From contig NZ_QXJC01000014.1 of the NCBI RefSeq assembly GCF_003570885.1, positions 1 through 64,000 of the forward strand: a DNA stretch of 64,000 nt. The letters are read 5' to 3'. Shown piece after piece: positions 1-64,000 of this stretch; within the stretch, counting starts at the first letter, position 1, and every line of letters begins with the position of its first letter. Source of the DNA: Simplicispira hankyongi. Its GTDB lineage: Bacteria; Pseudomonadota; Gammaproteobacteria; Burkholderiales; Burkholderiaceae_C. The notes under the pieces were generated by a model that did no database searches, was not told the origin of the DNA, and saw only the letters and a list, made by a program, of their open reading frames with translations. Made by a program: the position numbers and the translations under genes.

Positions 1-137
1 ACGAGCTTGGCGCCGGTGGCGGGGTCATGGACGGCGAAGCGGCTGGCGCCGGCGATCCACTCTCCGTTGATGAGGGCGTCGGTCTTGAGGAGGGTTGGGT
101 CGTTCAGCAGCGCGAGGGGAGAAGTCTTGGTGTCCAT
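1..137 (-). CDS. gabD: Succinate-semialdehyde dehydrogenase, N-terminal part (cut by window edge)
   Basis: Only the first 45 codons are present; the gene runs off the left edge. The visible N-terminus (MDTKTSPLALLNDP, then LINGEWIAGASRFAVHDPATG) is the typical start of NAD(P)-dependent succinate-semialdehyde dehydrogenases of the GabD family, which oxidise succinate semialdehyde to succinate in the cytoplasm. It lies 50 bp downstream of the guanidinobutyrase gene on the same strand and at the end of a cluster holding gabT, so it would supply the last step of GABA breakdown. The catalytic part is outside the window, so the exact aldehyde substrate is inferred from context. Confidence 0.8.
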   Translation of the reverse strand, partial: MDTKTSPLALLNDPTLLKTDALINGEWIAGASRFAVHDPATGAKL

Positions 138-187
138 GGTGTCGTGTCGTCTCGGAAGGAATGAGTAACCGGTGCGGGCAGCCCGTG

Positions 188-1144
188 TCAGCGGAAGGGA
201 ACGCCGGGAAGCACGCAGAGCATTTCGTAGAGCAGGTTGGCGCCGAGCAACGCGGTGTTGCCGCTCGTGTCGTAGGGCGGGCTGACCTCGACCAGGTCGG
301 CGCCCACCACGTTCAGGCCGCGGCAGCCGCGCACGATCTCCAGCGCCTGCGGCACGGTGAGCCCGCCTATCTCGGGCGTGCCGGTGCCGCCAGCGAAAGA
401 AGGGTCGATGCCGTCGATGTCGAAGCTGATGTAGACCGGATGTGTCGGCCCGATGCGCTCGCGCACCTGCGCCATCAGCGGCGCGAGCGACTGGTACCAG
501 ACCTCGTGCGCCTGCACCACAGTGAAGCCCTGCGCGCGCGGCCAGTCGAAATCATCGGCCGCGTAGCCGGTGCCGCGCAGGCCGATCTGCCAAACCTTGT
601 CGCAGGCCAGCAGGCCTTCCTCGACGGCGCGCCGGAACGGCGTGCCGTGGGCGATGCGCTCGCCGAACATGTCGTCGTTCACGTCCGCATGCGCATCCAC
701 GTGCACCAGCGCGACCGGGCCGATCCTGCGCGCCACCGCGCGCAGGATCGGCAGCGCGATGGTGTGGTCGCCGCCAAGCGTCAGCGGGGCGCATCCGGCG
801 GCCAGCACCGTGTCGTAGAAGGCCGAGACGATGGCCAGCGACTTGTCCAGCGAATAGGTGTTGATCGGCACGTCGCCCAGGTCGGCAACGTTCAGCCGGT
901 CGAAGGGCGCGGCGCCGGTGGCCATGTTGTAGGGGCGCAGCAGTGCCGATTCGGCGCGGATCTGGCGCGGCCCGAAGCGCGCGCCCGGGCGGTTGGAGGT
1001 GCCGATGTCCAGCGGCACGCCGATGAACGCGGCATCCAGTCCCTCCGGCGAGGTTGCCGAGGGCAGCCGCATCATCGTACCGGGGCCGGCGAAGCGCGGC
1101 ATGGTGTTGCCGCCTAGCGGCTGGTTCGGAGTTGCAGTGTGCAT
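188..1144 (-). CDS. gbuA: Guanidinobutyrase/agmatinase-family ureohydrolase
   Basis: A 318-residue ureohydrolase that uses two manganese ions to split a guanidino compound into urea and an amine. The metal-binding motifs are all present: GGDHT, DAHAD and SFDIDGIDPSF. The N-terminus (PLGGNTMPRF) and the NMATGAAPFD segment resemble, from memory, Pseudomonas GbuA, which turns 4-guanidinobutyrate into GABA plus urea, rather than E. coli SpeB. The neighbours gabT and gabD would then convert GABA to succinate, which supports this reading. The start at 1144 gives GbuA-like length; a second ATG at 1102 has a better ribosome site (AGGCGG). Agmatinase activity cannot be excluded from sequence alone. 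Confidence 0.8.
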   Translation of the reverse strand: MHTATPNQPLGGNTMPRFAGPGTMMRLPSATSPEGLDAAFIGVPLDIGTSNRPGARFGPRQIRAESALLRPYNMATGAAPFDRLNVADLGDVPINTYSLDKSLAIVSAFYDTVLAAGCAPLTLGGDHTIALPILRAVARRIGPVALVHVDAHADVNDDMFGERIAHGTPFRRAVEEGLLACDKVWQIGLRGTGYAADDFDWPRAQGFTVVQAHEVWYQSLAPLMAQVRERIGPTHPVYISFDIDGIDPSFAGGTGTPEIGGLTVPQALEIVRGCRGLNVVGADLVEVSPPYDTSGNTALLGANLLYEMLCVLPGVPFR

Positions 1145-1155
1145 CGTGCGTGTGT

Positions 1156-1983
1156 TCAGCGCCGCCGGCCGCGCAACCACTCCAGCGCCAGCAACAAGCA
1201 GGTCGTGAAGATGATCAGCAAGGTGGCCACGGCGGCAATGGTGGGCGAGATGTTTTCGCGAATGCCGGTGAACATCTGGCGCGGCAGCGTGGTCTGCTCG
1301 GCACCGGCCAGAAACAGCGTGACCACCACCTCATCGAACGACGTTGCAAAGGCGAACAAGGCGCCCGAAATGACCCCCGGCGCAATCACCGGCAGCGTCA
1401 CCCGAAAGAAGGTTCTGAGCGGCGTCTCACCGAGGCTGAGCGAGGCGCGCACCAGGTTGTGGTTGAAGCCCGCCAGGGTCGCCAGCACGGTGGTCAGCAC
1501 AAAGGGCGCCCCCAGCGCGGCGTGCACGATGATCAGGCCCAGGTAGCTATCGGCCAGGCCCAGCGGCGCAAAGTACAAATAGGTGGCCACACCCACCACG
1601 ATGAGCGGGACCACCATGGGCGAAATCAGCACGGCCATGAGCAGGCCCTTGAAGCGAAATTCGGTGCGCGAGAGGCCCACGGCCGCCATCGTGCCCAGCA
1701 CGGTGGCAATGACCGTGGCGGAGGGCGCGACGATGAAGCTGTTGCGCGTGGCGCGCGTCCATTCCTCGGCCTGAAACAGGTTGCGGTACCACTTGAGCGA
1801 CCAGCCGGGGATAGGGTAGGTAAGGAAAGAGCTGTCCGAGAACGACAGCGGCACCATCACCAGGATGGGTGCCAGCAGAAACAGCAGCACCGCCACGCAC
1901 AGGGCGCGCACCAGCCACCAGCCAATCTTGTCGGCCAGGGTGGCGTAGCGCGGAAATTCAGGCATTCGAAGAAACATGGTCAC
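1156..1983 (-). CDS. ABC transporter permease (PotI/YdcV type)
   Basis: A 275-residue inner-membrane permease of the polyamine/spermidine-type ABC importer family. A first membrane helix (VRALCVAVLLFLLAPILVMV) is followed by further hydrophobic segments and the EAA-type cytoplasmic loop (SLSLGETPLRTFFRVTLPVI) that docks on the ATPase. It is the second permease of a complete importer (ATPase, binding protein, two permeases) encoded on one strand. A 161-bp MITE separates it from the first permease gene, which may affect cotranscription. It ends 11 bp before the ureohydrolase start. The substrate is inferred as a guanidino compound or polyamine from the surrounding catabolic genes. Confidence 0.9.
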   Translation of the reverse strand: MTMFLRMPEFPRYATLADKIGWWLVRALCVAVLLFLLAPILVMVPLSFSDSSFLTYPIPGWSLKWYRNLFQAEEWTRATRNSFIVAPSATVIATVLGTMAAVGLSRTEFRFKGLLMAVLISPMVVPLIVVGVATYLYFAPLGLADSYLGLIIVHAALGAPFVLTTVLATLAGFNHNLVRASLSLGETPLRTFFRVTLPVIAPGVISGALFAFATSFDEVVVTLFLAGAEQTTLPRQMFTGIRENISPTIAAVATLLIIFTTCLLLALEWLRGRRR

Positions 1984-1999
1984 CGTTCTCTCTCTCTAA

Positions 2000-2160
2000 G
2001 GCAATGCTGAATAAGTCACCGCGATGACGCGCGCCGTGCGTCGGGATGGGAAGCAAGGCGCAAACCGCAGTCATAGCCACCGCTATGGCGAGGATTGGCA
2101 ACGCCGCAGACCGCCCGAGGGACGGATGCGCGGCGCGTGAGGGGCTTGTTCAGCATTGCC
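2000..2160. mobile_element. 161-bp MITE, copy A
   Basis: A non-coding element with terminal inverted repeats GGCAATGCTGAAYAAGYC at both ends and flanked by the 4-bp direct repeat CTAA (1996-1999 and 2161-2164). A second copy of exactly the same length lies at 45893-46053. The centre holds an imperfect palindrome around CATAGC/GCTATG. It has no open frame that could be a transposase, so it would need one in trans. It sits between two permease genes of one operon, and the right-hand target duplication overlaps the TAG stop codon of the upstream permease. Confidence 0.85.
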
Positions 2161-3435
2161 CTAACCCAGACTGAGCTCGGCCTTGCCAAAGCGCCGGTAC
2201 ACGCTGTAGAGCAGCAGCGTCGCGACCAGCAATACGGCGCCCAGCGCAGACGCCATCCCCCAGTTCACCACCACGTTGGTGTAGCGCGCGATGTAGTAGC
2301 TGAGCATCTGGTCGTCCGCGCCGCCCAGCAGCGCGGGGGTCACGTAGTAGCCGATCGACAGGATGAACACCAGCAGCACGCCCGCGCCTATGCCTGGATA
2401 GGTCTGCGGTACGTACACCCGAAAGAACGCCGCCAGCGGCGAGCTGCCCAGCGACACGGCCGCGCGCACGTAGGTGCCAGGCACGCTTTTCATCACGCTG
2501 TAGAGCGGCAAGATCATGAAAGGCAGCAAGATGTGCACCATGGCAATCACCACGCCGGTGCGGTTGAACAACAGCGCCAGCGGCTCGTGGATGATGCCCA
2601 GCCCCATCAAGCCCCGGTTGACCAACCCCTCCGACTGCAGCAGCACGATCCACGCGGCCACGCGCACCAGGATGGAGGTCCAGAACGGCACCAGCACCAG
2701 AATCATCAGCACATTGGCCGGGCGCGGCGGCAAGTTCGCCAGCCACCAGGCCAGTGGATAGCCCAGCAGCAGGCAGATGGCCGTGACCACCAGGCTGATG
2801 TAGAAAGTGCGCAGCAGGATGGCACCAAAGGCGCGCTGCTCCACGGGCATGCGCTCCACGTCGCCCATGGCATCGCGGCGCAGGTCCACCGACGCCAGCA
2901 GGTAGTCGGGCGTCCAGCGTGCGCCATTTTTCGCAATGGCGCGCCAGAATGGCGCCTCGCCCCAGCGCGGGTCGGCGTCCAGCAGGCGCTGCTTGATGGC
3001 CTCGGCGTTGCCCTCGAAGGGCAGGCCGCGGTAGGCGCCCATCACCATGGAGCGCGCGCCGGGCACTTCGGCATTCAACCTGCGCGCCAGCGCTCCGGCG
3101 TCGGAGATGTCGGGCAGCCGAGCCAAATCGCCCACCAGTGCCGCATAGGCGGCCGCTGGGGGCGCGGCACGGCGGTCCCATTTTTTAAGCACGGGAATCG
3201 TCGCCGGCAGCGCACTGGCGACTTCCGGGTTTTCCACCGCACGCATGAGCAGCGCGGCGATCGGCACCAGCAAGGTGAACACCAGGAACACCAGCAGCGG
3301 CAGCGTCAGGCTGAAAGCCCGCCACTTGCGCCGCAGTTGCGCGCGCGCCAAAGCCTTGCGCAAGGCGGCGGGGTCGGTGCCATCCAGCCCTGGCCCAGAG
3401 AGGGGCATGGCCATGGCGTCTGAAGCTGCCTGCAT
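2161..3435 (-). CDS. ABC transporter permease (PotB/PotH type)
   Basis: A 424-residue inner-membrane permease, longer than the usual ~300 residues because of a large periplasmic insertion of about 150 residues after the first transmembrane helix (LPLLVFLVFTLLVPIAALLM). The EAA-like loop (AAVSLGSSPLAAFFRVYVPQTYPG) is clear. The start at 3435 was chosen because GGTGAG lies 7 bases upstream; an in-frame TTG at 3462 is the longest form. The gap to the binding-protein gene is 27 bp, which suggests one transcript. It would form the channel with the 1156-1983 permease. The insertion is also seen in some other PotB-like permeases, and its function is unknown to me. Confidence 0.9.
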   Translation of the reverse strand: MQAASDAMAMPLSGPGLDGTDPAALRKALARAQLRRKWRAFSLTLPLLVFLVFTLLVPIAALLMRAVENPEVASALPATIPVLKKWDRRAAPPAAAYAALVGDLARLPDISDAGALARRLNAEVPGARSMVMGAYRGLPFEGNAEAIKQRLLDADPRWGEAPFWRAIAKNGARWTPDYLLASVDLRRDAMGDVERMPVEQRAFGAILLRTFYISLVVTAICLLLGYPLAWWLANLPPRPANVLMILVLVPFWTSILVRVAAWIVLLQSEGLVNRGLMGLGIIHEPLALLFNRTGVVIAMVHILLPFMILPLYSVMKSVPGTYVRAAVSLGSSPLAAFFRVYVPQTYPGIGAGVLLVFILSIGYYVTPALLGGADDQMLSYYIARYTNVVVNWGMASALGAVLLVATLLLYSVYRRFGKAELSLG

Positions 3436-3462
3436 GGTGTCGCTCACCGCAATGCCGTGCAA

Positions 3463-4497
3463 TTACTGCGTGGCCCAGGAGGCAAAGCGCTTTTCAAGCG
3501 ATTCGCCCTGGTCGGCCCAGAAGGCGACACTGAACTGCAGAGCCTCCTTGGCGTTAGCAGGCGAAGTCGGCAGGTCGTCCAGCACCTTCTTGTCGAGCTT
3601 GGCCAGCGCCTTGTTGTTGGCGGGGCCGTAGGCAATGTTCTGCGCGTACGCCGCCTGTTGCTGGGGCTGCAGGGTGTACGAGATGAACTTGAGCGCCGCG
3701 TCCTTGTTGGGCGTGCCACGCGGAATGGCCCAGTAGTCCAGGTCGTAGATGCCGCCGGGCCAGTAGATCTTGAGGTTGCGGCCTTCGCGGTTGGCGGCGT
3801 CGATGCGGCCGTTGTAGACCGTGGTCAGCACCACGTCACCCGCGACGAGAAATTGGGGTGCCTGGGCGCCGGCTTCCCACCACTGGATGTTGGGCTTGAG
3901 CTCGCTCAGCTTCTTGAAAGCGCGGTCGGCGCCCTCTTTGGTGGCCAGCACCTTGTACACGTCGGCGGGCTTGACGCCATCGGCGAGCAGAGCAAATTCG
4001 AGGTTGTAGCGAGCCCCTTTGCGCATGCCGCGCTTGCCTGGGATCTTCTTGGTGTCGAAGAAGTCGGCCCAACTGGTGGGCGCCGTCTTGAGCTTGTCGC
4101 CGTTGTAGGCCATGACGGTGGACCAGACAAAAATCCCCACCCCGCAATCGGTGACAGCAGCCGGCTGCAAGTCGGCCTTGTTGATGATTTTGCTGTAGTC
4201 GAGCTTTTCAAACAGACCTTCGTCGCAACCGCGTGCCGCGTCGGGCGATTCGACTTCGACCACATCCCAGGTGATCTTCTTCGTCTCGACCATGGCCTTG
4301 ATTTTTGCCTGCTCACCGTTGTATTCAACCGCCACGAGCTTGTTGCCGGCCTTCTCATAGGGCTCGTAGAACGCCTTCTTCTGGGCGTTGGCGTTGGCGC
4401 CGCCAAAGTTCACGACGGTGAGCGACTGCTCGGCAAAGCTGGGCAGCGCCACACAGGCAGACAGGGCTGCGCAGGCGATCAGGCTCTTGTGTTTCAT
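3463..4497 (-). CDS. Periplasmic substrate-binding protein of the polyamine/guanidino-type ABC importer
   Basis: A 344-residue periplasmic binding protein of the PotD/PotF class. The N-terminus is a signal peptide (MKHKSLIACAALSACVALPSFA) with a cleavage site after SFA. The mature protein starts with QSLTVVNFGGANANAQKKAF and has the class features WDVVEVESPDAARGCDEGL and YDLDYWAIPRGTPNKDAAL. The binding protein would set the specificity of the importer encoded around it. Position inside a gabT/gbuA/gabD cluster suggests 4-guanidinobutyrate, GABA or putrescine as ligand, but this is inference. Confidence 0.9.
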   Translation of the reverse strand: MKHKSLIACAALSACVALPSFAEQSLTVVNFGGANANAQKKAFYEPYEKAGNKLVAVEYNGEQAKIKAMVETKKITWDVVEVESPDAARGCDEGLFEKLDYSKIINKADLQPAAVTDCGVGIFVWSTVMAYNGDKLKTAPTSWADFFDTKKIPGKRGMRKGARYNLEFALLADGVKPADVYKVLATKEGADRAFKKLSELKPNIQWWEAGAQAPQFLVAGDVVLTTVYNGRIDAANREGRNLKIYWPGGIYDLDYWAIPRGTPNKDAALKFISYTLQPQQQAAYAQNIAYGPANNKALAKLDKKVLDDLPTSPANAKEALQFSVAFWADQGESLEKRFASWATQ

Positions 4498-4549
4498 GGT
4501 GTGTCTCCTTGGGTGTTATCGAACGGAACGGGAAAGCGCTAATAAAAGG

Positions 4550-5659
4550 CTAATGGAGCGCGGGTGCGGTGTAGATGCGCGTCGACCCAGGCGGGAACTC
4601 CAGCCCTACGGCATCGCCCGGTTGCGGCAGTGCGCTGGCACCGACACTGCTGAGTGCCAGCCGCACTGTGGCAAGAGACTGGCCGGCGCCCACATCGCAC
4701 ATCAGGCGCAGGTGGTCACCGTGGTAGATGGCACGGCTGACCGTGGCGCGCAGCACCTGCCCGGCAGGCGCACTGGATGCGGGGTGCAGCACGATGCGCT
4801 CGGGGCGCACACAGGCTTCTGCGCGTGCGCCGTCCGCTGCGGCGTTCACGTTGACGCCGGCGAGGCGCTGCCCATCGGGCAGAACCAGAGCGGCACTGCC
4901 GGCGCGGATTTCAAGCTTGCCAACGAGCACCGTGCTGTCACCGACAAAACCCGCCACAAAACGGTTGGAGGGCGTTTCGTACAAAGACGAGACATCGGCG
5001 AGCTGCTGAATCACGCCCTCGTTGAACACGGCCACGCGGTCGCTCATGGTCAGCGCCTCACTCTGGTCGTGCGTCACGTAGACAAAGGTCACGCCGAGCT
5101 GCTGGTGCAGTTCCTTGAGCTCTATCTGCATGTGCTCGCGCAGCTGCTTGTCGAGCGCGCCCAGGGGCTCGTCCATCAGCACCAGCTGCGGGTTGAAGAC
5201 CAGCGCGCGCGCCAGCGCCACACGCTGCTGCTGGCCGCCAGAGAGCTGCGAAGGCAGGCGATCGGCCATGCCGACAAGGCGCACCATGTCGAGCGCCTTG
5301 GCCACGCGCTTGGCCTGGTCGTCCTTGGAGACCTTGCGCACCGTCAGCGGGTAGGCGACGTTCTGGCCCACGCTGAGGTGCGGAAACAGGGCGTAGTTTT
5401 GAAACACCATGCCGAAGTTGCGCTTGTGCGGCGGCGTGCTGGTGATGGGCGCGCCATCGAGCAGGATGTCGCCCGCCGTGGGCGATTCAAACCCTGCCAA
5501 CATCATCAAGGTCGTGGTTTTGCCGGAGCCCGAGGGCCCCAGCAGGCTCAGAAACTCGCCCCGCTGGATATCGAGGTTCAGCGAGCGCACCACGAGCTGC
5601 ACGCCGTCGTAGGTTTTCTGCACGCCGCTAAAGCGGACCAGGGGTTCTGCGTGGCTCAT
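4550..5659 (-). CDS. ABC transporter ATP-binding protein (PotA/PotG type)
   Basis: A 369-residue ATPase with all nucleotide-binding motifs: Walker A GPSGSGKTT, the Q-loop (FQNYALFPHLSVGQNVAYPL), signature LSGGQQQRVALARAL and Walker B LVLMDEPLGALD followed by the H-loop (THDQSEAL). The C-terminal third is a TOBE-type regulatory domain typical of PotA/MalK-like subunits. It lies 52 bp upstream of the binding protein and 36 bp downstream of gabT, all on one strand, so it powers the importer encoded by the next three genes. Confidence 0.93.
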   Translation of the reverse strand: MSHAEPLVRFSGVQKTYDGVQLVVRSLNLDIQRGEFLSLLGPSGSGKTTTLMMLAGFESPTAGDILLDGAPITSTPPHKRNFGMVFQNYALFPHLSVGQNVAYPLTVRKVSKDDQAKRVAKALDMVRLVGMADRLPSQLSGGQQQRVALARALVFNPQLVLMDEPLGALDKQLREHMQIELKELHQQLGVTFVYVTHDQSEALTMSDRVAVFNEGVIQQLADVSSLYETPSNRFVAGFVGDSTVLVGKLEIRAGSAALVLPDGQRLAGVNVNAAADGARAEACVRPERIVLHPASSAPAGQVLRATVSRAIYHGDHLRLMCDVGAGQSLATVRLALSSVGASALPQPGDAVGLEFPPGSTRIYTAPALH

Positions 5660-5695
5660 GGCTTGGGCAATCGATGCGGGTAGAGGGCGCGCGCG

Positions 5696-6988
5696 TCAGG
5701 CGAGTGCCGCCAGGGTGTCGGCCAGGATCGCCAGGCCTTCTTCCAGCAGCTCGTCGGATGCCGTCAGCGGCACGAGGATGCGGATCACATTGCCATAGGT
5801 TCCACAGGACAGCAAGATGAGGCCCCGGCGCGCCGCCTCGGCCACCACTTTTTTCGCCAGCGCGGCATCGGGCCGGTGCACGTCACCGCCTTCGAACAGC
5901 TCAATGGCCACCATGGCGCCCAGTCCCCGCACATCGCCGATGCTGGGCTGCTTTTCTGCCAAGGCCTTGAGCCGCGTGACCAACAGCGCGCCCATGGCAC
6001 GGCTGCGCGCCAGCAGTTGCTCCTGCTCAAACGCCTCGAACACGGCGAGGGCCGCGGCGCAGGCCACAGGGCTGCCAGCGTAGGTGCCGCCAAGCCCACC
6101 GGGGGCGGGTGCGTCCATCACCTCGGCGCGCCCCACCACACCGGCCAGCGGGAAGCCGCCCGCAAGCGACTTGGCGGTGGTGATGAGGTCCGGCGCCACG
6201 GGCCATTGTTCACAGGCAAACCAGGTGCCGGTGCGGCCGGCGCCGGTCTGTACTTCGTCGGCAATCAGCAGGATGCCGTAGCGGTCAGCCAGTGCCTTGA
6301 GGCCGTTGATGAATTCCACTGGCGCCACATAGAAGCCGCCCTCGCCCTGCACCGGCTCGATGATGAAAGCCGCGACACGCTCGGGCTCGACATCGTTCTT
6401 GAACAGCAGCTCGACCGATTGCAGGGCCTGCGCGACGCTCACGCCGTGCAGGGCGTTGGGGAACTGCGCGTGGTAGACCTCAGCAGGGAACGGACCAAAG
6501 CCGGTCTTGTACGGCACCACCTTGCCGGTCAGCCCCAGCGTGAAGTTGGTGCGGCCATGGTAGCCACCGGTGAACGCAATCACGGCCGGACGCCGGGTGT
6601 GGGCGCGGGCAATTTTCACGGCGTTTTCCACGGCTTCGGCGCCAGTGGTGAGCAGCAGCGTCTTTTTGGCGAAATCGCCAGGTGCCAACGCGTTCAGTCG
6701 CTCGGCAACCTCCACATACGGTTCGTAGGCGACCACCTGGAAGCAGGTGTGGGTGTAGCGATCGAGCTGCGCTTTCACAGCCGCGATGACACCCGGATGC
6801 AGGTGGCCGGTGTTGAGCACGGCAATGCCACCGGCAAAGTCAATGTAGCGGCGGCCCTCCACGTCCCACAGCTCGGCGTTGCGCGCCTTCTGCACAAAGA
6901 TCTCGTGGGTCTGGCCCACGCCGCGTGCCACGGCCGCATGGCGGCGGGCAAGCAGGGCGGCGTTGGTGAAATGGGGTTCGTGCTGCAT
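5696..6988 (-). CDS. gabT: 4-aminobutyrate aminotransferase
   Basis: A 430-residue class III PLP-dependent aminotransferase that converts GABA and 2-oxoglutarate to succinate semialdehyde and glutamate. GabT-type landmarks are the cofactor phosphate-binding TTGAEAVENAVKIARAHT, the PLP aspartate in LLIADEVQTGAGRTG and the lysine in TTAKSLAGGFPLAGV. The frame stays open back to 7159, but the ATG at 6988 (MQHEPHFTNAALLARR) gives the normal family length, so it is preferred. It is the first gene of the cluster and diverges from a MocR/GabR-type regulator across 218 bp, where its promoter should lie. Confidence 0.93.
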   Translation of the reverse strand: MQHEPHFTNAALLARRHAAVARGVGQTHEIFVQKARNAELWDVEGRRYIDFAGGIAVLNTGHLHPGVIAAVKAQLDRYTHTCFQVVAYEPYVEVAERLNALAPGDFAKKTLLLTTGAEAVENAVKIARAHTRRPAVIAFTGGYHGRTNFTLGLTGKVVPYKTGFGPFPAEVYHAQFPNALHGVSVAQALQSVELLFKNDVEPERVAAFIIEPVQGEGGFYVAPVEFINGLKALADRYGILLIADEVQTGAGRTGTWFACEQWPVAPDLITTAKSLAGGFPLAGVVGRAEVMDAPAPGGLGGTYAGSPVACAAALAVFEAFEQEQLLARSRAMGALLVTRLKALAEKQPSIGDVRGLGAMVAIELFEGGDVHRPDAALAKKVVAEAARRGLILLSCGTYGNVIRILVPLTASDELLEEGLAILADTLAALA

Positions 6989-7206
6989 GGTGGTCAAAGG
7001 CTCTGGCGAGCGGGAAGAAGAGCGATGGGAGGGATTCTGGAAGCCGCCCGGCGCTTCGTCCATGTACACGCGCGCAGGTTTTTCCGCGCACTGTGCAGGT
7101 CTAGAATCCTCTACAGGCAAACCCCTATACGGCGCCGCCCATATGGCACAAGGCGCCACCCTGGCTGCGGCACACTCGCTGCACTTTCCCTTCCTTGGTT
7201 CGTCCG

Positions 7207-8619
7207 ATGCTCACCCTCCGTGCAGACCTTCCGACACCGCTGGTGAGCCAGATCGTGGACGGCCTGCGCGAGCAGATTGCCGGCCACGTGCTCAAGCCTG
7301 GCAGCAAGCTGCCGTCCATCCGCGCCTTTGCTGCGGCGCACGGCGTCAGCGTGTTCACCGTCGTCGAAGCCTACGACCGCCTGGTGGCGCAGGGTTGGCT
7401 GGTTTCGCGCGCCAACGCCGGTTTTTTCGTCAAGCGGCGCGGCGACGAAATCGCGCAAGTGGGCGCTGCCGAACGCCCTGCCCCGCGCTTCGATACCCGC
7501 TGGTACCTCAAGCAGATCTTTGAAAACCGCAATTTGCCGATGAAACCCGGCTGCGGCTGGTTGCCCAACGACTGGCTGTTTGGCGATGCCGTCAAGCGCA
7601 GCATGCGCCACCTGTCCACAGGGAGCGCCGACCTCGCCGGCTACGGCCTGCCCCACGGTCACATGCCGCTGCGCAGCGTGGTGGTCGAATCACTGGCAGA
7701 ACACCAGGTCAGTGTGGGAGCCGACCAGGTGCTGCTGACGCAAGGCTCCAGCCAGGCGCTGGACCTGATTGCGCGCCGCCTGGTCAAGCCCGGCGACGTG
7801 GTGCTGGTGGACGACCCCGGCTATCCCAACCTGATGTTCATGCTGCGCTTCGTTGGCGCGCAGGTCGTCGGGGTCCCACGCACCCCCACTGGGTACGACC
7901 TGGGCGCGCTCGAAGCCTTGCTGACGGCGCACAGGCCGAGCGTTTTTTTCACGCAGCCACGGCTGCAAAGCCCGACCTGCTCGCTGGCCTCGGTAGCGCA
8001 CCTGCACCGCCTGCTGCAACTGGCCGAGCAGCACGGTTTCATGCTGGTCGAGAACGACCTCTATGCCGACATGGACACGGGCGTGCGCCCGTCGCTCGCA
8101 AGCCTGGACCAGCTCAACCGCGTGCTGTACGTGGGCAGTTTCTCCAAGACCATTTCACCCAACCTGCGCACCGGCTTTGTGGCCGCCCGGCCCGGCCTGG
8201 TGGAGGAACTGGTGCAGCTCAAGATGATTTCGGGCCTTACCTCGTCAGAGATCACCGAGCGCATCACGCTGGGCGTGGTGACCGACGGGCGCTGGCGCAA
8301 GCACCTCAAATCCTTGCGCGAACGGCTGGCCGAAGCACACCGCACGGTGGGGCGCCGCCTGGAGGGTTTGGGTTTCGAGCTGTTCCATGAACCCGAAGCC
8401 GGCATGTACCTCTGGGCACGCCACCCCGACATGCCCGACAGCGCCGAACTCTCGCGCGCAGCCACCAGCGCCGGCATCATGCTCGGGCCGGGCGAGCTGT
8501 TTCTGGTGGAGCCGCGCACCACGGGGTGGCTGCGCTTCAACGTGAGCTTCAGCCTGGATGAGCGGCTCTGGTGCTTTCTGGAAGAGCGTATTGAACAAGG
8601 TGCGCAGACAGCGCTGTGA
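7207..8619 (+). CDS. MocR/GabR-type transcriptional regulator (GntR helix-turn-helix plus aminotransferase domain)
   Basis: A 470-residue fusion of an N-terminal GntR winged helix (LVSQIVDGLREQIAGHVLKPGSKLPSIRAFAAAHGVS, about residues 10-70) to a class I aminotransferase-like domain. The PLP lysine region is recognisable as YVGSFSKTISPNLRTGF, and the PLP aspartate/tyrosine region as LVENDLYADMD. Family members such as GabR sense PLP and GABA and activate gabT and gabD. Its divergent position next to gabT strongly suggests it controls this cluster. The 218-bp intergenic region contains no operator that I can assign with confidence. The start at 7207 removes four residues from the longest frame. 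Confidence 0.88.
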   Translation: MLTLRADLPTPLVSQIVDGLREQIAGHVLKPGSKLPSIRAFAAAHGVSVFTVVEAYDRLVAQGWLVSRANAGFFVKRRGDEIAQVGAAERPAPRFDTRWYLKQIFENRNLPMKPGCGWLPNDWLFGDAVKRSMRHLSTGSADLAGYGLPHGHMPLRSVVVESLAEHQVSVGADQVLLTQGSSQALDLIARRLVKPGDVVLVDDPGYPNLMFMLRFVGAQVVGVPRTPTGYDLGALEALLTAHRPSVFFTQPRLQSPTCSLASVAHLHRLLQLAEQHGFMLVENDLYADMDTGVRPSLASLDQLNRVLYVGSFSKTISPNLRTGFVAARPGLVEELVQLKMISGLTSSEITERITLGVVTDGRWRKHLKSLRERLAEAHRTVGRRLEGLGFELFHEPEAGMYLWARHPDMPDSAELSRAATSAGIMLGPGELFLVEPRTTGWLRFNVSFSLDERLWCFLEERIEQGAQTAL

Positions 8620-8696
8620 GCGCTGTCTGCACCTGCTCCCGCCCATCGAAAGGCGTACAGTCGCGCTCGCCCCATGTGACAGCAGAAGGTAGCGCC

Positions 8697-9257
8697 ATGA
8701 CTTCTTCCCCCAACTTAAGGCTTCTACGGCGCGCCGCCCGCGCCGGCGCCTTGGGAGCGCTGTTGATCGCTTGGCTGTGCACGGCCAAGGCTCAGCCTGC
8801 GGCACCCACTGCCAGCACAGAACCGCGCAGCAACGCCTTTGGCGATCCGTTTCTTCAGGTCACCGACGCAATGCCGGGTTGCCCCATGCCCGAAGGCCCG
8901 CTCTACACCGCGCAGCAAGTGCGCGAACTCGCCCATGTGCGCGCCCAGCACGGCGGCAGCTGTTACAGCGCGGGACGCTGCAGGCTCCCCAATTCCTACT
9001 TGTACGACGCAGACATCGCCCCACGCTTGCAGCGCTACCTGCGCCAGGACGGCCGCTTCAATGACACCAGCGTGTGGATACTGAGCCAGCGGCGTATCGT
9101 CACCCTCATGGGCTGCGTGCAAACCGCCACGCAGTCCGAGTCGATGGAGCACGCGGCCGCACTGGTGGACGATGTGATGGGCGTCGTCAACCTGCTCTCG
9201 GTGGGAACAGCGCCGCAAGCAACCCGTTACCCAGTAGCAGCGCAGAAGCGGCCTTGA
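8697..9257 (+). CDS. Exported BON-domain protein
   Basis: A 186-residue protein with an N-terminal signal-anchor or signal peptide (RAGALGALLIAWLCTAKAQ) and a C-terminal BON-like domain (APRLQRYLRQDGRFNDTSVWILSQ, then RIVTLMGCVQTATQSESM and the DVMGVVNLL end). BON domains in periplasmic proteins are thought to bind phospholipid or other envelope parts. Four cysteines (GCP, SCYSAGRC, MGCVQ) are scattered through the mature region. The start at 8697 begins the signal sequence. It stands alone between the MocR-type regulator and a convergent oxidase gene; role unknown. Confidence 0.75.
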   Translation: MTSSPNLRLLRRAARAGALGALLIAWLCTAKAQPAAPTASTEPRSNAFGDPFLQVTDAMPGCPMPEGPLYTAQQVRELAHVRAQHGGSCYSAGRCRLPNSYLYDADIAPRLQRYLRQDGRFNDTSVWILSQRRIVTLMGCVQTATQSESMEHAAALVDDVMGVVNLLSVGTAPQATRYPVAAQKRP

Positions 9258-9355
9258 GGCCTGGACAGGCCTTGGGCGCCGCTCACCAGGGACAGCTTTG
9301 CGGGGCGTTCCCAACCGTTCCTTGCAAGTTTGAAGCCTTCCTCTGAGCCGAACGC

Positions 9356-10780
9356 TCAAAGGGCAAAAATCTTCCCCGGGTTGAGGATGTTCTTCGGGTC
9401 CAGCGCCTGCTTGATGGCGCGCATCGCGCCCACGGCGCCAGCGCCGGTCTCGTCCAGCAGAAAACCCATCTTGTGGATACCCACACCGTGCTCGCCGGTG
9501 CAGGTGCCGCCGAGCTGCAGGGCGCGGGCGACGAGTTGGTGGTTAAGCTGCTCAGCCCGGCTGCGCTCGATGGGGCTTTCGGGGTCGATCAGGTAGCCGA
9601 AGTGAAAGTTACCGTCGCCCACGTGACCAACGAGAAAGTAGGGGATGCCGCTGGCGTCGGCCTCCTGCACCGAATCGAGCAGGCAGTCGGCCAGGCGGCT
9701 GATGGGCACGCAGGTATCGGTGGAGATCGCACGGCAGCCGGGGCGGCTTTGCACCGCAGCGAAATAGGCGTTGTGCCGCGCCGCCCACAGGCGCGTACGC
9801 TCTTCCGGCGTGCTGGCCCATTCAAAAGCCTGGCCGCCAAATTCGCTGGCAATGTCCTGCACGGTCTCGGCCTGCTCCTTGACGCTGGCGGGTGAGCCAT
9901 GGAATTCCATCAGCAGCAGGGGCTCTTCGCGCAGCGTCAGTTTGCTGTACGCATTCACCATGCGCACGCTGTTGGCGTCAATCAACTCGCAGCGCGCAAT
10001 GGGCACACCGAGCTGAATGGTCTGAATCACCGTGCGCACCGCCGCCTCAATGCTCGGGAACGAGCAAATGGCGGCCGATACGGCTTCCGGCAAGGGGTAG
10101 AGCCGCACCGTCACTTCGGTCATCACGCCCAGCGTGCCTTCGCTGCCGACCAGGAGGCGCGTGAGGTCATAGCCAGCGCTGCTTTTCTTGGCGCGCGTGC
10201 CGGTGCGAATCGCCTCGCCGCTGGCCAGCACCACTTCGAGCGCCAGCACGTTCTCGCGCATGGTGCCGTAGCGCACGGCGTTGGTGCCACTGGCGCGGGT
10301 CGCTGCCATGCCGCCAATGCTGGCGTCGGCGCCGGGGTCTATCGGGAAAAACAGGCCGGTGTCTTTCACCGCCTCGTTGAGCTGTTTGCGCGTGATGCCG
10401 GGCTGCACGGTGACGGTGAGGTCTTCGGCGTTGACCGAGAGGACCCGGTTCATGCGGTTCACATCCAGGCTGATGCCCCCCTGCACGGCGAGCAGATGGC
10501 CTTCGAGCGAGGAGCCTGCGGCGTAGGGAATAACCGGCACACCGTATGCGTTTGCCAGGCGCAAGGCATCTTGTACGTCCTGCGTGGTTTCGGCAAACAC
10601 GACAACGGACGGCGGCGGTGCCTGCATGGAGCCCTCATCGCGGCCATGCTGTTCGCGCACAGAGAGCGCCGTGGAGCATTGCGCGCCAAAGCGCTGCTGC
10701 AGCGCCTCCAGAAAAAGCTGCGGCACGGGCCGCAGGGCGATGGTGGGAAGCAGGTGGGCGGCTTGGGCGGGGGCGTTCAT
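9356..10780 (-). CDS. FAD-linked oxidase, D-lactate/glycolate dehydrogenase type
   Basis: A 474-residue flavoprotein of the GlcD/D-lactate dehydrogenase (cytochrome) family, which oxidises 2-hydroxy acids and passes electrons to the respiratory chain. The PCMH-type FAD-binding domain is in the first half (GVPVIPYAAGSSLEGHLLAV, GADASIGGMAATRASGTNAV, LLVGSEGTLGVMTEVTVRLY). The C-terminal FAD-oxidase cap has the ending ALDPKNILNPGKIF that is diagnostic for the family. The start at 10780 (MNAPAQAAHLLPTIAL) is chosen because the upstream extension is not family-like. Whether D-lactate or another D-2-hydroxy acid is the substrate cannot be read from sequence. Confidence 0.88.
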   Translation of the reverse strand: MNAPAQAAHLLPTIALRPVPQLFLEALQQRFGAQCSTALSVREQHGRDEGSMQAPPPSVVVFAETTQDVQDALRLANAYGVPVIPYAAGSSLEGHLLAVQGGISLDVNRMNRVLSVNAEDLTVTVQPGITRKQLNEAVKDTGLFFPIDPGADASIGGMAATRASGTNAVRYGTMRENVLALEVVLASGEAIRTGTRAKKSSAGYDLTRLLVGSEGTLGVMTEVTVRLYPLPEAVSAAICSFPSIEAAVRTVIQTIQLGVPIARCELIDANSVRMVNAYSKLTLREEPLLLMEFHGSPASVKEQAETVQDIASEFGGQAFEWASTPEERTRLWAARHNAYFAAVQSRPGCRAISTDTCVPISRLADCLLDSVQEADASGIPYFLVGHVGDGNFHFGYLIDPESPIERSRAEQLNHQLVARALQLGGTCTGEHGVGIHKMGFLLDETGAGAVGAMRAIKQALDPKNILNPGKIFAL

Positions 10781-10829
10781 CGGTGGTCTCCAGTGCGGGA
10801 AAAAGAATACCACCGCACCCCCACCTTGT

Positions 10830-10858
10830 ACCCTGACCCGTCATCGGTGCGTCAGGGT
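10830..10858. other. Perfect stem-loop between EF-hand and oxidase genes
   Basis: ACCCTGAC and GTCAGGGT form a perfect 8-bp stem around a 13-base loop. It lies just past the 3' end of the EF-hand gene (transcribed leftward) and upstream of the oxidase. There is no T-run, so it is a possible processing or weak termination structure rather than a clear terminator. Confidence 0.5.
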
Positions 10859-10870
10859 CCATGGGCTGCC

Positions 10871-11269
10871 TCAGGGCTTGGCACCCTGGTCGAATTCTTC
10901 GCGTGACAGAGCGCCGTCGTGGTCGGTGTCGATCTGCTCAAAGCGGTTGTCTATGGCGGGCAGCACTTTGGCCTCCTGGGGGCTGAGTTTGCCGTCGTGG
11001 TTGGTGTCGGCGCGGGCAAAAGCAGCGCTGGCAGGGCCAAATGTGGCTGTGGGGGCAGCGTGGCCCGAGGAAGCTTGGGAAGTGCCACCGGTGGCGAAGG
11101 AGCTTTGCCCTGTGGAATGTGCGGGCGCGGCGGGCGTCTGGAGTGGCGGCTTGGTTTGGGCATGCAGCGAGGCACTGCCGCCCAGCGCCATGGCCGCGAT
11201 CAGCATGACGCTGCGGGTGTCAAAAAAGTGGTTGGTACGGGGCATGGTGCGGGGAGCGGTACTTTTCAT
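10871..11269 (-). CDS. Exported EF-hand calcium-binding protein
   Basis: A 132-residue protein with a signal peptide (SVMLIAAMALGGSASLHAQ) followed by a low-complexity linker and two EF-hand loops: DTNHDGKLSPQE and DTDHDGALSREE. Both loops have the D-x-D/N-x-D-G pattern with a glutamate at position 12, so both should bind calcium. The start at 11269 has AAAGG upstream, and the longer open frame lacks plausible coding character. Small exported EF-hand proteins of this type are common in Comamonadaceae; their role is unknown to me. Confidence 0.8.
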   Translation of the reverse strand: MKSTAPRTMPRTNHFFDTRSVMLIAAMALGGSASLHAQTKPPLQTPAAPAHSTGQSSFATGGTSQASSGHAAPTATFGPASAAFARADTNHDGKLSPQEAKVLPAIDNRFEQIDTDHDGALSREEFDQGAKP

Positions 11270-11465
11270 GGGTGGCGCCTTTGCCAGAGTTGAACAGGCC
11301 TGCATTGCACTGCAGCATGAACGCCGAGACCAGCACTTTTGCCACCTGTTGCCTGGACCAACATTTCGGCGCACGGTGTAAAGGCCTGTGCTGGCGGGAA
11401 CCCACCGCCGTTGGGGGTATCGGGTGTCACGCACAATGCGGCCCACATTGCGAGGAGGCATCTAC

Positions 11466-12041
11466 ATGGGCAAACGACTCACACAAATCGCCACGCGCAC
11501 CGGCGACGACGGCACCACCGGCCTGGGCGACAACACCCGCGTGCCCAAGTACCACCTGCGCGTGCAGGCCCTGGGCGACGTGGACGAACTCAACTCCCAT
11601 ATCGGCCTGCTGCTGTGCGAACCATTGCCGGCTGAGGTGCGCGAACTTCTGATCGACGTGCAGCACCAGCTCTTCAACCTGGGCGGCGAACTGTCGATTC
11701 CGGGGTTCGAGTTGCTGAAAGAAGCGGCTGTGCTGCAGCTCGACCAGGCGCTGGCGACCCACAACAGCACACTGCCGCGCCTGCAGGAATTCATCCTACC
11801 CGCTGGCACGCGCGCCGCAGCCCAGGCCCACATCTGCCGCACCGTAGCGCGCCGCGCCGAGCGCGCCGTGGTGGCGCTAGGCGCCCAGGAGGCGGTGCGC
11901 GAGACGCCGCGCCACTACCTCAATCGCCTGTCGGACCTGATGTTCGTGCTCTCGCGCGTGCTCAACCGCATGGACGGCGGCGACGATGTGTACTGGAAGA
12001 GCGAGCGGCTTGCACGCAGCGAGGCGGACGACGCGGCGTGA
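11466..12041 (+). CDS. ATP:cob(I)alamin adenosyltransferase (PduO type)
   Basis: A 191-residue PduO-type adenosyltransferase that transfers adenosyl from ATP to cob(I)alamin to make coenzyme B12. The N-terminal ATP-binding segment TRTGDDGTTGLGDN and the DVDELNSHIGLL helix are classic, as are the C-terminal RRAERAVVALG and YLNRLSDLMFVLSR motifs. GAGGAGG sits at ideal spacing before the ATG at 11466. It is monocistronic, divergent from the EF-hand gene. No B12-dependent mutase or B12 synthesis gene is present in the window. Confidence 0.95.
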   Translation: MGKRLTQIATRTGDDGTTGLGDNTRVPKYHLRVQALGDVDELNSHIGLLLCEPLPAEVRELLIDVQHQLFNLGGELSIPGFELLKEAAVLQLDQALATHNSTLPRLQEFILPAGTRAAAQAHICRTVARRAERAVVALGAQEAVRETPRHYLNRLSDLMFVLSRVLNRMDGGDDVYWKSERLARSEADDAA

Positions 12042-12061
12042 GGCGAAATGCTATTGAAATA

Positions 12062-12104
12062 ATAGCTATTAGCGCTTTCTGAATAAGCGTGAGGGGCTCT
12101 TTAT
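12062..12104. repeat. Dispersed ~50-bp palindromic repeat (copy 1)
   Basis: One copy of the short palindrome with arms ATAGCTATTAGCGCTTTCT and AAGCGTGAGGGGCTC. It lies 20 bp after the stop codon of the adenosyltransferase gene. The consensus across the window is GGCCTCTAGCGCTT, a ~16-base centre, then GCGCTAGCAGCTAT. Confidence 0.7.
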
Positions 12105-12127
12105 CTTCCATATTCCAGGAGCCGTAA

Positions 12128-12328
12128 AGCAGCCATGCCCCATGCCAGCGGCCACCGTGCCAGCGCCAGCCCGCCGCGCTGGTAGCGCCCCCTTCCGCTG
12201 CGTGCAGCGCTGCAAGAGGGGGCTGAGGGGCGCGGCTCCAAGCTTGCTCGCGCAGGCTTGGACGTCCCCGAAGGGCCGTTGCCTCTGGCAAATCCACGGA
12301 GGCGCGAAACGCCATGGGGGGATGTTTC
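12128..12328 (-). repeat. Diverged copy of the stop-codon-linked ~170-bp repeat
   Basis: Read on the minus strand it starts with GAAACATCCCCCC directly after the TAG stop of the thioesterase gene. It then shows the blocks CTTGCAGCGCTGCACGC and CCAGCGCGGCGGGCTGGC that match the tandem copies at 28184-28517. The match is by eye and the copy is clearly diverged. No gene is seen between 12042 and 12328. Confidence 0.6.
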
Positions 12329-12751
12329 CTATCTTGGTGCCAGCATTGCCATCGTGATCCGCGAAACGCAGGTCAGCTCGCCCGCGTCGTTCACCATTTC
12401 AATGGCCCACACCTGCGTGGTGCGGCCGATGTGCACCGGGCGCGCTGTGCCCGTCACCCAGCCACTGGTGGCGGCGCGCAGGTGGTTGGCGTTGATGTCC
12501 AGGCCCACGCCACGGTGGCCTTCGGGGCTGGCGTAGAAGGCGCCGATCGAGCCCAGGGTTTCGGCCAGCACCACGCTGACGCCGCCGTGCAGCAGGCCAA
12601 AGGGTTGGCGCGTACGCTCATCCACCGGCACGCGACCGCGCAGGTAGTCGTCGCCAACTTCGGTGAACTCAATGCCCAGATGGGTGACGGCGGTGTTATC
12701 GCTGGTGCGGGCGCACTCGGCGAGCGTGATGGGTTTCTTCCAGATCGACAT
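12329..12751 (-). CDS. Hotdog-fold thioesterase (PaaI/YbdB family)
   Basis: A 140-residue acyl-CoA thioesterase of the PaaI/EntH/MenI group. The family motif is present as QPFGLLHGGVSVVLAETLGSIGA, where the HGG motif and following glutamate act in catalysis, and DINANHLRAATSG forms the next strand. Such enzymes hydrolyse phenylacetyl-CoA-like or dihydroxynaphthoyl-CoA substrates. It lies 88 bp downstream of the acetyl-CoA hydrolase/transferase gene on the same strand, so the two may be co-expressed. The natural substrate is unknown. Confidence 0.88.
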   Translation of the reverse strand: MSIWKKPITLAECARTSDNTAVTHLGIEFTEVGDDYLRGRVPVDERTRQPFGLLHGGVSVVLAETLGSIGAFYASPEGHRGVGLDINANHLRAATSGWVTGTARPVHIGRTTQVWAIEMVNDAGELTCVSRITMAMLAPR

Positions 12752-12839
12752 CGTGTTCCCTCGTATGGCAGCGCGCCACAGGTGCGCCAGCAGGCCGGAA
12801 ATTACCAGAATGGCGCCTGCCCTGTGCGTCGCAGGGGTG

Positions 12840-14357
12840 TCAGCCGCGCATGCTGCCCGTCTGCACGAAGCGCTGGTGCCAGGACAGCGCTTCGCCTAGC
12901 AGGTGCGGCGTGTGCCGGCCCACGGGGTTGGCCTTGGCACGCTCCACATAGTCGCGAAGTTGCGGGCGGAAGTCCGGGTGCGCACAGTGCTCGATGACCA
13001 GCTCGGCACGCTGCGTGGGCGACTTGCCGCGCAGGTCGGCCAGGCCTTGCTCGGTGACCAGGATCTGCACGTCGTGCTCGGTGTGGTCCACGTGGCTGAC
13101 CATGGGAACGATGCAGGAGATGGCGCCACCCTTGGCGAGCGAGGGCGTCATGAAAATCGACAAATAGGCGTTGCGCGCGAAATCGCCCGAGCCGCCGATG
13201 CCGTTCATGATGGCCGAGCCCATTAGATGGGTGGAGTTGACGTTGCCGTAAATGTCGGCCTCGATCATGGCATTCATCGCAATCAGGCCAAGGCGGCGAA
13301 TCACCTCGGGGTGGTTGCTGATCTCCTGCGGGCGCAGCACGATGCGCTGGCGGTAGAAGTCGATGTCGGCCAGAAAGCGCTCCATGGCCGCCGGGCTCAG
13401 CGAGAGCGCCGTGGCCGAGGCGGAATCGAGCGTACCGCTCTTGAGCATGGCGAGCATGCCGTCTTGCAGCACCTCGGTGTAGGCACTGAGGTGCTTGAAG
13501 GGCCCGGCGTCCAGCCCGGCGAGCACGGCGTTGGCGATGTTGCCTACTCCCGACTGCAATGGCAGCAACTCGCGCGGCATACGCCCAAGCGCCACTTCCT
13601 GCTGCAGGAAGTCGACGATATGGCCGGCAATGCGCTGCGAGCATTCGTCCGGCGCGTTGAAGACCGAGTTGCGGTCGGGGTGGTGGGTAGAGACCACGGC
13701 GACGACTTTTTCAGGGTCTACGCGCAAATACGGCTCGCCAATGCGGTCGTGCGGCTGCACCAGCGGAATCGGCACGCGGTGCGGCGGCAGGTCGGTGCCG
13801 TAGTAGATGTCGTGCATGCCGTCGAGTTCGGCGGGCTGCCACTGGTTCACCTCCAGAATGACCTTGTCGGCCTGGTCCAGCCAGGTCTTGTTGTTGCCCA
13901 CCGAGGACGAGGGAACCAAGCGCCCGTCGGGCAGCACACCAGCCACTTCCACCACGGCCACGTCGAGCTTGCCGAAGAAGCCGAACCACACGAAGGGTGC
14001 GACGTGCGAGAGGTGGATATCCATGTACTGCATGTCGCCCGCGTTGATCTGCTTACGGCAGCTCGGGTCCGACTGGTAGGGCATGCGCATGTTGATGCCG
14101 TGCGCCTGGGCCAGCACGCCGTCGAGTTCAGGGGCCGTCGATGCGCCCGTCCACAGGCCAATGCGAAAGTCTTCGCCGCGCGCATGCGCCGCCTGCATGC
14201 GCCGTGCCAGCGCACCCGGCACGGCCTTGGGGTAGCCCGCACCCGTAAAGCCACTCATGCCGACACGGTCACCCGGTGCGATCAGGGCAGCGGCCTCGTC
14301 GGCCGACACCATGCGGGCGCGGAATTCGGGATACAGAACACGGTCTTCGAACAACAT
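12840..14357 (-). CDS. Acetyl-CoA hydrolase/transferase (succinyl-CoA:acetate CoA-transferase family)
   Basis: A 505-residue class I CoA-transferase of the Cat1/Ach1/AarC group, which moves CoA between acetate and succinate or hydrolyses acetyl-CoA. The two-domain pattern is present: an N-terminal domain with VGMSGFTGAGYPKAVPGALA, and a C-terminal domain with LQSGVGNIANAVLAGL, the IGGSGDFARNAYLSIF loop and VDHTEHDVQILVTEQGLADLRG. The start at 14357 (MLFEDRVLYPEFRARMVS) matches the family start. A terminator for the upstream uraA gene lies directly before it, so it probably has its own promoter. Confidence 0.9.
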   Translation of the reverse strand: MLFEDRVLYPEFRARMVSADEAAALIAPGDRVGMSGFTGAGYPKAVPGALARRMQAAHARGEDFRIGLWTGASTAPELDGVLAQAHGINMRMPYQSDPSCRKQINAGDMQYMDIHLSHVAPFVWFGFFGKLDVAVVEVAGVLPDGRLVPSSSVGNNKTWLDQADKVILEVNQWQPAELDGMHDIYYGTDLPPHRVPIPLVQPHDRIGEPYLRVDPEKVVAVVSTHHPDRNSVFNAPDECSQRIAGHIVDFLQQEVALGRMPRELLPLQSGVGNIANAVLAGLDAGPFKHLSAYTEVLQDGMLAMLKSGTLDSASATALSLSPAAMERFLADIDFYRQRIVLRPQEISNHPEVIRRLGLIAMNAMIEADIYGNVNSTHLMGSAIMNGIGGSGDFARNAYLSIFMTPSLAKGGAISCIVPMVSHVDHTEHDVQILVTEQGLADLRGKSPTQRAELVIEHCAHPDFRPQLRDYVERAKANPVGRHTPHLLGEALSWHQRFVQTGSMRG

Positions 14358-14369
14358 GCAGCCTCCGGC

Positions 14370-14402
14370 AGACAAACAAATATGCGCCTGGGCAGGCGCA
14401 TA
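14370..14402 (-). terminator. Rho-independent terminator of the UraA-type permease gene
   Basis: TATGCGCC and GGCGCATA form a perfect stem with a six-base loop at 14381-14402, followed on the minus strand by TTTGTTTGT. It lies about 50 bp past the stop codon of the permease gene and just before the CoA-transferase gene. Confidence 0.75.
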
Positions 14403-14449
14403 GACGGGAGTATTTTATCGGCACCTAGGCCGAATCCAAGGGTTTTCCC

Positions 14450-15766
14450 TTAGTTGTCAATTCTGGCGCCAGGGCCAGGCCCCTTGTCGCGGTTGAGAAG
14501 CGCATAGAGCACGATGGCGCCGAAGGTGGCAGTCCCGATACCGCCCAGCGCAAACTGGCCGAATTTGAGCGTGAAGTCGCCCGTGCCCAGAATGAGCGTG
14601 ATGGCGGCCACGATCAGGTTCTTGTTCTGCGAGAAATCGACCTTGTTGTCGACCCAGATCTTGGCACCGGCGACGGCAATCAGACCAAAGACGACGATGG
14701 AGACGCCGCCCATCACCGGCAGCGGAATGGCCTGGATGACGGCGCCAAATTTGGGCGAGAAGCCGAGCAGCACGGCAATCAGCCCGGCGACAAAAAACAC
14801 CGCCGTGGAATAGATTTTGGTCGCGGCCATCACGCCGATGTTCTCGGCGTAGGTCGTCACGCCCGTGCCGCCTGCGGCGCCGCTGACCATGGTGGCAATG
14901 CCATCGCCAATGAAGGCGCGGCCCATGTACTGGTCGAGGTTCTTGCCGGTCATGGCGGTGACGGCCTTGATGTGGCCCAGGTTCTCGGCGACCAGAATGA
15001 TGACCACCGGCACGATCAGCAGCATGGCGTTGGCGTTGAACACCGGCGAGGCGAAATGGGGCATGCCGATCCAGGCGGCGTTCATCACACCCGAAATGTC
15101 CAGGGGCTTGCCCAAGCCGAGGCCGTTGGTGAGCACGGCGTAACCAAGGCTGGCCAGCACCAGACCCACCAGAATCAAGAGGCGCTGCAGCATGCCGCGC
15201 GTGAACACCGCCACCAGGCCCACGCTGACGAAGGTGAGCACCTGCATCCAGCTGTCGAAGTTGCTCGCCGCCATGTTCTTCACCGGGATGCTGGCCAGAT
15301 TCAAGCCGATGACCGCGACCACGGCGCCCGTCACCACGGGTGGCATGAAGCGCTCGATCCACCCGGTTCCCACGGCCTGCACGATGCATCCGACCAGCGT
15401 GTACACCGCCCCGCAGGCAATGATGCCGCCCAGCGCCAGGCCGATGTTGGCGTTCGGCCCTTTGCCGGCGTAGGCCGTGGCGGCGATCACCACGCCGATG
15501 AAGGCAAAGCTCGAACCCAGGTAGCTGGGGACCTTGCCGCCGGTAATGAGGAAGAAGATGAGCGTGCCGATGCCGCTCATCAGAATGGCCAGATTGGGGT
15601 CAAACCCCATCAGGATCGGCGCGAGCACCGTGGAGCCAAACATGGCAATCACGTGCTGCACGCCCATGGCCCCGGTCTGCGGCCAGGGCAGGCGTTCGTG
15701 CGGGCCAATGACGCCGCCGCTGGCGAGTACGGCGGCGCTTTTCTCCTGCCAATGGAACATGGACAT
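14450..15766 (-). CDS. uraA: Uracil/xanthine permease (NCS2 family)
   Basis: A 438-residue nucleobase:cation symporter of the NCS2 family with about 14 membrane segments. Typical segments are MFGSTVLAPILMGFDPNLA, VPSYLGSSFAFIGVV, SGAAGGTGVTTYAENIGVM and IPLPVMGGVSIVVFGLIAVAG. The TYAENIGV stretch is diagnostic for UraA/RutG-type uracil transporters. The start at 15766 follows GAGGGG; a second ATG lies at 15760. It is monocistronic with its own terminator. Confidence 0.9.
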   Translation of the reverse strand: MSMFHWQEKSAAVLASGGVIGPHERLPWPQTGAMGVQHVIAMFGSTVLAPILMGFDPNLAILMSGIGTLIFFLITGGKVPSYLGSSFAFIGVVIAATAYAGKGPNANIGLALGGIIACGAVYTLVGCIVQAVGTGWIERFMPPVVTGAVVAVIGLNLASIPVKNMAASNFDSWMQVLTFVSVGLVAVFTRGMLQRLLILVGLVLASLGYAVLTNGLGLGKPLDISGVMNAAWIGMPHFASPVFNANAMLLIVPVVIILVAENLGHIKAVTAMTGKNLDQYMGRAFIGDGIATMVSGAAGGTGVTTYAENIGVMAATKIYSTAVFFVAGLIAVLLGFSPKFGAVIQAIPLPVMGGVSIVVFGLIAVAGAKIWVDNKVDFSQNKNLIVAAITLILGTGDFTLKFGQFALGGIGTATFGAIVLYALLNRDKGPGPGARIDN

Positions 15767-15852
15767 GCCTGGTTTCCCCTCGAATTGATTTGGTGGCCGC
15801 GATGCTACGCGAAGGCGGGGGAAATGGCGCGCATTGCGCAGCAAAGGGGTTA

Positions 15853-18800
15853 TTACCAAGGGTCTACGAAACGGCTGCTGGCAGCGGTGCGCACGCGCGG
15901 CTTTGCGGCCGCAGATTCGAGTCCGCGCACCAGCCAATCGCGCGTCTCCATGGGGTCGATGACCGCGTCGATCTCCAGGCCCTGGGCCATGTGGATCGCC
16001 TCGCCATTGGCGTACTGCTGGGCAACCAACTTCGCAAACAGCGCATCGCGTTCGGCGCCGGGCGCGGCGGCTTCCAGCTCTTTGCTGAAACCCAGACGCA
16101 CCGCGCCTTCGAGGCCCATGGGGCCGAACTCGCCGGTGGGCCAGGAGAGCGTGAAGATGGGCGTGTCAAACCCCCCCGCCGTCATGGCCTGCGCGCCCAG
16201 GCCGTAGCCCTTGCGCAGCACCACGGCAAAGAACGGCACGCTCAGATGCGCAGCGACGACAAACATGCGGCAGACGTGGCGCACCTGCGCCTGCGCCTCG
16301 ATGTCGGGCCCCACCATGAAACCGGGCGTGTCGGTCAGCGAAATGATGGGCAGGCCATGCGCCTCGCACAGCTGCATGAAGCGGGCGCTCTTGTCGGCTG
16401 CGTCCACGTCGATCGCGCCGCCCAGGTGCGTAGGGTTGTTGGCCATGATGCCCACCGCTCGCCCCTGCACCCGGGCCAGTGCCGTGACGATGCCGGCGCC
16501 ATAGCCACGGCGCAGTTCCAGCAGCGAATCGGTGTCCACCAGCGTGCGCATGAGCGCGCGAATGTCGTACACGCGCAGGCGGTTTTCCGGCACCGCGTGG
16601 CGCAGCAGGCGCTGGTCGGCGCATTCCCATTGCGCTGCCGGCCCCTGGAAGTACGAGAGGTACTTCTGGGCGACCCCCACCGCCTCGGCTTCGTCCTTGA
16701 CGAGGATGTCGATCACGCCATTGCGCGATTGCACGTCGCTGGGCCCGATCTGCTCGGGCGTGTAGCTGCCCAGGCCGCCGCCCTCGATCATGGCCGGGCC
16801 GCCCATGCCGATGTTGCTGGCCTCGGTGGCGATGACCACGTCGCTGCAACCGAGCAGCGCCGCGTTGCCGGCAAAGCAGCGGCCATGCACGATGCCCACC
16901 ACCGGCACCTTGCCCGAGAGCGAGGCAAACTGGCGGAAGGTGTGGTTGTTCAGCCCGGCCACGATGGGTTTGTCGATATCGCCCGGCCGCCCGCCCCCGC
17001 CCTCGGCAAACAGCACCACCGGGAGGTTCAGTTGCAGCGCGAGGGCCAGCATGCGGTCGGTCTTCTGGTGGTTCCAGGCGCCCTGCGTGCCGGCCAGCAC
17101 GGTGTAGTCGTAGGCCATCACCACGCAGCGCGACTTTTCCTTGCCGAACGGCTCGGCATTGACCGTGCCGATGCCCGTCACCATGCCGTCGGCCGGTGTG
17201 TTGGCGATCAGGTCCGGCAGGCTGCGGCGGCGCGTCTGCGCGGCAATGGCCAGCGCGCCGTATTCGATGAAGCTGCCGCCGTCGCACAGCTGGGCAATGT
17301 TTTCGCGCGCGGTGCGCCCGCCGCGTGCGTGGCGCTTGGCAACGGCCGAGGCGCGGTTCTCGTCCAGCAGAAAGGCGTGGCGGTCGCGCGTTTTTTGCAG
17401 GTCTGCGCGGAGGGTGTTGAAGTCCGCGAGAGCTTCATCGTGCTGGGTCTGCTCCCCTGCCTCCATGGGTTCAAGCACCAGCACCAACGCGGCCTCGGTC
17501 AAGTAGCTGCCCACCTCGCAGCGCACTTCCAGCACTCTGCCCGCCGATTCGGCCAACAGCACGTGCTCCATTTTCATGGCTTCGAGTACGGCCAATTGCG
17601 CGCCCTGGGCCACCACCTCGCCCACAGCGACATCCATCTGCACCAGCTTGGCCGGCATGGGCGCGCGCACGGCAAGCAGGCCTTCGGCCACTTGCGCATC
17701 CGGCTGCGCCTTGGCGGCAGCGCCCGGCGTTGCACTGGTGGGGTGGCGCTGCGCCCGCTGTTGCTCCAACTGCTGCGCCATTCCCACCAGGGCGGGCAGA
17801 TGCTCTTCCACAAACCGCGTGTGTACGGCTTGGGTATCGAACTCTTCCCGCGAGACGATGGCCTGGAGCAGCGCAAGGTTGGTGGGCACGCCAGTGATGC
17901 GGCACTCGTCCAGCGCGCGGCGCGCCCGGCGTGCGGCGTCGGCAAACACCGGGCTGCGGGACGACACCACCAGCTTGGCCAGCAAGGTGTCGTAATGGGG
18001 CGAGGGCGTGGCGCCCGCGTAGCCATGCGTATCCACGCGGATGCCGGGGCCGGACGGCAGATCGAACTGGGCCAGCGTGCCGGCGCCGGGCCGGGCCTGC
18101 CCATCGGCACCCAGCGTTTCGGCATTGATGCGCACTTGAATAGCATAGCCCGTGGAGGCCGGCGGCGCCTGGGGGTCAAGCCCCAGACTGCTAAGCGAGC
18201 GGCCTGCGGCCACGGCCACCTGCAACTGCACCAGGTCGAGGCCGGTGACCTCTTCGGTCACGGTGTGCTCCACTTGCAGGCGCGGGTTGGCTTCGATGAA
18301 GACCCAGGCCAGCTTGCTGGAGCCTTCATCCACCAGGAACTCAAACGTGCCCAGGCTGCGGTAGCCGACACCACGGGCCATGGCCAGCGCGGCCTGCGTG
18401 ATCTCGTGGCGGAGCTTCTCGGAAAGCGACGGGCTGGGAGCGATTTCCACCAGCTTCTGAAAGCGCCGCTGCAGCGAGCATTCGCGCTCGCCCAGACTCA
18501 TCACGGCCTGCCCGTCACCGAGGATCTGGATCTCGATGTGGCGTGCGTGCAGCATGAGCCGCTCGACGTACACGCCCTCGACACCAAACGCCGCCCGCGC
18601 CTCAGACACGCAGCGGGCATAGGCTTCGGGCAAGTCGGCAGCCTGCAGCACCGCGCGCATGCCGCGCCCGCCGCCGCCGCCAATGGCCTTGACCATCACC
18701 CCGGCGCCGTTTTGTGCGGCAAAAAAGGCTTGCGCCTCTTCCAGTGTCACGGCGCCCGCGCTGCCCGGCATCAGCGGCACACCACAGCGCTCGGCCAGGG

Positions 18801-19158
18801 TGCGGGCGGCGGCCTTGTCGCCGAACAGCGCCAGGTGCGCGGCGTCAGGGCCGATGAAGGTGAGGCCCGCCTCGGCGCAGGCGCATGCGAAGTCGGCGCG
18901 CTCGCTCAGGAAGCCGTAGCCAGGGTGCACGGCGTCGCAGCCGGTCTGGCGTGCAATGGCAATCAGCCGCGCGCCATCCAGGTAGGCGCCAGGGCCCGTG
19001 GCGCCGAGCGCCACGGCCTCATCGGCGGCGCGCACATGCGGCGCCTGGGCATCGTCCTGCGCAAACACGGCCACGCTGGGCACATTGAGGTCGTAGAGCG
19101 CGCGTACCAGGCGCAGGGCAATCTCGCCGCGGTTGGCGACCAGGACTTTCTTGAACAT
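15853..19158 (-). CDS. Single-chain, multidomain acyl-CoA carboxylase
   Basis: A 1101-residue biotin enzyme carrying all parts on one chain. Biotin carboxylase comes first (MFKKVLVANRGEIALRLVR; ATP-grasp loop GGGGGRGMR; EANPRLQVEHTVTE). Next is the biotin carrier with the biotinylated lysine 529 in EAMKMEH, then a complete carboxyltransferase (GGGGRPGDIDKP, NPTHLGGAIDVDAADKSARF, LTDTPGFMVGP). This order and length match the long-chain acyl-CoA carboxylase type described from Mycobacterium avium and Rhodopseudomonas, a homohexamer with broad acyl-CoA range. Its ATG directly follows the TGA of the acyl-CoA ligase gene, so translation is coupled. A geranyl- or methylcrotonyl-CoA substrate is less likely because those use two chains. 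Confidence 0.88.
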   Translation of the reverse strand: MFKKVLVANRGEIALRLVRALYDLNVPSVAVFAQDDAQAPHVRAADEAVALGATGPGAYLDGARLIAIARQTGCDAVHPGYGFLSERADFACACAEAGLTFIGPDAAHLALFGDKAAARTLAERCGVPLMPGSAGAVTLEEAQAFFAAQNGAGVMVKAIGGGGGRGMRAVLQAADLPEAYARCVSEARAAFGVEGVYVERLMLHARHIEIQILGDGQAVMSLGERECSLQRRFQKLVEIAPSPSLSEKLRHEITQAALAMARGVGYRSLGTFEFLVDEGSSKLAWVFIEANPRLQVEHTVTEEVTGLDLVQLQVAVAAGRSLSSLGLDPQAPPASTGYAIQVRINAETLGADGQARPGAGTLAQFDLPSGPGIRVDTHGYAGATPSPHYDTLLAKLVVSSRSPVFADAARRARRALDECRITGVPTNLALLQAIVSREEFDTQAVHTRFVEEHLPALVGMAQQLEQQRAQRHPTSATPGAAAKAQPDAQVAEGLLAVRAPMPAKLVQMDVAVGEVVAQGAQLAVLEAMKMEHVLLAESAGRVLEVRCEVGSYLTEAALVLVLEPMEAGEQTQHDEALADFNTLRADLQKTRDRHAFLLDENRASAVAKRHARGGRTARENIAQLCDGGSFIEYGALAIAAQTRRRSLPDLIANTPADGMVTGIGTVNAEPFGKEKSRCVVMAYDYTVLAGTQGAWNHQKTDRMLALALQLNLPVVLFAEGGGGRPGDIDKPIVAGLNNHTFRQFASLSGKVPVVGIVHGRCFAGNAALLGCSDVVIATEASNIGMGGPAMIEGGGLGSYTPEQIGPSDVQSRNGVIDILVKDEAEAVGVAQKYLSYFQGPAAQWECADQRLLRHAVPENRLRVYDIRALMRTLVDTDSLLELRRGYGAGIVTALARVQGRAVGIMANNPTHLGGAIDVDAADKSARFMQLCEAHGLPIISLTDTPGFMVGPDIEAQAQVRHVCRMFVVAAHLSVPFFAVVLRKGYGLGAQAMTAGGFDTPIFTLSWPTGEFGPMGLEGAVRLGFSKELEAAAPGAERDALFAKLVAQQYANGEAIHMAQGLEIDAVIDPMETRDWLVRGLESAAAKPRVRTAASSRFVDPW

Positions 19159-20772
19159 TCAGATGCTTTCCTTGAGCAGGCGGCGCAGCAGCTTGCCGGC
19201 GCCGGTGGCCGGCAGGGCGTCCACAAAACGGATGTCGCGCGGGGCCTTGTAGCTGGCCATGTTCTCGCGCGACCAGGCCAGCAGTTCTGCGGCGTCCGGG
19301 TGCTGCCCTGCCTTGGGCACGATGAAAGCCACCACCACCTCGCCCTTGTCGGCGTCGGGCTTGCCGATGACGGCCGCTTGCGCCACGGCCGGGTGTTTGA
19401 TGAGGATGCCCTCGACCTCTTCCGGGAACACGCTGTAGCCGGAGACCTTGATCATTTCCTTGAACCGGCCGATAAAGGTCAGGTAGCCGTCTGCATCCAT
19501 GCGGCCCATGTCGCCGGTATGCACCCAGCCGCCGCGCAAGGTCTGGGCCGTGGCTTCGGGCTTGTTCCAGTAGCCCTTGAAGACGCCCGCGTTGCGCAGC
19601 ACGATTTCACCGATGTCTCCAGCAGGCAGTTCTGCGCCCGTGTCGGGGTCCAGGATGCGAATCTCGTTGCCGTCCACCGCGACGCCATGCGTGCCCCAGC
19701 GAATGGCGCCGTCCGGCATGTAGGTGTCCATGGTGTGGGTTTCGCTCAGGCCATAGGCCGCTTCCATGGCGCGGCAGTTGGGCGCAAAAGCCTGCCATTG
19801 CTGGGCCAGCGCCTCGGTGAAGCTGATGCCGAAGCTGGTGACCGAGTTCTGGCGCAGGCTGCTGCGGTCGTAGCGCGTGGCGTCCGGCACCGCCATCACG
19901 GCCACGTTCATCGGGGCAATGCTGTACCACCAGGTAACCTTGTGGCGGTCGATGGCCTGCAGCACGGCCACGGGGTCGAAGCGGTGCAGCAGCACCGTCG
20001 TGGCACCCGACAGGATCGGGATATTCACCCCCATCAGCATGCCGGCAATGTGGTACAGCGGCGCAATCGCCAGCAGCACGTCGTCCGCCGTGACATGCTT
20101 GGTGTTGACCGACACGGCGGTCTTGTAGAGCGCATTGCGAAAAGTGAGCATCGCCCCCTTGGGCAGGCCGGTCGTGCCCGAGGTGTAGGTCATCAGGGCG
20201 ACATCGTTGTCGATGTCGATGGTGACGGGCGGCGGCTTGCCACCGCTGCGCGCGACCCACAGGAAGTCTTCAGCACTGGCGGGCAGCACGGGCGCTTCGC
20301 GCACTTGCAGTTCAGCCGGCAGATCGATGGTCGGCGTGGACGGCAGAAGATCGCCGTAGCGCACGGCAAACACATGCTGCAGACCAGTGCGCTCGCGCAC
20401 CTTCTCGACGATGGGCAGCAGGCTGTCGGCGGCGACGATCACGCGGGCCTGCAGGTCTGAGAGCTGGTATTCGAGCTCATGCTCTTTGTTGAGCGGCCCG
20501 CAGGGGCAGACGATGGCGCCCAGCTTCTGGATGCCGTAGTGCGCCATCACGTACTGCGGGCAGTTGTTCATGAACAGCGCCACCGGGTCGCCTTTGCGCA
20601 CCCCCAACTGGTGCAGGCGCGCGGCAAAGGCGTCGCTCGCCTGATCCAGCTCGGCAAAGCTGATGCGCGCGCCGTACCAGAGGTAGGCCGCCTTGTCGGG
20701 CGTGGCCCGCGCATGGGCGCGCAGATGCTCGTGCAGGGGAATATCGGACGGCAGCAAACCGGTGGTGGTCAT
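19159..20772 (-). CDS. AMP-forming acyl-CoA synthetase
   Basis: A 537-residue adenylate-forming ligase that activates a carboxylic acid with ATP and CoA. The AMP-binding P-loop is TYTSGTTGLPKGAML. Later motifs are YGLSETHT, the hinge GRFKEMIKVSGYSVFPEEVE and the catalytic lysine region PRDIRFVDALPATGAGKLLRR. It heads a two-gene operon with the carboxylase, so it probably makes the acyl-CoA that the carboxylase then carboxylates. A double palindromic site lies in its promoter region, next to a divergent TetR regulator. Confidence 0.9.
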   Translation of the reverse strand: MTTTGLLPSDIPLHEHLRAHARATPDKAAYLWYGARISFAELDQASDAFAARLHQLGVRKGDPVALFMNNCPQYVMAHYGIQKLGAIVCPCGPLNKEHELEYQLSDLQARVIVAADSLLPIVEKVRERTGLQHVFAVRYGDLLPSTPTIDLPAELQVREAPVLPASAEDFLWVARSGGKPPPVTIDIDNDVALMTYTSGTTGLPKGAMLTFRNALYKTAVSVNTKHVTADDVLLAIAPLYHIAGMLMGVNIPILSGATTVLLHRFDPVAVLQAIDRHKVTWWYSIAPMNVAVMAVPDATRYDRSSLRQNSVTSFGISFTEALAQQWQAFAPNCRAMEAAYGLSETHTMDTYMPDGAIRWGTHGVAVDGNEIRILDPDTGAELPAGDIGEIVLRNAGVFKGYWNKPEATAQTLRGGWVHTGDMGRMDADGYLTFIGRFKEMIKVSGYSVFPEEVEGILIKHPAVAQAAVIGKPDADKGEVVVAFIVPKAGQHPDAAELLAWSRENMASYKAPRDIRFVDALPATGAGKLLRRLLKESI

Positions 20773-20823
20773 GGAGTCTCCTTGGGGCGCTCTGGGGAAG
20801 TGGCGGGCTTGTTTCTGTCAATA

Positions 20824-20860
20824 TATACCTCTCGGTAGATTCAACCTACCAACAGGTATA
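20824..20860. promoter_or_regulatory. Double palindromic TetR operator
   Basis: Two copies of TACC-N4-GGTA (20826-20837 and 20847-20858) lie 21 bp apart centre to centre, two helical turns. The whole stretch is also an inverted repeat (TATACCTSTYGGTAG arms). It sits between the acyl-CoA ligase gene and the divergent TetR gene, 4 bp before the TetR start codon, so binding would block both genes. Confidence 0.8.
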
Positions 20861-20864
20861 ACGT

Positions 20865-21545
20865 ATGCGACAAGACACCAAGAGCCCCAAGCGGCCAGCA
20901 TCCAGAAGGTCACCACAAGCCAAGCCTGGCGAGGGCTCGGACGAGAAGCGCGAGCGCATTCTTCGCGCGGCCGAGGCGCTGTTTGCCAAGCAGGGCTATG
21001 CGGCCACCACCATGGAGCAGATCGTGGCGGCGCTGGGCATGACCAAGCCCTTCGTGTACTACTACTTTCGCAACAAGCAGGAAATCTTCGAAATGCTGTC
21101 GTGGGCGCCGACGGTGGCGTGCTTTACCAGCATGGACTTCCCTGCGGACGACCCGAGGCCGGCGCACGCCAAGCTGGAGGACGGCCTGCGGCGCTTGATC
21201 GGGGCCACCTTGACGCATTACCCCTCGGCCTTCTTCCCCTACCGCGAGCCCCAGGCGTACCGCCCCGAATACCGCGCGGCGCAGAAGGAGATTGCCCGGC
21301 ATTTCTATGACCGCCTATGCGCACTGTTGGAGCAGGGCCGCGCGGACGGCATGCTGGAGTTCAACGAACCCAAGATCACAGCGCTGGCGGCCTGCAGCCT
21401 GCCAGGCTTTCTCTTCCACTGGTACCGCCCGGATGGCCGCCTGCCACAGGAGGCCGTGGTGGAGGAACTGACGCAGCTGGCCTGCCGCGTCATCGGCCTG
21501 CGCACGCGCCGCAAGACGGCCGCAGCGCCAAGCGCGCCCCACTGA
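20865..21545 (+). CDS. TetR-family transcriptional regulator
   Basis: A 226-residue TetR protein with a basic N-terminal tail, then the DNA-binding domain (RERILRAAEALFAKQGYAATTMEQIVAALGMTKPFVYYYFRNKQEIFEML) at about residues 28-78. The C-terminal ligand domain has no recognisable specificity. It diverges from the acyl-CoA ligase/carboxylase operon over 92 bp that contain a double palindrome, so it probably represses that operon and itself, with an acyl-CoA as the likely inducer by analogy with FadR-like TetR proteins. Confidence 0.88.
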   Translation: MRQDTKSPKRPASRRSPQAKPGEGSDEKRERILRAAEALFAKQGYAATTMEQIVAALGMTKPFVYYYFRNKQEIFEMLSWAPTVACFTSMDFPADDPRPAHAKLEDGLRRLIGATLTHYPSAFFPYREPQAYRPEYRAAQKEIARHFYDRLCALLEQGRADGMLEFNEPKITALAACSLPGFLFHWYRPDGRLPQEAVVEELTQLACRVIGLRTRRKTAAAPSAPH

Positions 21546-21573
21546 GCGATCTGCCGCGAGGCAGGCCAAACGC

Positions 21574-22308
21574 TCACGAAACAAGCGCTGCAGGCGCCAT
21601 GGGGGCGCAACGGACTGCTTCAGCCTCTGGGATCGGCGCCGTCGGCAGCAGCAACGCAGCGATTCCTGCCGTGAGGAACGCCGTCAGCAGCGGGGCCGCC
21701 TGCGGGTCGTGCGGCGTGTTGGCACCGAGCGACAAGCGCTCAACCCGGCTGTCGATCAGGTGGTGCAGCAGCACACCTATGGTGAACTGGTAGGCCCATG
21801 CGGTCTGTGCCCGCGTACTGCCTGGGCAGGCCGCTTGCAACGCCGCAATGAAGGCATGGGCCATGGGATCGAAGAAGTCGGCCAGCACCTGCTCGGACCC
21901 GGGCGTGCGGTACAGGAGTTCGCGCGCCACCAGCAGCGCGTAGTACTCGCCTTCGCTGCTGGCACGCAGTTGCAGCACGGGCTGGACAAAGGCGTGGACG
22001 ATTCGGTGCAGGTACTGCGCATCGCGCGGCCCCGCTTCCGCCTCGGCAAGCAAGGCCAGCCGCTCGGCAATGGTGCTGCGCCAATGGGCAAAGATGGCGT
22101 GGAAAAGTTCGTGCTTTTGCCCAAAGTAGTAGCCCACCAGCGCCAGCGGAACGCCAGCTTCCTGGGCAATCTTCCGGATGGATACCGCGTGGTAGCCATG
22201 CTCGGCAAACAGCCTCTCGGCGGCCAGCAGGATAGCCGCACGGCGGTCCGGCCGCTGGCTGGCAGTGGGTCGCACGCGGGCTCCGCGCGAGAGTTTGGGC
22301 GTTGGCAT
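21574..22308 (-). CDS. TetR-family transcriptional regulator
   Basis: A 244-residue TetR protein with the helix-turn-helix LFAEHGYHAVSIRKIAQEAGVPLALVGYYFGQKHELF near the N-terminus. The C-terminal half resembles the CerR-type (DUF1956-like) effector domain (EYYALLVARELL, then TRAQTAWAYQFTIGVLLHHL). The frame is open to 22392, but the ATG at 22308 (MPTPKLSRGARVRP) gives a normal tail. It diverges from the acetoacetyl-CoA synthetase gene; an inverted repeat GTACAA-N5-TTGTAC lies between them. Confidence 0.85.
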   Translation of the reverse strand: MPTPKLSRGARVRPTASQRPDRRAAILLAAERLFAEHGYHAVSIRKIAQEAGVPLALVGYYFGQKHELFHAIFAHWRSTIAERLALLAEAEAGPRDAQYLHRIVHAFVQPVLQLRASSEGEYYALLVARELLYRTPGSEQVLADFFDPMAHAFIAALQAACPGSTRAQTAWAYQFTIGVLLHHLIDSRVERLSLGANTPHDPQAAPLLTAFLTAGIAALLLPTAPIPEAEAVRCAPMAPAALVS

Positions 22309-22325
22309 GTCGGCATTGAACGTTC

Positions 22326-22342
22326 GTACAAATTTCTTGTAC
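22326..22342. promoter_or_regulatory. Inverted repeat between TetR gene and acetoacetyl-CoA synthetase gene
   Basis: GTACAA-ATTTC-TTGTAC is a perfect 6-bp inverted repeat with five-base spacer in the 89-bp divergent intergenic region. It is a likely operator for the adjacent TetR protein. Confidence 0.6.
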
Positions 22343-22397
22343 AACCGTGCAAACCCTAGTCGCCCTCTGCGGCGCACAGCGCTACCCTGCACCTCCT

Positions 22398-24473
22398 ATG
22401 CAAGCGCCCCATATTCCCCAGATCCGCCTGTACCAGGATTGGCTGCGTGCCGAGCGCGGCCTGCACTTTGGCGACTACGACGCGCTGTGGCGCTGGTCCA
22501 CCACCGAGCTGGACGTGTTCTGGCAGAGCATCTGGGAGTTTTTCGACATCCAGTCGCCCACGCCGCATTTCGGCGTGCTGGCAAAGAATGTGATGCCAGG
22601 CGCGCAGTGGTTTCCCGGCGCGCAGCTCAATTACGCGCGCCAGGTGCTGCGCCACGTCGCAGGGGCCGACGCGGCGGGCATGCCCGCCATCGTCGCGCGC
22701 AACGAGCGCGGCGAGCAGCGCGAGCTCTCCTGGCCCGCGCTGCAGCAGCAGGTGGCGGCTTTCGCCTTGCATTTGCGCGCGGCAGGCGTGCAAAGCGGCG
22801 ACCGCGTGGCAGCCTACCTGCCCAACACGCCCGAGACGGCGGTGGCCTTCCTGGCGACGGTGGCTGTGGGCGGCGTCTGGAGCATCTGCGCGCCCGACAT
22901 GGGCACGCAGGCGGTGCTCGACCGCTTCCGCCAGATTGAACCCAAGGTGCTCATCGGCGTCGATGGCGTGGTGCACGGCGGGCGGGCGTACGACCGCCTG
23001 CCCGTGCTCGCACAGTTGCGCGAGAGCCTGCCCAGCGTGCGGCACGCGGTGGTCGTGGGCAATCTGGACGCTTCTGTTTCCATAGCTGGTTGGGCAGACT
23101 GGGCAAGCGCCAGCAGCCAAAATGATGCTGAAACCGCCGCATTCGAGCCGCTCTGGCTGCCGTTCGACCACCCGATCTGGATCGTTTATTCCAGCGGCAC
23201 CACGGGTCTGCCCAAGCCCATCGTGCATGGCCACGGCGGCATGGTGCTGGTGCAGATGGCGCTCGGCGCACTGCACAACGACGTGGGCTGCAGCTACGCA
23301 CCCAACAGCTGGGGCGAGCGCTACCACTGGTACAGCTCCACCGGCTGGGTGATGTGGAACGCGCAGATGGCGGGCCTGCTCTCGGGCACCACCTGCGTGA
23401 TTTACGACGGCAACCCCGGCGGATCGAAAGACCAGCCCGACTGGACGGTGCTCTGGCGCTTTGCCGCCGACACCGGCACCACCTTCTTCGGCGCGGGCGC
23501 CGCTTTCTACGCCAATTGCATGAAGGCCGACATTGCGCCCGCGCAATGCGGCGACCTGACGCGCATCCGCGCACTTGGCTCGACCGGCTCGCCGCTCTCG
23601 GCCGAGGTGCAGCAATGGGGCACCCGCTTTATGGCGCGGGCTGGCGTGGATGGCGAGCGACCCGATGGCATCTGGTGGGCCAACATTTCCGGCGGCACCG
23701 ACTTCGCCGGCGCCTTCCTCGGTGGCAACCGTGAACTGCCGCAAACCCCCGGCCGCATGCAGTGCCGCATGCTGGGCGCCGCCGTCGAGGCCTGGGACGC
23801 GCAAGGCCGTCCGGTGCTGGACGCGGTGGGCGAGCTGGTGTGCACCCAGCCGCTGCCTTCGATGCCGCTGTATTTGTGGGGCGATGACAGCGGCGAGCGC
23901 TATGTGAGCAGTTACTTCGACAGTTTTCCTCCCGGCCACGGCCGCCAGCCCGGCGGGGGCGACGGCCCGCCAGCCATGGGCGCCGTCTGGCGCCATGGCG
24001 ATTGGATCGAGATTGGCGGCCCCGCCCACCCGGGCTGTGTCATCTACGGCCGCTCGGACGCCACGCTCAACCGCCACGGCCTGCGCATGGGCACGAGCGA
24101 GCTCTACAGCGCCGTCGAGGCCCTGCCCGAAGTGCTCGACAGCCTGGTGGTGGACCTGGAATACCTGGGGCGCGAGAGCTTCATGCCGCTGTTCGTCGTG
24201 CTGCGCGCCGGTGTGGTGCTCGACGATGCGCTGCGCGCGCGCCTGACAGCCGCCATCCGCACGGCACTCTCACCGCGCTTCGTGCCCGACGCCATCGTGC
24301 AGGTGGCGCAGGTACCGCGCACCCTCAGCGGCAAGAAGCAGGAACTGCCCATCAAGAAGCTGCTGCTGGGCCAACCGCTGGACAAGGTGCTCAACCGCGA
24401 CGCCATGGCCAACCCGGAGTGCCTGGACTGGTACGTGGCCTACGCCGCCGAGCACGCAGCGCGCCACGCCTAA
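22398..24473 (+). CDS. Acetoacetate-CoA ligase (acetoacetyl-CoA synthetase)
   Basis: A 691-residue adenylate-forming enzyme that activates acetoacetate, feeding ketone bodies or PHB breakdown products into acetyl-CoA. Family marks are the N-terminal WSTTELDVFWQSIWEFFDI, AMP-binding IVYSSGTTGLPKPIVHGHGG, RYHWYSSTGWVMWN and the C-terminal RTLSGKKQELPIKKLLLG. Residues 225-243 (ASVSIAGWADWASASSQND) are encoded by a copy of the dispersed palindromic repeat, an in-frame insertion. A second local insertion (GHGRQPGGGDGPP) precedes VWRHGDW. The ATG at 22398 has no clear ribosome site; a GTG at 22347 is an alternative. Confidence 0.92.
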   Translation: MQAPHIPQIRLYQDWLRAERGLHFGDYDALWRWSTTELDVFWQSIWEFFDIQSPTPHFGVLAKNVMPGAQWFPGAQLNYARQVLRHVAGADAAGMPAIVARNERGEQRELSWPALQQQVAAFALHLRAAGVQSGDRVAAYLPNTPETAVAFLATVAVGGVWSICAPDMGTQAVLDRFRQIEPKVLIGVDGVVHGGRAYDRLPVLAQLRESLPSVRHAVVVGNLDASVSIAGWADWASASSQNDAETAAFEPLWLPFDHPIWIVYSSGTTGLPKPIVHGHGGMVLVQMALGALHNDVGCSYAPNSWGERYHWYSSTGWVMWNAQMAGLLSGTTCVIYDGNPGGSKDQPDWTVLWRFAADTGTTFFGAGAAFYANCMKADIAPAQCGDLTRIRALGSTGSPLSAEVQQWGTRFMARAGVDGERPDGIWWANISGGTDFAGAFLGGNRELPQTPGRMQCRMLGAAVEAWDAQGRPVLDAVGELVCTQPLPSMPLYLWGDDSGERYVSSYFDSFPPGHGRQPGGGDGPPAMGAVWRHGDWIEIGGPAHPGCVIYGRSDATLNRHGLRMGTSELYSAVEALPEVLDSLVVDLEYLGRESFMPLFVVLRAGVVLDDALRARLTAAIRTALSPRFVPDAIVQVAQVPRTLSGKKQELPIKKLLLGQPLDKVLNRDAMANPECLDWYVAYAAEHAARHA
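23073..23126. repeat. Dispersed palindromic repeat inside a coding sequence
   Basis: In the acetoacetyl-CoA synthetase gene, ATAGCTG, a 16-base centre, then AAGCGCCAGCAGCC matches the reverse complement of the dispersed repeat, with the arm spacing kept exactly. It is in frame and translated. Confidence 0.6.
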
Positions 24474-24616
24474 GGGAATGCAGAACAAGTCCCTCACGCG
24501 CCGCCGCGCATCCGTACCTCGGGCGGTCTGCGGCGTTGCAAACCCTCGTCATCGCGTTGTGATGGCTGCGGCTTGCATCTAGCATCCGCTGGGCGCGGCG
24601 CGCAGAGGGTTCTGCA
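24474..24616. repeat. Diverged relative of the 161-bp MITE
   Basis: Directly after the TAA stop of the acetoacetyl-CoA synthetase gene, GGGAATGCAGAACAAGTCCC starts a block that shares CCTCGGGCGGTCTGCGGCG with the reverse complement of the MITE. The right end carries TTCTGCA as a rough inverted partner. No target duplication is visible, so the copy is old. Confidence 0.6.
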
Positions 24617-24725
24617 GCGCTGTCATTTTTGAACCTCTCTGCAGACGCAAATGCGCATTTCACCGACAGCGCATATGCGAAGCGCTCTTCCATAATCAAG
24701 CCCCGACCTCTGCCGGAAGGCCCCC

Positions 24726-25358
24726 ATGACCGCCCCCACCGCTGAACGCCCCAAGCGCTTTTCCATGATTCGCGAGTTCCACCTCGCCGACTGGTTCACG
24801 CTGGGCAATGCCGTCTGCGGCGTCGGCGCGCTGTTTTCCGCCATGACCTACCTGGAAAACGGCAACCGGCAGCATGTGTATTACGCCGCCGCACTGGTGC
24901 TGGCCGCGCTCATTTTTGATGTGCTCGATGGCCGCGTGGCGCGCTGGCGGCAAAAGAGTTCGGCCATGGGCCGCGAGCTCGACTCGCTGGCCGACGTCAT
25001 CTCCTTCGGCGTGGCCCCTGCGGTGCTGGCCTACGCCTGCGGCATGCAGGGCGGCTGGGACCGCATCGTGCTGGCCTACTTTGTCGCCTGCGGCGTCTCG
25101 CGCCTGGCGCGCTACAACGTGACGGCCGAAACGCTGTCGGGCGACGATGGCAAGGTGAAGTACTTCGAAGGCACGCCGATTCCGACCTCCATCGCGCTTG
25201 TCGCCCTGCTGGCGCTCGTCGCAGCCTTGGGCGCGGTACGCGAGTCGCTGTGGTTCGGCCACTGGCAGCTGGCCGGCTGGCGCCTGCACCCGCTGGTGCT
25301 GCTGTTCGCGCTGTCGGGTTCGCTGATGATCAGCCGGATTCGCATTCCGAAATTTTGA
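24726..25358 (+). CDS. pssA: CDP-diacylglycerol--serine O-phosphatidyltransferase
   Basis: A 210-residue integral membrane enzyme that makes phosphatidylserine from CDP-diacylglycerol and serine, the route to phosphatidylethanolamine. The CDP-alcohol transferase motif is complete: FDVLDGRVARWRQ, then GRELDSLADVISFG with the metal-binding aspartates. The N-terminus starts MIREFHLADWFTLGN, typical of the subclass II enzyme found in betaproteobacteria. It has its own promoter region after a repeat block and no cotranscribed neighbour; psd is not in the window. Confidence 0.93.
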   Translation: MTAPTAERPKRFSMIREFHLADWFTLGNAVCGVGALFSAMTYLENGNRQHVYYAAALVLAALIFDVLDGRVARWRQKSSAMGRELDSLADVISFGVAPAVLAYACGMQGGWDRIVLAYFVACGVSRLARYNVTAETLSGDDGKVKYFEGTPIPTSIALVALLALVAALGAVRESLWFGHWQLAGWRLHPLVLLFALSGSLMISRIRIPKF

Positions 25359-25361
25359 TTG

Positions 25362-25402
25362 TTTTTGGCCTCTAGCGCTTTACTGTCATGCGTTAGCAGC
25401 TA
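25362..25402. repeat. Dispersed palindromic repeat (copy 3)
   Basis: GTTTTTGGCCTCTAGCGCTT followed by ATGCGTTAGCAGCTAC, located 4 bp after the pssA stop codon. One arm is imperfect. Confidence 0.75.
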
Positions 25403-25425
25403 CGAAATCAGAAGCAATCTTCGGT

Positions 25426-26364
25426 TCAGGCAGCTGCCGCGCGCGGGCGCCGGTTGACCACCACGATGCCCACCGCTACCAGACCAAGCGCCGCCAGCAA
25501 ACCGGGCGTGATGTGCTCGCCCAGCCAAAGCGCGCCGAACAGCAGGGCAAACACTGGCGTGAGAAACACGAACGAGGACATCTTGGTCGCGTTGTAGTGC
25601 GCCAGCATCCACATCCACGCCAGGTAGCTGGCAAAGGCCCCCACCAGCGACTGCAGCAGCAGCGACATCCAGGCAAAGGTGCTCAGGTCCAGCGACCAGC
25701 GCTCGCCCAGCGCCAGCGAGAGCAGTGGCAACACCGCTGTGCTCACCCCCACCTGGTAGAGCAGTTGCTTGGCGGGCGGCAAACGCCCGACAGGCGTGCT
25801 GCGGATGACCACGGTGGTCAGCCCCCACATCAAGCCGGCGGTCAGCCCGAGCAAGTCGCCTAGCCAGGCCAGCGGCTGGGCCTGCACGGCGGGGTGCCAC
25901 AGCCCGTCGCCCAGGGCAAGCGCGGCGCCGACGAAAGCACCGGCGAGGCCCAGCCACTGCCAGCCAACCAGACCTTCGCCGGCGACGAAGCGCGGCAGGA
26001 TCAACGCCACCCAGAATGGCGCGCAGTACAGAAACACCGTGAGACGCGAGGCCTGCGTGTACTGCAGGCCGATGTAGATGCAGGCGAACTCGCCAGCAAA
26101 CAGCGCGCCAGCCAGCAAACCGCTCCACAGCGCGCCGCGAGCGGCCTGGGACTGCCGCTCCGGCAGCAACGGCACGCGGCGCCACAAACACCACAGAAGG
26201 ACCGCGACCGTCGCCATGGCAAAGCGCACAAAACCCTGGAACACCGGCGCCACCTCGGTCACCGTGGCTTTGATCAGCACCTGCTGGAACCCCCAGAACA
26301 TGCAGCAGGCGAGCAGCAGCGAAATGGCGAGCGTGTCGAGATGGGCTTTGCGCGTATCGGGCAT
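25426..26364 (-). CDS. EamA/DMT-family transporter
   Basis: A 312-residue inner-membrane protein with ten predicted helices arranged as two EamA repeats. The first half starts LLLACCMFWGFQQVLIKATV, and the second contains GLTAGLMWGLTTVVIRST and ends in ALGLVAVGIVVVNRRPRA. Drug/metabolite transporters of this group export amino acids or other metabolites; the substrate here is not predictable. The start at 26364 (MPDTRKAHLDTLA) was chosen because the longer frame overlaps the divergent channel promoter. Confidence 0.87.
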   Translation of the reverse strand: MPDTRKAHLDTLAISLLLACCMFWGFQQVLIKATVTEVAPVFQGFVRFAMATVAVLLWCLWRRVPLLPERQSQAARGALWSGLLAGALFAGEFACIYIGLQYTQASRLTVFLYCAPFWVALILPRFVAGEGLVGWQWLGLAGAFVGAALALGDGLWHPAVQAQPLAWLGDLLGLTAGLMWGLTTVVIRSTPVGRLPPAKQLLYQVGVSTAVLPLLSLALGERWSLDLSTFAWMSLLLQSLVGAFASYLAWMWMLAHYNATKMSSFVFLTPVFALLFGALWLGEHITPGLLAALGLVAVGIVVVNRRPRAAAA

Positions 26365-26461
26365 GCAGCGATTATGGGCGGCGGTCCCATTCGGCGCTGG
26401 GCCCGTGCACCGCTGCGGAGGCGGCAAAGGGCCTTGTTCCACAGTGCCTTACAGTGCCCGC

Positions 26462-27352
26462 ATGAGCGCACTGCCTGACAACCCTGCCAACGCGCTGCAC
26501 GGCTGGCGCCTGCGGGTCTACACCATCATTTTCGAGGCCGACACGCGCGCCGGGCGCTGGTTCGACCAGGTCTTGATAGCGTGCATTCTGCTGAGCGTGG
26601 CGGTGGTGATGGCCGACAGCGTGCCCGCCCTGGGCGCCCACTACCACCGCGCGTTCCAGGTGGCTGAGTGGATCTTTACCGTACTCTTCACGCTGGAATA
26701 CCTGGCGCGCCTGGCCACGGTGCAGCGCCCGCTGCGCTACGCGACGAGCTTTTTCGGCATCGTCGACCTGTTGGCCCTGCTGCCGACCTACCTGGCGCTG
26801 CTGCTGCCGGGCGCGCATGCACTGATCGACGTGCGCGTGCTGCGCCTGCTGCGCATCTTTCGCGTGTTCAAACTCTCGGCCTATGTGGTGGAGTACCGCA
26901 GCCTGGCGCACGCGCTGCGCGCCAGCCGGCGCAAAATCGTGGTCTTCATCTCCGGCGTGCTGATGATTGTGCTGGTCATGGGCACGGTGATGTACGTGGT
27001 GGAAGGGCCGGAAAACGGTTTCACCAGCATTCCCACCGCCGTGTACTGGGCCATCACCACCATGACCACGGTGGGTTTTGGCGACATCACGCCGCGCACC
27101 GAGCTCGGGCGATTCTTCTCGTCGGCGATGATGCTGCTCGGCTGGGGCACCCTGGCCGTGCCTACCGGCATCGTGACGGCGGAGATGGCCGCGCAGCGCT
27201 TCTCGTCCCCGACCACACTACCCACGCCGACCACGCGCACCTGCCACGAATGCCTGACCGAGGGCCATCTGCCCGAAGCGCTCCACTGCCACCACTGCGG
27301 CGCCCACCTGCCGCCCTGGCAGCACGAGCCGGGCGGCCAGGGGCATCCCTAG
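26462..27352 (+). CDS. Voltage-gated potassium channel with C-terminal zinc ribbon
   Basis: A 296-residue six-helix channel of the Kv-like bacterial family. The S4 voltage sensor is RVLRLLRIFRVFKL with regularly spaced arginines. The pore helix and filter are YWAITTMTTVGFGDITP, the potassium signature. The C-terminus is unusual: after S6 there is a short soluble tail with CHECLTEGHLPEALHCHHCG, a CxxC/CxxC zinc-ribbon-like element. No RCK/TrkA domain follows. It stands alone, divergent from the EamA transporter. Confidence 0.9.
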   Translation: MSALPDNPANALHGWRLRVYTIIFEADTRAGRWFDQVLIACILLSVAVVMADSVPALGAHYHRAFQVAEWIFTVLFTLEYLARLATVQRPLRYATSFFGIVDLLALLPTYLALLLPGAHALIDVRVLRLLRIFRVFKLSAYVVEYRSLAHALRASRRKIVVFISGVLMIVLVMGTVMYVVEGPENGFTSIPTAVYWAITTMTTVGFGDITPRTELGRFFSSAMMLLGWGTLAVPTGIVTAEMAAQRFSSPTTLPTPTTRTCHECLTEGHLPEALHCHHCGAHLPPWQHEPGGQGHP

Positions 27353-27439
27353 ACTAGATCGCGGGCGCCTGCCCGGTACACTCGGGCCTTTTCGCGCGCG
27401 ATGGGCTCTCAATCCTTGCGCGCCCCTGTTTCACACCCC

Positions 27440-28186
27440 ATGGCCGCAGACACGGCGGGCACGGCCCGCACCCGTTTGGAACTCAAAAGCGCGTCGCTCC
27501 CCGTGGTGGCGGTGCTGCTGCGCTCCCCCGACCCCGCACAGCTCGCCGCCGATCTGGCCGATCGGCTGGCGGACGACCCCGGTTTCTTCGACCACGACGC
27601 GGTGCTCATCGACCTGACACTGCTGCGCGAGCTGGACGGGGCGCTCGACTTCCCCGCCCTCTGCGCTGCGCTGCGCGCCCACTGCACGCTGCCGGTGGCC
27701 GTGCGCGGCGGCAACCCGGCGCAGATGGCCGCCGCCGCCGAGGCGGGCCTCGCGCCCGCGCCCGACGCCGCCTTCCAGCGTACCGAGGCCGCGCCGCGCG
27801 AGGTGGTGCGCGAGGTACAAGTCGAGGTCCCCATTGAAGTCCCGGTGCCCGGCCCCGGAACCCTGGTGATCGACAAACCCCTGCGCTCAGGCCAGCAGGT
27901 GTACGCGCGCGGCGCCGATCTGGTGGTGCTGGCGGTGGTGAGCTTTGGCGCCGAGGTGATTGCCGATGGCAACATCCACGTCTATGCCCCACTGCGGGGC
28001 CGCGCCATTGCCGGCGCGCGCGGCAACACGGCGGCGCGCATTTTCACGACCTGTCTGGAACCCCAGCTCGTCTCCATCGCCGGCATTTACCGCACCACGG
28101 AGGTGGCCATGCCGCCCGAGGTGCTGGGCAAACCGGCCCAGGTGCGGCTCGACGGCGAAAAGCTGCTGATCGAGCCGCTCAAGTGA
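27440..28186 (+). CDS. minC: Septum site-determining protein MinC
   Basis: A 248-residue cell division inhibitor that, with MinD, blocks FtsZ ring formation at the poles. The N-terminal domain begins LELKSASLPVVAVLLRSPD. A linker with repeated EV/PVP residues is followed by the beta-helical C-terminal domain (VYARGADLVVLAVVSFGAEVIADGNIHVYAPLRGRAIAGARG), which binds MinD. The start at 27440 (MAADTAGTARTR) fits homologues; an ATG at 27401 would add 13 residues. It is followed by minD and minE, but 371 bp with a tandem repeat separate it from minD. Confidence 0.93.
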   Translation: MAADTAGTARTRLELKSASLPVVAVLLRSPDPAQLAADLADRLADDPGFFDHDAVLIDLTLLRELDGALDFPALCAALRAHCTLPVAVRGGNPAQMAAAAEAGLAPAPDAAFQRTEAAPREVVREVQVEVPIEVPVPGPGTLVIDKPLRSGQQVYARGADLVVLAVVSFGAEVIADGNIHVYAPLRGRAIAGARGNTAARIFTTCLEPQLVSIAGIYRTTEVAMPPEVLGKPAQVRLDGEKLLIEPLK

Positions 28187-28517
28187 AACACCCCCCTATG
28201 TCGCTTCGCTCCTTCCCCCCGCTCTCGCAGCGCTGCGCGCCGCGGGCAGGGGGACGCTCCCAGCGCGGCGGGGCGGCCCTTGCGCGGGAGCCCTGGCATG
28301 GGCCGCGACCATGCCGAGCGCCACTGCGGTGCATGTACCCTGAAAACTGATGAAACACCCCCCTATGTCGCTTCGCTCCTTCCCCCCGCTCTCGCAGCGC
28401 TGCACGCTGCGGGCAGGGGGACGCTCCCAGCGCGGCGGGGCGGCCCTTGCGCGGGAGCCCTGGCATGGGCCGCGACCATGCCGAGCGCCACTGCGGTACA
28501 TAGACCCTGAAAACTGA
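28184..28517 (+). repeat. Tandem 167-bp repeat between minC and minD
   Basis: Two near-identical 167-bp units (28184-28350 and 28351-28517). Each starts with TGAAACACCCCCCTATG and ends with CCCTGAAAACTGA; the first unit begins on the TGA stop codon of minC. Only a few bases differ between units, so the duplication is recent. Diverged relatives lie at 12128-12328 and 31195-31320. No open frame or promoter consensus was recognised inside. Confidence 0.9.
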
Positions 28518-28557
28518 TACTTCATTCAACAGCAAACCCATCGAGAGACCTCTACAC

Positions 28558-29373
28558 ATGGCCAAAATCGTCGTCGTGACCTCCGGCAAGGGTGGCGTGG
28601 GCAAGACCACCACCAGCGCCGCCTTTGCCTCCGGCCTCGCCCTGCGCGGCCACAAGACCGCCGTGATCGACTTTGACGTCGGCCTGCGCAACCTCGACCT
28701 CATCATGGGGTGCGAGCGCCGCGTGGTGTACGACCTGATCAACGTGATCCAGGGCGAAGCCAACCTGCACCAGGCGCTGATCAAGGACAAAAACTGCGAC
28801 AACCTGTTCGTGCTCGCCGCCAGCCAGACGCGCGACAAGGACGCGCTCACGCTGGACGGCGTGGGCAAGATTCTCGAAGACCTGGCGGCGATGGACTTTG
28901 AATACATCGTCTGCGACTCGCCCGCCGGCATCGAGAGCGGCGCGCTGATGGCCATGCACTTTGCCGACGAGGCGCTGCTGGTGACCAACCCCGAGGTGTC
29001 GTCGGTGCGCGACTCGGACCGCATCCTGGGCATGCTCGGCAGCAAGACCAAGCGCGCCATTGAAGGCGGCGAACCCATCAAGGAGCACCTGCTCATCACG
29101 CGCTACAACCCCGGCCGGGTGCAGGAAGGGCAGATGCTGAGCTTGGAAGACATCCAGGACATCCTGCGCATCAAGCTCATCGGCGTCATCCCCGAATCCG
29201 AGGTGGTGCTGCAGGCCTCGAACCAGGGGTTGCCTGCCATTCATTTGCAGGGCACCGATGTGTCCGAGGCCTACAAGGACGTGATCGACCGCTTCCTGGG
29301 CGAAGACAAGCCGCTGCGCTTCATAGACGCCGAGAAACCTGGTTTCTTCAAACGCCTGTTCGGGAGCAAATAA
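28558..29373 (+). CDS. minD: Septum site-determining ATPase MinD
   Basis: A 271-residue membrane-associated ATPase that recruits MinC and oscillates with MinE. The deviant Walker A is VTSGKGGVGKTTTSA, followed by VIDFDVGLRNLDLIMG and the Walker B-like FEYIVCDSPAGIE. The C-terminal amphipathic membrane-targeting helix is AEKPGFFKRLFGSK. The gap to minE is 3 bp, so the two are coupled. The start is preceded by GAGAGAC. Confidence 0.97.
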   Translation: MAKIVVVTSGKGGVGKTTTSAAFASGLALRGHKTAVIDFDVGLRNLDLIMGCERRVVYDLINVIQGEANLHQALIKDKNCDNLFVLAASQTRDKDALTLDGVGKILEDLAAMDFEYIVCDSPAGIESGALMAMHFADEALLVTNPEVSSVRDSDRILGMLGSKTKRAIEGGEPIKEHLLITRYNPGRVQEGQMLSLEDIQDILRIKLIGVIPESEVVLQASNQGLPAIHLQGTDVSEAYKDVIDRFLGEDKPLRFIDAEKPGFFKRLFGSK

Positions 29374-29376
29374 GCC

Positions 29377-29643
29377 ATGGCGTCCTTCCTCTCCTTTCTG
29401 CTGGGCGAAAAGAAGAAAACCGCCAGTGTCGCCAAGGAACGCCTGCAGATCATCCTGGCGCACGAACGCAGCGGCCGCAACGCCTCCGAGCCCGACTACC
29501 TGCCCGCGCTGCAACGCGAACTGGTGGCGGTGATCAGCAAGTACGTGAAGATCAACCCCGAAGACCTCAAGGTGAGCCTGGAGCGCCAGGACAACCTGGA
29601 GGTGCTGGAGGTGAAGATTGAACTGCCTGAGGCAGCGCGCTGA
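29377..29643 (+). CDS. minE: Cell division topological specificity factor MinE
   Basis: An 88-residue protein of normal length. The N-terminal MinD-binding region contains [17 protein letters not shown], and the dimerisation domain has [19 protein letters not shown] followed by [12 protein letters not shown]. It stimulates MinD ATP hydrolysis and drives pole-to-pole oscillation. Confidence 0.96.
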
Positions 29644-29654
29644 CTTTTTAAACG

Positions 29655-29703
29655 AAATTGGGCTCTAGCGCTTGTGCGACAAGCGCTGGCAGCTATCAAA
29701 AAA
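29655..29703. repeat. Dispersed palindromic repeat (copy 4)
   Basis: TTGGGCTCTAGCGCTTGTGC and ACAAGCGCTGGCAGCTATC, 11 bp after the minE stop codon. It forms a strong hairpin (AGCGCTTGT/ACAAGCGCT) followed by an A-run and a short T-run, so it may also help end transcription. Confidence 0.8.
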
Positions 29704-29726
29704 TGATTCTTTTTGGGTGGGCCGCG

Positions 29727-30350
29727 CTAGCGCGCGTGCTTGGCCCACTTGCCCGCGATGGCCTGCGCAATGCTCAAGGCCCGCTGGCCGGGCTGCAGCC
29801 AGGCGCTCTGGCCGGCGGCAATGGTCCCTGGCTGGTCCACAGCCAGGTAGTAGCCGCAATGTCCCGTCTGCGCCATGGTGCGGCCCGCCTGGACAAAGCC
29901 CATCACCACATTGAATTTGTAGCAGGGTTCGCGGGGCGCAGTGATGCGCAGCACACAGTCCGGGAAGTGCAGCCGGTCGCCCACAAACACCTCATGCTCC
30001 AGCAGGCCGTCGACCGTGAGGTTCTCGCCCATAAAGCCCGGCGGCAGGTCTTCGCCCAACAGGCCGACACCCCGTGCGCGCCGTTCGGCCTGCCAAAACG
30101 GGTAATGCGACGCCGGGTAGGCATAGACGGCCTTGTCCAGGCCGCCGTGCACGCTCAGGTCGGCCTGCTCGTCGCCGCCGAGGCCCAGGCGGCGCACGGC
30201 GACTGGACCCGCCACTGGGCGCTTGCCAATGCCCGAGAGCACCGAGCGCTCACCAGCGCGGAGGCGCTGGCACAGGCCGACATTGAGGCTAAGCACGCGC
30301 AGCCCAGGTGAAGGCCGAGGCGCACCAGGCTCGGCGTCTACCAGCCCCAC
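29727..30350 (-). CDS. MOSC domain protein (YiiM-like)
   Basis: A 207-residue protein of the MOSC superfamily, which includes molybdenum cofactor sulfurase C-termini and YiiM-like molybdoenzymes. Typical pieces are GGDEQADLSVHGGLDKAVYAY, the MGENLTVDGL motif and the likely cofactor-binding cysteine in ITAPREPCYKFN. The GTG at 30350 follows GAGGCG; a TTG at 30371 is the longest frame. It overlaps the end of the SH3 gene by 13 bp and is transcribed after it, so the two probably share an mRNA. Confidence 0.8.
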   Translation of the reverse strand: MGLVDAEPGAPRPSPGLRVLSLNVGLCQRLRAGERSVLSGIGKRPVAGPVAVRRLGLGGDEQADLSVHGGLDKAVYAYPASHYPFWQAERRARGVGLLGEDLPPGFMGENLTVDGLLEHEVFVGDRLHFPDCVLRITAPREPCYKFNVVMGFVQAGRTMAQTGHCGYYLAVDQPGTIAAGQSAWLQPGQRALSIAQAIAGKWAKHAR

Positions 30351-30793
30351 ACCAGTCGCCTCGACACCCAACCCATGGGGCCGTCTTCCTGCTTGATCTT
30401 GACCCAGTCGCCCTTGCGGCCCAGCGTTTTGAGGATTTCGCCGCGCGCCGCCTTGGCCAGCACGCGGCTGTGCAAGCTGGGCTTGCTGCGAATGTTGAGC
30501 ACCTGCACTTTCACCACGTGGTGCGGACTGTGGGTACTGGTCAGCGGCTTGAAAACCCAGCCACGGTCGTTCTCAAAGTCGCGAACCTGCAGCCATTGGC
30601 CTTTGTGCGACAGCACCTGCAGCGGGTAGCCCCGGCTGAGCACCCACAGCGCTTGGTGGTGGGTTCCGGCGCCGGAACGCATGTTGATCTCGGTGCGGTT
30701 GACGGCCACCATCTCGCGTGCCGTGGCGGCCGTGCTGCCCGCCAGAAGGGCCAGCGCGGTGAGAAGGGTGGGCAAGGGGTTGGCTCGAAACAT
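30338..30793 (-). CDS. Exported protein with two bacterial SH3 domains
   Basis: A 151-residue protein with a signal peptide (PLPTLLTALALLAGSTAATA) and two SH3b repeats: NRTEINMRSGAGTHHQALWV ending in GWVFKPL, and VLNIRSKPSLHSRVLAKA ending in GWVSRRL. Bacterial SH3 domains often bind cell-wall peptides. The start at 30793 has GGAG at good spacing, better than the ATG 12 codons upstream. It precedes and overlaps the MOSC gene. The function is not known. Confidence 0.85.
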   Translation of the reverse strand: MFRANPLPTLLTALALLAGSTAATAREMVAVNRTEINMRSGAGTHHQALWVLSRGYPLQVLSHKGQWLQVRDFENDRGWVFKPLTSTHSPHHVVKVQVLNIRSKPSLHSRVLAKAARGEILKTLGRKGDWVKIKQEDGPMGWVSRRLVWGW

Positions 30794-31151
30794 GGATCTC
30801 CAGTGGGTGGGCAGCGCAGCGCGCTGCATGGGGGACAGACGCGGCCCATTTTTTCAGCCTGAGCACGAATGTCAAAACGCGCCCTCCCTTTTCGCAGTGC
30901 AGCAAAGGGGCTTATGTCCAAACCATGCACAGCAGACATCCGTGACAGTGCTCAGAACGTGTTCAAGGTCTCGCAGGAGCAGCGGATTCAACCCCCGTGG
31001 TGCCAAGGCGGGGCAAAAGCATGCTGGCACCCTTTTGCCCAACCCTGTTGCCGCATGGCCAGCACACGACAGGGTGCCTACATCCCACGGATCCGTCTGT
31101 TCCTGCCTAACCCGATGATGGGCAAGCAAGGCGCCACGGCGCAAACCCCAA

Positions 31152-31175
31152 AGCAGAGCTTCGGCTCCGCTTTTT
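31152..31175 (+). terminator. Hairpin with UUCG loop and T-run
   Basis: AGCAGAGC-TTCG-GCTCCGCT forms an 8-bp stem with one mismatch and a stable tetraloop, followed by TTTT. It reads as a plus-strand terminator, but no plus-strand gene lies just upstream, so it may belong to an old or unrecognised transcript. Confidence 0.6.
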
Positions 31176-31194
31176 GACTTTAAGGCAATGCCTG

Positions 31195-31320
31195 AAGCGA
31201 ACGCGCCCTACCCAGCGCCCCCCGCGCAAGGGCCGCCCGACCGGGCTGGCAGTGTCCCCTTCCCGGAGCACGCAGCGATGCGGGAAGGGGGATGGCGCCG
31301 AAGGCGACGCAAGGGAGAGC
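31195..31320 (-). repeat. Diverged copy of the stop-codon-linked ~170-bp repeat
   Basis: On the minus strand, a few bases after the TAG of the flavin reductase gene, the blocks CGGGCGGCCCTTGCGCGGG and CATCGCTGCGTGC align with the tandem units at 28184-28517 in the same orientation relative to the upstream gene. Confidence 0.55.
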
Positions 31321-31323
31321 TGC

Positions 31324-31833
31324 CTACAAAGGGTGCTCGGTATAGAAGCGCCCACCGTGGTAGAGCAGCGGCGCCACGCCTGGGCGATGGACGCAGTGCT
31401 CCACCTGGCCGACAAAAATGACGTGGTCGCCCTCGTCGTAGCGGCTGCGGTTGAAGCATTCGAAATGTGCCACCGCACCTTCCAGCAAGGGGGCTCCGGC
31501 AACGCCTGGCGTGTGCCGCACGCCGGCCCAGCGGTCCACGCCACGCGCGGCAAAGCGCTCGGCCAGCGCTTGCTGATCCGCCGCAAGCACATTGATGGCG
31601 TAGTGCGAACCCGCCGACAGCGCCGCCATGGAGGCGGCGGCATGGGCCAGGCTCCAGAGCACCAGGGGCGGCGAGAGCGAGACCGAATTGAACGAGTTGG
31701 CCGTCAGCCCCACGAGGTGCCCGTCGGCCGCGCGCGCGGTCACAATCGTCACCCCGGTGGCAAACATGCCAAGGGCAGCGCGAAACTCGCGGGTGGAAAA
31801 TGCGGGAGAGCGGGGCTGTAGGAGGCTAGGCAC
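31324..31833 (-). CDS. Flavin reductase domain protein
   Basis: A protein of about 169 residues of the FMN-binding flavin reductase family (FRP/HpaC-like). The family start is FRAALGMFATGVTIVTA, then GLTANSFNSVSLSPPLVLWSL and the C-terminal FVGQVEHCVHRPGVAPLLYHGGRFY. Such proteins supply reduced flavin to monooxygenases or act as flavin-binding reductases. No ATG is available near the domain start; the GTG at 31833 or 31848 is the likely start. It diverges from the hydrolase gene. No partner monooxygenase is nearby. Confidence 0.82.
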   Translation of the reverse strand: MPSLLQPRSPAFSTREFRAALGMFATGVTIVTARAADGHLVGLTANSFNSVSLSPPLVLWSLAHAAASMAALSAGSHYAINVLAADQQALAERFAARGVDRWAGVRHTPGVAGAPLLEGAVAHFECFNRSRYDEGDHVIFVGQVEHCVHRPGVAPLLYHGGRFYTEHPL

Positions 31834-31914
31834 AGGGAACGGCGGCACAGGGCGGGCTATTATGTGCCCCTGATCGAAAACGTGCCGACACCTGCGGCGC
31901 CGCTGCCCCCGTCG

Positions 31915-32697
31915 ATGTCCCTGCTCCCCACGTTTACCACTCTGGGTTCCGGCCCGACCGTGCTCATGCTGCACGACGCTGACAGCGGGCACCTGAGTTT
32001 CTCCCCCCAAGTGGAAACCTTGGCCAGCCAGGGCTACCGTGCCGTGGCCTGGGACATGCCGGGCTACGGCCACAGTGCCCCGGTGGAACCCTACAATTTT
32101 CTCGGGCTGGCACGCCGCTGCCAGACGCTGATCGCAGCGCTCGAATGCGAGCACCTCACCCTGGTGGGCCATGGCCTGGGCGCCATGCTGGCGCTTGAGT
32201 TGGCGCTGCGGGCCGGCGACACAAGGGTTGACGGCCTGGTGCTGTGCGCAGGGGGGCCGCCGCTCAATGCACAGGCGCTCGCGCATTGGCACAAGGCGCG
32301 CAAGCAGACGCTGGCCGCGGGCCACTCCATGGAACAGTTGGCCGAGCGTCTCGTGCCCCAACAGGTGGGTTCTGGCGCGCTGCCCGAAGGCGCACGCCTG
32401 GCGCAACACGCCATGGCTATGGTGCACCGCGCGACCTATGCGCGCGCGCTGGACGCCATGGGCGCGTTCGGCCGCACGGCCAGCGAGCTTGCGCGCATCC
32501 ACCAGCCCGTCCTGGTGATTGGCGGCGCGCAAGACCGAAGTCTCGCGCCCGAGGCCCTGGACGCCCTGGCCCGGCTTCTGCCGGATGCCCAGCGCGTGAG
32601 CCTGCCGGGCATCGGCCACTGGCCCCAACTGGAGGCACCCGAGGCCTTTGATGCTGCCCTGCTGAGCTTCCTCGCGGCGCCGCGGGTGCTGCACTGA
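31915..32697 (+). CDS. Alpha/beta hydrolase lacking the usual nucleophile serine
   Basis: A 260-residue alpha/beta-hydrolase fold protein. The oxyanion strand (PTVLMLHDADSG), the acid in VIGGAQDRSLAPEAL and the histidine in LPGIGHWPQLEAPEAF are in place. At the nucleophile elbow the sequence is LVGHGLGAMLAL, so the expected GxSxG serine is glycine. The fold therefore seems intact but classical ester hydrolysis is doubtful. The start at 31915 was chosen; a GTG at 31864 is possible. Its TGA overlaps the ATG of the M14 peptidase gene. Confidence 0.85.
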   Translation: MSLLPTFTTLGSGPTVLMLHDADSGHLSFSPQVETLASQGYRAVAWDMPGYGHSAPVEPYNFLGLARRCQTLIAALECEHLTLVGHGLGAMLALELALRAGDTRVDGLVLCAGGPPLNAQALAHWHKARKQTLAAGHSMEQLAERLVPQQVGSGALPEGARLAQHAMAMVHRATYARALDAMGAFGRTASELARIHQPVLVIGGAQDRSLAPEALDALARLLPDAQRVSLPGIGHWPQLEAPEAFDAALLSFLAAPRVLH

Positions 32698-33620
32698 TGC
32701 GCGGCGCTCCCCTGCGGCGCGCGCTGCGCTGGCTCGCCACCTGTCTGCTGGCAAGTACCTGCCCCCTGGCCTTCGCGGAACCACGTCTGCCCATGCCGGC
32801 AGCGGCCGCTGCCTGCAGCTTGCTGGTGCCACGCCTGCCCAGTGTCTCCTACGCCACCTGCGCGGCAGCCAGGCTGGAAGAAAGCGGCGCCTTCTCGCGC
32901 AACGGTGTCCCCCTGTACTGGCGCGACGTGACCCGTGAGGCGCCGGGCAGCGCCGCGCAGGCTGACCCCTTGCGCGTGCTGGTGATTGGCGCCATCCATG
33001 GCGATGAACTCACTGCCGGGGCTTTGGCACTGCGCTGGATCACGCTGGCCGGCAAGACGCCACGCGCCGTGCACTGGCGCTTTGTACCAGTGGCCAACCC
33101 CGACGGGCTGCTGGCCAAGAAGCCCCAGCGCACCAATGCCCATGGCGTGGATCTGAACCGCAACTTCCGCACCCCAGGCTGGGACCACGACGCACCGTTG
33201 CACTGGCAAAGGCGCGCCCACAAGGACCCGCGTCGCTGGCCGGGGCCGTCGTCCCTGTCAGAACCCGAAACACGTTTTCTGAACAGCCAGATCGAGAGCT
33301 TCAAGCCGCAGCTCGTGGTGAGCATTCACGCGCCGTATGGCCTGCTCGATTTCGACGGCCCCATGGCGCCGCCACGCCAGCTGGGCGCGCTGCGCCTGGA
33401 GCAGGTGGGCGTGTTTCCAGGATCGCTGGGCTATTTCGGCGGCCTGAAAAAGGGCCTTCCGGTGGTAACCATCGAGCTGCCCAACGCTCTGCGCATGCCC
33501 AAGGAAGGGGAACAGCGCGACATGTGGGCCGATTTGCTTCGCTGGATGGATGCCCACTTGCTCACCGATGTGCGCGAGGCGCACGAAAAACCCGAACCCG
33601 GCAAGCTTTCGGTTCACTGA
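32697..33620 (+). CDS. Exported M14-family zinc carboxypeptidase (MpaA-like)
   Basis: A 307-residue protein with an N-terminal signal peptide (LRWLATCLLASTCPLAFA). The M14 zinc ligands are seen as HGDE in VLVIGAIHGDELTAG and the histidine in QLVVSIHAPYG. Substrate-binding residues lie in NPDGLL and VDLNRNFRTPG, and the catalytic glutamate in LPVVTIELPNAL. The best match is the murein peptide amidase group (MpaA-like), which releases diaminopimelate from wall tripeptide, but export to the periplasm differs from cytoplasmic E. coli MpaA. It is translationally coupled to the hydrolase gene. Confidence 0.85.
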   Translation: MRGAPLRRALRWLATCLLASTCPLAFAEPRLPMPAAAAACSLLVPRLPSVSYATCAAARLEESGAFSRNGVPLYWRDVTREAPGSAAQADPLRVLVIGAIHGDELTAGALALRWITLAGKTPRAVHWRFVPVANPDGLLAKKPQRTNAHGVDLNRNFRTPGWDHDAPLHWQRRAHKDPRRWPGPSSLSEPETRFLNSQIESFKPQLVVSIHAPYGLLDFDGPMAPPRQLGALRLEQVGVFPGSLGYFGGLKKGLPVVTIELPNALRMPKEGEQRDMWADLLRWMDAHLLTDVREAHEKPEPGKLSVH

Positions 33621-33717
33621 CAACCCCCATAGACACAGGGTAAACGCCGGACACGGCGCTGCGTGCTTGGCATCATGCTGTGCGGGCGGCCGGCAGGTGC
33701 CGCACTTCGGAGACACC

Positions 33718-34929
33718 ATGAGCACTACGCACCACCCGCGCGCCCGCGCACTGCGCGGCCTGTTGGCCTTGTGCGCCGCTCTGCCACTGTTGGCAGCAGC
33801 CCAGCCCGCAACGTCTGTGAAGCTGGGCGTCATTGGCCCCTTCACCGGCGCTTCTTCGGATTTCGGCACCCCGCTCCTCCAGGGCATCAAGCTGGCCGTC
33901 GATGAAATCAACGCCGTCGGGGGCTACCTTGGACGCCCGCTGGAATTGGTCATTCGCGACGACCAGGGGACGCCCGATGTGGGCCTCAAGGGGGCGCAAG
34001 ACCTGGTCGCCCAAGGCGTGCTCGGCACCATTGGTTTTTGCAATACCGGGGTCGCGGAAAAATCCTTGGCCGTATTCCAGAACGCCAAGGTTCCGTTGAT
34101 CATCCCCTGCGCCACGGGCACACCGCTCACCGCCAAGTACCCACCGGCCGAGAGCTATATCTTCCGCAACTCGGCGCGCGACGCCATCCAGGCACCCTTC
34201 GTGGTCAACGACCTGGTCAAGCGCGGCTGGACCAAGGTGGCGATCTTTGCCGACACCACCGGCTACGGCGAGGCGGGCTTGAAGGACGTGGAGGCCGCCC
34301 TCGCAGCACACCAGCTGCGGCCCGTGAACATCACCCGCTTCCCGCTGGGCGTCACCGATCTGAAAGACGAACTCAAGACCGCCCGCGATGCGGGCGCCAA
34401 CGTGGTCTTCAGCTACACCGTGGGCCCGGAAAACGCGGCCATTGCCAACGGCAGACGCGACATTGGCTGGAAGGTGCCACAGGTAGGTGCCTGGCCGCTG
34501 TCCTTCCCCTTCTTCATTGACGGAGCAAAAGAGGCCGCCGAGGGCGCGTTGATGGCGCAGACCTTCATTGCCGAGCCGAGCAACGAACGGCGCGCGGCGT
34601 TTCTGAGTGCCTACACCCACAAGTGGGGCAAGAAACTGGTGGTGCCCATGGCGGCGGCCCAAGGGTACGACGCGGTCTATCTGTTCACCTACGCCCTGCT
34701 GGGCATCCGCGATGGCAAGCTCAGCGGCCCGACCATAAAGACAGCCCTGGAGAATATTCCGCGGGTGTACTACGGCGTGGTGGCCACCTACGAGCATCCA
34801 TTCAGCAACAAGGACAAAGATGCACTGACCGCCAACATGCTGGTCATGGGCAAGGTACAGGCTGGCGCCGTGACATTTGCCTACCCCGAAGACGCACGGC
34901 GCAACCTGATCGTGCAGCGCAAGAAGTGA
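33718..34929 (+). CDS. Branched-chain amino acid-type ABC substrate-binding protein (LivJ/LivK family)
   Basis: A 403-residue periplasmic binding protein. The signal peptide is ARALRGLLALCAALPLLAAAQ. The mature domain begins VKLGVIGPFTGASSDFGTPLLQGIKLAVDEINAVGG, typical of type I periplasmic folds. Later parts include FADTTGYGEAGLKDVEAAL and AAAQGYDAVYLFTYALLGI. No permease or ATPase genes are next to it, so it is an orphan binding protein, as is frequent in Comamonadaceae. CGGAGA precedes the ATG at 33718. Confidence 0.9.
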   Translation: MSTTHHPRARALRGLLALCAALPLLAAAQPATSVKLGVIGPFTGASSDFGTPLLQGIKLAVDEINAVGGYLGRPLELVIRDDQGTPDVGLKGAQDLVAQGVLGTIGFCNTGVAEKSLAVFQNAKVPLIIPCATGTPLTAKYPPAESYIFRNSARDAIQAPFVVNDLVKRGWTKVAIFADTTGYGEAGLKDVEAALAAHQLRPVNITRFPLGVTDLKDELKTARDAGANVVFSYTVGPENAAIANGRRDIGWKVPQVGAWPLSFPFFIDGAKEAAEGALMAQTFIAEPSNERRAAFLSAYTHKWGKKLVVPMAAAQGYDAVYLFTYALLGIRDGKLSGPTIKTALENIPRVYYGVVATYEHPFSNKDKDALTANMLVMGKVQAGAVTFAYPEDARRNLIVQRKK

Positions 34930-34964
34930 ATTGGCAGCGCAGGTTTCGCCACCCTAGATTTCAG

Positions 34965-35011
34965 TGTTTTTTTGGCCTCTCACGCATACTTACATTGAAT
35001 TGTTAGCTATA
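34965..35011. repeat. Dispersed palindromic repeat (copy 5, degenerate)
   Basis: GTTTTTTTGGCCTCTCACGC and TTGTTAGCTATATAAATTC, 36 bp after the stop of the LivJ-type gene. The inner arm has lost most of its pairing. The rest of the 290-bp gap to the regulator gene shows nothing else I can name. Confidence 0.6.
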
Positions 35012-35219
35012 TAAATTCTAGCTGCCTGGTATTTATTCAGGCTCCCTGCCGTGTGCTGCGGCACAGACCACAAGCCCCTGCCCTGCAGATGCCGGAACGG
35101 ATAGCCGGCAGCGCTGTGGTTTTTCGGGTTCATCGCCACTCGACAGCGTGCCACTAAAAAAACACAATCAGCGCCGTTCACCTGCCATCAGTTTTGCTGA
35201 TGCACCCAACTGCGCCGCC

Positions 35220-36128
35220 ATGAGCACCTTTGACCCGATTGCCCTTGAATGTCTTGCCGCCATCATTGAGGAGGGCGGCTTCGAACGCGCAGCGCAGCGC
35301 CTCAACGTGACGCAGTCAGCCGTCTCGCAGCGCCTGCGGGCGCTGGAGGCGCAGGTGGGGTCGGTGCTGATCGTGCGCAGCCGCCCGCTGCGACCTACCA
35401 GTTCTGGGCAAATGCTGCTCAAGCACACCAAGCAGGTGCGCCTGCTGCGCGCCGACCTGGAGCGTGATCTGCAGGAGCTCACGCCAAGTTCGCAGGGCGG
35501 CGGGCGCGAGGAAGAGCGCATCGCCATCGCCGTCAACGCCGACAGCATTGCCACCTGGGCGCTGGAGGCGCTCGGCCCCCTGGCGCGCCAGCGCCTGCCG
35601 CTGGAAATCATCGCCGACGACCAGGATTTCACACAGGAATGGCTGCGCTCGGGCCAGGTGCTGGGCTGCGTCACCACGGTCAAGCAGGCACTGCGCGGCT
35701 GTCGCATGGTGCCGCTGGGCGCCATGCGCTACGTCGCCGTGGCGCAGGCCGAATTTGCCGAGCGCTGCCTGCCCAGGGGCCTGACGCAGCACAGCTTTCG
35801 TGAGGTGCCGTTTGTCTCCTTCAACCGCAAGGACGACATGTCGGCCGAATTTGTCGCCCGTATCTTTGGTCTTAAACGGGTTTCGCTGCACCAGCTGTTC
35901 GTTCCCAGTACAGAGGGACAGTTGCGTGCGGTTCAGGCCGGCTGGGCGGTGGCCGTGCTGCCCGAGTTGTTGGTGCGGGCGCACATAGAAGACGGCAGCC
36001 TGGTCGATCTGGCGCCCGGCAGTTCGCTGCCCATTGCGCTGTACTGGCATTGCTGGAACCTGGAGTCCGCCGTGCTCAATGCGCTGACCGATGCCCTGAT
36101 TGCTGGGGCTGGCGCGGCACTGGCTTGA
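35220..36128 (+). CDS. argP: LysR-family regulator, ArgP/LysG type
   Basis: A 302-residue LysR regulator. The N-terminal helix-turn-helix is LAAIIEEGGFERAAQRLNVTQSAVSQRLRALEAQVGSVLIVR. The motifs RSRPLRPTSSGQMLLKHTKQVRLL and VSFNRKDDMSAEFV are typical of ArgP/LysG, which senses lysine and arginine and activates the exporter gene lysE/argO. No lysE is adjacent, which is unusual, so the target must be elsewhere. The start at 35220 (MSTFDPIALECLAA) matches ArgP starts. Confidence 0.87.
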   Translation: MSTFDPIALECLAAIIEEGGFERAAQRLNVTQSAVSQRLRALEAQVGSVLIVRSRPLRPTSSGQMLLKHTKQVRLLRADLERDLQELTPSSQGGGREEERIAIAVNADSIATWALEALGPLARQRLPLEIIADDQDFTQEWLRSGQVLGCVTTVKQALRGCRMVPLGAMRYVAVAQAEFAERCLPRGLTQHSFREVPFVSFNRKDDMSAEFVARIFGLKRVSLHQLFVPSTEGQLRAVQAGWAVAVLPELLVRAHIEDGSLVDLAPGSSLPIALYWHCWNLESAVLNALTDALIAGAGAALA

Positions 36129-36248
36129 ACCGCGACGGGCCCGGCCACGCCATGGCCCCTGCCGGGCGAGCGGAAAATGCGAGTAAACCCCATGGTTTTT
36201 GTACGACCAACCTATTCACATTTGAACTGATCTGTATACCATTGGGCC

Positions 36249-36863
36249 ATGGACAACGCTCCCCCCAAGGTTTCCTTCAAAGAACAGATGCACCAGGCGC
36301 GTGAGCGCGCCATTCTGCAGACGGCCTGCGACCTGCTGGGGTCGAAATCGTTCGACTGCATGACCATGGACGACGTGGCCGGTGGCGTCGGCATCGCCAA
36401 AGCCAGCCTGTACAAACATTTTGGCAGCAAGGAAGACCTCTGCTGCGCCGCCATGGTGAAGGTGCTGCACCTGGTGAACGCCCATGTGGCCGGCCTTGAC
36501 CCCTCCCTTGCAGCCGTGGACAAGCTGCGCGCAGTGGTGCGCTGGTCCCTTGAGCGGCTGCTGGAAGGCGAAATGCCGCTGCTGCCCAGCCACAACTCCA
36601 CGCTGCGTGCCGTCCTCATGAGCAACAAGGACTATGCCGATGGTGTGGTGCTTCTGAGCGACACATTGGGCGAATGGATCGTACAGGCGCAAACTGAGGG
36701 CGTACTGGACCCCCAGTTGCCGCCGCTCGTGGTGCTCTACACGCTCTACGCCCGGGCCTGCGACACCGTCGTCGGCTTTCTGCAGGAAAGCGGGTTGTAC
36801 AAGAACGACGAAATCATGGATCTGGTGCTCCGCACCTGCTTCGACGGGCTGCGCGCACGCTAA
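36249..36863 (+). CDS. TetR-family transcriptional regulator
   Basis: A 204-residue TetR protein. The DNA-binding domain is RERAILQTACDLLGSKSFDCMTMDDVAGGVGIAKASLYKHFGSKEDLCCAAM. The C-terminal domain contains LTDCMSN-like TetR_C features that I cannot assign to a ligand class. It is not beside an obvious target: upstream is argP and downstream the convergent uspA. Control target unknown. Confidence 0.85.
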   Translation: MDNAPPKVSFKEQMHQARERAILQTACDLLGSKSFDCMTMDDVAGGVGIAKASLYKHFGSKEDLCCAAMVKVLHLVNAHVAGLDPSLAAVDKLRAVVRWSLERLLEGEMPLLPSHNSTLRAVLMSNKDYADGVVLLSDTLGEWIVQAQTEGVLDPQLPPLVVLYTLYARACDTVVGFLQESGLYKNDEIMDLVLRTCFDGLRAR

Positions 36864-36918
36864 GCGCCTGTTCAAAGCGCGCGGTGCACCTTCCCGCCTA
36901 CCACCTGCCGAGGCGCGC

Positions 36919-37341
36919 TCAGCGCACGATCAGCACCGGCACACGGCTGTTGGCCAGCACCTGCGTAGTCACGGACCCCATGACCAGCGTACCCAGCGCG
37001 CCATGGCCGTGCGAGCCCATCACCAGCAGGTCGTACTTGCCAGCATCGGCGACCTTGCCAAGGGTGGCGCCGGCCGGCCCAATCTTGACGATGCGCTTGG
37101 TGGTGAGGCCTTTGCGATCAAGGAACTTGGTGACGGGGGCGAGCACCTTTTCCGCCTGTTCGGCGTAGTACTCGTCCACGACGTCCTTGCCCAGCGCCGC
37201 ACGCGCCCTGGCGGGCAGTTCGGCCTGCACCGTGATCACGCTGTACGCGTGTTTGGGGCCCAGCAGTTCATCGTGCGCGGCCAGGTAGGCCAGCATCTTC
37301 TTCGTATAGGCACTGCCGTCGACAGCGAGCAGGATATTCAT
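36919..37341 (-). CDS. Universal stress protein (UspA family)
   Basis: A 140-residue single-domain Usp. It begins MNILLAVDGSAYTKKMLAYL and carries the ATP-binding signature as LVMGSHGHGALGTLVMGSVTTQVLANSRVPVLIVR (G-2x-G-9x-G-S/T). The ATP motif suggests a nucleotide-binding subclass. It is monocistronic. Expression is usually triggered by starvation or stress, but no sequence signal for that was recognised. Confidence 0.93.
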   Translation of the reverse strand: MNILLAVDGSAYTKKMLAYLAAHDELLGPKHAYSVITVQAELPARARAALGKDVVDEYYAEQAEKVLAPVTKFLDRKGLTTKRIVKIGPAGATLGKVADAGKYDLLVMGSHGHGALGTLVMGSVTTQVLANSRVPVLIVR

Positions 37342-37486
37342 CGCATTTCTCCAGGTACGGTGACAGAAATCGGGCGCACCCGCGGCCGCCTTTGCTCACG
37401 CAAGCGCCAAGCCGCTGCGCTCGCGCCATCATACGGGCAGGGGCTCGAAGGGCATCAGGCCCACAGTTCACGTGAAAAAATTAGGT

Positions 37487-37534
37487 GAAAATGGCCTCTA
37501 GCGCTTATGCAGCATGCGCCAGCAGCTATAAAAA
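37487..37534. repeat. Dispersed palindromic repeat (copy 6)
   Basis: AAAATGGCCTCTAGCGCTTA and GCGCCAGCAGCTATAAAA, between the 3' end of the phosphoesterase gene (37571) and the uspA upstream region. Confidence 0.75.
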
Positions 37535-37570
37535 TAGAAGCTAGCGATCAAAATCGCCGTTCAACCGTGT

Positions 37571-38419
37571 TCACGATCCAAGCTCGACGCAGCACAAGGG
37601 GTCGAAGCACAGCTGCTCGTTCTTGCGCGCATAGCCCAGTGGGTTGGCCCGTACCCGGCAGCGCCAGGAACTGCCGTCGGCGCGCAGGCCTTGCGCCGTG
37701 TAGTCGATGGGCGTGTGCAGATGGCCGTGCAGCCACAGGCGCGCATGGGGCAGCAGGGCATCGAGTGCATTGCAAAAACCGGCGGTGCCCGGCTTCAGAC
37801 CGTAGCGCGGATCGGCGCTGCGCAGGCTGGGAGCGAAGTGGGTGACGGCGACGGTCGGGCCGCCAAAGGGCAGGGCCAAGGCCTGCTCCAGCCACTCCCG
37901 GCATTGCAGCGACTGCTGGCGCACCTCGGGCGCCAGCAGCGCTGCGCCGTGCACCGTGGCACCGGTGGTGCGCAGGTAATAGTTGGCGGCGCGAAAGGCC
38001 TTCTCGCGCATCTGCAGGCGCCGATCGCCCTCCACGCGGGCGTCGTCGGCCAGTGCGTCGAAATCGCTCCACAGCGTGGTACCGACAAAACGCACGCCGT
38101 TCAGCACGGCGGTCTGGCGCTCCAGCCAGATCAGGCCAAGCCGCTCGCAGGTGGCGCGCAGGCGCTCGTGGGCGGCGTGGAAATCCTGCGCGTCGTACTC
38201 ATGGTTGCCGGGCACGAAAATCACCGGCACCGGCCAGCCGGCGTATTGCGGCAGCGGGGAAAAGTGCTCCAGGCCGAAGTCGTCGCCCATGAGCAGCGAG
38301 CCTGTTTGGTACGAGCCGATGTCGCCCGCCAGCACCAGCGCGCCAGCGCCTGGGGCCGGCTGGGGCGCGAAGTCGGGGTGCACCTCCAGGTGCAGGTCGG
38401 AGAGCAGCTGAATCTTCAT
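37571..38419 (-). CDS. Calcineurin-like metallophosphoesterase
   Basis: A 282-residue binuclear metallophosphoesterase. The metal-binding motifs run in order: SDLHLE, LAGDIG, PGNHEYD, TVAVTHFAP and LHGHLHTPIDY. The start at 38419 (MKIQLLSDLHLEVHPDF) is clear, with GGCGAG upstream, although the frame stays open far beyond. It resembles Ser/Thr phosphatase-like or nucleotide phosphodiesterase proteins of unknown substrate. It lies 35 bp after the exported protein gene and may share its transcript. Confidence 0.9.
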   Translation of the reverse strand: MKIQLLSDLHLEVHPDFAPQPAPGAGALVLAGDIGSYQTGSLLMGDDFGLEHFSPLPQYAGWPVPVIFVPGNHEYDAQDFHAAHERLRATCERLGLIWLERQTAVLNGVRFVGTTLWSDFDALADDARVEGDRRLQMREKAFRAANYYLRTTGATVHGAALLAPEVRQQSLQCREWLEQALALPFGGPTVAVTHFAPSLRSADPRYGLKPGTAGFCNALDALLPHARLWLHGHLHTPIDYTAQGLRADGSSWRCRVRANPLGYARKNEQLCFDPLCCVELGS

Positions 38420-38454
38420 GGGCAGATTCTCGCCCTGCCAGCACCAACAGCCTC

Positions 38455-39456
38455 CTAGTTGCGCTGGCCAGCCAGCACCTCGTCGAGCGCTTGCGCCACG
38501 GCGTGGAATTCGGCATGGCTCAGCGTGCGCGTCTGTTCGTGACCCGACTTGGCCCGTATTTGAAAGCGCCACTGCGTGCGCCTGGCCGGCTGGTACGCGG
38601 CAGCAGCCTGGCGGAAGGCGTCCATGTCCACGGGAAAACTGGCGCTTTCCTGGTAGCTGCACTTGCGCTCGAACAGGTCGCGCATGTTGCAGGTGGAGCC
38701 CTGCTTGTCCACGCTGAGGGCCACGCTTTTCTCGCCCGCTGCAGCGCCATAGCGCGCCTCGCTCAGCAAATGCATGCTGTAGTCGGTGTACGTGTCGGTG
38801 ACGACCACCTGCACCGATGGCTGGTGCGTCTTGCGGTCGATGCGCACCCGCAAAAATTCGGTGTTCGGGTATTCGCGGCTCTCGGGCGCGTGCGCAGCGG
38901 CGGTGTCCAGCATCAGCGCGGGAGCTGCCGGGTCGTCCTTGAGCGCGATACGGCTCTTGTAGAAATTGCTGTCGTTGCGGCCGACCAGGGCCTCGAACGC
39001 TGCCTGGTTGTCCAGGGATTTGAAGAAGTAATCGCCATGCTTCCAGCTGGCGCCTTTTTGCAGCAGGTTGTAGCTCTGCGCCTGGCCGTCGGCAAAGAAG
39101 GTGAAGTAGCTGCTCTTGTCGGCTGCTGCGCCGGCCTCGGTGATCTCGGTGGCGGCCAGCGCCTTGCAGGCGTTGGCGCGGTCCGATCCCGGTTTGGGCA
39201 GCAAGCGCAGTTCTGCGCTGCAAACCCCCTGGGCGTCGCTGGTGCAGGACCAGGGCGCTGGCAGCTTCTGGCCGCCAAAGAAGCTGCCATCGTCCGACTG
39301 GCAGGCACCGCGCACGGTGGCGTGCACGACGGGTTGCTGCTGCGCGTCAAGCAAAAGCAAATGGATGTGGCCAGTCGCCGGACTTTCCGCCCAGACGCCG
39401 GAGGTCAGTGCCAGCGCGCTCGTTGCGGCCAAGGCAAGCGCCAGAATTTTGTGCAT
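38455..39456 (-). CDS. Exported protein of unknown function
   Basis: A 333-residue protein with a signal peptide (KILALALAATSALALTSGVWA). I do not recognise a domain. The mature N-terminus (GHIHLLLLDAQQQPVVHATVRGACQS) resembles a carboxypeptidase-regulatory-like or Ig-like fold. The C-terminal part has a conserved-looking RRTQWRFQIRAKSGHEQTRTLSHAEFHAVAQAL. Paired cysteines (GACQSD, SCTSD, TCNMRDLFERKCS) suggest disulfides in the periplasm. The start at 39456 begins the signal peptide. It may be cotranscribed with the phosphoesterase gene. Confidence 0.7.
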   Translation of the reverse strand: MHKILALALAATSALALTSGVWAESPATGHIHLLLLDAQQQPVVHATVRGACQSDDGSFFGGQKLPAPWSCTSDAQGVCSAELRLLPKPGSDRANACKALAATEITEAGAAADKSSYFTFFADGQAQSYNLLQKGASWKHGDYFFKSLDNQAAFEALVGRNDSNFYKSRIALKDDPAAPALMLDTAAAHAPESREYPNTEFLRVRIDRKTHQPSVQVVVTDTYTDYSMHLLSEARYGAAAGEKSVALSVDKQGSTCNMRDLFERKCSYQESASFPVDMDAFRQAAAAYQPARRTQWRFQIRAKSGHEQTRTLSHAEFHAVAQALDEVLAGQRN

Positions 39457-39628
39457 GGGAAGCTCCAGAAAGTGGGGTCTTGGCGCCAGCCGACGCATCG
39501 GGCCGCAAACGCGCGTGGCGCATGGTAGCGGGTGCACCACGCGTTCTGTACGCAAAACCTACGCCGTGCAGGGCCGAAGCAGGGTACGGCCTGAGAAGGT
39601 GTTCACGATCCGGGGACGCGTCGATGTT

Positions 39629-40603
39629 CTACGGCGCACCAGAGGTCTGCTGAGGCAGGTGCTCCGCCTTTGCCGCGCGGGCCACCACCTCGCGCAGCCA
39701 GCGGTGCGCTGCGCCGCTGGCGCGACGCTGGTGCCACAGCGCATCCACATGCACCGTGGGCAACTGCAGGGGCAGCGCCCGCCATACCAAGGCACCTTCG
39801 AGGCCGGTGACGCCAAAGAAATGCAGCGGCAGCACGGTCAGCAAATCGGAGTTGGCAACGATGCGCCCGGCCGTGAAAAACTGGTTCACGGTGAGCACGA
39901 TACGGCGCTCGCGCCCCATCGCTGCCAGCGCCTCATCGGTAAAACCGTAGGGCCGGCCGGAAAAGCTCACCAGCAGGTGGCGCGCCGCGCAGTACTGGTC
40001 CAGCGTCAGCGGGCTGGCAGCCAGCGGGTGGTCCTTGCGCATCAGGCAGACGTATTCGCCGTCGTACACGCGCTGGTGGGCGTAGCTCACCGCGTCGCCG
40101 GTCTGGTTGCGCGCGGTCAGATCCGCCAGCACCGCAGGGAAGTAGCCGATGGCGAGGTCCGCCGTCTCGTCGTCCAGCAGGCGGCGCGGGTCGCGCGTGG
40201 CCAGTGGCAGTACGCGCATGGAGACGCCCGGCGCTTCGGCGGCCAGGATGCGCACCATGTGCGGAAGCAGCGCCGCAGCGGTGGCGTCCGCCATGGCCAG
40301 CACAAAGCTGTTGTCGGCCAGCAGGGGAGTAAAGCGCTCGGGTGCCAGTGCGGCTTCGAGCTGCGCCAGCGCGGTCTGCACCACGGGCCAGAGCGCCTGC
40401 GCGCGCGGTGTGGGTTCAACGCCGGTGCCACTGCGGCGCAGCAGTTCATCGCCCAGGGTTTCCCGCAAGCGGCGCAAGGCATTGCTGACGGCGGGCTGGG
40501 TCAGCGCCAGCTTGTGGGCCGCCCGCGTCAGGCTGCGCTCGGCCATGACCGCGTCGAACACGCGCAACAAATTCAGGTCGAGACGGCGAAAGGCGTCAGG
40601 CAT
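39629..40603 (-). CDS. LysR-family transcriptional regulator
   Basis: A 324-residue LysR protein. The DNA-binding part is DLNLLRVFDAVMAERSLTRAAHKLALTQPAVSNALRRLRETLGDELLRRSGTG, a NodD/NahR-like subgroup start. The effector domain follows (FVLAMADATAAALLPHMVRIL). The frame is open to 40723, but the ATG at 40603 fits the family. It is divergent from the small DUF1127-like gene. Target unknown. Confidence 0.88.
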   Translation of the reverse strand: MPDAFRRLDLNLLRVFDAVMAERSLTRAAHKLALTQPAVSNALRRLRETLGDELLRRSGTGVEPTPRAQALWPVVQTALAQLEAALAPERFTPLLADNSFVLAMADATAAALLPHMVRILAAEAPGVSMRVLPLATRDPRRLLDDETADLAIGYFPAVLADLTARNQTGDAVSYAHQRVYDGEYVCLMRKDHPLAASPLTLDQYCAARHLLVSFSGRPYGFTDEALAAMGRERRIVLTVNQFFTAGRIVANSDLLTVLPLHFFGVTGLEGALVWRALPLQLPTVHVDALWHQRRASGAAHRWLREVVARAAKAEHLPQQTSGAP

Positions 40604-40765
40604 GGCAGGGGAGCTTGCTAAGAGCCTGTTCAAAAGAGGAGGAAACGCATGATATTCACGATAGGAATGAGCATCATCACAAACATAAAGTTGAATAACA
40701 CGCGGGTAAACCCTAGTATTCACCCATCACACCAATTGGTGCCGTTGTTTGCCAGGAGTTTCACC

Positions 40766-40972
40766 ATGTCCACGCTTGCCCACTCGCCCTTTTTGCGCAC
40801 CCCTTCCTTCTCCGCAGCGGCGGTCAACCGGGTATCCGGATTGGGCACCATGCTGGCCGCTTGGCGGGTTGCACGCCGCAAGGCCCGCGAAGACCGCGAA
40901 ATGTGGGCGCTGGCCCAGCAAGATCCACGCCTCATGAACGACCTTGTCTGCGCCCTTCAGCGCCAAGACTGA
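40766..40972 (+). CDS. Small DUF1127-like protein
   Basis: A 68-residue protein. Its C-terminal half (AAWRVARRKAREDREMWALAQQDPRLMNDLVCAL) resembles the DUF1127 helix pair, with the consensus L-x-x-D-x-R-x-L-x-D pattern. AGGAG lies at ideal spacing before the ATG at 40766. Known DUF1127 proteins are arginine-rich and bind RNA or affect phosphate and arginine metabolism in alphaproteobacteria; the role here is unknown. A strong terminator follows about 110 bp downstream. Confidence 0.75.
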   Translation: MSTLAHSPFLRTPSFSAAAVNRVSGLGTMLAAWRVARRKAREDREMWALAQQDPRLMNDLVCALQRQD

Positions 40973-41080
40973 GTAGCGTCTCCCAGGAGGGCATCAGCCT
41001 GGTGCTTCCGGTTTCCGCATCGGAGGCCGCTAGCTGCTTTGTTCAGCCTGTCTGCCTTGATAAAGGTTCACGCTTTCAGC

Positions 41081-41110
41081 AAAAAAGCCGCGCTCTAGCG
41101 CGGCTTTTTT
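41081..41110. terminator. Strong rho-independent terminator
   Basis: AAAAAAGCCGCGCT and AGCGCGGCTTTTTT form an almost uninterrupted inverted repeat with A- and T-runs on both sides, so it can work in both directions. It insulates the DUF1127-like gene from the iron operon. Confidence 0.95.
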
Positions 41111-41229
41111 GCGTCCTGCGGGAGCAAAGTAGGCGCGCCTGCCCATGCGCAGGCACTTCTCCCAGCACAGAGGCACGCCAGCAACGCATTCTTGATCCTG
41201 CGCAAACTTTCTCCACAAAATACTTTTAG

Positions 41230-41248
41230 AATGCGAGTCGTTCTCAAT
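41230..41248. promoter_or_regulatory. Fur box before the ftr iron operon
   Basis: AATGCGAGTCGTTCTCAAT agrees at 15 of 19 positions with AATGCGAATGATTCTCATT, a Fur box form common in this group as I remember it. It lies 62 bp upstream of ftrA, next to a possible -10 (TAGAAT at 41227-41232), so iron-bound Fur would block the promoter. Confidence 0.7.
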
Positions 41249-41310
41249 CGCATGCACCTTTACTGAACTCCGATTGAGCCCTTTTTCAACATCCATCAAA
41301 GGCTCGCAAC

Positions 41311-41856
41311 ATGCTGCTTCGCTCCCTCGCCCTGACCGGCGCTCTCTGCCTCAGTCTGCCTGCTCTGGCGCTGGAGTACCCGATCGGTGCGCCCCAGAAC
41401 GTCTCCGGCATGGAAGTGGGGGCCGTCTATCTGCAGCCGGTCGAGATGGAACCCGCAGGCATGATGCACAAGGTGTCGGAATCCGACATTCACCTCGAAG
41501 CCGACATCCACGCCTTGAGCAGCAACGTCAATGGCTACTCCGAAGGCACCTGGATTCCCTTTCTGCTCGTGAAATACGAGCTGACCAAACAAGGTTCGGG
41601 CGAAGCCATCCGTGGCGACATGATGCCCATGGTGGCCAGCGACGGCCCGCACTACGGCGACAACGTCAAGCTCGCAGGTCCCGGAAAGTACCACGTGAAG
41701 TTCACCATCTACCCGCCCAACGCCAAGGAAAATGCCACGGGTATGCACTTTGGCCGGCATACCGACCGCGCGACCGGCGTGCGCCCTTGGTTCAAGACGG
41801 TCGATCTGGAATGGGACTTCACCTACGCTGGCATTGGCAAGAAGGGCGGCTACTGA
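41311..41856 (+). CDS. ftrA: Periplasmic iron-binding protein of the P19/FtrA type
   Basis: A 181-residue periplasmic protein of the P19/Tpd family. The signal peptide (LLRSLALTGALCLSLPALA) is followed by YPIGAPQNVSGMEVGAVYLQPVEMEPAG, with the metal-binding methionine and histidine residues (MMHKVSESDIHLEADIHAL; GMHFGRHTDRATG). P19 proteins bind copper and iron and work with an FTR1-type permease. The gene opens an operon whose later genes match ftrB, ftrC and ftrD of Bordetella and Brucella, a ferrous iron uptake system. A Fur box lies upstream. Confidence 0.92.
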   Translation: MLLRSLALTGALCLSLPALALEYPIGAPQNVSGMEVGAVYLQPVEMEPAGMMHKVSESDIHLEADIHALSSNVNGYSEGTWIPFLLVKYELTKQGSGEAIRGDMMPMVASDGPHYGDNVKLAGPGKYHVKFTIYPPNAKENATGMHFGRHTDRATGVRPWFKTVDLEWDFTYAGIGKKGGY

Positions 41857-41857
41857 C

Positions 41858-43267
41858 ATGCGGCGCAAGCTCCCTGCGCACAAGGCCGTCGCGCTGGCTG
41901 CGGCCCTGTGCGCTGCGACCCTGCCGCTTGCCAGCGAGGCCGCAACCGACTCCGACGCGCTGATGGCGCAAGTGAAGGCGCTGGCCGATCGCGTGGAACG
42001 CCTGGAAGCGCAAAACGCGCAATTGCGTACCGCGCTGGAAAGTGATCGCATCAGCGAAAACGAGCCCGAACTGGCCACCCGCCTCAAGGCCGTGGAAGCA
42101 CAGCAGGATGCGCTCAAAGGCCCGGCCAGCAAGTTGGCCGATGCATTGGGCGGCATCAGGGTCGAAGGCAGCCTGACCGGCATGGTGCAGCAGACAGGGC
42201 GCAGTTCACTTGCCGATCCGGGTTCGAGCGGCAGCCGTGCCAACTACCGCGGCGACGTGGCCGCGACCTTGCCTGGGGGTGACTTTGGCGCCAACAAGGG
42301 CAAGGTGTTTCTGCATGCACGCTTTGGGCAAGGTGATGGCTTGGCGCTGCGACCCACCTACACCGGCACCGCCAACACCACGGCCTTTGCCGGCAACGAC
42401 ACGGATGACACCCAGTTCACGGTGGCGCAGGCCTGGTACCAGCTGGAGGTGCCGCTTGACCAGAAAGCCTCTGACAAGGCGGTGTTCACCGTCGGCAAGA
42501 TTGACCCGTTTGCTTTCTTTGACCAGAACGCCATCGCCGACGATGAGACACGGCGCTTTGCGAACAACGTGTTCGTCCACAACCCTCTGCTCGACTCCGG
42601 AGGTGATACGGGTGCCGACCACTTCGGCTTCGCCCCTGGGGCGATAGCCGCGTACGAAAACTCCAGCGAGAAAACCATGCCATGGGGCACTTCGCTGGGC
42701 GTGTTTGGCTCGGGCGACGGCGCCAACTTCCGCGGTAGCAGCGGAAAACCTTTCGTGATCGCGCAGGCCTGGGTCTCGCCACGCATCAACCATCTGCCTG
42801 GCACTTACCGCGTCTATGCATGGAGCAATGCGCGCGGCACCGATTTCGATGGCAGTCAAGCTCGCCACGCTGGCATGGGTCTCTCGATGGACCAGCGCGT
42901 CACAGACGAGCTGACGCTATTTGGGCGTTACGGCCACCAGACCTCCGGGCATGTGCTGTTCAACGGTGCATTCACCATCGGTGGAGAACTCGACGGTTCG
43001 GCCTGGCGGCGCGGCTCCGATGGCCTGGGCCTGGCGTTCGGCATGCTGCGCACCAGCGGGCGCTACGCCTCGGCATCGGCAGCGGATCCCGCCAACTATG
43101 GTTTTGCCGCACGTGGTTCCGAGCGCATTGGCGAGCTGTACTACCGCATGCATTTGAACGATCACGTAGAGATCACACCCAGCCTGCAATATATTTCGCG
43201 GCCGGCGGCCAATCCCGATGCCAAGGGGATCGCGCTGGTTGGCCTGCGCGCCCGGGTGGGGTTCTGA
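41858..43267 (+). CDS. Outer-membrane porin inside the ftr operon
   Basis: A 469-residue protein with signal peptide (AVALAAALCAATLPLASEA), a short coiled coil (MAQVKALADRVERLEAQNAQLRTAL) and a long beta-rich domain. The domain ends in the aromatic outer-membrane signature ALVGLRARVGF, with a terminal phenylalanine. The pattern fits an OprB-like carbohydrate-selective porin fold. It starts 2 bp after ftrA, and its TGA overlaps the ATG of ftrB, so it is a true member of the operon. It may let iron or chelates cross the outer membrane; this is inference from context. Confidence 0.85.
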   Translation: MRRKLPAHKAVALAAALCAATLPLASEAATDSDALMAQVKALADRVERLEAQNAQLRTALESDRISENEPELATRLKAVEAQQDALKGPASKLADALGGIRVEGSLTGMVQQTGRSSLADPGSSGSRANYRGDVAATLPGGDFGANKGKVFLHARFGQGDGLALRPTYTGTANTTAFAGNDTDDTQFTVAQAWYQLEVPLDQKASDKAVFTVGKIDPFAFFDQNAIADDETRRFANNVFVHNPLLDSGGDTGADHFGFAPGAIAAYENSSEKTMPWGTSLGVFGSGDGANFRGSSGKPFVIAQAWVSPRINHLPGTYRVYAWSNARGTDFDGSQARHAGMGLSMDQRVTDELTLFGRYGHQTSGHVLFNGAFTIGGELDGSAWRRGSDGLGLAFGMLRTSGRYASASAADPANYGFAARGSERIGELYYRMHLNDHVEITPSLQYISRPAANPDAKGIALVGLRARVGF

Positions 43268-43605
43268 TGCGAGTGCCCAAACACTTGCTACTCACCGCCG
43301 CGGGGCTGCTGCTGGCGGCGAGCGCAGCACAGGCACAGGAGCTGCCCACCTTCCGGCTGGAAATGAAAAACGGCCGCTTCGAACCCACCGAGATCGTGGT
43401 GCCCGCCAATACGCGCTTCAAGCTTGTGCTGCACAACGCCGGCCCAGAGGCCGAGGAGTTCGAGAGCCTGGAGCTCAAGAAGGAAAAAGTGCTGGCGCCT
43501 GGCGCCACCAGCTTCCTGGTGTTCGTGCCGCTCAAGCCCGGAAGCTACCGCTTCTTTGGCGATTTCCATCCCGATACGGCGCAAGGCCATATCGTCGCGC
43601 GCTGA
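43267..43605 (+). CDS. ftrB: Periplasmic cupredoxin-domain protein, FtrB type
   Basis: A 112-residue protein with a signal peptide (LLLTAAGLLLAASAAQA) and a single cupredoxin domain (FRLEMKNGRFEPTEIVVPANTRFKLVLHNAGPEAEEFESLELKKEKVL then GSYRFFGDFHPDTAQGHI). In FtrABCD systems FtrB is thought to oxidise ferrous iron before uptake through FtrC. The copper-ligand set is not the full blue copper set: no cysteine is present. Its start overlaps the porin stop. Confidence 0.9.
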   Translation: MRVPKHLLLTAAGLLLAASAAQAQELPTFRLEMKNGRFEPTEIVVPANTRFKLVLHNAGPEAEEFESLELKKEKVLAPGATSFLVFVPLKPGSYRFFGDFHPDTAQGHIVAR

Positions 43606-43615
43606 AAGCCCCTCC

Positions 43616-44437
43616 ATGCTCAATGCCCTCGTCATCGTCTGGCGCGAAAGCCTGGAAGCCATGCTGGTCATCGGCATTCTTGCGGCCTGGTCCACCGGCC
43701 GCGGTGGCGGGCGTACGACCCGTGCCGGACTCTGGGGCGGCGTGGCAGCGGGCCTGGCACTCGCGGTGGCGCTGGCTGCCGTGATGCAGGGAACGCTGGG
43801 CAACCTGTCGGACCGCGGGCAGGAAATCTTCCAGGCGCTGCTCATTCTCTTTGCTGCGGCGCTGATGACCCAGATGGTGCTATGGATGCGGCGCCACGCG
43901 CGCGGTCTGCGCCGGGAAATGGAGAGCGCGCTGGACCGCGCTGCCGAGCGGCGCGGCGCCTGGGGCATTGCTGCCGTCGCCGCCGTTGCCGTGGCGCGCG
44001 AAGGGTCGGAGACCGTGATCTTCCTCCAGGGCATTGCCTCGGGCGTCGGCTGGGGTGCTCTCCTGCCCTCGGCGCTGACAGGGGTTGCGTTGGCGGGGAT
44101 CACCGCCTGGGCCGCAGCGCGCGGCCTGCGTTTTCTGCCGCAGCAGCAGGTGCTGCGCGTCAGCGCCAACCTGCTGCTGCTGTTTGCCGCTGGCATGCTG
44201 GTGCTGGGGACGGATCGGCTGATTGGCCTGGAGTGGATTCCACCCGGCCCCGACCCACTCTGGAACACCAGCGCGCTACTGGACGACGGCAGTGGCGTCG
44301 GCAAGTGGCTGGCAAACCTGTTGGGCTACCGCGCACGCCCTTCGGCGGCCGACGTGCTGGTGTTCTTTGGTTTCTGGGCCCTGATGGTGGCGCGGCGCTG
44401 GTGGCCCCGGCGTGCCCCCCAGCAACCGAGCGCATGA
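43616..44437 (+). CDS. ftrC: FTR1-family iron permease
   Basis: A 273-residue inner-membrane permease. It has the two REXXE iron-binding motifs of the FTR1 family: RESLE at residues 10-14 and REGSE in the middle of the protein, each in a membrane helix. About seven hydrophobic segments are visible. It would take iron from FtrA/FtrB through the inner membrane. It starts 10 bp after ftrB, and its TGA overlaps the ATG of ftrD. Confidence 0.94.
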   Translation: MLNALVIVWRESLEAMLVIGILAAWSTGRGGGRTTRAGLWGGVAAGLALAVALAAVMQGTLGNLSDRGQEIFQALLILFAAALMTQMVLWMRRHARGLRREMESALDRAAERRGAWGIAAVAAVAVAREGSETVIFLQGIASGVGWGALLPSALTGVALAGITAWAAARGLRFLPQQQVLRVSANLLLLFAAGMLVLGTDRLIGLEWIPPGPDPLWNTSALLDDGSGVGKWLANLLGYRARPSAADVLVFFGFWALMVARRWWPRRAPQQPSA

Positions 44438-45864
44438 CGATGCAGTCCACAAGCTTCACACGCACCCGTGCTGGCGTGAGCACCGTGCATGTCATGGCAG
44501 GCGCGCCGCGCACACGGCTGGCACGCCTTGGCGACTGGATGGCACGCAACCGCAGCCGCATCGCGCAGTTGCAGTGGGGCATCGTCGTGCTGTATTTCGT
44601 GCTCGTAGCGGTGCCGGCTTTCCTGCCCATGCCGCCCGAAGACGCGCGCATGTTCACCAGCCTCACACGCTTTGCCCAATTTGCTTTCTGGGGCGTGTGG
44701 TGGCCGTTTGTCATTGCCTCCATGCTGCTCATCGGACGCTTCTGGTGCGGCGTGATGTGCCCTGAAGGGGCCTTGACCGAATTTGCCGGTCGCCCCGGCA
44801 AGGGCCTGCCGATTCCGCGCTGGATGCGCTGGCCCGGCTGGCCGCTGGTGGGCTTCCTGGGGACCACGCTCTACGGGCAACTCATCAGCGTGTACGAGTA
44901 CCCAGGCCCGGTTCTGGTGATTCTCGGTGGCTCAACGGTGGCGGCCATTGCCGTGGGCATCGTCTATGGCCGGGGCAAGCGCGTGTGGTGCCGCTACCTG
45001 TGCCCGGTCACCGGCGTTTTCGCGCTGCTCGCACGCCTGGCACCGGTGCATTTCAAGGTGGACCGTGCGGCCTGGGATTTGCAGCCGGCCCACATTCCCG
45101 CCGTGGATTGCCCGCCGCTACTCAACGTGCATGCGCTCAACAGTGCGTCACAGTGCCATTCGTGCGGGCGCTGCAGCGGCCACCGCGATGCCGTCGCCTT
45201 GACCCTGCGCTGGCCCGGCAGCGAGATCGTGGGCAGCCAACCCGGCGACGTGGGGCGCTACGAGGCGTTGCTGCTGCTCTACGGCATGCTGGGCTTTGCC
45301 CTTGGGGCTTTCCAATGGACCATGGCACCGGGCTTTGTAGAAGGCAGGCAGTGGCTGGCGACCTGGCTGGTGGACCACGACATTTTCTGGCCGCTGGCCA
45401 GCAACGCACCCTGGTGGGTGCTGACGCACTACCCGCAAGTCTCTGACGTGTTCAGCTGGCTCGATGGCGCCGGCATCGTGGCCTGGCTCACCGGCACCGC
45501 CGTGCTGGTGGGCGGCTTTGCCCACCTGGTCACCGCCTTGGGCGCACGGGTGGTGCGCACCGATTGGAAAGTGCTGGCGCTAGGCCTCGTGCCCATGGCG
45601 GCTGCCAACCTGTTCCTGGGGCTCTCCATGCTCACGCTGACGCAGCTGCGCACCGAAGGCATTGTGTTTCACTGGCTGCCGCAGGCCCGCCTGACACTGC
45701 TGGCCGTAGCCTGGCTCGGGTGCGTGGCCCTGTGCGTAGGGCAGCAGCGGCGCGCGGGCATGCCCGTCTGGCGCACAGCCATTGCCACCGCCCTCGTTGG
45801 TGCGGCCGCCGCCTTGCCGGTGCTGCTGTGGGTGCGGACGCTGGATCTGCTCTCGGTGTTCTGA
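44434..45864 (+). CDS. ftrD: Membrane polyferredoxin-type protein of the Ftr iron system
   Basis: A 476-residue membrane protein with iron-sulfur cysteine motifs on loops: CGVMCPEGAL, CRYLCPVTG and CHSCGRCSGH, in the pattern of NapH/CcoG-type polyferredoxins. About ten membrane segments are present. FtrD is thought to take up or recycle the electrons released at the cupredoxin step of the uptake system. The start overlaps ftrC by 4 bp (ATGA). A second ATG lies six bases later. The operon ends before an interrupted terminator hairpin. Confidence 0.9.
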   Translation: MTMQSTSFTRTRAGVSTVHVMAGAPRTRLARLGDWMARNRSRIAQLQWGIVVLYFVLVAVPAFLPMPPEDARMFTSLTRFAQFAFWGVWWPFVIASMLLIGRFWCGVMCPEGALTEFAGRPGKGLPIPRWMRWPGWPLVGFLGTTLYGQLISVYEYPGPVLVILGGSTVAAIAVGIVYGRGKRVWCRYLCPVTGVFALLARLAPVHFKVDRAAWDLQPAHIPAVDCPPLLNVHALNSASQCHSCGRCSGHRDAVALTLRWPGSEIVGSQPGDVGRYEALLLLYGMLGFALGAFQWTMAPGFVEGRQWLATWLVDHDIFWPLASNAPWWVLTHYPQVSDVFSWLDGAGIVAWLTGTAVLVGGFAHLVTALGARVVRTDWKVLALGLVPMAAANLFLGLSMLTLTQLRTEGIVFHWLPQARLTLLAVAWLGCVALCVGQQRRAGMPVWRTAIATALVGAAAALPVLLWVRTLDLLSVF

Positions 45865-45874
45865 AATTCCACCC

Positions 45875-46071
45875 GCAAGAAAGCCACCCGAAGGCGATGC
45901 TGAATAAGTCGCCGCGATGACGCGCGCCGTGCATCGGGATGGGATGCAAGGCGCAAACCGCAGCCATAGCCGCAGCTATGGCGAGGATTTGCAACGCCGC
46001 AGACCGCCCGAGGTACGGATGCGCGGCGCGTGAGGGACTTGTTCAGCATGGCCCGAAGGTGGCTTTCTTGC
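45875..46071. terminator. Terminator stem-loop split by a MITE
   Basis: GCAAGAAAGCCACC (45875-45888) and its exact reverse complement GGTGGCTTTCTTGC (46058-46071) are the two arms of a former stem with a CGAA tetraloop. The MITE sits between two copies of CGAA. The arms lie between the convergent ftrD and pckG genes, as expected for a bidirectional terminator. Confidence 0.75.
45893..46053. mobile_element. 161-bp MITE, copy B
   Basis: Identical in length to copy A at 2000-2160 and very similar in sequence, with ends GGCGATGCTGAATAAGTC and GACTTGTTCAGCATGGCC. It is flanked by CGAA direct repeats (45889-45892, 46054-46057) and has no transposase gene. The inside contains CATAGC/GCTATG inverted parts and CGCAGACCGCCCGAGG. 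Confidence 0.88.
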
Positions 46072-46108
46072 TTGCAGGTCCGCATCACAGACCTGCTGCT
46101 TGGCCGGT

Positions 46109-48001
46109 TCAAGCGTCCAGCCGTGCCTCGATGGCAGCGCGCGTTGCCAGCAGTTCCTTGGGCAGGTGGTAGGCAAGCTTGGCGAAATGCTCGTCGTGGA
46201 GCTTGAGCTCATCCTTCCATGCTGCCTTGTCGATGGCAGTCACGGTATCGAACTGCGCGGCGCTGAAGTCGAGCCCCGCCCAGTTGATTTCGCCATACGT
46301 AGGGGCAATGCCGAACATGGTCTCGTGCCCGCTTGCCTTGCCTTCGATGCGATCAAGCATCCACTTGAGCACGCGCATGTTCTCGCCATAGCCGGGCCAG
46401 ACGAACTTGCCAGCATCGTCCTTGCGGAACCAGTTGGTGGTGAAGATGCTCGGCAACGTGGCGCCCGAGGCCTTGAGCTTGGCGCCCAAATCCAGCCAGT
46501 GCTGGAAGTAGTCGCTCATGTTGTAGCCGCAGAACGGCAGCATGGCGAAGGGGTCGCGGCGCACCACGCCTTGCGCGCCAAAGGCGGCGGCGGTCGTCTC
46601 GCTGCCCATGGTGGCGGCCATGTAGACGCCGTCCTGCCAGTTGCGCGCCTCGGTCACCAGCGGCACCGTGGTCGAGCGGCGGCCACCGAAGATGAAGGCG
46701 TCGATGGGCACGCCCGCCGGGTCGTCCCAGGCAGGGTCGAGCGCCGGGTTGTTGGTGGCGGCCACGGTGAAGCGCGAGTTGGGGTGCGCGGCCTTGGCGC
46801 CGGTGTCCTTGGCGATTTGCGGCGTCCAATCCTGGCCCTTCCAGTCGATCAGGTGGTCGGGCAGTTTGCCCGTGTCTTTTTCCATGCCTTCCCACCACAC
46901 GTCGCCGTCGTCGGTCAGTGCGACGTTGGTGAAGATCACGTCGCGGTCCAGGGAGCGCATGCAGTTCGGGTTGGTGTGCATGTTGGTGCCGGGCGCCACG
47001 CCAAAGTAACCCGCTTCGGGGTTGATGGCGTACATCTTGCCGTCGGCATGGGGTTTGATCCAGGCGATATCGTCGCCGATCGTGGTCACGCTCCAGCCCT
47101 CAAAGCCAGCCGGCGGCACCAGCATCGAGAAATTGGTCTTGCCGCAGGCACTGGGGAAGGCGGCGGCGACGTGGTACTTCTTGCCTTCGGGGTTGGTCAC
47201 GCCCAGCACCAGCATGTGTTCGGCCAGCCAGCCCGGGCTACCGGAGGGCCCCTCTGAGGCCGCGCGGCCCATGTTCGAAGCGATGCGCAGCGCCAGGCAC
47301 TTCTTGCCAAGCAAGGCATTGCCGCCGTAGCCAGAACCGTAGCTCCAGATTTCGCGCGTTTCAGGGTAGTGCACGATGTACTTGACCGTGGGGTTGCAAG
47401 GCCAGTTGGTCTGGTCCTTTTCACCCGCAGCCAGAGGCGCGCCCACGCTGTGCATGCAAGGCACGAATTCGCCCTCCGCGCCCAACACGTCGTACACCGC
47501 CTTGCCCATGCGCGTCATCAGGCGCTGGTTCACGGCCACGTAGGCGCTGTCGGTCAGCTCGACGCCGATGTGGGCAATGTGGCTGCCCAGTGGTCCCATG
47601 CTGAACGGCACCACGTACATGGTGCGGCCGCGCATGCAGCCGTCAAACAAGGGCTGCAGCGTGGCGCGCATGTCGCTTGGCGCCATCCAGTTGTTGGTCG
47701 GGCCGGCGTCTTCCTTCTTGTTCGAACAGATGAAGGTGCGGTCTTCGACGCGCGCCACATCGGACGGATCCGACAGCGCCAGGAAGCTGTCGGGGCGCTT
47801 GGCGGGGTTCAGGCGCTTGAAGGTGCCGGCGTCCACCAACTGCTGGCACAGGCGGTCGTACTCTTCTTTCGATCCGTCGCACCAGACGATGCTCTCGGGC
47901 TTGCACAGGGCCGCCATGTCCGCTACCCAAGCGAGCAGGCGCGTATTTTTGACATAGGCAGGCGCGCTGAGGTTCAGGCCCGGTGAGGTGGGTGCGTTCA
48001 T
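46109..48001 (-). CDS. pckG: Phosphoenolpyruvate carboxykinase (GTP)
   Basis: A 630-residue GTP-dependent enzyme that converts oxaloacetate to phosphoenolpyruvate, the first step of gluconeogenesis. The P-loop with the reactive cysteine is [12 protein letters not shown]. The metal/substrate site lies in [11 protein letters not shown], and the guanine-binding loop in [25 protein letters not shown]. The [11 protein letters not shown] motif is diagnostic for the GTP class. AAGGAAG precedes the ATG at 48001. A 255-bp leader to the queC stop carries two palindromes and an inverted repeat (TTTTTCAAAGG/CCTTTGAAAAA) that may regulate it. Confidence 0.97.
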
Positions 48002-48210
48002 GGAGGCTTCCTTAAGTTGAAAACGGTTTTTCAAAGGAAGCGGACGAACCGGAGGGCGGGCGAGGCCGCGCGGGTGGCGTTGCTGAGCGGCCTTTGAAAA
48101 AACGGCTCCAGGCTCAGTCGGCTCTCGGGGCGCGCGGTGCTCGACAGGCAAAGCGCATTCACGGGCTCCGTGGGTCGGCTGGGAGGTCGATTCTAAGAAG
48201 ACCAGCCCAC

Positions 48211-48252
48211 GCTGTCTGTCAGACAGCTGCAATATTCATGCAAAACTTGCAT
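48211..48252. promoter_or_regulatory. Two perfect palindromes upstream of pckG
   Basis: GCTGTCTG-T-CAGACAGC (48211-48227) and ATGCAA-AAC-TTGCAT (48238-48252) are both perfect. They lie about 210-250 bp upstream of the pckG start and just after the queC stop codon, in AT-richer DNA. Likely operators; the regulator is not known. Confidence 0.6.
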
Positions 48253-48256
48253 AGGG

Positions 48257-48967
48257 TTATGCCGCCATAAGGTCTGCCGACCAGCGCTCGAAGCCGCCTT
48301 TGCGCAGTTCGCACGCCGGGCAGTGGCCGCAGCCATAGCCCCAGGCGTGGAGCACACCGCGCTCCCCTTCGTAGCAGGTATGGGTGTGCTCCACGATCAA
48401 CGCCACCAGCGCCTCGCCGCCCAGCGTGCGCGCCAGCGCCCAGGTCTGCGCCTTGTCCAGCCACATCAGCGGTGTCTCGATGGTGAAGCTCTGGCCCATG
48501 CCCAGCGAAATCGCGGCCTGCAAGGCCTTGAGCGTGTCGTCACGGCAGTCGGGGTAGCCGGAATAGTCCGTCTCGCACATGCCGCCCACCAGGGTGCGCA
48601 GCCCGCGCCGGTAGCCCACGGCGGCTGCCAATTGGAAGAACAGCAGGTTGCGCCCCGGTACGAAGGTGTTGGGCAAGCCGGCTTCGCCGAGCGCAATGGC
48701 CGTGCCTTGCGTCAGGGCGCAGTCGCTGATCTGGCCCAGCACCGCCAAGTCGATCACATGGTCGTCCCCCAGACGCCCCTGCCACTGGCCAAAGTGCTCG
48801 CGCAGGGCAGCCAGGACGCGCAGGCGGGCATCGAGTTCGATGCGGTGGCGCTGGCCATAGTCAAAGCCGATGGTCTCCACGTGCGCAAAGTTCTCGAGCG
48901 CCCAGGCCAGGCAGGTGGTGGAATCCTGCCCACCGGAAAAGAGCACCAGAGCGTGGCTGTTGCGCAT
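48257..48967 (-). CDS. queC: 7-cyano-7-deazaguanine synthase
   Basis: A 236-residue enzyme that makes preQ0 from 7-carboxy-7-deazaguanine with ATP and ammonia in the queuosine pathway. The PP-loop is [17 protein letters not shown]. The zinc site is [14 protein letters not shown] near the C-terminus. AAGGAAG lies before the ATG at 48967, which removes a spurious upstream extension. A terminator-like hairpin sits in the 61-bp leader between this gene and the upstream small ORF. Confidence 0.96.
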
Positions 48968-48982
48968 GGAAACTTCCTTGAA

Positions 48983-49032
48983 TAAAAAAGCCCCGCGGTG
49001 CGGGGCCTCGGGGTGAGCCAGAAAGGGCTCAC
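48983..49032 (-). terminator. Two consecutive hairpins and a T-run before queC
   Basis: On the minus strand, GTGAGCC-N6-GGCTCAC (49013-49032) overlaps the stop codon of the small membrane ORF. Next comes GCCCCGC-ACC-GCGGGGC (48990-49006) with TTTTTT directly after it, ending 16 bp before the queC ATG. It is a clear intrinsic terminator by shape. It could end the small gene's transcript or act as an attenuator for queC. Confidence 0.8.
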
Positions 49033-49169
49033 GCCATATAAACGGCAATCATTGCCAGCAGAAAAATCATGATGGCGCCGACGGCGGGAAGCACGAAGGG
49101 GATCACATGCACCACCGATTCCACGGGGTCGACCGGGTGGGCGGGCACGGGGCTGTGAGAATCGGTCAT
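49029..49169 (-). CDS. Small membrane protein, 46 residues
   Basis: A short gene between ilvA and queC. It starts [15 protein letters not shown] and ends with one hydrophobic helix ([20 protein letters not shown]). CAGGAG lies at ideal spacing before the ATG at 49169, and the ORF ends at a hairpin plus terminator, which supports it as a real gene. I do not recognise the family. It may be a subunit or regulator of a membrane complex. Confidence 0.65.
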
Positions 49170-49217
49170 GGCGGGGCTCCTGAAACGGGGACGGGAAAAA
49201 TCACGATTCTAGGCTGC

Positions 49218-50417
49218 TCAGCGCAAAACCGCTTCCATGCCGGCCGCGCGCAGCTTTTCCAGCACCTCTTGCACGTGGGCCTTGCCGCGCGCCTGCAGCA
49301 CCAGCTCGATCTCCACGTTCTGTGCCGCCAGCAGCGTGAACGCCCGCTGGTGGTGCACTTCCTCGATGTTGGCGCCCGCGTCGGCCACGGTCTTGGCAAT
49401 GGCCGCCAGCACACCGGGCACGTCGCGCGCGCTCACCTGGATGCGCGCCAGCCGCCCGGAGCGGACCATGCCGCGCTCGATGATGGCGGCCAGCAGCAGC
49501 GGGTCGATGTTGCCGCCGCACAGCACCAGACCCACGCGCTTGCCTTTGAAGCGCTCCGGGTAGCGCACCAACGCCGCCAGGCCGGCGGCGCCCGCGCCTT
49601 CCACCAGCGTCTTCTCGATCTCCAGCAGCATCAGTACGGCCTGCTCGATGTCGCCTTCATCGACCAGCACCAGGTCGTCCACCAGCCGGCGCACCACCTC
49701 CAGCGTGACCGTGCCCGGCGTGCCCACGGCAATGCCTTCGGCGATGGTGGAGGTGCCCTGGCTGTGGTGCGTGCCCTTGACGGCGTTGACCATGGCAGGA
49801 AAGCGCTCGGTCTGCACGCCGATGATCTCGATGCCGGGGCGCAGCGCCTTGGCCGCCGTGGCCACGCCGGCAATCAGGCCGCCACCGCCCACGGCAATGA
49901 CCAGCGCGTCGAGGTTCGGCACGGCGGTGAGCATCTCCAGGCCCAGCGTGCCTTGGCCGGCCGCAACAGCCTCATCGTTGTACGGGTGGACGAAGACCAG
50001 GCCCTGTGCCTCGGCGAGGGCATAGGCATGCTGACTGGCTTCTTCCAGTGAGCTGCCGTGCAACACCACCTCAGCACCAAAGCCGCGCGTGCGCTCGACC
50101 TTGACCCCAGGGGTGTAGCTGGGCATGACGATGACGGCGCGAATCCCCAACCGCTGCGCGTGGTAGGCAACGCCCTGGGCGTGGTTGCCGGCGCTCATGG
50201 CAATCACGCCGCGCGCGCGTTCCTCTGCGGTCAACTGCGCCAGCTTGTTGCAGGCGCCGCGCTCTTTGAAGGAGGCCGTGAACTGCAGGTTCTCGAACTT
50301 GAGAAAGACCTGCGCACCGACGATTTCGGAGAGCGTGCGGGATTCGACGCAGGGGGTGTCCAGCACCTGGCCTTGCAGGCGGGAGGCGGCGTCCTGGATG
50401 TCTTGCAGGGTGATCAT
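49218..50417 (-). CDS. ilvA: Threonine dehydratase
   Basis: A 399-residue PLP enzyme that converts threonine to 2-oxobutyrate and ammonia. The PLP lysine is in FTASFKERGACNKLAQL, and the glycine-rich phosphate loop is VIAVGGGGLIAGVATAAK. A single C-terminal ACT domain (RLARIQVSARDVPGVLAAIAKTVADAGANIEEVHHQ) marks the shorter catabolic-like form; the biosynthetic E. coli form has two such domains and about 514 residues. Either role is possible. ATGs at 50417 and 50426 are both usable. It ends 48 bp upstream of the small membrane ORF. Confidence 0.9.
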   Translation of the reverse strand: MITLQDIQDAASRLQGQVLDTPCVESRTLSEIVGAQVFLKFENLQFTASFKERGACNKLAQLTAEERARGVIAMSAGNHAQGVAYHAQRLGIRAVIVMPSYTPGVKVERTRGFGAEVVLHGSSLEEASQHAYALAEAQGLVFVHPYNDEAVAAGQGTLGLEMLTAVPNLDALVIAVGGGGLIAGVATAAKALRPGIEIIGVQTERFPAMVNAVKGTHHSQGTSTIAEGIAVGTPGTVTLEVVRRLVDDLVLVDEGDIEQAVLMLLEIEKTLVEGAGAAGLAALVRYPERFKGKRVGLVLCGGNIDPLLLAAIIERGMVRSGRLARIQVSARDVPGVLAAIAKTVADAGANIEEVHHQRAFTLLAAQNVEIELVLQARGKAHVQEVLEKLRAAGMEAVLR

Positions 50418-50472
50418 GTTCAGCATTGTGGCGGGGAATGCCACATGGCGGGACCGAACACTTTTTTATCAT

Positions 50473-50524
50473 CAAACTTGATAGCAATTAGCGCTTGCCT
50501 GGAAAGCGCTAGCGCCTGATTTTG
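50473..50524. repeat. Dispersed palindromic repeat (copy 7)
   Basis: ATAGCAATTAGCGCTTGCCT and AAGCGCTAGCGCCTGATTTT, in the gap between ilvA and the redox protein gene. A second T-run follows. Confidence 0.7.
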
Positions 50525-50560
50525 CTCAAAACCAAGGATGCCAGTGTGACCTTTTACTGA

Positions 50561-50797
50561 TTAGGCGCTGAGCCAACCCTGCACTTGTTCGCGACTGGGT
50601 ACGCCACCGGCATGCACCACTTTGCCGTCGATCACAACGCCCGGCGTGCGCATGACGCCATAGCGCGCGATGTCGCGCAGGTCTTCAAGCTTCTCCAGCG
50701 TCACCGTCACGCCATTGGCCTGCGCCACCTGGTCGATCAGCGCGATGGTGTTTTTGCAATTGGCACAGCCAGTGCCGAGTACCTTGATGTCCATCAT
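50561..50797 (-). CDS. Thioredoxin-like redox-active disulfide protein
   Basis: A 78-residue protein with the CxxC motif as TGCANCKNT near the N-terminus and a cis-proline-like TPGVVIDG, the fold of the MTH895-type 'redox-active disulfide protein 2'. ATGs at 50797 and 50794; AAGGAG fits the second better. It lies 59 bp downstream of the permease gene. This pair, permease plus small redox protein, is recurrent, often with ArsR in metal-resistance operons. Confidence 0.87.
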   Translation of the reverse strand: MMDIKVLGTGCANCKNTIALIDQVAQANGVTVTLEKLEDLRDIARYGVMRTPGVVIDGKVVHAGGVPSREQVQGWLSA

Positions 50798-50856
50798 GGG
50801 CTCCTTTTGAAATGAAGAGAGAGGGATTGACCGGGGGGGTTGGCCACGCGAGCGGG

Positions 50857-51903
50857 TCACAGCACTGCGTTGAAGACAAAGCCCACCAACAAAATGCCAA
50901 AAGCCACCACCCCTGCGAAGGTGGCGATCAGGCGCACCTTGAGCACCTTGCGCAAGATGACCATCTCGGGCAGCGACAGCGCGATCACGCTCATCATGAA
51001 CGCCAGTACCGTGCCCAGGGCGGCGCCCTTGGCCAGCAGGGCCTGCACGATGGGAATGACACCCGCCGCATTGGTGTACATGGGCACACCGATCACCACG
51101 GCCAGGGGAACCGACCACCAGACGTCCTTGCCCATGAAGCTGGCCATAAAGTCCTGGGGTACATAGCCATGAATACCGGCACCGATGGCGATGCCCGCCA
51201 GGATGTAGGGCCAGACCTTGCCCACAATTTCGCGCACGGAGGCGAACCCCGCCTGCACACGGTCGGCCAGCGTGGTGTCCGTGGCTTCAAAGTCAGCCGA
51301 CATCTTGGGAATCTCACGGACCCAGTCTTCCAGATGCGCCTCCATCTTCAAGCGGCCAATGACCCAGCCGGCCACCACGGCCACGCCCAGGCCCAGGCTC
51401 AGGTAGAGCAAGGCGACCTTCCAGCCGAACATGCCGAACAACAGCGCCAACGCCACCTCGTTGACCATGGGTGCGGAGATCAGGAACGAGAAGGTGACCC
51501 CCAGCGGTACGCCCGCCTGGACGAAACCGATGAACAGTGGCACCGCAGAACAGGAGCAGAACGGGGTCACGATGCCCAGGCTGGCCGCCATCACATTGGC
51601 CAGACCCTCGGTTCGCCCCGCCAGCAAGGCCCGGGTACGTTCGGGCGTGAAATAGCTGTTGACCATGCCCATGACGAACACCACACCCGTCAGCAGCAAC
51701 AGCACCTTGGGGGTGTCGTAGAAAAAGAACTGGAGCGCTCCACCCAGATGGCTGCTGCGCTCCACCGGTAACAGGGCGGCCAGCGCTTCGGATACGGGCA
51801 TCAGGGTCTGGTACGCGGCAAACCACACCAAGACGGCCAGCGCCAGAAAGGCCGCTGGCTGGCGGGTTGGCCAGGTTTTGAACGAGAGGGTTTGTGCGGT
51901 CAT
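50857..51903 (-). CDS. DUF318 / UPF0718-type permease (ArsP-like)
   Basis: A 348-residue membrane protein with about eight to ten helices. The family marker is IVTPFCSCSAVPLFIGFVQAGVPLG, where the two cysteines are also seen in ArsP and related permeases. A second block (YTNAAGVIPIVQALLAKGAALG) mirrors it. ArsP exports organoarsenicals, and other members move copper or zinc; the substrate here is unknown. It is followed by a small redox protein and preceded by an ECF sigma gene. Confidence 0.87.
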   Translation of the reverse strand: MTAQTLSFKTWPTRQPAAFLALAVLVWFAAYQTLMPVSEALAALLPVERSSHLGGALQFFFYDTPKVLLLLTGVVFVMGMVNSYFTPERTRALLAGRTEGLANVMAASLGIVTPFCSCSAVPLFIGFVQAGVPLGVTFSFLISAPMVNEVALALLFGMFGWKVALLYLSLGLGVAVVAGWVIGRLKMEAHLEDWVREIPKMSADFEATDTTLADRVQAGFASVREIVGKVWPYILAGIAIGAGIHGYVPQDFMASFMGKDVWWSVPLAVVIGVPMYTNAAGVIPIVQALLAKGAALGTVLAFMMSVIALSLPEMVILRKVLKVRLIATFAGVVAFGILLVGFVFNAVL

Positions 51904-52017
51904 GCCTGTGAAGACGATGGACACAGGAAAAAGACGCACCAGATCGCCGATATTTATGCAATAACTGTGCGAAACCATCTCCTGCAGGCTCGAATGGGGC
52001 CTGACAGAGGTGCGGCT

Positions 52018-52566
52018 TTAGCTTTGTTGAGGGGACTCAAGCGGTGGCCGGGGAACAAAGTCTTCCACCTGCCCGCCCGTGCCCATCGTGACCTGACAGG
52101 CGGTGGCCATGCGATCGCGAAGGCGCAGCCGGGCGCGCTGGAGGCGGGACTTCGCGGCGCTGAGCGTCAATCCGACCTGGGCCGCATAGTCCGCCTGCGG
52201 CATGCCGCCCAGGTCGCACAGCACGATGGCTTGCCGGTCTGCATCATTCAGCTCTGACAGCACCCGAGGCAGACAGGCGGTAAGACCGTCCACGGGCGCG
52301 TCCTCAGGAGCAGGCGCCGCCAAATCGTCCGGCAGCGCAAGCGCTTCGCGCTCGGATTTCAAGCGATCAGCCAGTGCATTGCGGGCCACTTCAAACAGCC
52401 AGGCTCTTGGGTTTTGAATCTTGCAAAACCCACTTCCCTGGCGCAGGGCTTTCATGAACAGGTCCTGCATCATGTCTTCCACGTCTTGCGGCTGGTTCAG
52501 CCGACGGCGCAACCAGCCGCGCAGCTCGGCGGCGTGTTGTCTCCAGGCGGTATCCAGGCAATTCAT
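52018..52566 (-). CDS. ECF sigma factor, SigZ-like
   Basis: A 182-residue RNA polymerase sigma factor. Region 2 is LNQPQDVEDMMQDLFMKALRQGSGFCKIQNPRAWLFEVARNALAD, and region 4 is LSELNDADRQAIVLCDLGGMPQADYAAQVGLTLSAAKSRLQRARLRLRDRM. A C-terminal tail with a single cysteine and DFVPRPP resembles the SigZ extension. No anti-sigma gene is next to it. It lies 114 bp upstream of the permease gene on the same strand and probably controls that gene. No promoter consensus for it was found. Confidence 0.87.
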   Translation of the reverse strand: MNCLDTAWRQHAAELRGWLRRRLNQPQDVEDMMQDLFMKALRQGSGFCKIQNPRAWLFEVARNALADRLKSEREALALPDDLAAPAPEDAPVDGLTACLPRVLSELNDADRQAIVLCDLGGMPQADYAAQVGLTLSAAKSRLQRARLRLRDRMATACQVTMGTGGQVEDFVPRPPLESPQQS

Positions 52567-52716
52567 GGCGTGCCTCTTGACGGCAATGCAGAGGTATGGC
52601 GCTGCCCTGCTTCACGAAGGACAGGTTCATGGTCCACGGTCCGCAACAGATCTGGTGGGGGTTGTGTCATCGGGCAGCAGGAATGGATTTGGGGCAATGC
52701 TGTTCATAGGCTCTCG

Positions 52717-52833
52717 CACCAGCACAGGGATGATCATGACCCAGGTCAGGAAACCCACGGGCAGATTGGCCTGCGCGGCCGCCATGCTGCCAACCACCGG
52801 GAAAAACCCAGGAAAGAACCACCCCAACGCAAT
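52717..52833 (-). pseudogene. Remnant of an ACR3-type arsenite efflux gene
   Basis: Translated on the minus strand, EIALGWFFPGFFPVVGSM and AAQANLPVGFLTWVMIIPVL match the start region of ACR3 arsenite permeases (consensus GxxFPG... then VNLPVAVLIWLMIIPML). Only about 40 codons remain; both sides lose similarity. It lies upstream of the ECF sigma gene and close to the ArsP-like permease, which suggests that an arsenic resistance locus once stood here. Confidence 0.6.
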
Positions 52834-52975
52834 TTCCGATTCCCAACCTCCCAAATCTCTTCACTTGCCTGTCAAAGGCGATCGCGCAGAAGTTACAAAT
52901 TGCATCAAAATTGGGGGGTTTCTGTGAGAATGCGCATGGGCCAGAGCCGCCACGCACACCAGGATTGCCAGCACC

Positions 52976-54418
52976 ATGCACCAGGATCGCCAGCGCAAGA
53001 TTCGTGAGCTGTTTGACGAGTACATCGCGTTGTACGCCGCACGGGACGACCGCCTGACCGCGCGCTTCAGCCAGAACTTCAGCGGCTACCCCGGCAGCGG
53101 CAATCGGCTGATCCACGACCGCGACGAATGGGTCCGCATCACCCGGCAGGACTTTGCGCAGGTGCCGGGCCGCATTCGCATCGAAATGCTGGATCTTTCG
53201 CTGCAGGACCTCAGCCCTGACGTGGTGGTGGTGACAGCCTTCTTTCACATCCATTTGCCCAGCGACGGCCAACTGTTGTCCAGAGAAGTCGCGCGGCTGG
53301 TGCTGATCTTCCGCCAGGAAGGGGCCGAGTGGATGATCGTGCACAGCGGCATTTCCATTCCATACCGTAGCGCGCAGGACGGCGAGGTCTACCCCCTCAA
53401 GAGCCTGCAGGAGCAGAACAGCGCCTTGCAGGCCCTGGTAGACGAGCGCACCCGGGCGCTGCACGAAAGCCAGGCCCTCTACCGCATGTTGACGGAGGAT
53501 GCGCAGGATGTGCTCTGGAAGACAGACAGCCGGCTCGTCATGACCTACATCAGCCCGGCGGACGAACGCCTGCGGGGCTTTCGGGCCGACGAGGTGGTGG
53601 GGCACCATGTTTTTGAGATGTTCACCGACCAAGGCGTCGCCCTGGTCAAAGGCCTGCTCAAGCGCAGGGCCGCAGAAGACCCATCCGATACGTCGGAAGG
53701 ATTCCTGACCTTCCAGGCGGAGCACCGCTGCAAGGACGGCCGCGTCATCTGGGGCGAGGTGCTGGCGAAACCCGACCGCAATGCGCAGGGAGAGATCGTG
53801 GGGTACCACGGCATCACCCGCGAGATCACCGAGCGCAAGCGCCTGGAAGAACAGGTCCGTCAACTGGCGTTCCACGACACGCTCACCCACCTGGCCAACC
53901 GCCGACTGCTGGTGGAGCACCTGGACCAGACCATGTCGGCCAGCAAGCGCAGCCACCGCCATGGCGCACTGCTGTTTCTGGATCTCGACAATTTCAAGCC
54001 GCTCAATGACACCCACGGCCATGGGGTGGGCGACCTGCTGCTGATCGAAGTGGCCGAACGCTTGAAAGACTGCGTGCGTGAAGCGGACACCGTGGCCCGC
54101 TTTGGCGGCGACGAGTTCGTCGTGCTGCTGTGCGAACTGGACACGCTGCAAGACGAAGCCACCACGCAAGCCGCCGCCATTGCAGAAAAAATCCGCACCC
54201 GCCTGGCCGAGCCCTATGTGCTGCAGGCCGCCCCCTCCGGCCCGGCGACCGGCACCATCGAGCACCAATGCACCGCCAGCATCGGCGTAGCGGTTTTCCG
54301 CGGGCGCGACGAGGATCAGAACAGCGTGATTGACAGGGCGGATGCGGCGATGTACCAGGCCAAGGAGGATGGGCGCAACCGCATCCGGTTCGCACCCAGT
54401 CCGATTTCGGCGGCTTGA
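52976..54418 (+). CDS. Diguanylate cyclase with SnoaL-like and PAS sensor domains
   Basis: A 480-residue cytoplasmic protein. Residues ~1-135 form an NTF2/SnoaL-like domain (IRELFDEYIALYAARDDRLTARFSQNFSGYPGSG). A short coiled linker then leads to a PAS domain with PAC tail (MLTEDAQDVLWKTDSRLVMTYISPADERLRGF; GYHGITREITERKRLEEQ). The C-terminus is GGDEF (DTLTHLANRRLL; ARFGGDEFVVLL). The RxxD inhibitory site (READ) lies five residues before GGDEF, so product feedback is likely. It should make cyclic di-GMP in response to a PAS-sensed signal. Confidence 0.92.
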   Translation: MHQDRQRKIRELFDEYIALYAARDDRLTARFSQNFSGYPGSGNRLIHDRDEWVRITRQDFAQVPGRIRIEMLDLSLQDLSPDVVVVTAFFHIHLPSDGQLLSREVARLVLIFRQEGAEWMIVHSGISIPYRSAQDGEVYPLKSLQEQNSALQALVDERTRALHESQALYRMLTEDAQDVLWKTDSRLVMTYISPADERLRGFRADEVVGHHVFEMFTDQGVALVKGLLKRRAAEDPSDTSEGFLTFQAEHRCKDGRVIWGEVLAKPDRNAQGEIVGYHGITREITERKRLEEQVRQLAFHDTLTHLANRRLLVEHLDQTMSASKRSHRHGALLFLDLDNFKPLNDTHGHGVGDLLLIEVAERLKDCVREADTVARFGGDEFVVLLCELDTLQDEATTQAAAIAEKIRTRLAEPYVLQAAPSGPATGTIEHQCTASIGVAVFRGRDEDQNSVIDRADAAMYQAKEDGRNRIRFAPSPISAA

Positions 54419-54443
54419 TGCGCGCAAGTGTTCTTTGCCATTC

Positions 54444-54726
54444 CTGTCTGAGAACGTGTTTACGATCTCCCAGGAGCCGCGTTGGAGCGCAATCGGGATG
54501 AGTGGATGCTTCGGATGCGCCGCATGGGCTCATGCCCATGCAAGCAGCCGGGGCGTCCAATCGCCCGATTTCGCTCCAACCCTTTGGGCAGTGGTCTTTG
54601 CGGGCGGTCTGCGGTGTTGCGGCGCTTGCCAATAGCGGGGCTATTGGCCGCCCACCGCGCCTTGCATCCCATCCCGCAAAGACCGCTGCGCGGCCCCTGG
54701 AAGATCGTAAACACGTTCTGAGACAG
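54444..54726. mobile_element. Long inverted-repeat MITE-like element
   Basis: Termini of about 38 bp are inverted copies with three mismatches (AGAACGTGTTTACGATCT core). The ~200-bp centre shares GGGCGGTCTGCGG and CGCCTTGCATCCCATCCCG with the 161-bp MITE, so the two are related. It contains no transposase and lies between the convergent diguanylate cyclase and chemoreceptor genes. No target duplication could be fixed. 54727-54852 shows nothing further. Confidence 0.75.
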
Positions 54727-54852
54727 CGCACCAAAGCCAGAGACGCAGTGAGGCTGCGGTCAGCCAGGAACGGCAAGACGGAACAGCGCCATCGGCGCAC
54801 GCGTGCCCCTCCGCCCCGTATCGACCCGCACGCCGTATGAAAGGGCGCCGGT

Positions 54853-56472
54853 TCAGCCTGGCAGCGACACGGCTGGCACTGCGCCTACCCGCACTGCCAC
54901 GCCCTGCCCCAGCTCAAACCGGCTCACCAGCAAGCCTAACTGGCTGGCCTGCTGGCGCAGCGACGCAGCCGCGGCGGCCGATTCTTCGGCCAGGGCGGCG
55001 TTCTGGTGCGCCATCTGGTCGAGCTGGCCGACAAACTGGTTCACCTCGCCGATGCGCCCCATCTGCTGGTTGACCTCGGTGGCGATGGCGGAAATCCGAC
55101 CCGAGACGCTTTCGACCGAGGCTGTCACCTCGGCGGTGGTCTGACCGGCACGCCCGACCTGCTGCGTGCCCGAGGCCACCTTGGCCAGCGAGGTGTGGAT
55201 CAGGCTGCTGATGTCTTTGGCGGCGGCGGCGCTGCGGCCGGCCAGGGCGCGCACCTCGCTGGCCACCACGGCAAAGCCCCGGCCCTGCTCACCCGCGCGT
55301 GCGGCTTCCACGGCCGCGTTGAGCGCCAGGATGTTGGTCTGGAACGCAATGCCGTCGATGATGGAAATGATGTCGGAGATCTTGTGCGAGGCTGCGTCAA
55401 TTTCGCGCATGGTCGAGACGACCTGCCCCATCTCGCTGCCGCTGCGCGCCGCCACGCTGCTGGTCTGGGTGGATATCTGCCGCGTGGCCTGCGCCGTGGC
55501 AGTGGTCTCCTGGACCGAGGTGGTGAGCTGGGCAATGGACGCCAGCGCGGTCTCCAGCGTGCTGGCGGCTTCTTCGGTGCGGTCGCTCAGGTCCTGGCTG
55601 CCCTGGGCAATTTCACCGCTGGCGTTGTTGATGTCGTCCGACGCCTGGCGCACCCCCGTGGCCAGCTCCAGCAGGTTCTGGCGCATGGCCTCCAGCGCGG
55701 TCAGCAGGCCGCCAATTTCATCCTGGCGGTGCGTGTCGATGGGCTGCGAGAGGTCGTGCCGGGCCATGCGGCGGGTCGCCTCGACGGCTTCGCGCACGGC
55801 GGCGCGGGTGTCGCGCACCAGCCACCAGGCCAGGGCACTGCCAAACGCAAAGGCCAGCAGCGCGCCGACGATGATCAGCACCCGGGCCGTGCGGGCGTCC
55901 GCGATGGCCAGGGCCGAACTGCTGGCGTTGGCTGCGTCCTGCCAATCGCTGAGGGCATTCACGGCCTTGCCCCAGGCTTGCTGGCGCGCGCTCCAGGTGG
56001 CGGCGTCCTTGCCGTATTCATTGCGCATCTGAAAGGCCATGGCCGCATCGCCGCGCCCGGCCGTCTCTTTCTCGCTGACGGCCAGCAGTTCACGCGCCGC
56101 GTGGCCGGCGGCCTTCACGGGCCCAAGCAAGGCCTTCGCCTGGGCATCTTCCGCCAGCAGCGCGGCCAGACGCGTCTCTGCCGTGTCGTATTCCTTGAGC
56201 GTACTGCGCACACGAGCCAGGAGGGCCGGGCCACCCTGAAGGTCGGTGCCGCCCAAGTCACCCAGTGCCTGCACGTAGCCGGAGACGCTGCGCGCCATCA
56301 CATTGAGCGTTTGCGATCGCGCCGCGTTGTGCACCGTGATGTCCTCCAGCGTGGCCGACAGCGCTTGCATGCGCAGCAAGGAGAGCACCGCCATACCCAG
56401 CAGCAACACCAGAATGACGCCAAAGCCCAGGGAAAGCCGGGCCGCCAGGCTGCGCACGGAAATGAGTTGCAT
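54853..56472 (-). CDS. Methyl-accepting chemotaxis protein
   Basis: A 539-residue chemoreceptor. TM1 is [19 protein letters not shown], followed by a periplasmic helical-bundle domain, TM2 ([22 protein letters not shown]) and a HAMP domain ([24 protein letters not shown]). The signalling tip is [51 protein letters not shown]. No C-terminal NWETF-like CheR pentapeptide is present. The start at 56472 ([18 protein letters not shown]) gives the usual short N-terminus. Confidence 0.94.
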
Positions 56473-56636
56473 GCTTGTCTCTCTGTCTTGTTGGAAAGTG
56501 TGGGCGTCCTTCTGCCGCCGCCCAGGCAACATGGCATTGCCGGGTGCGCAGCGCGAGGCTACGCCCCGCAGCGCAAGGCATCAACTGTGGAGTTCCGCAA
56601 TTGACAGGCGGTTCGCGGGGCTTGTGGTTTTTATAA

Positions 56637-56688
56637 GAAAAGTGCCTTTAGCGCTTATGCAGAAAGCGCTGACAGCTATCAAAACAAT
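56637..56688. repeat. Dispersed palindromic repeat (copy 8)
   Basis: AAAAGTGCCTTTAGCGCTTA and AAAGCGCTGACAGCTATCAA in the 381-bp gap upstream of the chemoreceptor gene. Apart from this repeat, 56473-56853 shows no gene and no named signal. Confidence 0.75.
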
Positions 56689-56853
56689 AGTTTCGCCCAG
56701 CCCCCAGGGACCGCACCAGCCTGCGTCATAAGGGCCGGAGCCCAAGCGAAGTGAGCGCACCTGGGCCTGGTGGCTCTGGTGCGCTCCGGTGCAGTCTGCG
56801 GGTGCTAGCGCTGGCGCACCGCGGTGCCCATGGGGCAAGCACCGACAGCGCAC

Positions 56854-58854
56854 TCAGTTGTCTTGCCCTGGTCGGTGTTCCTCGCGGCGCGGGCCGCCGT
56901 GCCTATCCCGGTTCTCGGGCGCCTGAGCGCCACGCGGCGCTTGTGCGGGCTGTTGGCGCTGCGCTTGCCTCGGGGCCTGGCGCACTGGCGGCTCCTGTTG
57001 CGCACGCTGGGCCTGGGGTTGGCGCGCCTGCTGCGCACGCTGCTGCAATTGTTGCTCCTGCTGCAAGTGCAGGTGCTGTTGCTGCGCGCGCTGTTCCTGC
57101 TTCTGCGCGGCGCGGGCGGCCTGCTCATTGCGCGCCTCTGAATCGCGCTGGGTGTTCTGCTCACGCTGCCCCTGCTCGGGCCGCCGGGCTGGTGGGCGCC
57201 GCAGGTCTTGCGGCGCTGCGACTTCCGGGCGTGGCGGCGGCATGGCGGCGTTGCGCGGCGGCGGCTCATGGCGTTCGCGCGCAGACGGCGGCACGCTGGC
57301 CTGCGGGGGCCGCACCACCGGCATGGCCGGTGCATGGGAGGCGTTGGGCGCAGCACCGCCGCGCGGCAGTTCGGGGCGCTGCGACGGGCCGGGCAATGCC
57401 TCGCGCCGCAGTGGGGTCTCCGCCCGGCCCCGCGAGAAGGCCGGGTGGGAGACCACACGCCGCTCCACCGCGGCGGCTGGCGGCGTGGGGTGTGCCTGCG
57501 TCAACCGCGAGGCGCCGAACACGCTGCGCGGGTCACGCGTCGGCGTCGGCGGGGCCACCACACGGGCGCGCTCCAGCTCGCGCGCGGCCACTGGACGCAC
57601 GTTGCCGCGCACATGCTGGCCCTGGGAAAACGCGGCCACCGTCACCGCCGTCACGGCGGCCGGCAGGTGCTGGTAGCGGTAGCCGTTGTTGGCATTCGCG
57701 GTGTTGTGCGGCGTGTATTGGCCCCCAAACGGGTTCACGCGGCCCAGATAGGCCCTGCTGGCCCGGTAGCTCGGGCGCCAGGCCTCGCCGGGCGCCAGCG
57801 GAAACCAGGCCACGCCGGGCTGCGTGGCGCCACCCACCGCAATGGCGAAGTTCACACCCCCAGCGCTGCCGCCGACAAAGCCCACCAGCGCGGGCGCGTA
57901 AACCGGGTGGGCCGCGCTGGCACCTGGCACCCAGCACCAGCGCGCACCGCGCTGGGCCCAGCGGCCGTAGTGGAACGGGGCAAAGCCCCAGGGTTCGTCG
58001 TCGATCCAGGTCCAGCCCCAGGGCGCAATCGAGGCCCAGTGGCCGACGCGGTACGGTGCCCAATCCTGCACCGTCACGCGCGGCACCCAGACGGTGCCAT
58101 ACACCGGGTCGCTCTCCCAGTCGCCATAGTTGTCCAGTTGCTGGTAGCCGATCACGTCGCGCGAGACATAACGCGCCGCCAGCGACTGGTCTTCCGCCCG
58201 GTCGCGCGCCTCTGCCCAGCGGTCAAACGGGTCGAGCGCTGGCGCGGTCTGCCCGGCGGCCTGCACCAGGTCCGCGCCCGCGAAGCTGATCTGCTGGCGC
58301 GCGCCCAGGCTGGCCGAGGCGCCGTTGCTGCCGTACACCACGGCGCTGCCCGATCGAACCGTCACGCGCGTGGTGCCGTCGATCGGGTCCACGTCCAGCC
58401 GGTAGTCGCCCGGCTGTGAGGCGGTGAACGCCAGGTTGGGGGTATCGACCTCAAAGCGCTGGCCTGGCGGCAGGCTGCGCAGGCGCACGATCAGGCTGCC
58501 CTGGCTGAGCGCGAGCTGCACGGTCTGGTCGTCCAGCACGGAGAAAGCCAGGCTGGTCTGCCCATCCAGCCGCAGCGCAGTCGAGCCGACGTGCAGCTCG
58601 GAGCGCGCGCCCGTGTCGTTCCAGAGCCGGTCGCCCTGCGTCAACGGCCGGTTCAGCACCGCGCCGGCCCACTGGTCAAACCCGGCGGGCGCAAAGCTCA
58701 CCGGCCCGTCAAAGGCGTTGAGCTGTGCCACGCGCCCCGGCGGGTCGCCAGCGGCTCCCTGCGCGAAGGCGCCCGTGCCGCACAGGGCAGCCAGCAGCAC
58801 GAACAACAGCAGCGCCAGCCGCCCACGGTTTGGAAAAAAAGCCTTGGCATGCAC
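56854..58854 (-). CDS. Exported FecR/DUF6600-like protein with Pro/Gln-rich tail
   Basis: A 666-residue exported protein. The GTG at 58854 begins a signal peptide (GRLALLLFVLLAALCGTGAFA). Residues ~40-220 form a FecR-like beta domain (GDRLWNDTGARSELHVGSTALRLD). Next is a tryptophan- and tyrosine-rich segment (YGDWESDPVYGTVWVPRV; HWASIAPWGWTWIDDEPWGFAPFHYGRW) typical of DUF6600. The last ~200 residues are low-complexity Pro/Gln/Arg (QQQHLHLQQEQQLQQRAQQ), probably disordered. The function is unknown; such proteins are thought to sit in the envelope. Confidence 0.85.
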   Translation of the reverse strand: MHAKAFFPNRGRLALLLFVLLAALCGTGAFAQGAAGDPPGRVAQLNAFDGPVSFAPAGFDQWAGAVLNRPLTQGDRLWNDTGARSELHVGSTALRLDGQTSLAFSVLDDQTVQLALSQGSLIVRLRSLPPGQRFEVDTPNLAFTASQPGDYRLDVDPIDGTTRVTVRSGSAVVYGSNGASASLGARQQISFAGADLVQAAGQTAPALDPFDRWAEARDRAEDQSLAARYVSRDVIGYQQLDNYGDWESDPVYGTVWVPRVTVQDWAPYRVGHWASIAPWGWTWIDDEPWGFAPFHYGRWAQRGARWCWVPGASAAHPVYAPALVGFVGGSAGGVNFAIAVGGATQPGVAWFPLAPGEAWRPSYRASRAYLGRVNPFGGQYTPHNTANANNGYRYQHLPAAVTAVTVAAFSQGQHVRGNVRPVAARELERARVVAPPTPTRDPRSVFGASRLTQAHPTPPAAAVERRVVSHPAFSRGRAETPLRREALPGPSQRPELPRGGAAPNASHAPAMPVVRPPQASVPPSARERHEPPPRNAAMPPPRPEVAAPQDLRRPPARRPEQGQREQNTQRDSEARNEQAARAAQKQEQRAQQQHLHLQQEQQLQQRAQQARQPQAQRAQQEPPVRQAPRQAQRQQPAQAPRGAQAPENRDRHGGPRREEHRPGQDN

Positions 58855-59009
58855 GTTGTGGCCCCCGCAGCCTGTGGTGGGGCGGCTGCGCTCTTTACCC
58901 CACTTCGTAGAACGCGCCAGCGCCGAGAAAGACAACCGGCACAGCCGCCAAACCGTCACCGGATGCAACGCGGTGCGCTGCGCCCAGGCCGCGCAAGCCG
59001 CTCCGCTGT

Positions 59010-59023
59010 TTGTGTTGAATCAA
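59010..59023 (+). promoter_or_regulatory. FNR/Anr-like site before nrdD
   Basis: TTGTG-TTGA-ATCAA agrees at 8 of 10 fixed positions with TTGAT-N4-ATCAA, about 75-85 bp upstream of the nrdD start. Anaerobic activation would fit an oxygen-sensitive reductase. Confidence 0.5.
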
Positions 59024-59069
59024 ACTACAAATAGTGTTTTAACTATATCTTCAACACCATAGGTAGTGT
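59022..59069 (+). promoter_or_regulatory. Tandem NrdR boxes
   Basis: Box 1 AAACTACAAATAGTGT (59022-59037) and box 2 ACACCATAGGTAGTGT (59054-59069) each agree at 13 of 16 positions with ACACTATATATAGTGT. The centres are 32 bp apart, three helical turns, which is the usual spacing for NrdR. Binding would repress nrdD when deoxynucleotides are plentiful. Confidence 0.85.
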
Positions 59070-59097
59070 TTTCTGCCGCAGACCTTTGGAGAATTGC

Positions 59098-61116
59098 ATG
59101 GTATCCACCCTTGCCACCCTGCCGCGTGAGGTGCTCAAGCGCAGCGGCCACCGCGCCGCCTTTGATGCGGAAAAGATCCGCTCTGCCTTGCTGCGCGCAG
59201 GCGCCGCCGCGGGCGAATTCGCGGCCGACGAAGCCGCCCTGCTGGCCGCGCAGGTGGGCAAGGTGCTGATCCACCGCTTCCATGGCGAGGCGCCCGGCAT
59301 CGAGCAGATCCAGGACGTGGTCGAGCAGACCCTGATCGCCGCCAACCATCTGGCCACGGCCCGCGCCTACATCGCCTACCGCGACCGCCACGCCACCTTG
59401 CGCGCCGACCACCAGACGCTGGTCAACGTGGAAAGCTCCATCAACGAATACCTCACCCGCGCCGACTGGCGCGTCAACGCCAACGCCAACCAGGGCTATT
59501 CGCTGGGCGGCCTCATCCTCAACGTGGCGGGCAAGGTCACGGCCAATTACTGGCTGTCGCACGTCTACACGCCAGAAATTGGCGAGGCGCACCGCAATGG
59601 CGACATCCACATCCACGACCTCGACATGCTCAGCGGCTACTGCGCGGGCTGGTCGCTGCGCACGCTGCTCAACGAAGGGCTCAATGGCGTTCCCGGCAAG
59701 GTCGAAGCGGGCCCGCCCAAACACATGTCGTCAGCCGTGGGGCAGATCGTGAACTTTTTGGGCACGCTGCAGAACGAATGGGCCGGTGCCCAGGCGTTCT
59801 CGTCGTTCGACACCTACATGGCGCCCTATGTGCGGATCGATGCCATGGATTACGCCGCCGTGCGCCAGTGCATCCAGGAGCTGGTCTACAACCTCAACGT
59901 GCCATCGCGCTGGGGCACGCAAACGCCGTTCACCAACCTCACCTTCGACTGGATCTGCCCCGACGACCTGCGCGAGCAGGTGCCGGTGATTGCGGGCAAG
60001 GAGATGCCGTTCAGCTACGGCGAGCTGCAGGCCGAGATGGACCTCATCAACCGCGCCTACATCGACGTCATGACCACGGGCGATGCCAAGGGCCGCGTGT
60101 TCACCTTTCCCATCCCCACCTACAACATCACCAAAGACTTCCCGTGGGAGAGCGAGAACGCGCAATTGCTGTTCGAGATGACGGCCAAGTACGGCCTGCC
60201 GTACTTCCAGAACTTCATCAACTCCGAGCTGGAGCCGAACATGGTGCGCTCCATGTGCTGCCGCCTGCAGCTGGACCTGCGCGAGCTCTTGAAGCGCGGC
60301 AACGGCCTGTTTGGCAGCGCCGAGCAGACCGGCAGCCTGGGTGTGGTGACCATCAACTGCGCGCGGCTGGGCTATCTGCACGCAGGCGACGAGACGGCAC
60401 TGCTGGCCGCGCTCGACCGCCTGCTCGAATTGGGCAAGCAAAGCCTGGAGACCAAGCGCAAACTGATCCAGCGGCTCATGGACCAGGGCCTGTTCCCCTA
60501 CACCAAGCGCTACCTCGGTACGCTGCGCAACCACTTCAGCACGCTGGGCGTGAACGGCATCAACGAAATGGTGCGCAACTTTACGGGCGATGCGCACGAC
60601 ATCACCAGCGAGCGCGGCCACCAGCTCGCCGTGCGCCTGCTTGACCATGTGCGCGAACGCATGACCGCTTTTCAGGAAGCAACCGGCCACCTCTACAACC
60701 TGGAGGCCACGCCCGCCGAAGGCACCACCTACCGCTTCGCCAAGGAGGACAAAAAGCGCTGGCCCGCCATCGTGCAGGCAGGCACGGCGGACAAGCCGTA
60801 CTACACCAACTCCTCGCAGTTGCCCGTGGGCTGGACGGACGACCCCTTCGAGGCCCTGACGCGCCAGGAGGTGCTGCAGAGCAAATACACCGGCGGCACC
60901 GTGCTGCACCTGTACATGGGCGAGCGGCTGTCGAGCGGCGCCGCCTGCCGCGACCTGGTCAAACGCTCGCTCACGCGCTTTCGCCTGCCCTACATCACCA
61001 TCACGCCCACGTTCTCGATCTGCCCCACGCACGGCTACCTGGCGGGCGAGCACAAGTTCTGCCCCACCTGCGACGAAGAGCGCCTGCAGGCCAAGCGCGC
61101 CGCATTGGCGGCGTGA
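59098..61116 (+). CDS. nrdD: Anaerobic ribonucleoside-triphosphate reductase, catalytic chain without glycyl radical loop
   Basis: A 672-residue class III reductase that turns ribonucleotides into deoxyribonucleotides without oxygen. An N-terminal ATP cone (KRSGHRAAFDAEKIRSALLRAG) gives allosteric control. Active-site parts include GYSLGGLILNVAGKVTANYW, TPFTNLTFDW and MVRSMCCRLQLDLREL. The zinc region near the end reads SICPTHGYLAGEHKFCPTCDEE (residues 640-661), but the protein stops at residue 672. The C-terminal glycine loop (RVxGY) that must follow is absent; it is found in the separate 62-residue gene downstream. No frameshift joins them: the frames differ, 172 bp lie between, and a repeat sits in the gap. 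Confidence 0.93.
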   Translation: MVSTLATLPREVLKRSGHRAAFDAEKIRSALLRAGAAAGEFAADEAALLAAQVGKVLIHRFHGEAPGIEQIQDVVEQTLIAANHLATARAYIAYRDRHATLRADHQTLVNVESSINEYLTRADWRVNANANQGYSLGGLILNVAGKVTANYWLSHVYTPEIGEAHRNGDIHIHDLDMLSGYCAGWSLRTLLNEGLNGVPGKVEAGPPKHMSSAVGQIVNFLGTLQNEWAGAQAFSSFDTYMAPYVRIDAMDYAAVRQCIQELVYNLNVPSRWGTQTPFTNLTFDWICPDDLREQVPVIAGKEMPFSYGELQAEMDLINRAYIDVMTTGDAKGRVFTFPIPTYNITKDFPWESENAQLLFEMTAKYGLPYFQNFINSELEPNMVRSMCCRLQLDLRELLKRGNGLFGSAEQTGSLGVVTINCARLGYLHAGDETALLAALDRLLELGKQSLETKRKLIQRLMDQGLFPYTKRYLGTLRNHFSTLGVNGINEMVRNFTGDAHDITSERGHQLAVRLLDHVRERMTAFQEATGHLYNLEATPAEGTTYRFAKEDKKRWPAIVQAGTADKPYYTNSSQLPVGWTDDPFEALTRQEVLQSKYTGGTVLHLYMGERLSSGAACRDLVKRSLTRFRLPYITITPTFSICPTHGYLAGEHKFCPTCDEERLQAKRAALAA

Positions 61117-61141
61117 CACGACCCCATCAAAAAATATGAGT

Positions 61142-61194
61142 CAAATTGGCCTCTAGCGCTTATCCATCAAGCGCAAGCAGCTATTGATTCAATA
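61142..61194. repeat. Dispersed palindromic repeat (copy 9) inside the nrd locus
   Basis: TCAAATTGGCCTCTAGCGCT and AAGCGCAAGCAGCTATTGAT lie in the 172-bp gap between nrdD and the glycyl-radical gene. It could form a hairpin in the mRNA between the two parts. Confidence 0.8.
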
Positions 61195-61288
61195 GTAAAT
61201 CAACGGTGAGGCCACACCCCTCCGTTGCCCCCGGGCGGCGCAGCACACGCTGCGGCATGCCCCCTTTTCACCCTGAAGGAGAACATCC

Positions 61289-61477
61289 ATGAGCCACTAT
61301 TCCACCACCGAACACCAGGCCCTGTCCGACGTGCAACTGAGCGACGCCGAGCGCCAGCCCTGCGAAGTCTGGACCCGCGTGATGGGTTACCACCGCCCGG
61401 TCGCCAGCTTCAATATCGGCAAGCAGGGCGAGCACCACGAGCGCCAATTTTTTGCCGAAACCCCCAGTGGCCGTTGA
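61289..61477 (+). CDS. nrdD: Stand-alone glycyl radical domain of anaerobic ribonucleotide reductase
   Basis: A 62-residue protein. Residues ~23-56 (QPCEVWTRVMGYHRPVASFN, then IGKQGEHHERQFF) match the C-terminal end of class III NrdD, with the predicted radical glycine as G33 in RVMGY. This is exactly the part missing from the 672-residue NrdD just upstream. AAGGAGA lies at ideal spacing before the ATG, so it is translated on its own. It overlaps the start of nrdG. It would bind NrdD and carry the radical in trans, as YfiD does for pyruvate formate-lyase. Short proteins of this NRDD type exist in databases as I remember, but I do not know of experimental work. Confidence 0.85.
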   Translation: MSHYSTTEHQALSDVQLSDAERQPCEVWTRVMGYHRPVASFNIGKQGEHHERQFFAETPSGR

Positions 61478-62219
61478 CCTGCAAAGCCGCCCTCCGCACC
61501 GGCCCGTGCCGGTGCCCGTGGTGACTGCGCCCGCCGCACACGCCGATGCTGCGTTGCTGCGCATCGGCGGCATCACGCCGCTCACCAGCATCGACTTCCC
61601 CGGCCGCCTGGCCGCCGTGCTGTACTGCCAGGGCTGCCCCTGGCGCTGCGGCTACTGCCACAACCCCGAGCTGCTGTGCGCCACCACCCCCGCCGCCGTG
61701 CCCTGGCCCGAGGTGCTGGCGTTTCTCAAAAGCCGCCAGGGCCTGCTCGACGGCGTCGTCTTCTCCGGTGGCGAACCCACGCTGCAAGCCTCCTTGCCCG
61801 CCGCGCTGGCCGAGGTGCGCGCCTTGGGCCTTCAAACCGCGCTGCACACCGGCGGCATGTACCCCGAGCGCCTGCAAGCGCTGCTGCCCCTGCTCGACTG
61901 GGTGGGCCTGGACATCAAAGGCCCCCTGCACGCCTACGACGCCATCACGCGCACCCCCGGCAGCGGCGCCAAAGCCTTTGAATCGTTGCAACGCCTGCTC
62001 GCCAGCGGCGTGCCCTATGAATGCCGCACCACCTGGCACGCGGGCCTGTTCAGTGTGGACGACCTGTTCGCCCTGGCCGACACGCTGGCCGATGCAGGCG
62101 TGGCCCACTGGGCGCTTCAGGAATGCCGCGCGCCGGGCGCTTCTGCCTGGGCCTTGACGGCTGGGCAGGTGGAGCGGCTGGGGGCGCGGTTTGCGGGGTT
62201 GGTGGTACGGCGGGGGTGA
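61452..62219 (+). CDS. nrdG: Anaerobic ribonucleotide reductase activating protein, radical SAM
   Basis: A 255-residue radical SAM protein that generates the glycyl radical on its partner. The cluster motif is YCQGCPWRCGYCHNPELL (CxxxCxxC). The SAM-binding glycines are in VVFSGGEPTL, followed by LHTGGMYPERL and VGLDIKGPLHAYD. The length matches the longer activase type rather than the ~155-residue E. coli NrdG. The start is uncertain: TTG at 61452, overlapping the radical-domain gene by 26 bp, or GTGs a little further in. The overlap implies coupled expression of activator and substrate loop. Confidence 0.88.
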   Translation: MPKPPVAVDLQSRPPHRPVPVPVVTAPAAHADAALLRIGGITPLTSIDFPGRLAAVLYCQGCPWRCGYCHNPELLCATTPAAVPWPEVLAFLKSRQGLLDGVVFSGGEPTLQASLPAALAEVRALGLQTALHTGGMYPERLQALLPLLDWVGLDIKGPLHAYDAITRTPGSGAKAFESLQRLLASGVPYECRTTWHAGLFSVDDLFALADTLADAGVAHWALQECRAPGASAWALTAGQVERLGARFAGLVVRRG

Positions 62220-62457
62220 GAGGCAGGTCACCGGTAACTGCCCTTGGGCAAGCGAGTGCGAGCGACTGTTCAAGGCGGGAAGTCGACAGTCACCAAAGAC
62301 GACTCTTTGCTTCCTTGGCACTCAGTAGGTTGGTCAAGATTCGATCGGAATCAACGGGCAGCGGCCTAAATGGATGCGATATAAGTCTCTATCTGCGACG
62401 CACGAGCTCTCAGACATTCGGCTAAACGTCGCGCAAAAAACCAGGAGAGGTTACGCC

Positions 62458-64000
62458 GTGATTCATCAGTTGGACATTGCGCATTTCGGAAGTTTCGATG
62501 GATTTCAGTGGAAAAGCTCGATTAGGGACACGTCCGGAAACAACGTTCAGAGCTTCAAGATGCTCAACATCATCTACGGCCGAAACTACTCCGGGAAAAC
62601 TACGCTTTCCAGGGTATTCAGGAGTCTTGAGAAAGGTGAGATCCCGTGGCGCTACGAGGACGCACGCTTCGTGGTGCGAGGCGATAAGGGGGATCTGACT
62701 CATCAGCAGATTGCTGGACACGGCTACGACATCCGCGTCTACAACAGAGATTTCGTGGTGGAGAACCTGAGCTTCCTCACCGACCAGCGCGCCGGGAGCA
62801 TACAAACCTTTGCGATTGTCGGCAGCGAGAACAACGCCTTGGCAGAACGTATCGCAGCGCTGTTTACCAGCCTGGGTAGTGTTGAGGAGAAGCGTGGCGC
62901 GCGCTACGACGCGGCGCAGGCCTCGGAAAAGCACTTCAAAACAAGCAAGCGGGCCAAGGACGCTAGTGATGAGCTCGATGAACTTTTGCGTCGACAGGCT
63001 AACGATGTCATCAAAAAGGATCGTGCGTTCGGCCATGTGGGATACAACATCGACAGCATTAAGGCAGACATTGCATTCGTCACGGGTAACAAGCTCGAAG
63101 TATTGACTGAGGCCGAAAGGTCTAGTTACGTCGCGCTGCTGAAGGAGGATGCACTGCCAGAGATACGCGCTACCGCGTCCTTCAGGTCAAAGCTTGATGC
63201 ACTATTCGACGAGGCAACGCCGCTGATCGGCACCGCCATAGAGCCCACCAAACCGCTACAGGATTTACTGGACGATGCCGCGTTGCAATCTTGGGCGCGC
63301 GAGGGTATCGGACACCACAAGGGAAAGCGCGAAGACTGCGCCTTTTGTCGGCAGCAGCTTCCCGCCAACCTCTGGCAGACGTTGGCAAATCATTTCAACC
63401 AGGCCTCTGAGACGCTCGGAGCGGCGATCGATGCCTGCTCTGAGAAGATCCGTGTTGAGATACAGAGCGTGGCTTGGATGCCAGTGCTTGAATCGGGTCA
63501 GTTCTACGCATCCGAGCGACCTGCTTTTGAGGCGGCTAAGTCCGATCTCGTGAAATCCATCGAGTCCTACAAAACCGATCTAAAGAAGCTTGCGGACGCG
63601 TTGGCGAGCCGACGCGCGTCGCTGTTTCGAGCCGGAAGGCTTCCGCTGCGAGAGTTTGATGAAGCAGCGGCAGAGGCTGCGACACACTCGTTCAACTCAG
63701 TTGTGGCAGCGAACAACGGCCGCTCTACGACGCTGAATAAGGACAAGGACGCAGCACGGTTGGCGCTTCGGCGCAGCAAGGTCGCTGAGTTCCTTGCGAC
63801 CCTTGACCTTCCTGGCAAAGAAGCGCACATCCTTCAGCTTCGAGAGAAGTGCGCCGACGCCAAGACGATAGCGGATACAACGCGCCAAGCTCAGCATTCC
63901 ATCGAGCAGGAGATCAAGCAGCTTGAAGCGCAGCAGAAAGACGAGCGCAAAGGCGCAGAGCGTGTCAATGCGCTGCTGAACCACTATTTTGGCCATGGCG
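62458..64000 (+). CDS. AAA_13 family ATPase, RloC-like, with zinc-hook motif (partial)
   Basis: The frame is open from the GTG at 62458 (AGGAGAGG upstream) to the window end, 514 codons so far. The N-terminus has an ABC-type P-loop (LNIIYGRNYSGKTTLSRVFRSLEKG) and the IRVYNRDFVVENL stretch of AAA_13 proteins. A long coiled-coil part follows with CAFC at residues 294-297, the CxxC pattern of a Rad50/RloC zinc hook. The last residues (ERVNALLNHYFGHG) match the start of the returning ATPase half. RloC is an anticodon nuclease with this layout; the nuclease part would be outside the window. GC content and codon use are visibly lower than in neighbours, a sign of transfer. The gap 62220-62457 shows no gene. 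Confidence 0.8.
   Translation, partial: MIHQLDIAHFGSFDGFQWKSSIRDTSGNNVQSFKMLNIIYGRNYSGKTTLSRVFRSLEKGEIPWRYEDARFVVRGDKGDLTHQQIAGHGYDIRVYNRDFVVENLSFLTDQRAGSIQTFAIVGSENNALAERIAALFTSLGSVEEKRGARYDAAQASEKHFKTSKRAKDASDELDELLRRQANDVIKKDRAFGHVGYNIDSIKADIAFVTGNKLEVLTEAERSSYVALLKEDALPEIRATASFRSKLDALFDEATPLIGTAIEPTKPLQDLLDDAALQSWAREGIGHHKGKREDCAFCRQQLPANLWQTLANHFNQASETLGAAIDACSEKIRVEIQSVAWMPVLESGQFYASERPAFEAAKSDLVKSIESYKTDLKKLADALASRRASLFRAGRLPLREFDEAAAEAATHSFNSVVAANNGRSTTLNKDKDAARLALRRSKVAEFLATLDLPGKEAHILQLREKCADAKTIADTTRQAQHSIEQEIKQLEAQQKDERKGAERVNALLNHYFGHG

Follow-up and report, generated by a model that had tools for sequence, protein, structure and literature searches.

Can an anaerobic ribonucleotide reductase (RNR) carry its glycyl radical on a protein other than its catalytic chain? 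Class III RNRs supply DNA precursors in the absence of oxygen, which cuts their chain at the glycine that stores the radical. The question is raised by three forward-strand genes in a window of 64,000 nucleotides of Simplicispira hankyongi, the whole stretch of DNA analysed here. We conclude that they very probably constitute a two-chain class III (anaerobic) RNR with its activase, in which the radical resides on a small, replaceable subunit.

Results

The large chain, nrdD, occupies 59098..61116 and encodes 672 residues. It carries an ATP-cone at residues 11-99 (Pfam profile search, E 6.4e-20), and residues 129-661 match positions 2-530 of the Pfam NRDD model PF13597 (E 2.6e-174). It scores 1121.6 bits against NCBIfam NF006126, and class III RNRs are the first 36 Foldseek hits of its fold. 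A catalytic barrel with finger-loop cysteines is indicated by the NRDD match together with SMCCR (60250..60264, residues 385-389), a double-cysteine finger-loop of the MCCR class defined in PMC9669993. Towards the C terminus lies a putative zinc site recognised by sequence, CPTHGYLAGEHKFCPTC (C..H...C..C; 61021..61071, residues 642-658); the zinc motif of T. maritima NrdD is given as CxxxHx6CxxC in PMC4493059. Fourteen residues separate this site from the end of the chain, which reads CPTHGYLAGEHKFCPTCDEERLQAKRAALAA before the stop codon. A preliminary description of this DNA had NrdD ending after its zinc site without an RVxGY loop, and coordinates, length and motif agree: no RVxGY glycyl-radical loop was found in the large chain, and because its Pfam match follows the 562-position model only as far as position 530, we do not class this chain alone as a complete class III RNR.

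The missing loop is encoded by a separate gene at 61289..61477, which starts 172 bp 3′ of nrdD, in the +1 frame relative to it, with its own Shine-Dalgarno sequence AAGGAG (61276..61281) before the ATG. Its product of 62 aa and 7.2 kDa contains CEVWTRVMGYHRP, and residues 22-55 match PF13597 positions 531-562 (E 1.8e-7), so that the matches of the two proteins abut at 530/531 with neither gap nor overlap. The preliminary description had assigned exactly this loop, with Gly33, to a separate frame with its own ribosome site, and the 2-530 / 531-562 partition of the profile upholds that assignment. The expected glycyl-radical residue is Gly33 (codon 61385..61387), invariant in 25/25 and 38/38 aligned rows that were themselves gathered by the glycyl motif. 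Within the genus, 78 pairwise comparisons of 13 loci over 35 conserved codons give a pN/pS of 0.034 for the small-gene frame, against 4.4 and 5.0 for the two other frames of the same stretch. Searched against PDB sequences, the small protein returned weak unrelated matches only.

The third gene, nrdG (61452..62219), encodes a radical SAM activase of NrdG2 type with the motif CQGCPWRCGYC, scoring 191.2 bits against TIGR02495 (NrdG2; cut-off 131.15). Its TTG start at 61452, which gives the longest open reading, is provisional; read from there, nrdG begins within the small gene’s 3′ end, an overlap previously noted. Core positions 2-530, glycyl-loop positions 531-562 and the NrdG activase are thus all present when the two chains are taken together. 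In the organism's own genome (3.7 Mb, 100% complete) only the two NRDD halves pass the PF13597 cut-off, and PF01228, the PFL/YfiD-type glycyl domain, is absent at E up to 10. The 62-aa protein is therefore the only recognised glycyl-radical source, in keeping with the preliminary description, and a second complete nrdD, which that description feared might make this locus a decayed one, was not found over the cut-off.

These data bear on the proposal that the small protein, instead of carrying the radical, regulates NrdG or NrdD, for instance by competing for activation. Its gene does overlap nrdG in the window, and in one relative (L164) it adjoins nrdG while nrdD lies 8 kb off. However, with no glycyl loop in the large chain, a regulator would leave the enzyme needing another radical source, and none was found in the genome; moreover, all aligned rows keep the glycyl motif unchanged, though it was by this motif that they had been gathered. 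We consider a regulatory role very unlikely.

The two halves are separate genes that are conserved together and complete one family profile well beyond this species. Profile searches of both proteins and a wider survey had been proposed in the preliminary description; the searches place the ATP-cone and NRDD core in NrdD and the NRDD loop in the small protein, and the survey finds the split recurring in the genus (14 of 15 genomes with an NRDD match), in a family sample (33 of 35, with a small partner for all 33 split cores), in an order sample (88 of 113, counted by hand) and in loci labelled as several phyla. Of 73 loci, 70 could be parsed (L016, L017 and L058 failed the frame test though nrdD is present), and in every split locus parsed the cut falls between zinc site and glycyl loop. 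Among the best 80 contig loci, a set picked for resemblance to the small protein, 77 have nrdD or its end as a distinct frame adjoining the small gene (72 by script and 5 by tblastn), and the script made no one-chain call within this selection. Public records name both pieces ‘reductase’, which hides the split.

In 56 split loci the gap between nrdD and the small gene ranges from -4 to 290 bp, and the relative frames 0, +1 and +2 occur 16, 19 and 21 times. Because the split recurs with different gap lengths and in all three relative frames across many genomes, a sequencing error, raised earlier as a way in which the frames might really be fused, is excluded. The same figures weigh against the halves being joined in the cell, by frameshift, stop read-through, translational bypass or an intron, into an ordinary enzyme. 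Such joining would suit loci L067-L070, where a single stop codon separates the two in-phase frames. Against it, 55 of the 56 loci have a Shine-Dalgarno motif of at least 4 nt before the start assigned to the small gene (the ATG with the best motif was taken whenever there was a choice). Joining is also contradicted by three genomes in which the small gene is parted from nrdD, by 2 kb, by 8 kb or by its place on another contig: a 622-aa radical-SAM gene intervenes in L163, oppositely oriented genes fill the 8.4 kb between nrdD and the small gene with nrdG in L164, and in G278 the two genes sit on different contigs, nrdD on 144 and its small partner on 41. We hold joining to be even less probable than regulation. 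An nrdD interrupted by an intron or intein is likewise improbable, given gaps of at most 35 bp in 19 of the 56 loci, each with its own start, and the unlinked halves.

The nrdD locus of Cupriavidus necator pHG1 is also split, the small gene being H16_RS32675 in the laboratory strain H16. Its NrdD chain has 676 aa and a computed mass of 76.19 kDa, and Siedow et al. 1999 reportedly gave the NrdD of the pHG1 enzyme as 76.2 kDa; the computed mass of pHG1 NrdG, 25.4 or 27.1 kDa, does not match the NrdG mass reportedly given there. NrdDG is cited in PMC2864759 as essential for complete denitrification in a C. necator pHG1 strain. Decay of the locus, with the split a mutation and class III reduction lost, is the least probable reading: the genome does hold two other RNR large subunits (open frames of 991 and 847 aa) and nrdD itself is broken in a few relatives (L198 and plasmids of Bradyrhizobium and Thiothrix), but the small gene’s pN/pS is 0.034, the same split stands in loci labelled as several phyla, nrdG exceeds its curated cut-off, and a split locus, that of pHG1, is the one reported as needed for denitrification.

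Incomplete loci, which weigh against the two-chain reading, take several forms. Cores for which no partner was found are those of G020 (78% complete, truncated core) and G407 (truncated core). In L198 the small gene lies beside short nrdD remnants only (aa 3-38 and 472-504), and in L200 and L251 it is present with no nrdD match. A transposase gene cuts nrdD on the Bradyrhizobium plasmid between matches to aa 3-306 and 305-663, and on the Thiothrix plasmid the nrdD matches beside the small gene are spread over two frames.

One-chain relatives of the MCCR type make up 10 of 80 rows in a tree of NrdD cores (91 loci named, 11 without a usable NrdD frame), and the same parts therefore also occur as one chain. 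The tree implies four changes between split and one-chain forms with 80 rows and three with 74, six long, odd or duplicate rows having been left out. Since the tree is unrooted and the AU test on the 74-row set does not reject a single clade of one-chain rows (p 0.49), we claim no number of splits or re-fusions.

In an AlphaFold2 model of the small protein joined to NrdD, the loop forms a hairpin with the Gly at its tip (pLDDT 82-93), and finger-loop residues 393-408 have pLDDT below 50; modelled alone, the small protein has a mean pLDDT of 58.6. The joined model is a read-through of the stop codon and its alignment included one-chain relatives, so it does not predict docking independently; nor did it bring out the failure to dock that the preliminary description named as a refutation.

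The small subunit is present and the NrdD core absent in 49 of 50 viral records searched, copies that rest on IMG/VR contigs. Among INPHARED phages the window’s small protein had no match at 1e-5; at 0.01, one viral query matched two records, one of which was matched again by a second viral query. The breadth of the split, the unlinked small genes and these phage-borne copies go beyond the preliminary description.

Discussion

For the two-chain RNR that we favour, we infer a complex of both chains, a radical on Gly33 and its transfer. The large chain would give the ATP-cone, the zinc site and a barrel that holds the finger-loop cysteines, and the 62-aa chain would give the glycyl-radical loop, folding only on docking beside the zinc site, where Gly33 at the hairpin tip would enter the barrel. 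NrdG would take a hydrogen from Gly33, and the radical would then move to a finger-loop cysteine, as in one-chain NrdD. A likely benefit concerns oxygen damage: the cut that oxygen makes at the glycyl radical of class III enzymes would cost only the 7-kDa cartridge, and the 75-kDa chain could be recharged.

One-chain NrdD of E. coli, phage T4 and T. maritima has the same fold, Pfam family, zinc site, finger-loop cysteines and NrdG activase, but its chain ends in the glycyl-radical loop that a gene apart encodes here. YfiD/GrcA and T4 Y06I are also small stand-alone glycyl-radical proteins, which act in trans with a larger glycyl-radical enzyme, pyruvate formate-lyase (PFL) (PMC8683613); ours is stand-alone by gene structure and would presumably act in trans as well. 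It does not belong to the YfiD/GrcA family (PF01228/IPR011140), since PF13597 is its only Pfam match at E up to 1. Furthermore, YfiD mends oxygen-cleaved PFL, whereas the large chain here lacks a loop from the outset and would always depend on the small one. Only YfiD and Y06I are described in PMC8683613 as validated spare parts, for PFL, with others possible. The class II RNR NrdJa/NrdJb likewise has its large subunit in two chains with the C-terminal part separate, but that part bears IscU-like and zinc-finger domains and not the radical (PMC9669993, which names the P. aeruginosa class II enzyme among its references). Phage nrdD genes also come in pieces, through introns, homing endonucleases and the fragments of phiAS4 (PMC3653736); those interruptions belong to single phages, whereas the cut between zinc site and glycyl loop recurs across bacteria. 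Among the open-licence papers searched, none was found to describe an NrdD whose glycyl-radical part has its own gene.

If the glycine is on a separate 7-kDa protein, studies of the long chain alone would deal with an enzyme unable to hold its radical, and this natural two-part system would allow radical loading, docking and oxygen damage to be studied separately. It seems somewhat probable that phages carry the cartridge alone, that hosts have a radical-free core reloaded by exchangeable small subunits, and that paralogues serve as spares. Were this true, many phages would bring only the cartridge, so as to power anaerobic DNA synthesis by the host’s enzyme; a phage auxiliary metabolic gene would emerge from among proteins of unknown function (phrog_4132), giving such small phage proteins a testable role; and for the first time a glycyl-radical enzyme besides PFL would have a spare-part system.

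A simple pattern search found no FNR-type box within the window. The gap between nrdD and the small gene holds a copy of a dispersed palindromic repeat (61152..61174, forward strand), present in 123 copies in the organism’s own genome with up to 2 mismatches, against 0 for a reversed control pattern.

A separately encoded radical loop in Simplicispira hankyongi

The class III ribonucleotide reductase (RNR) locus of S. hankyongi has three consecutive forward-strand genes, nrdD (59098-61116), a small gene for 62 residues (61289-61477) and the activase gene nrdG (61452-62219). The NrdD chain has an ATP-cone at residues 11-99, followed by the barrel, a finger loop with the motif SMCCR, and a zinc site, beyond which 14 residues lead to its C-terminal end. 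The preliminary description held that NrdD stops after its zinc site and that the glycyl-radical loop has its own reading frame, and profile searches of both proteins bore this out: the long chain matches the ATP-cone and positions 2-530 of the NRDD model (PF13597, 562 positions), and the short chain, which carries Gly33, matches positions 531-562, with neither overlap nor gap. Among NCBIfam models, NF006126 scores highest on the long chain (1121.6 bits), and NrdG belongs to the NrdG2 type. It had also been considered that the locus might be a decayed copy beside a second complete nrdD. Nothing besides these two halves exceeds the NRDD cut-off anywhere in the genome (3.7 Mb, 19 contigs, 100% complete); a third match lies below it (E 2.24), and a search for the glycyl domain of PFL type, PF01228, gave no match. 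Because the genome encodes two other RNR large subunits, the class III enzyme would matter mostly under anoxia.

The gap between nrdD and the small gene contains one copy (61152-61174) of a dispersed palindrome, TCTAGCGCTTATNNATNAAGCGC, present 123 times genome-wide at ≤2 mismatches (control pattern, 0). The locus is flanked by a reverse-strand 704-residue frame combining a DUF6600 domain with a long low-complexity tail (56854-58968) and by the start of an AAA_13 (PF13166) ATPase (62374-64000, E 1.4e-77), which the window end cuts off.

Recurrence among relatives

Split NrdD is real, and the survey of relatives envisaged at the outset finds it at genus, family, order and class level. NRDD matches occur in 15 of 26 genomes of the genus, and 14 of these 15 encode a core and a separate small part; the remaining genome is 78% complete and its core is truncated. 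In the family sample, 35 of 200 genomes match and 33 are split, every one with its small partner (33/33); one genome has a one-chain NrdD, whose zinc site resembles that of E. coli, and another has an NRDD fragment only. The order sample yields matches in 113 of 349 genomes, and a hand count among the matches listed gives 88/113 split (four as a single match with an internal stop), 12 one-chain, 11 with only a second NrdD type, one with the small gene alone and one with a truncated core. At class level 30 of 276 genomes match, 21 of the 30 being split by hand count.

A locus script given 73 nrdD loci parsed 70, classifying 56 as split, 13 as one-chain and 1 as lacking a nearby small gene. Across the 56 split loci the gap between nrdD and the small gene runs from -4 to 290 bp, the relative frames 0, +1 and +2 occur 16, 19 and 21 times, and nrdD ends in TGA (45), TAA (7) or TAG (4). 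A Shine-Dalgarno motif of ≥4 nt precedes the small gene in 55 of them, the script having favoured starts with a good motif. The pN/pS of the small frame is 0.034 within the genus and 0.211 across the 56 loci. Two 0.9-Mb genomes of the phylum also have the split (loci L177, in G994, and L176, in G979); in G994 one NRDD match covers both halves in a single frame, with two TAA codons within.

Distribution on contigs and plasmids

The split is widespread. A scan of genome_contigs found at least 581 loci, and among the best 80 the script recognized 72 split, 8 without a recognized zinc region and 0 one-chain. For these 8, tblastn with the window NrdD located nrdD or its end immediately upstream in L189, L203, L242, L247 and L254, only short nrdD remnants adjoining a still-open small gene in L198 (3053-3319), and nothing matching nrdD in either L200 or L251. 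Among the named sources are Acidovorax soli, Thauera linaloolentis, Thiobacillus thioparus, Rhodopseudomonas faecalis, Acidithiobacillus ferruginosus and Ectothiorhodospira lacustris, together with metagenome-assembled genomes (MAGs) assigned to Geobacteraceae, Elusimicrobiota, Verrucomicrobiota and Holosporales, assignments that may be wrong.

Among plasmids, 28 records matched by tblastn and 12 were examined. The annotation of the C. necator pHG1, Sulfuricurvum kujiense and Shinella plasmids lists full-length nrdD, the small gene and nrdG as three separate genes, and nearby nitric-oxide reductase, napA and nosL genes mark these loci as denitrification settings. The split is seen at the DNA level on Cereibacter, C. 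metallidurans and Paracoccus plasmids, the alignment to the window NrdD starting only at residues 107-109 in the latter two. A Bradyrhizobium plasmid (L091, 570-3921) has an open small gene, nrdG and an nrdD interrupted by a transposase gene, and a Thiothrix plasmid (L097, 2251-3962) has nrdD matches in two frames beside an open small gene. One-chain NrdD is found on Acidiphilium, Actinomyces and Acidithiobacillus ferrooxidans plasmids. Six plasmid records, including those of pHG1, Bradyrhizobium, Allochromatium, Sulfuricurvum and Shinella, name the small gene 'nrdD, anaerobic ribonucleoside-triphosphate reductase'.

Predicted structure and mechanism

We modelled the read-through chain of a locus from the same genus (L005, 769 residues, alignment of 46 rows) with AlphaFold2, obtaining a mean pLDDT of 84.5 and a pTM of 0.77. 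In the glycyl-loop part, from residue 731 onward, block means are 82-93 and G744 is flanked by two strands (737-742 and 745-748); the linker and finger loop are poorly modelled. The first 36 Foldseek hits are all class III RNRs. Modelled alone (38 rows), the window small protein has a mean pLDDT of 58.6 and no strands. These models fit a small chain that folds upon docking to NrdD, and do not prove it, because the chains were joined and the alignment held one-chain relatives.

Gly33 would receive the radical from NrdG, most likely while the small chain is docked on NrdD; the loop would then insert into the NrdD barrel, and the radical would pass from Gly33 to a finger-loop cysteine. MCCR-type enzymes possibly use formate or thioredoxin, according to section 9 of PMC9669993. 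Since the glycyl radical is the point at which oxygen cleaves class III enzymes, as stated in PMC3019208 and PMC2795772, a replaceable radical subunit may be an advantage for organisms that meet oxygen.

By analogy, the small chain may work with NrdD as YfiD/Y06I does with PFL, but it lies outside the YfiD/Y06I family and would be obligatory for NrdD. Split NrdJ and the intron-interrupted nrdD genes of phages also differ from the two-chain NrdD. Given these differences, and as we found no description of a two-chain NrdD with a separate glycyl-radical gene in the portion of the literature searched, this would be a new, two-chain form of class III RNR. A passage in PMC2864759 gives Rmet_5137 as NrdD and Rmet_5139 as NrdG and leaves the intervening tag without comment; we infer that this tag is the small gene.

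Small genes apart from nrdD and in viruses

The small gene acts as a gene of its own. In G230 it lies with nrdG 8.4 kb from nrdD, across oppositely oriented genes; in G286 a 622-residue radical-SAM gene separates it from nrdD; and in G278 the two halves are on different contigs, nrdD on contig 144 and the small gene on contig 41, where it adjoins an nrdG-like frame (by eye). Four genomes (G468, G561, G537 and G796) have small genes beyond the nrdD-adjacent copy. Allochromatium vinosum pALVIN01 has a lone small gene (L093, 3992-4201) 44 bp downstream of a CHAP-domain protein, with neither nrdD nor nrdG beside it in the stretch examined; it is possibly phage-derived. In L162 (G561, same order) and L251 (a Sutterella MAG), the nrdD-distant small gene adjoins an amidohydrolase-like frame (by eye).

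Phage-borne radical subunits are the boldest extension of the two-chain finding. The glycyl motif is present in every one of the best 80 of 193 IMG/VR contigs: a script recognized it in 65, and the other 15 have the variants MGYYRP, MGYFRP, MGYCRP or RCMGY. When 50 of these viral records, which may be fragments, were searched whole with NRDD, 49 had the small domain and no core match (one domain lying just below cut-off, and one record showing an additional match of E 0.019), and the remaining one, G1095, had a core in two pieces and a small gene. The 60 distinct viral sequences have best identities of 66-89% over ≤45 residues to 172 bacterial ones. The window small protein has no match in the annotated phage collection, and matches phrog_4132, of unknown function, at E 3.1e-11. 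Nine of 10 neighbour proteins from six viral loci matched a PHROGs family, with a tail, lysis or virion match at 6/6 loci; the families include endolysin, Rz-like spanin, baseplate wedge, tape measure and amidase. The second small gene of G537 has prophage-like surroundings, with lysozyme-like and Rz-like frames adjoining it (by eye).
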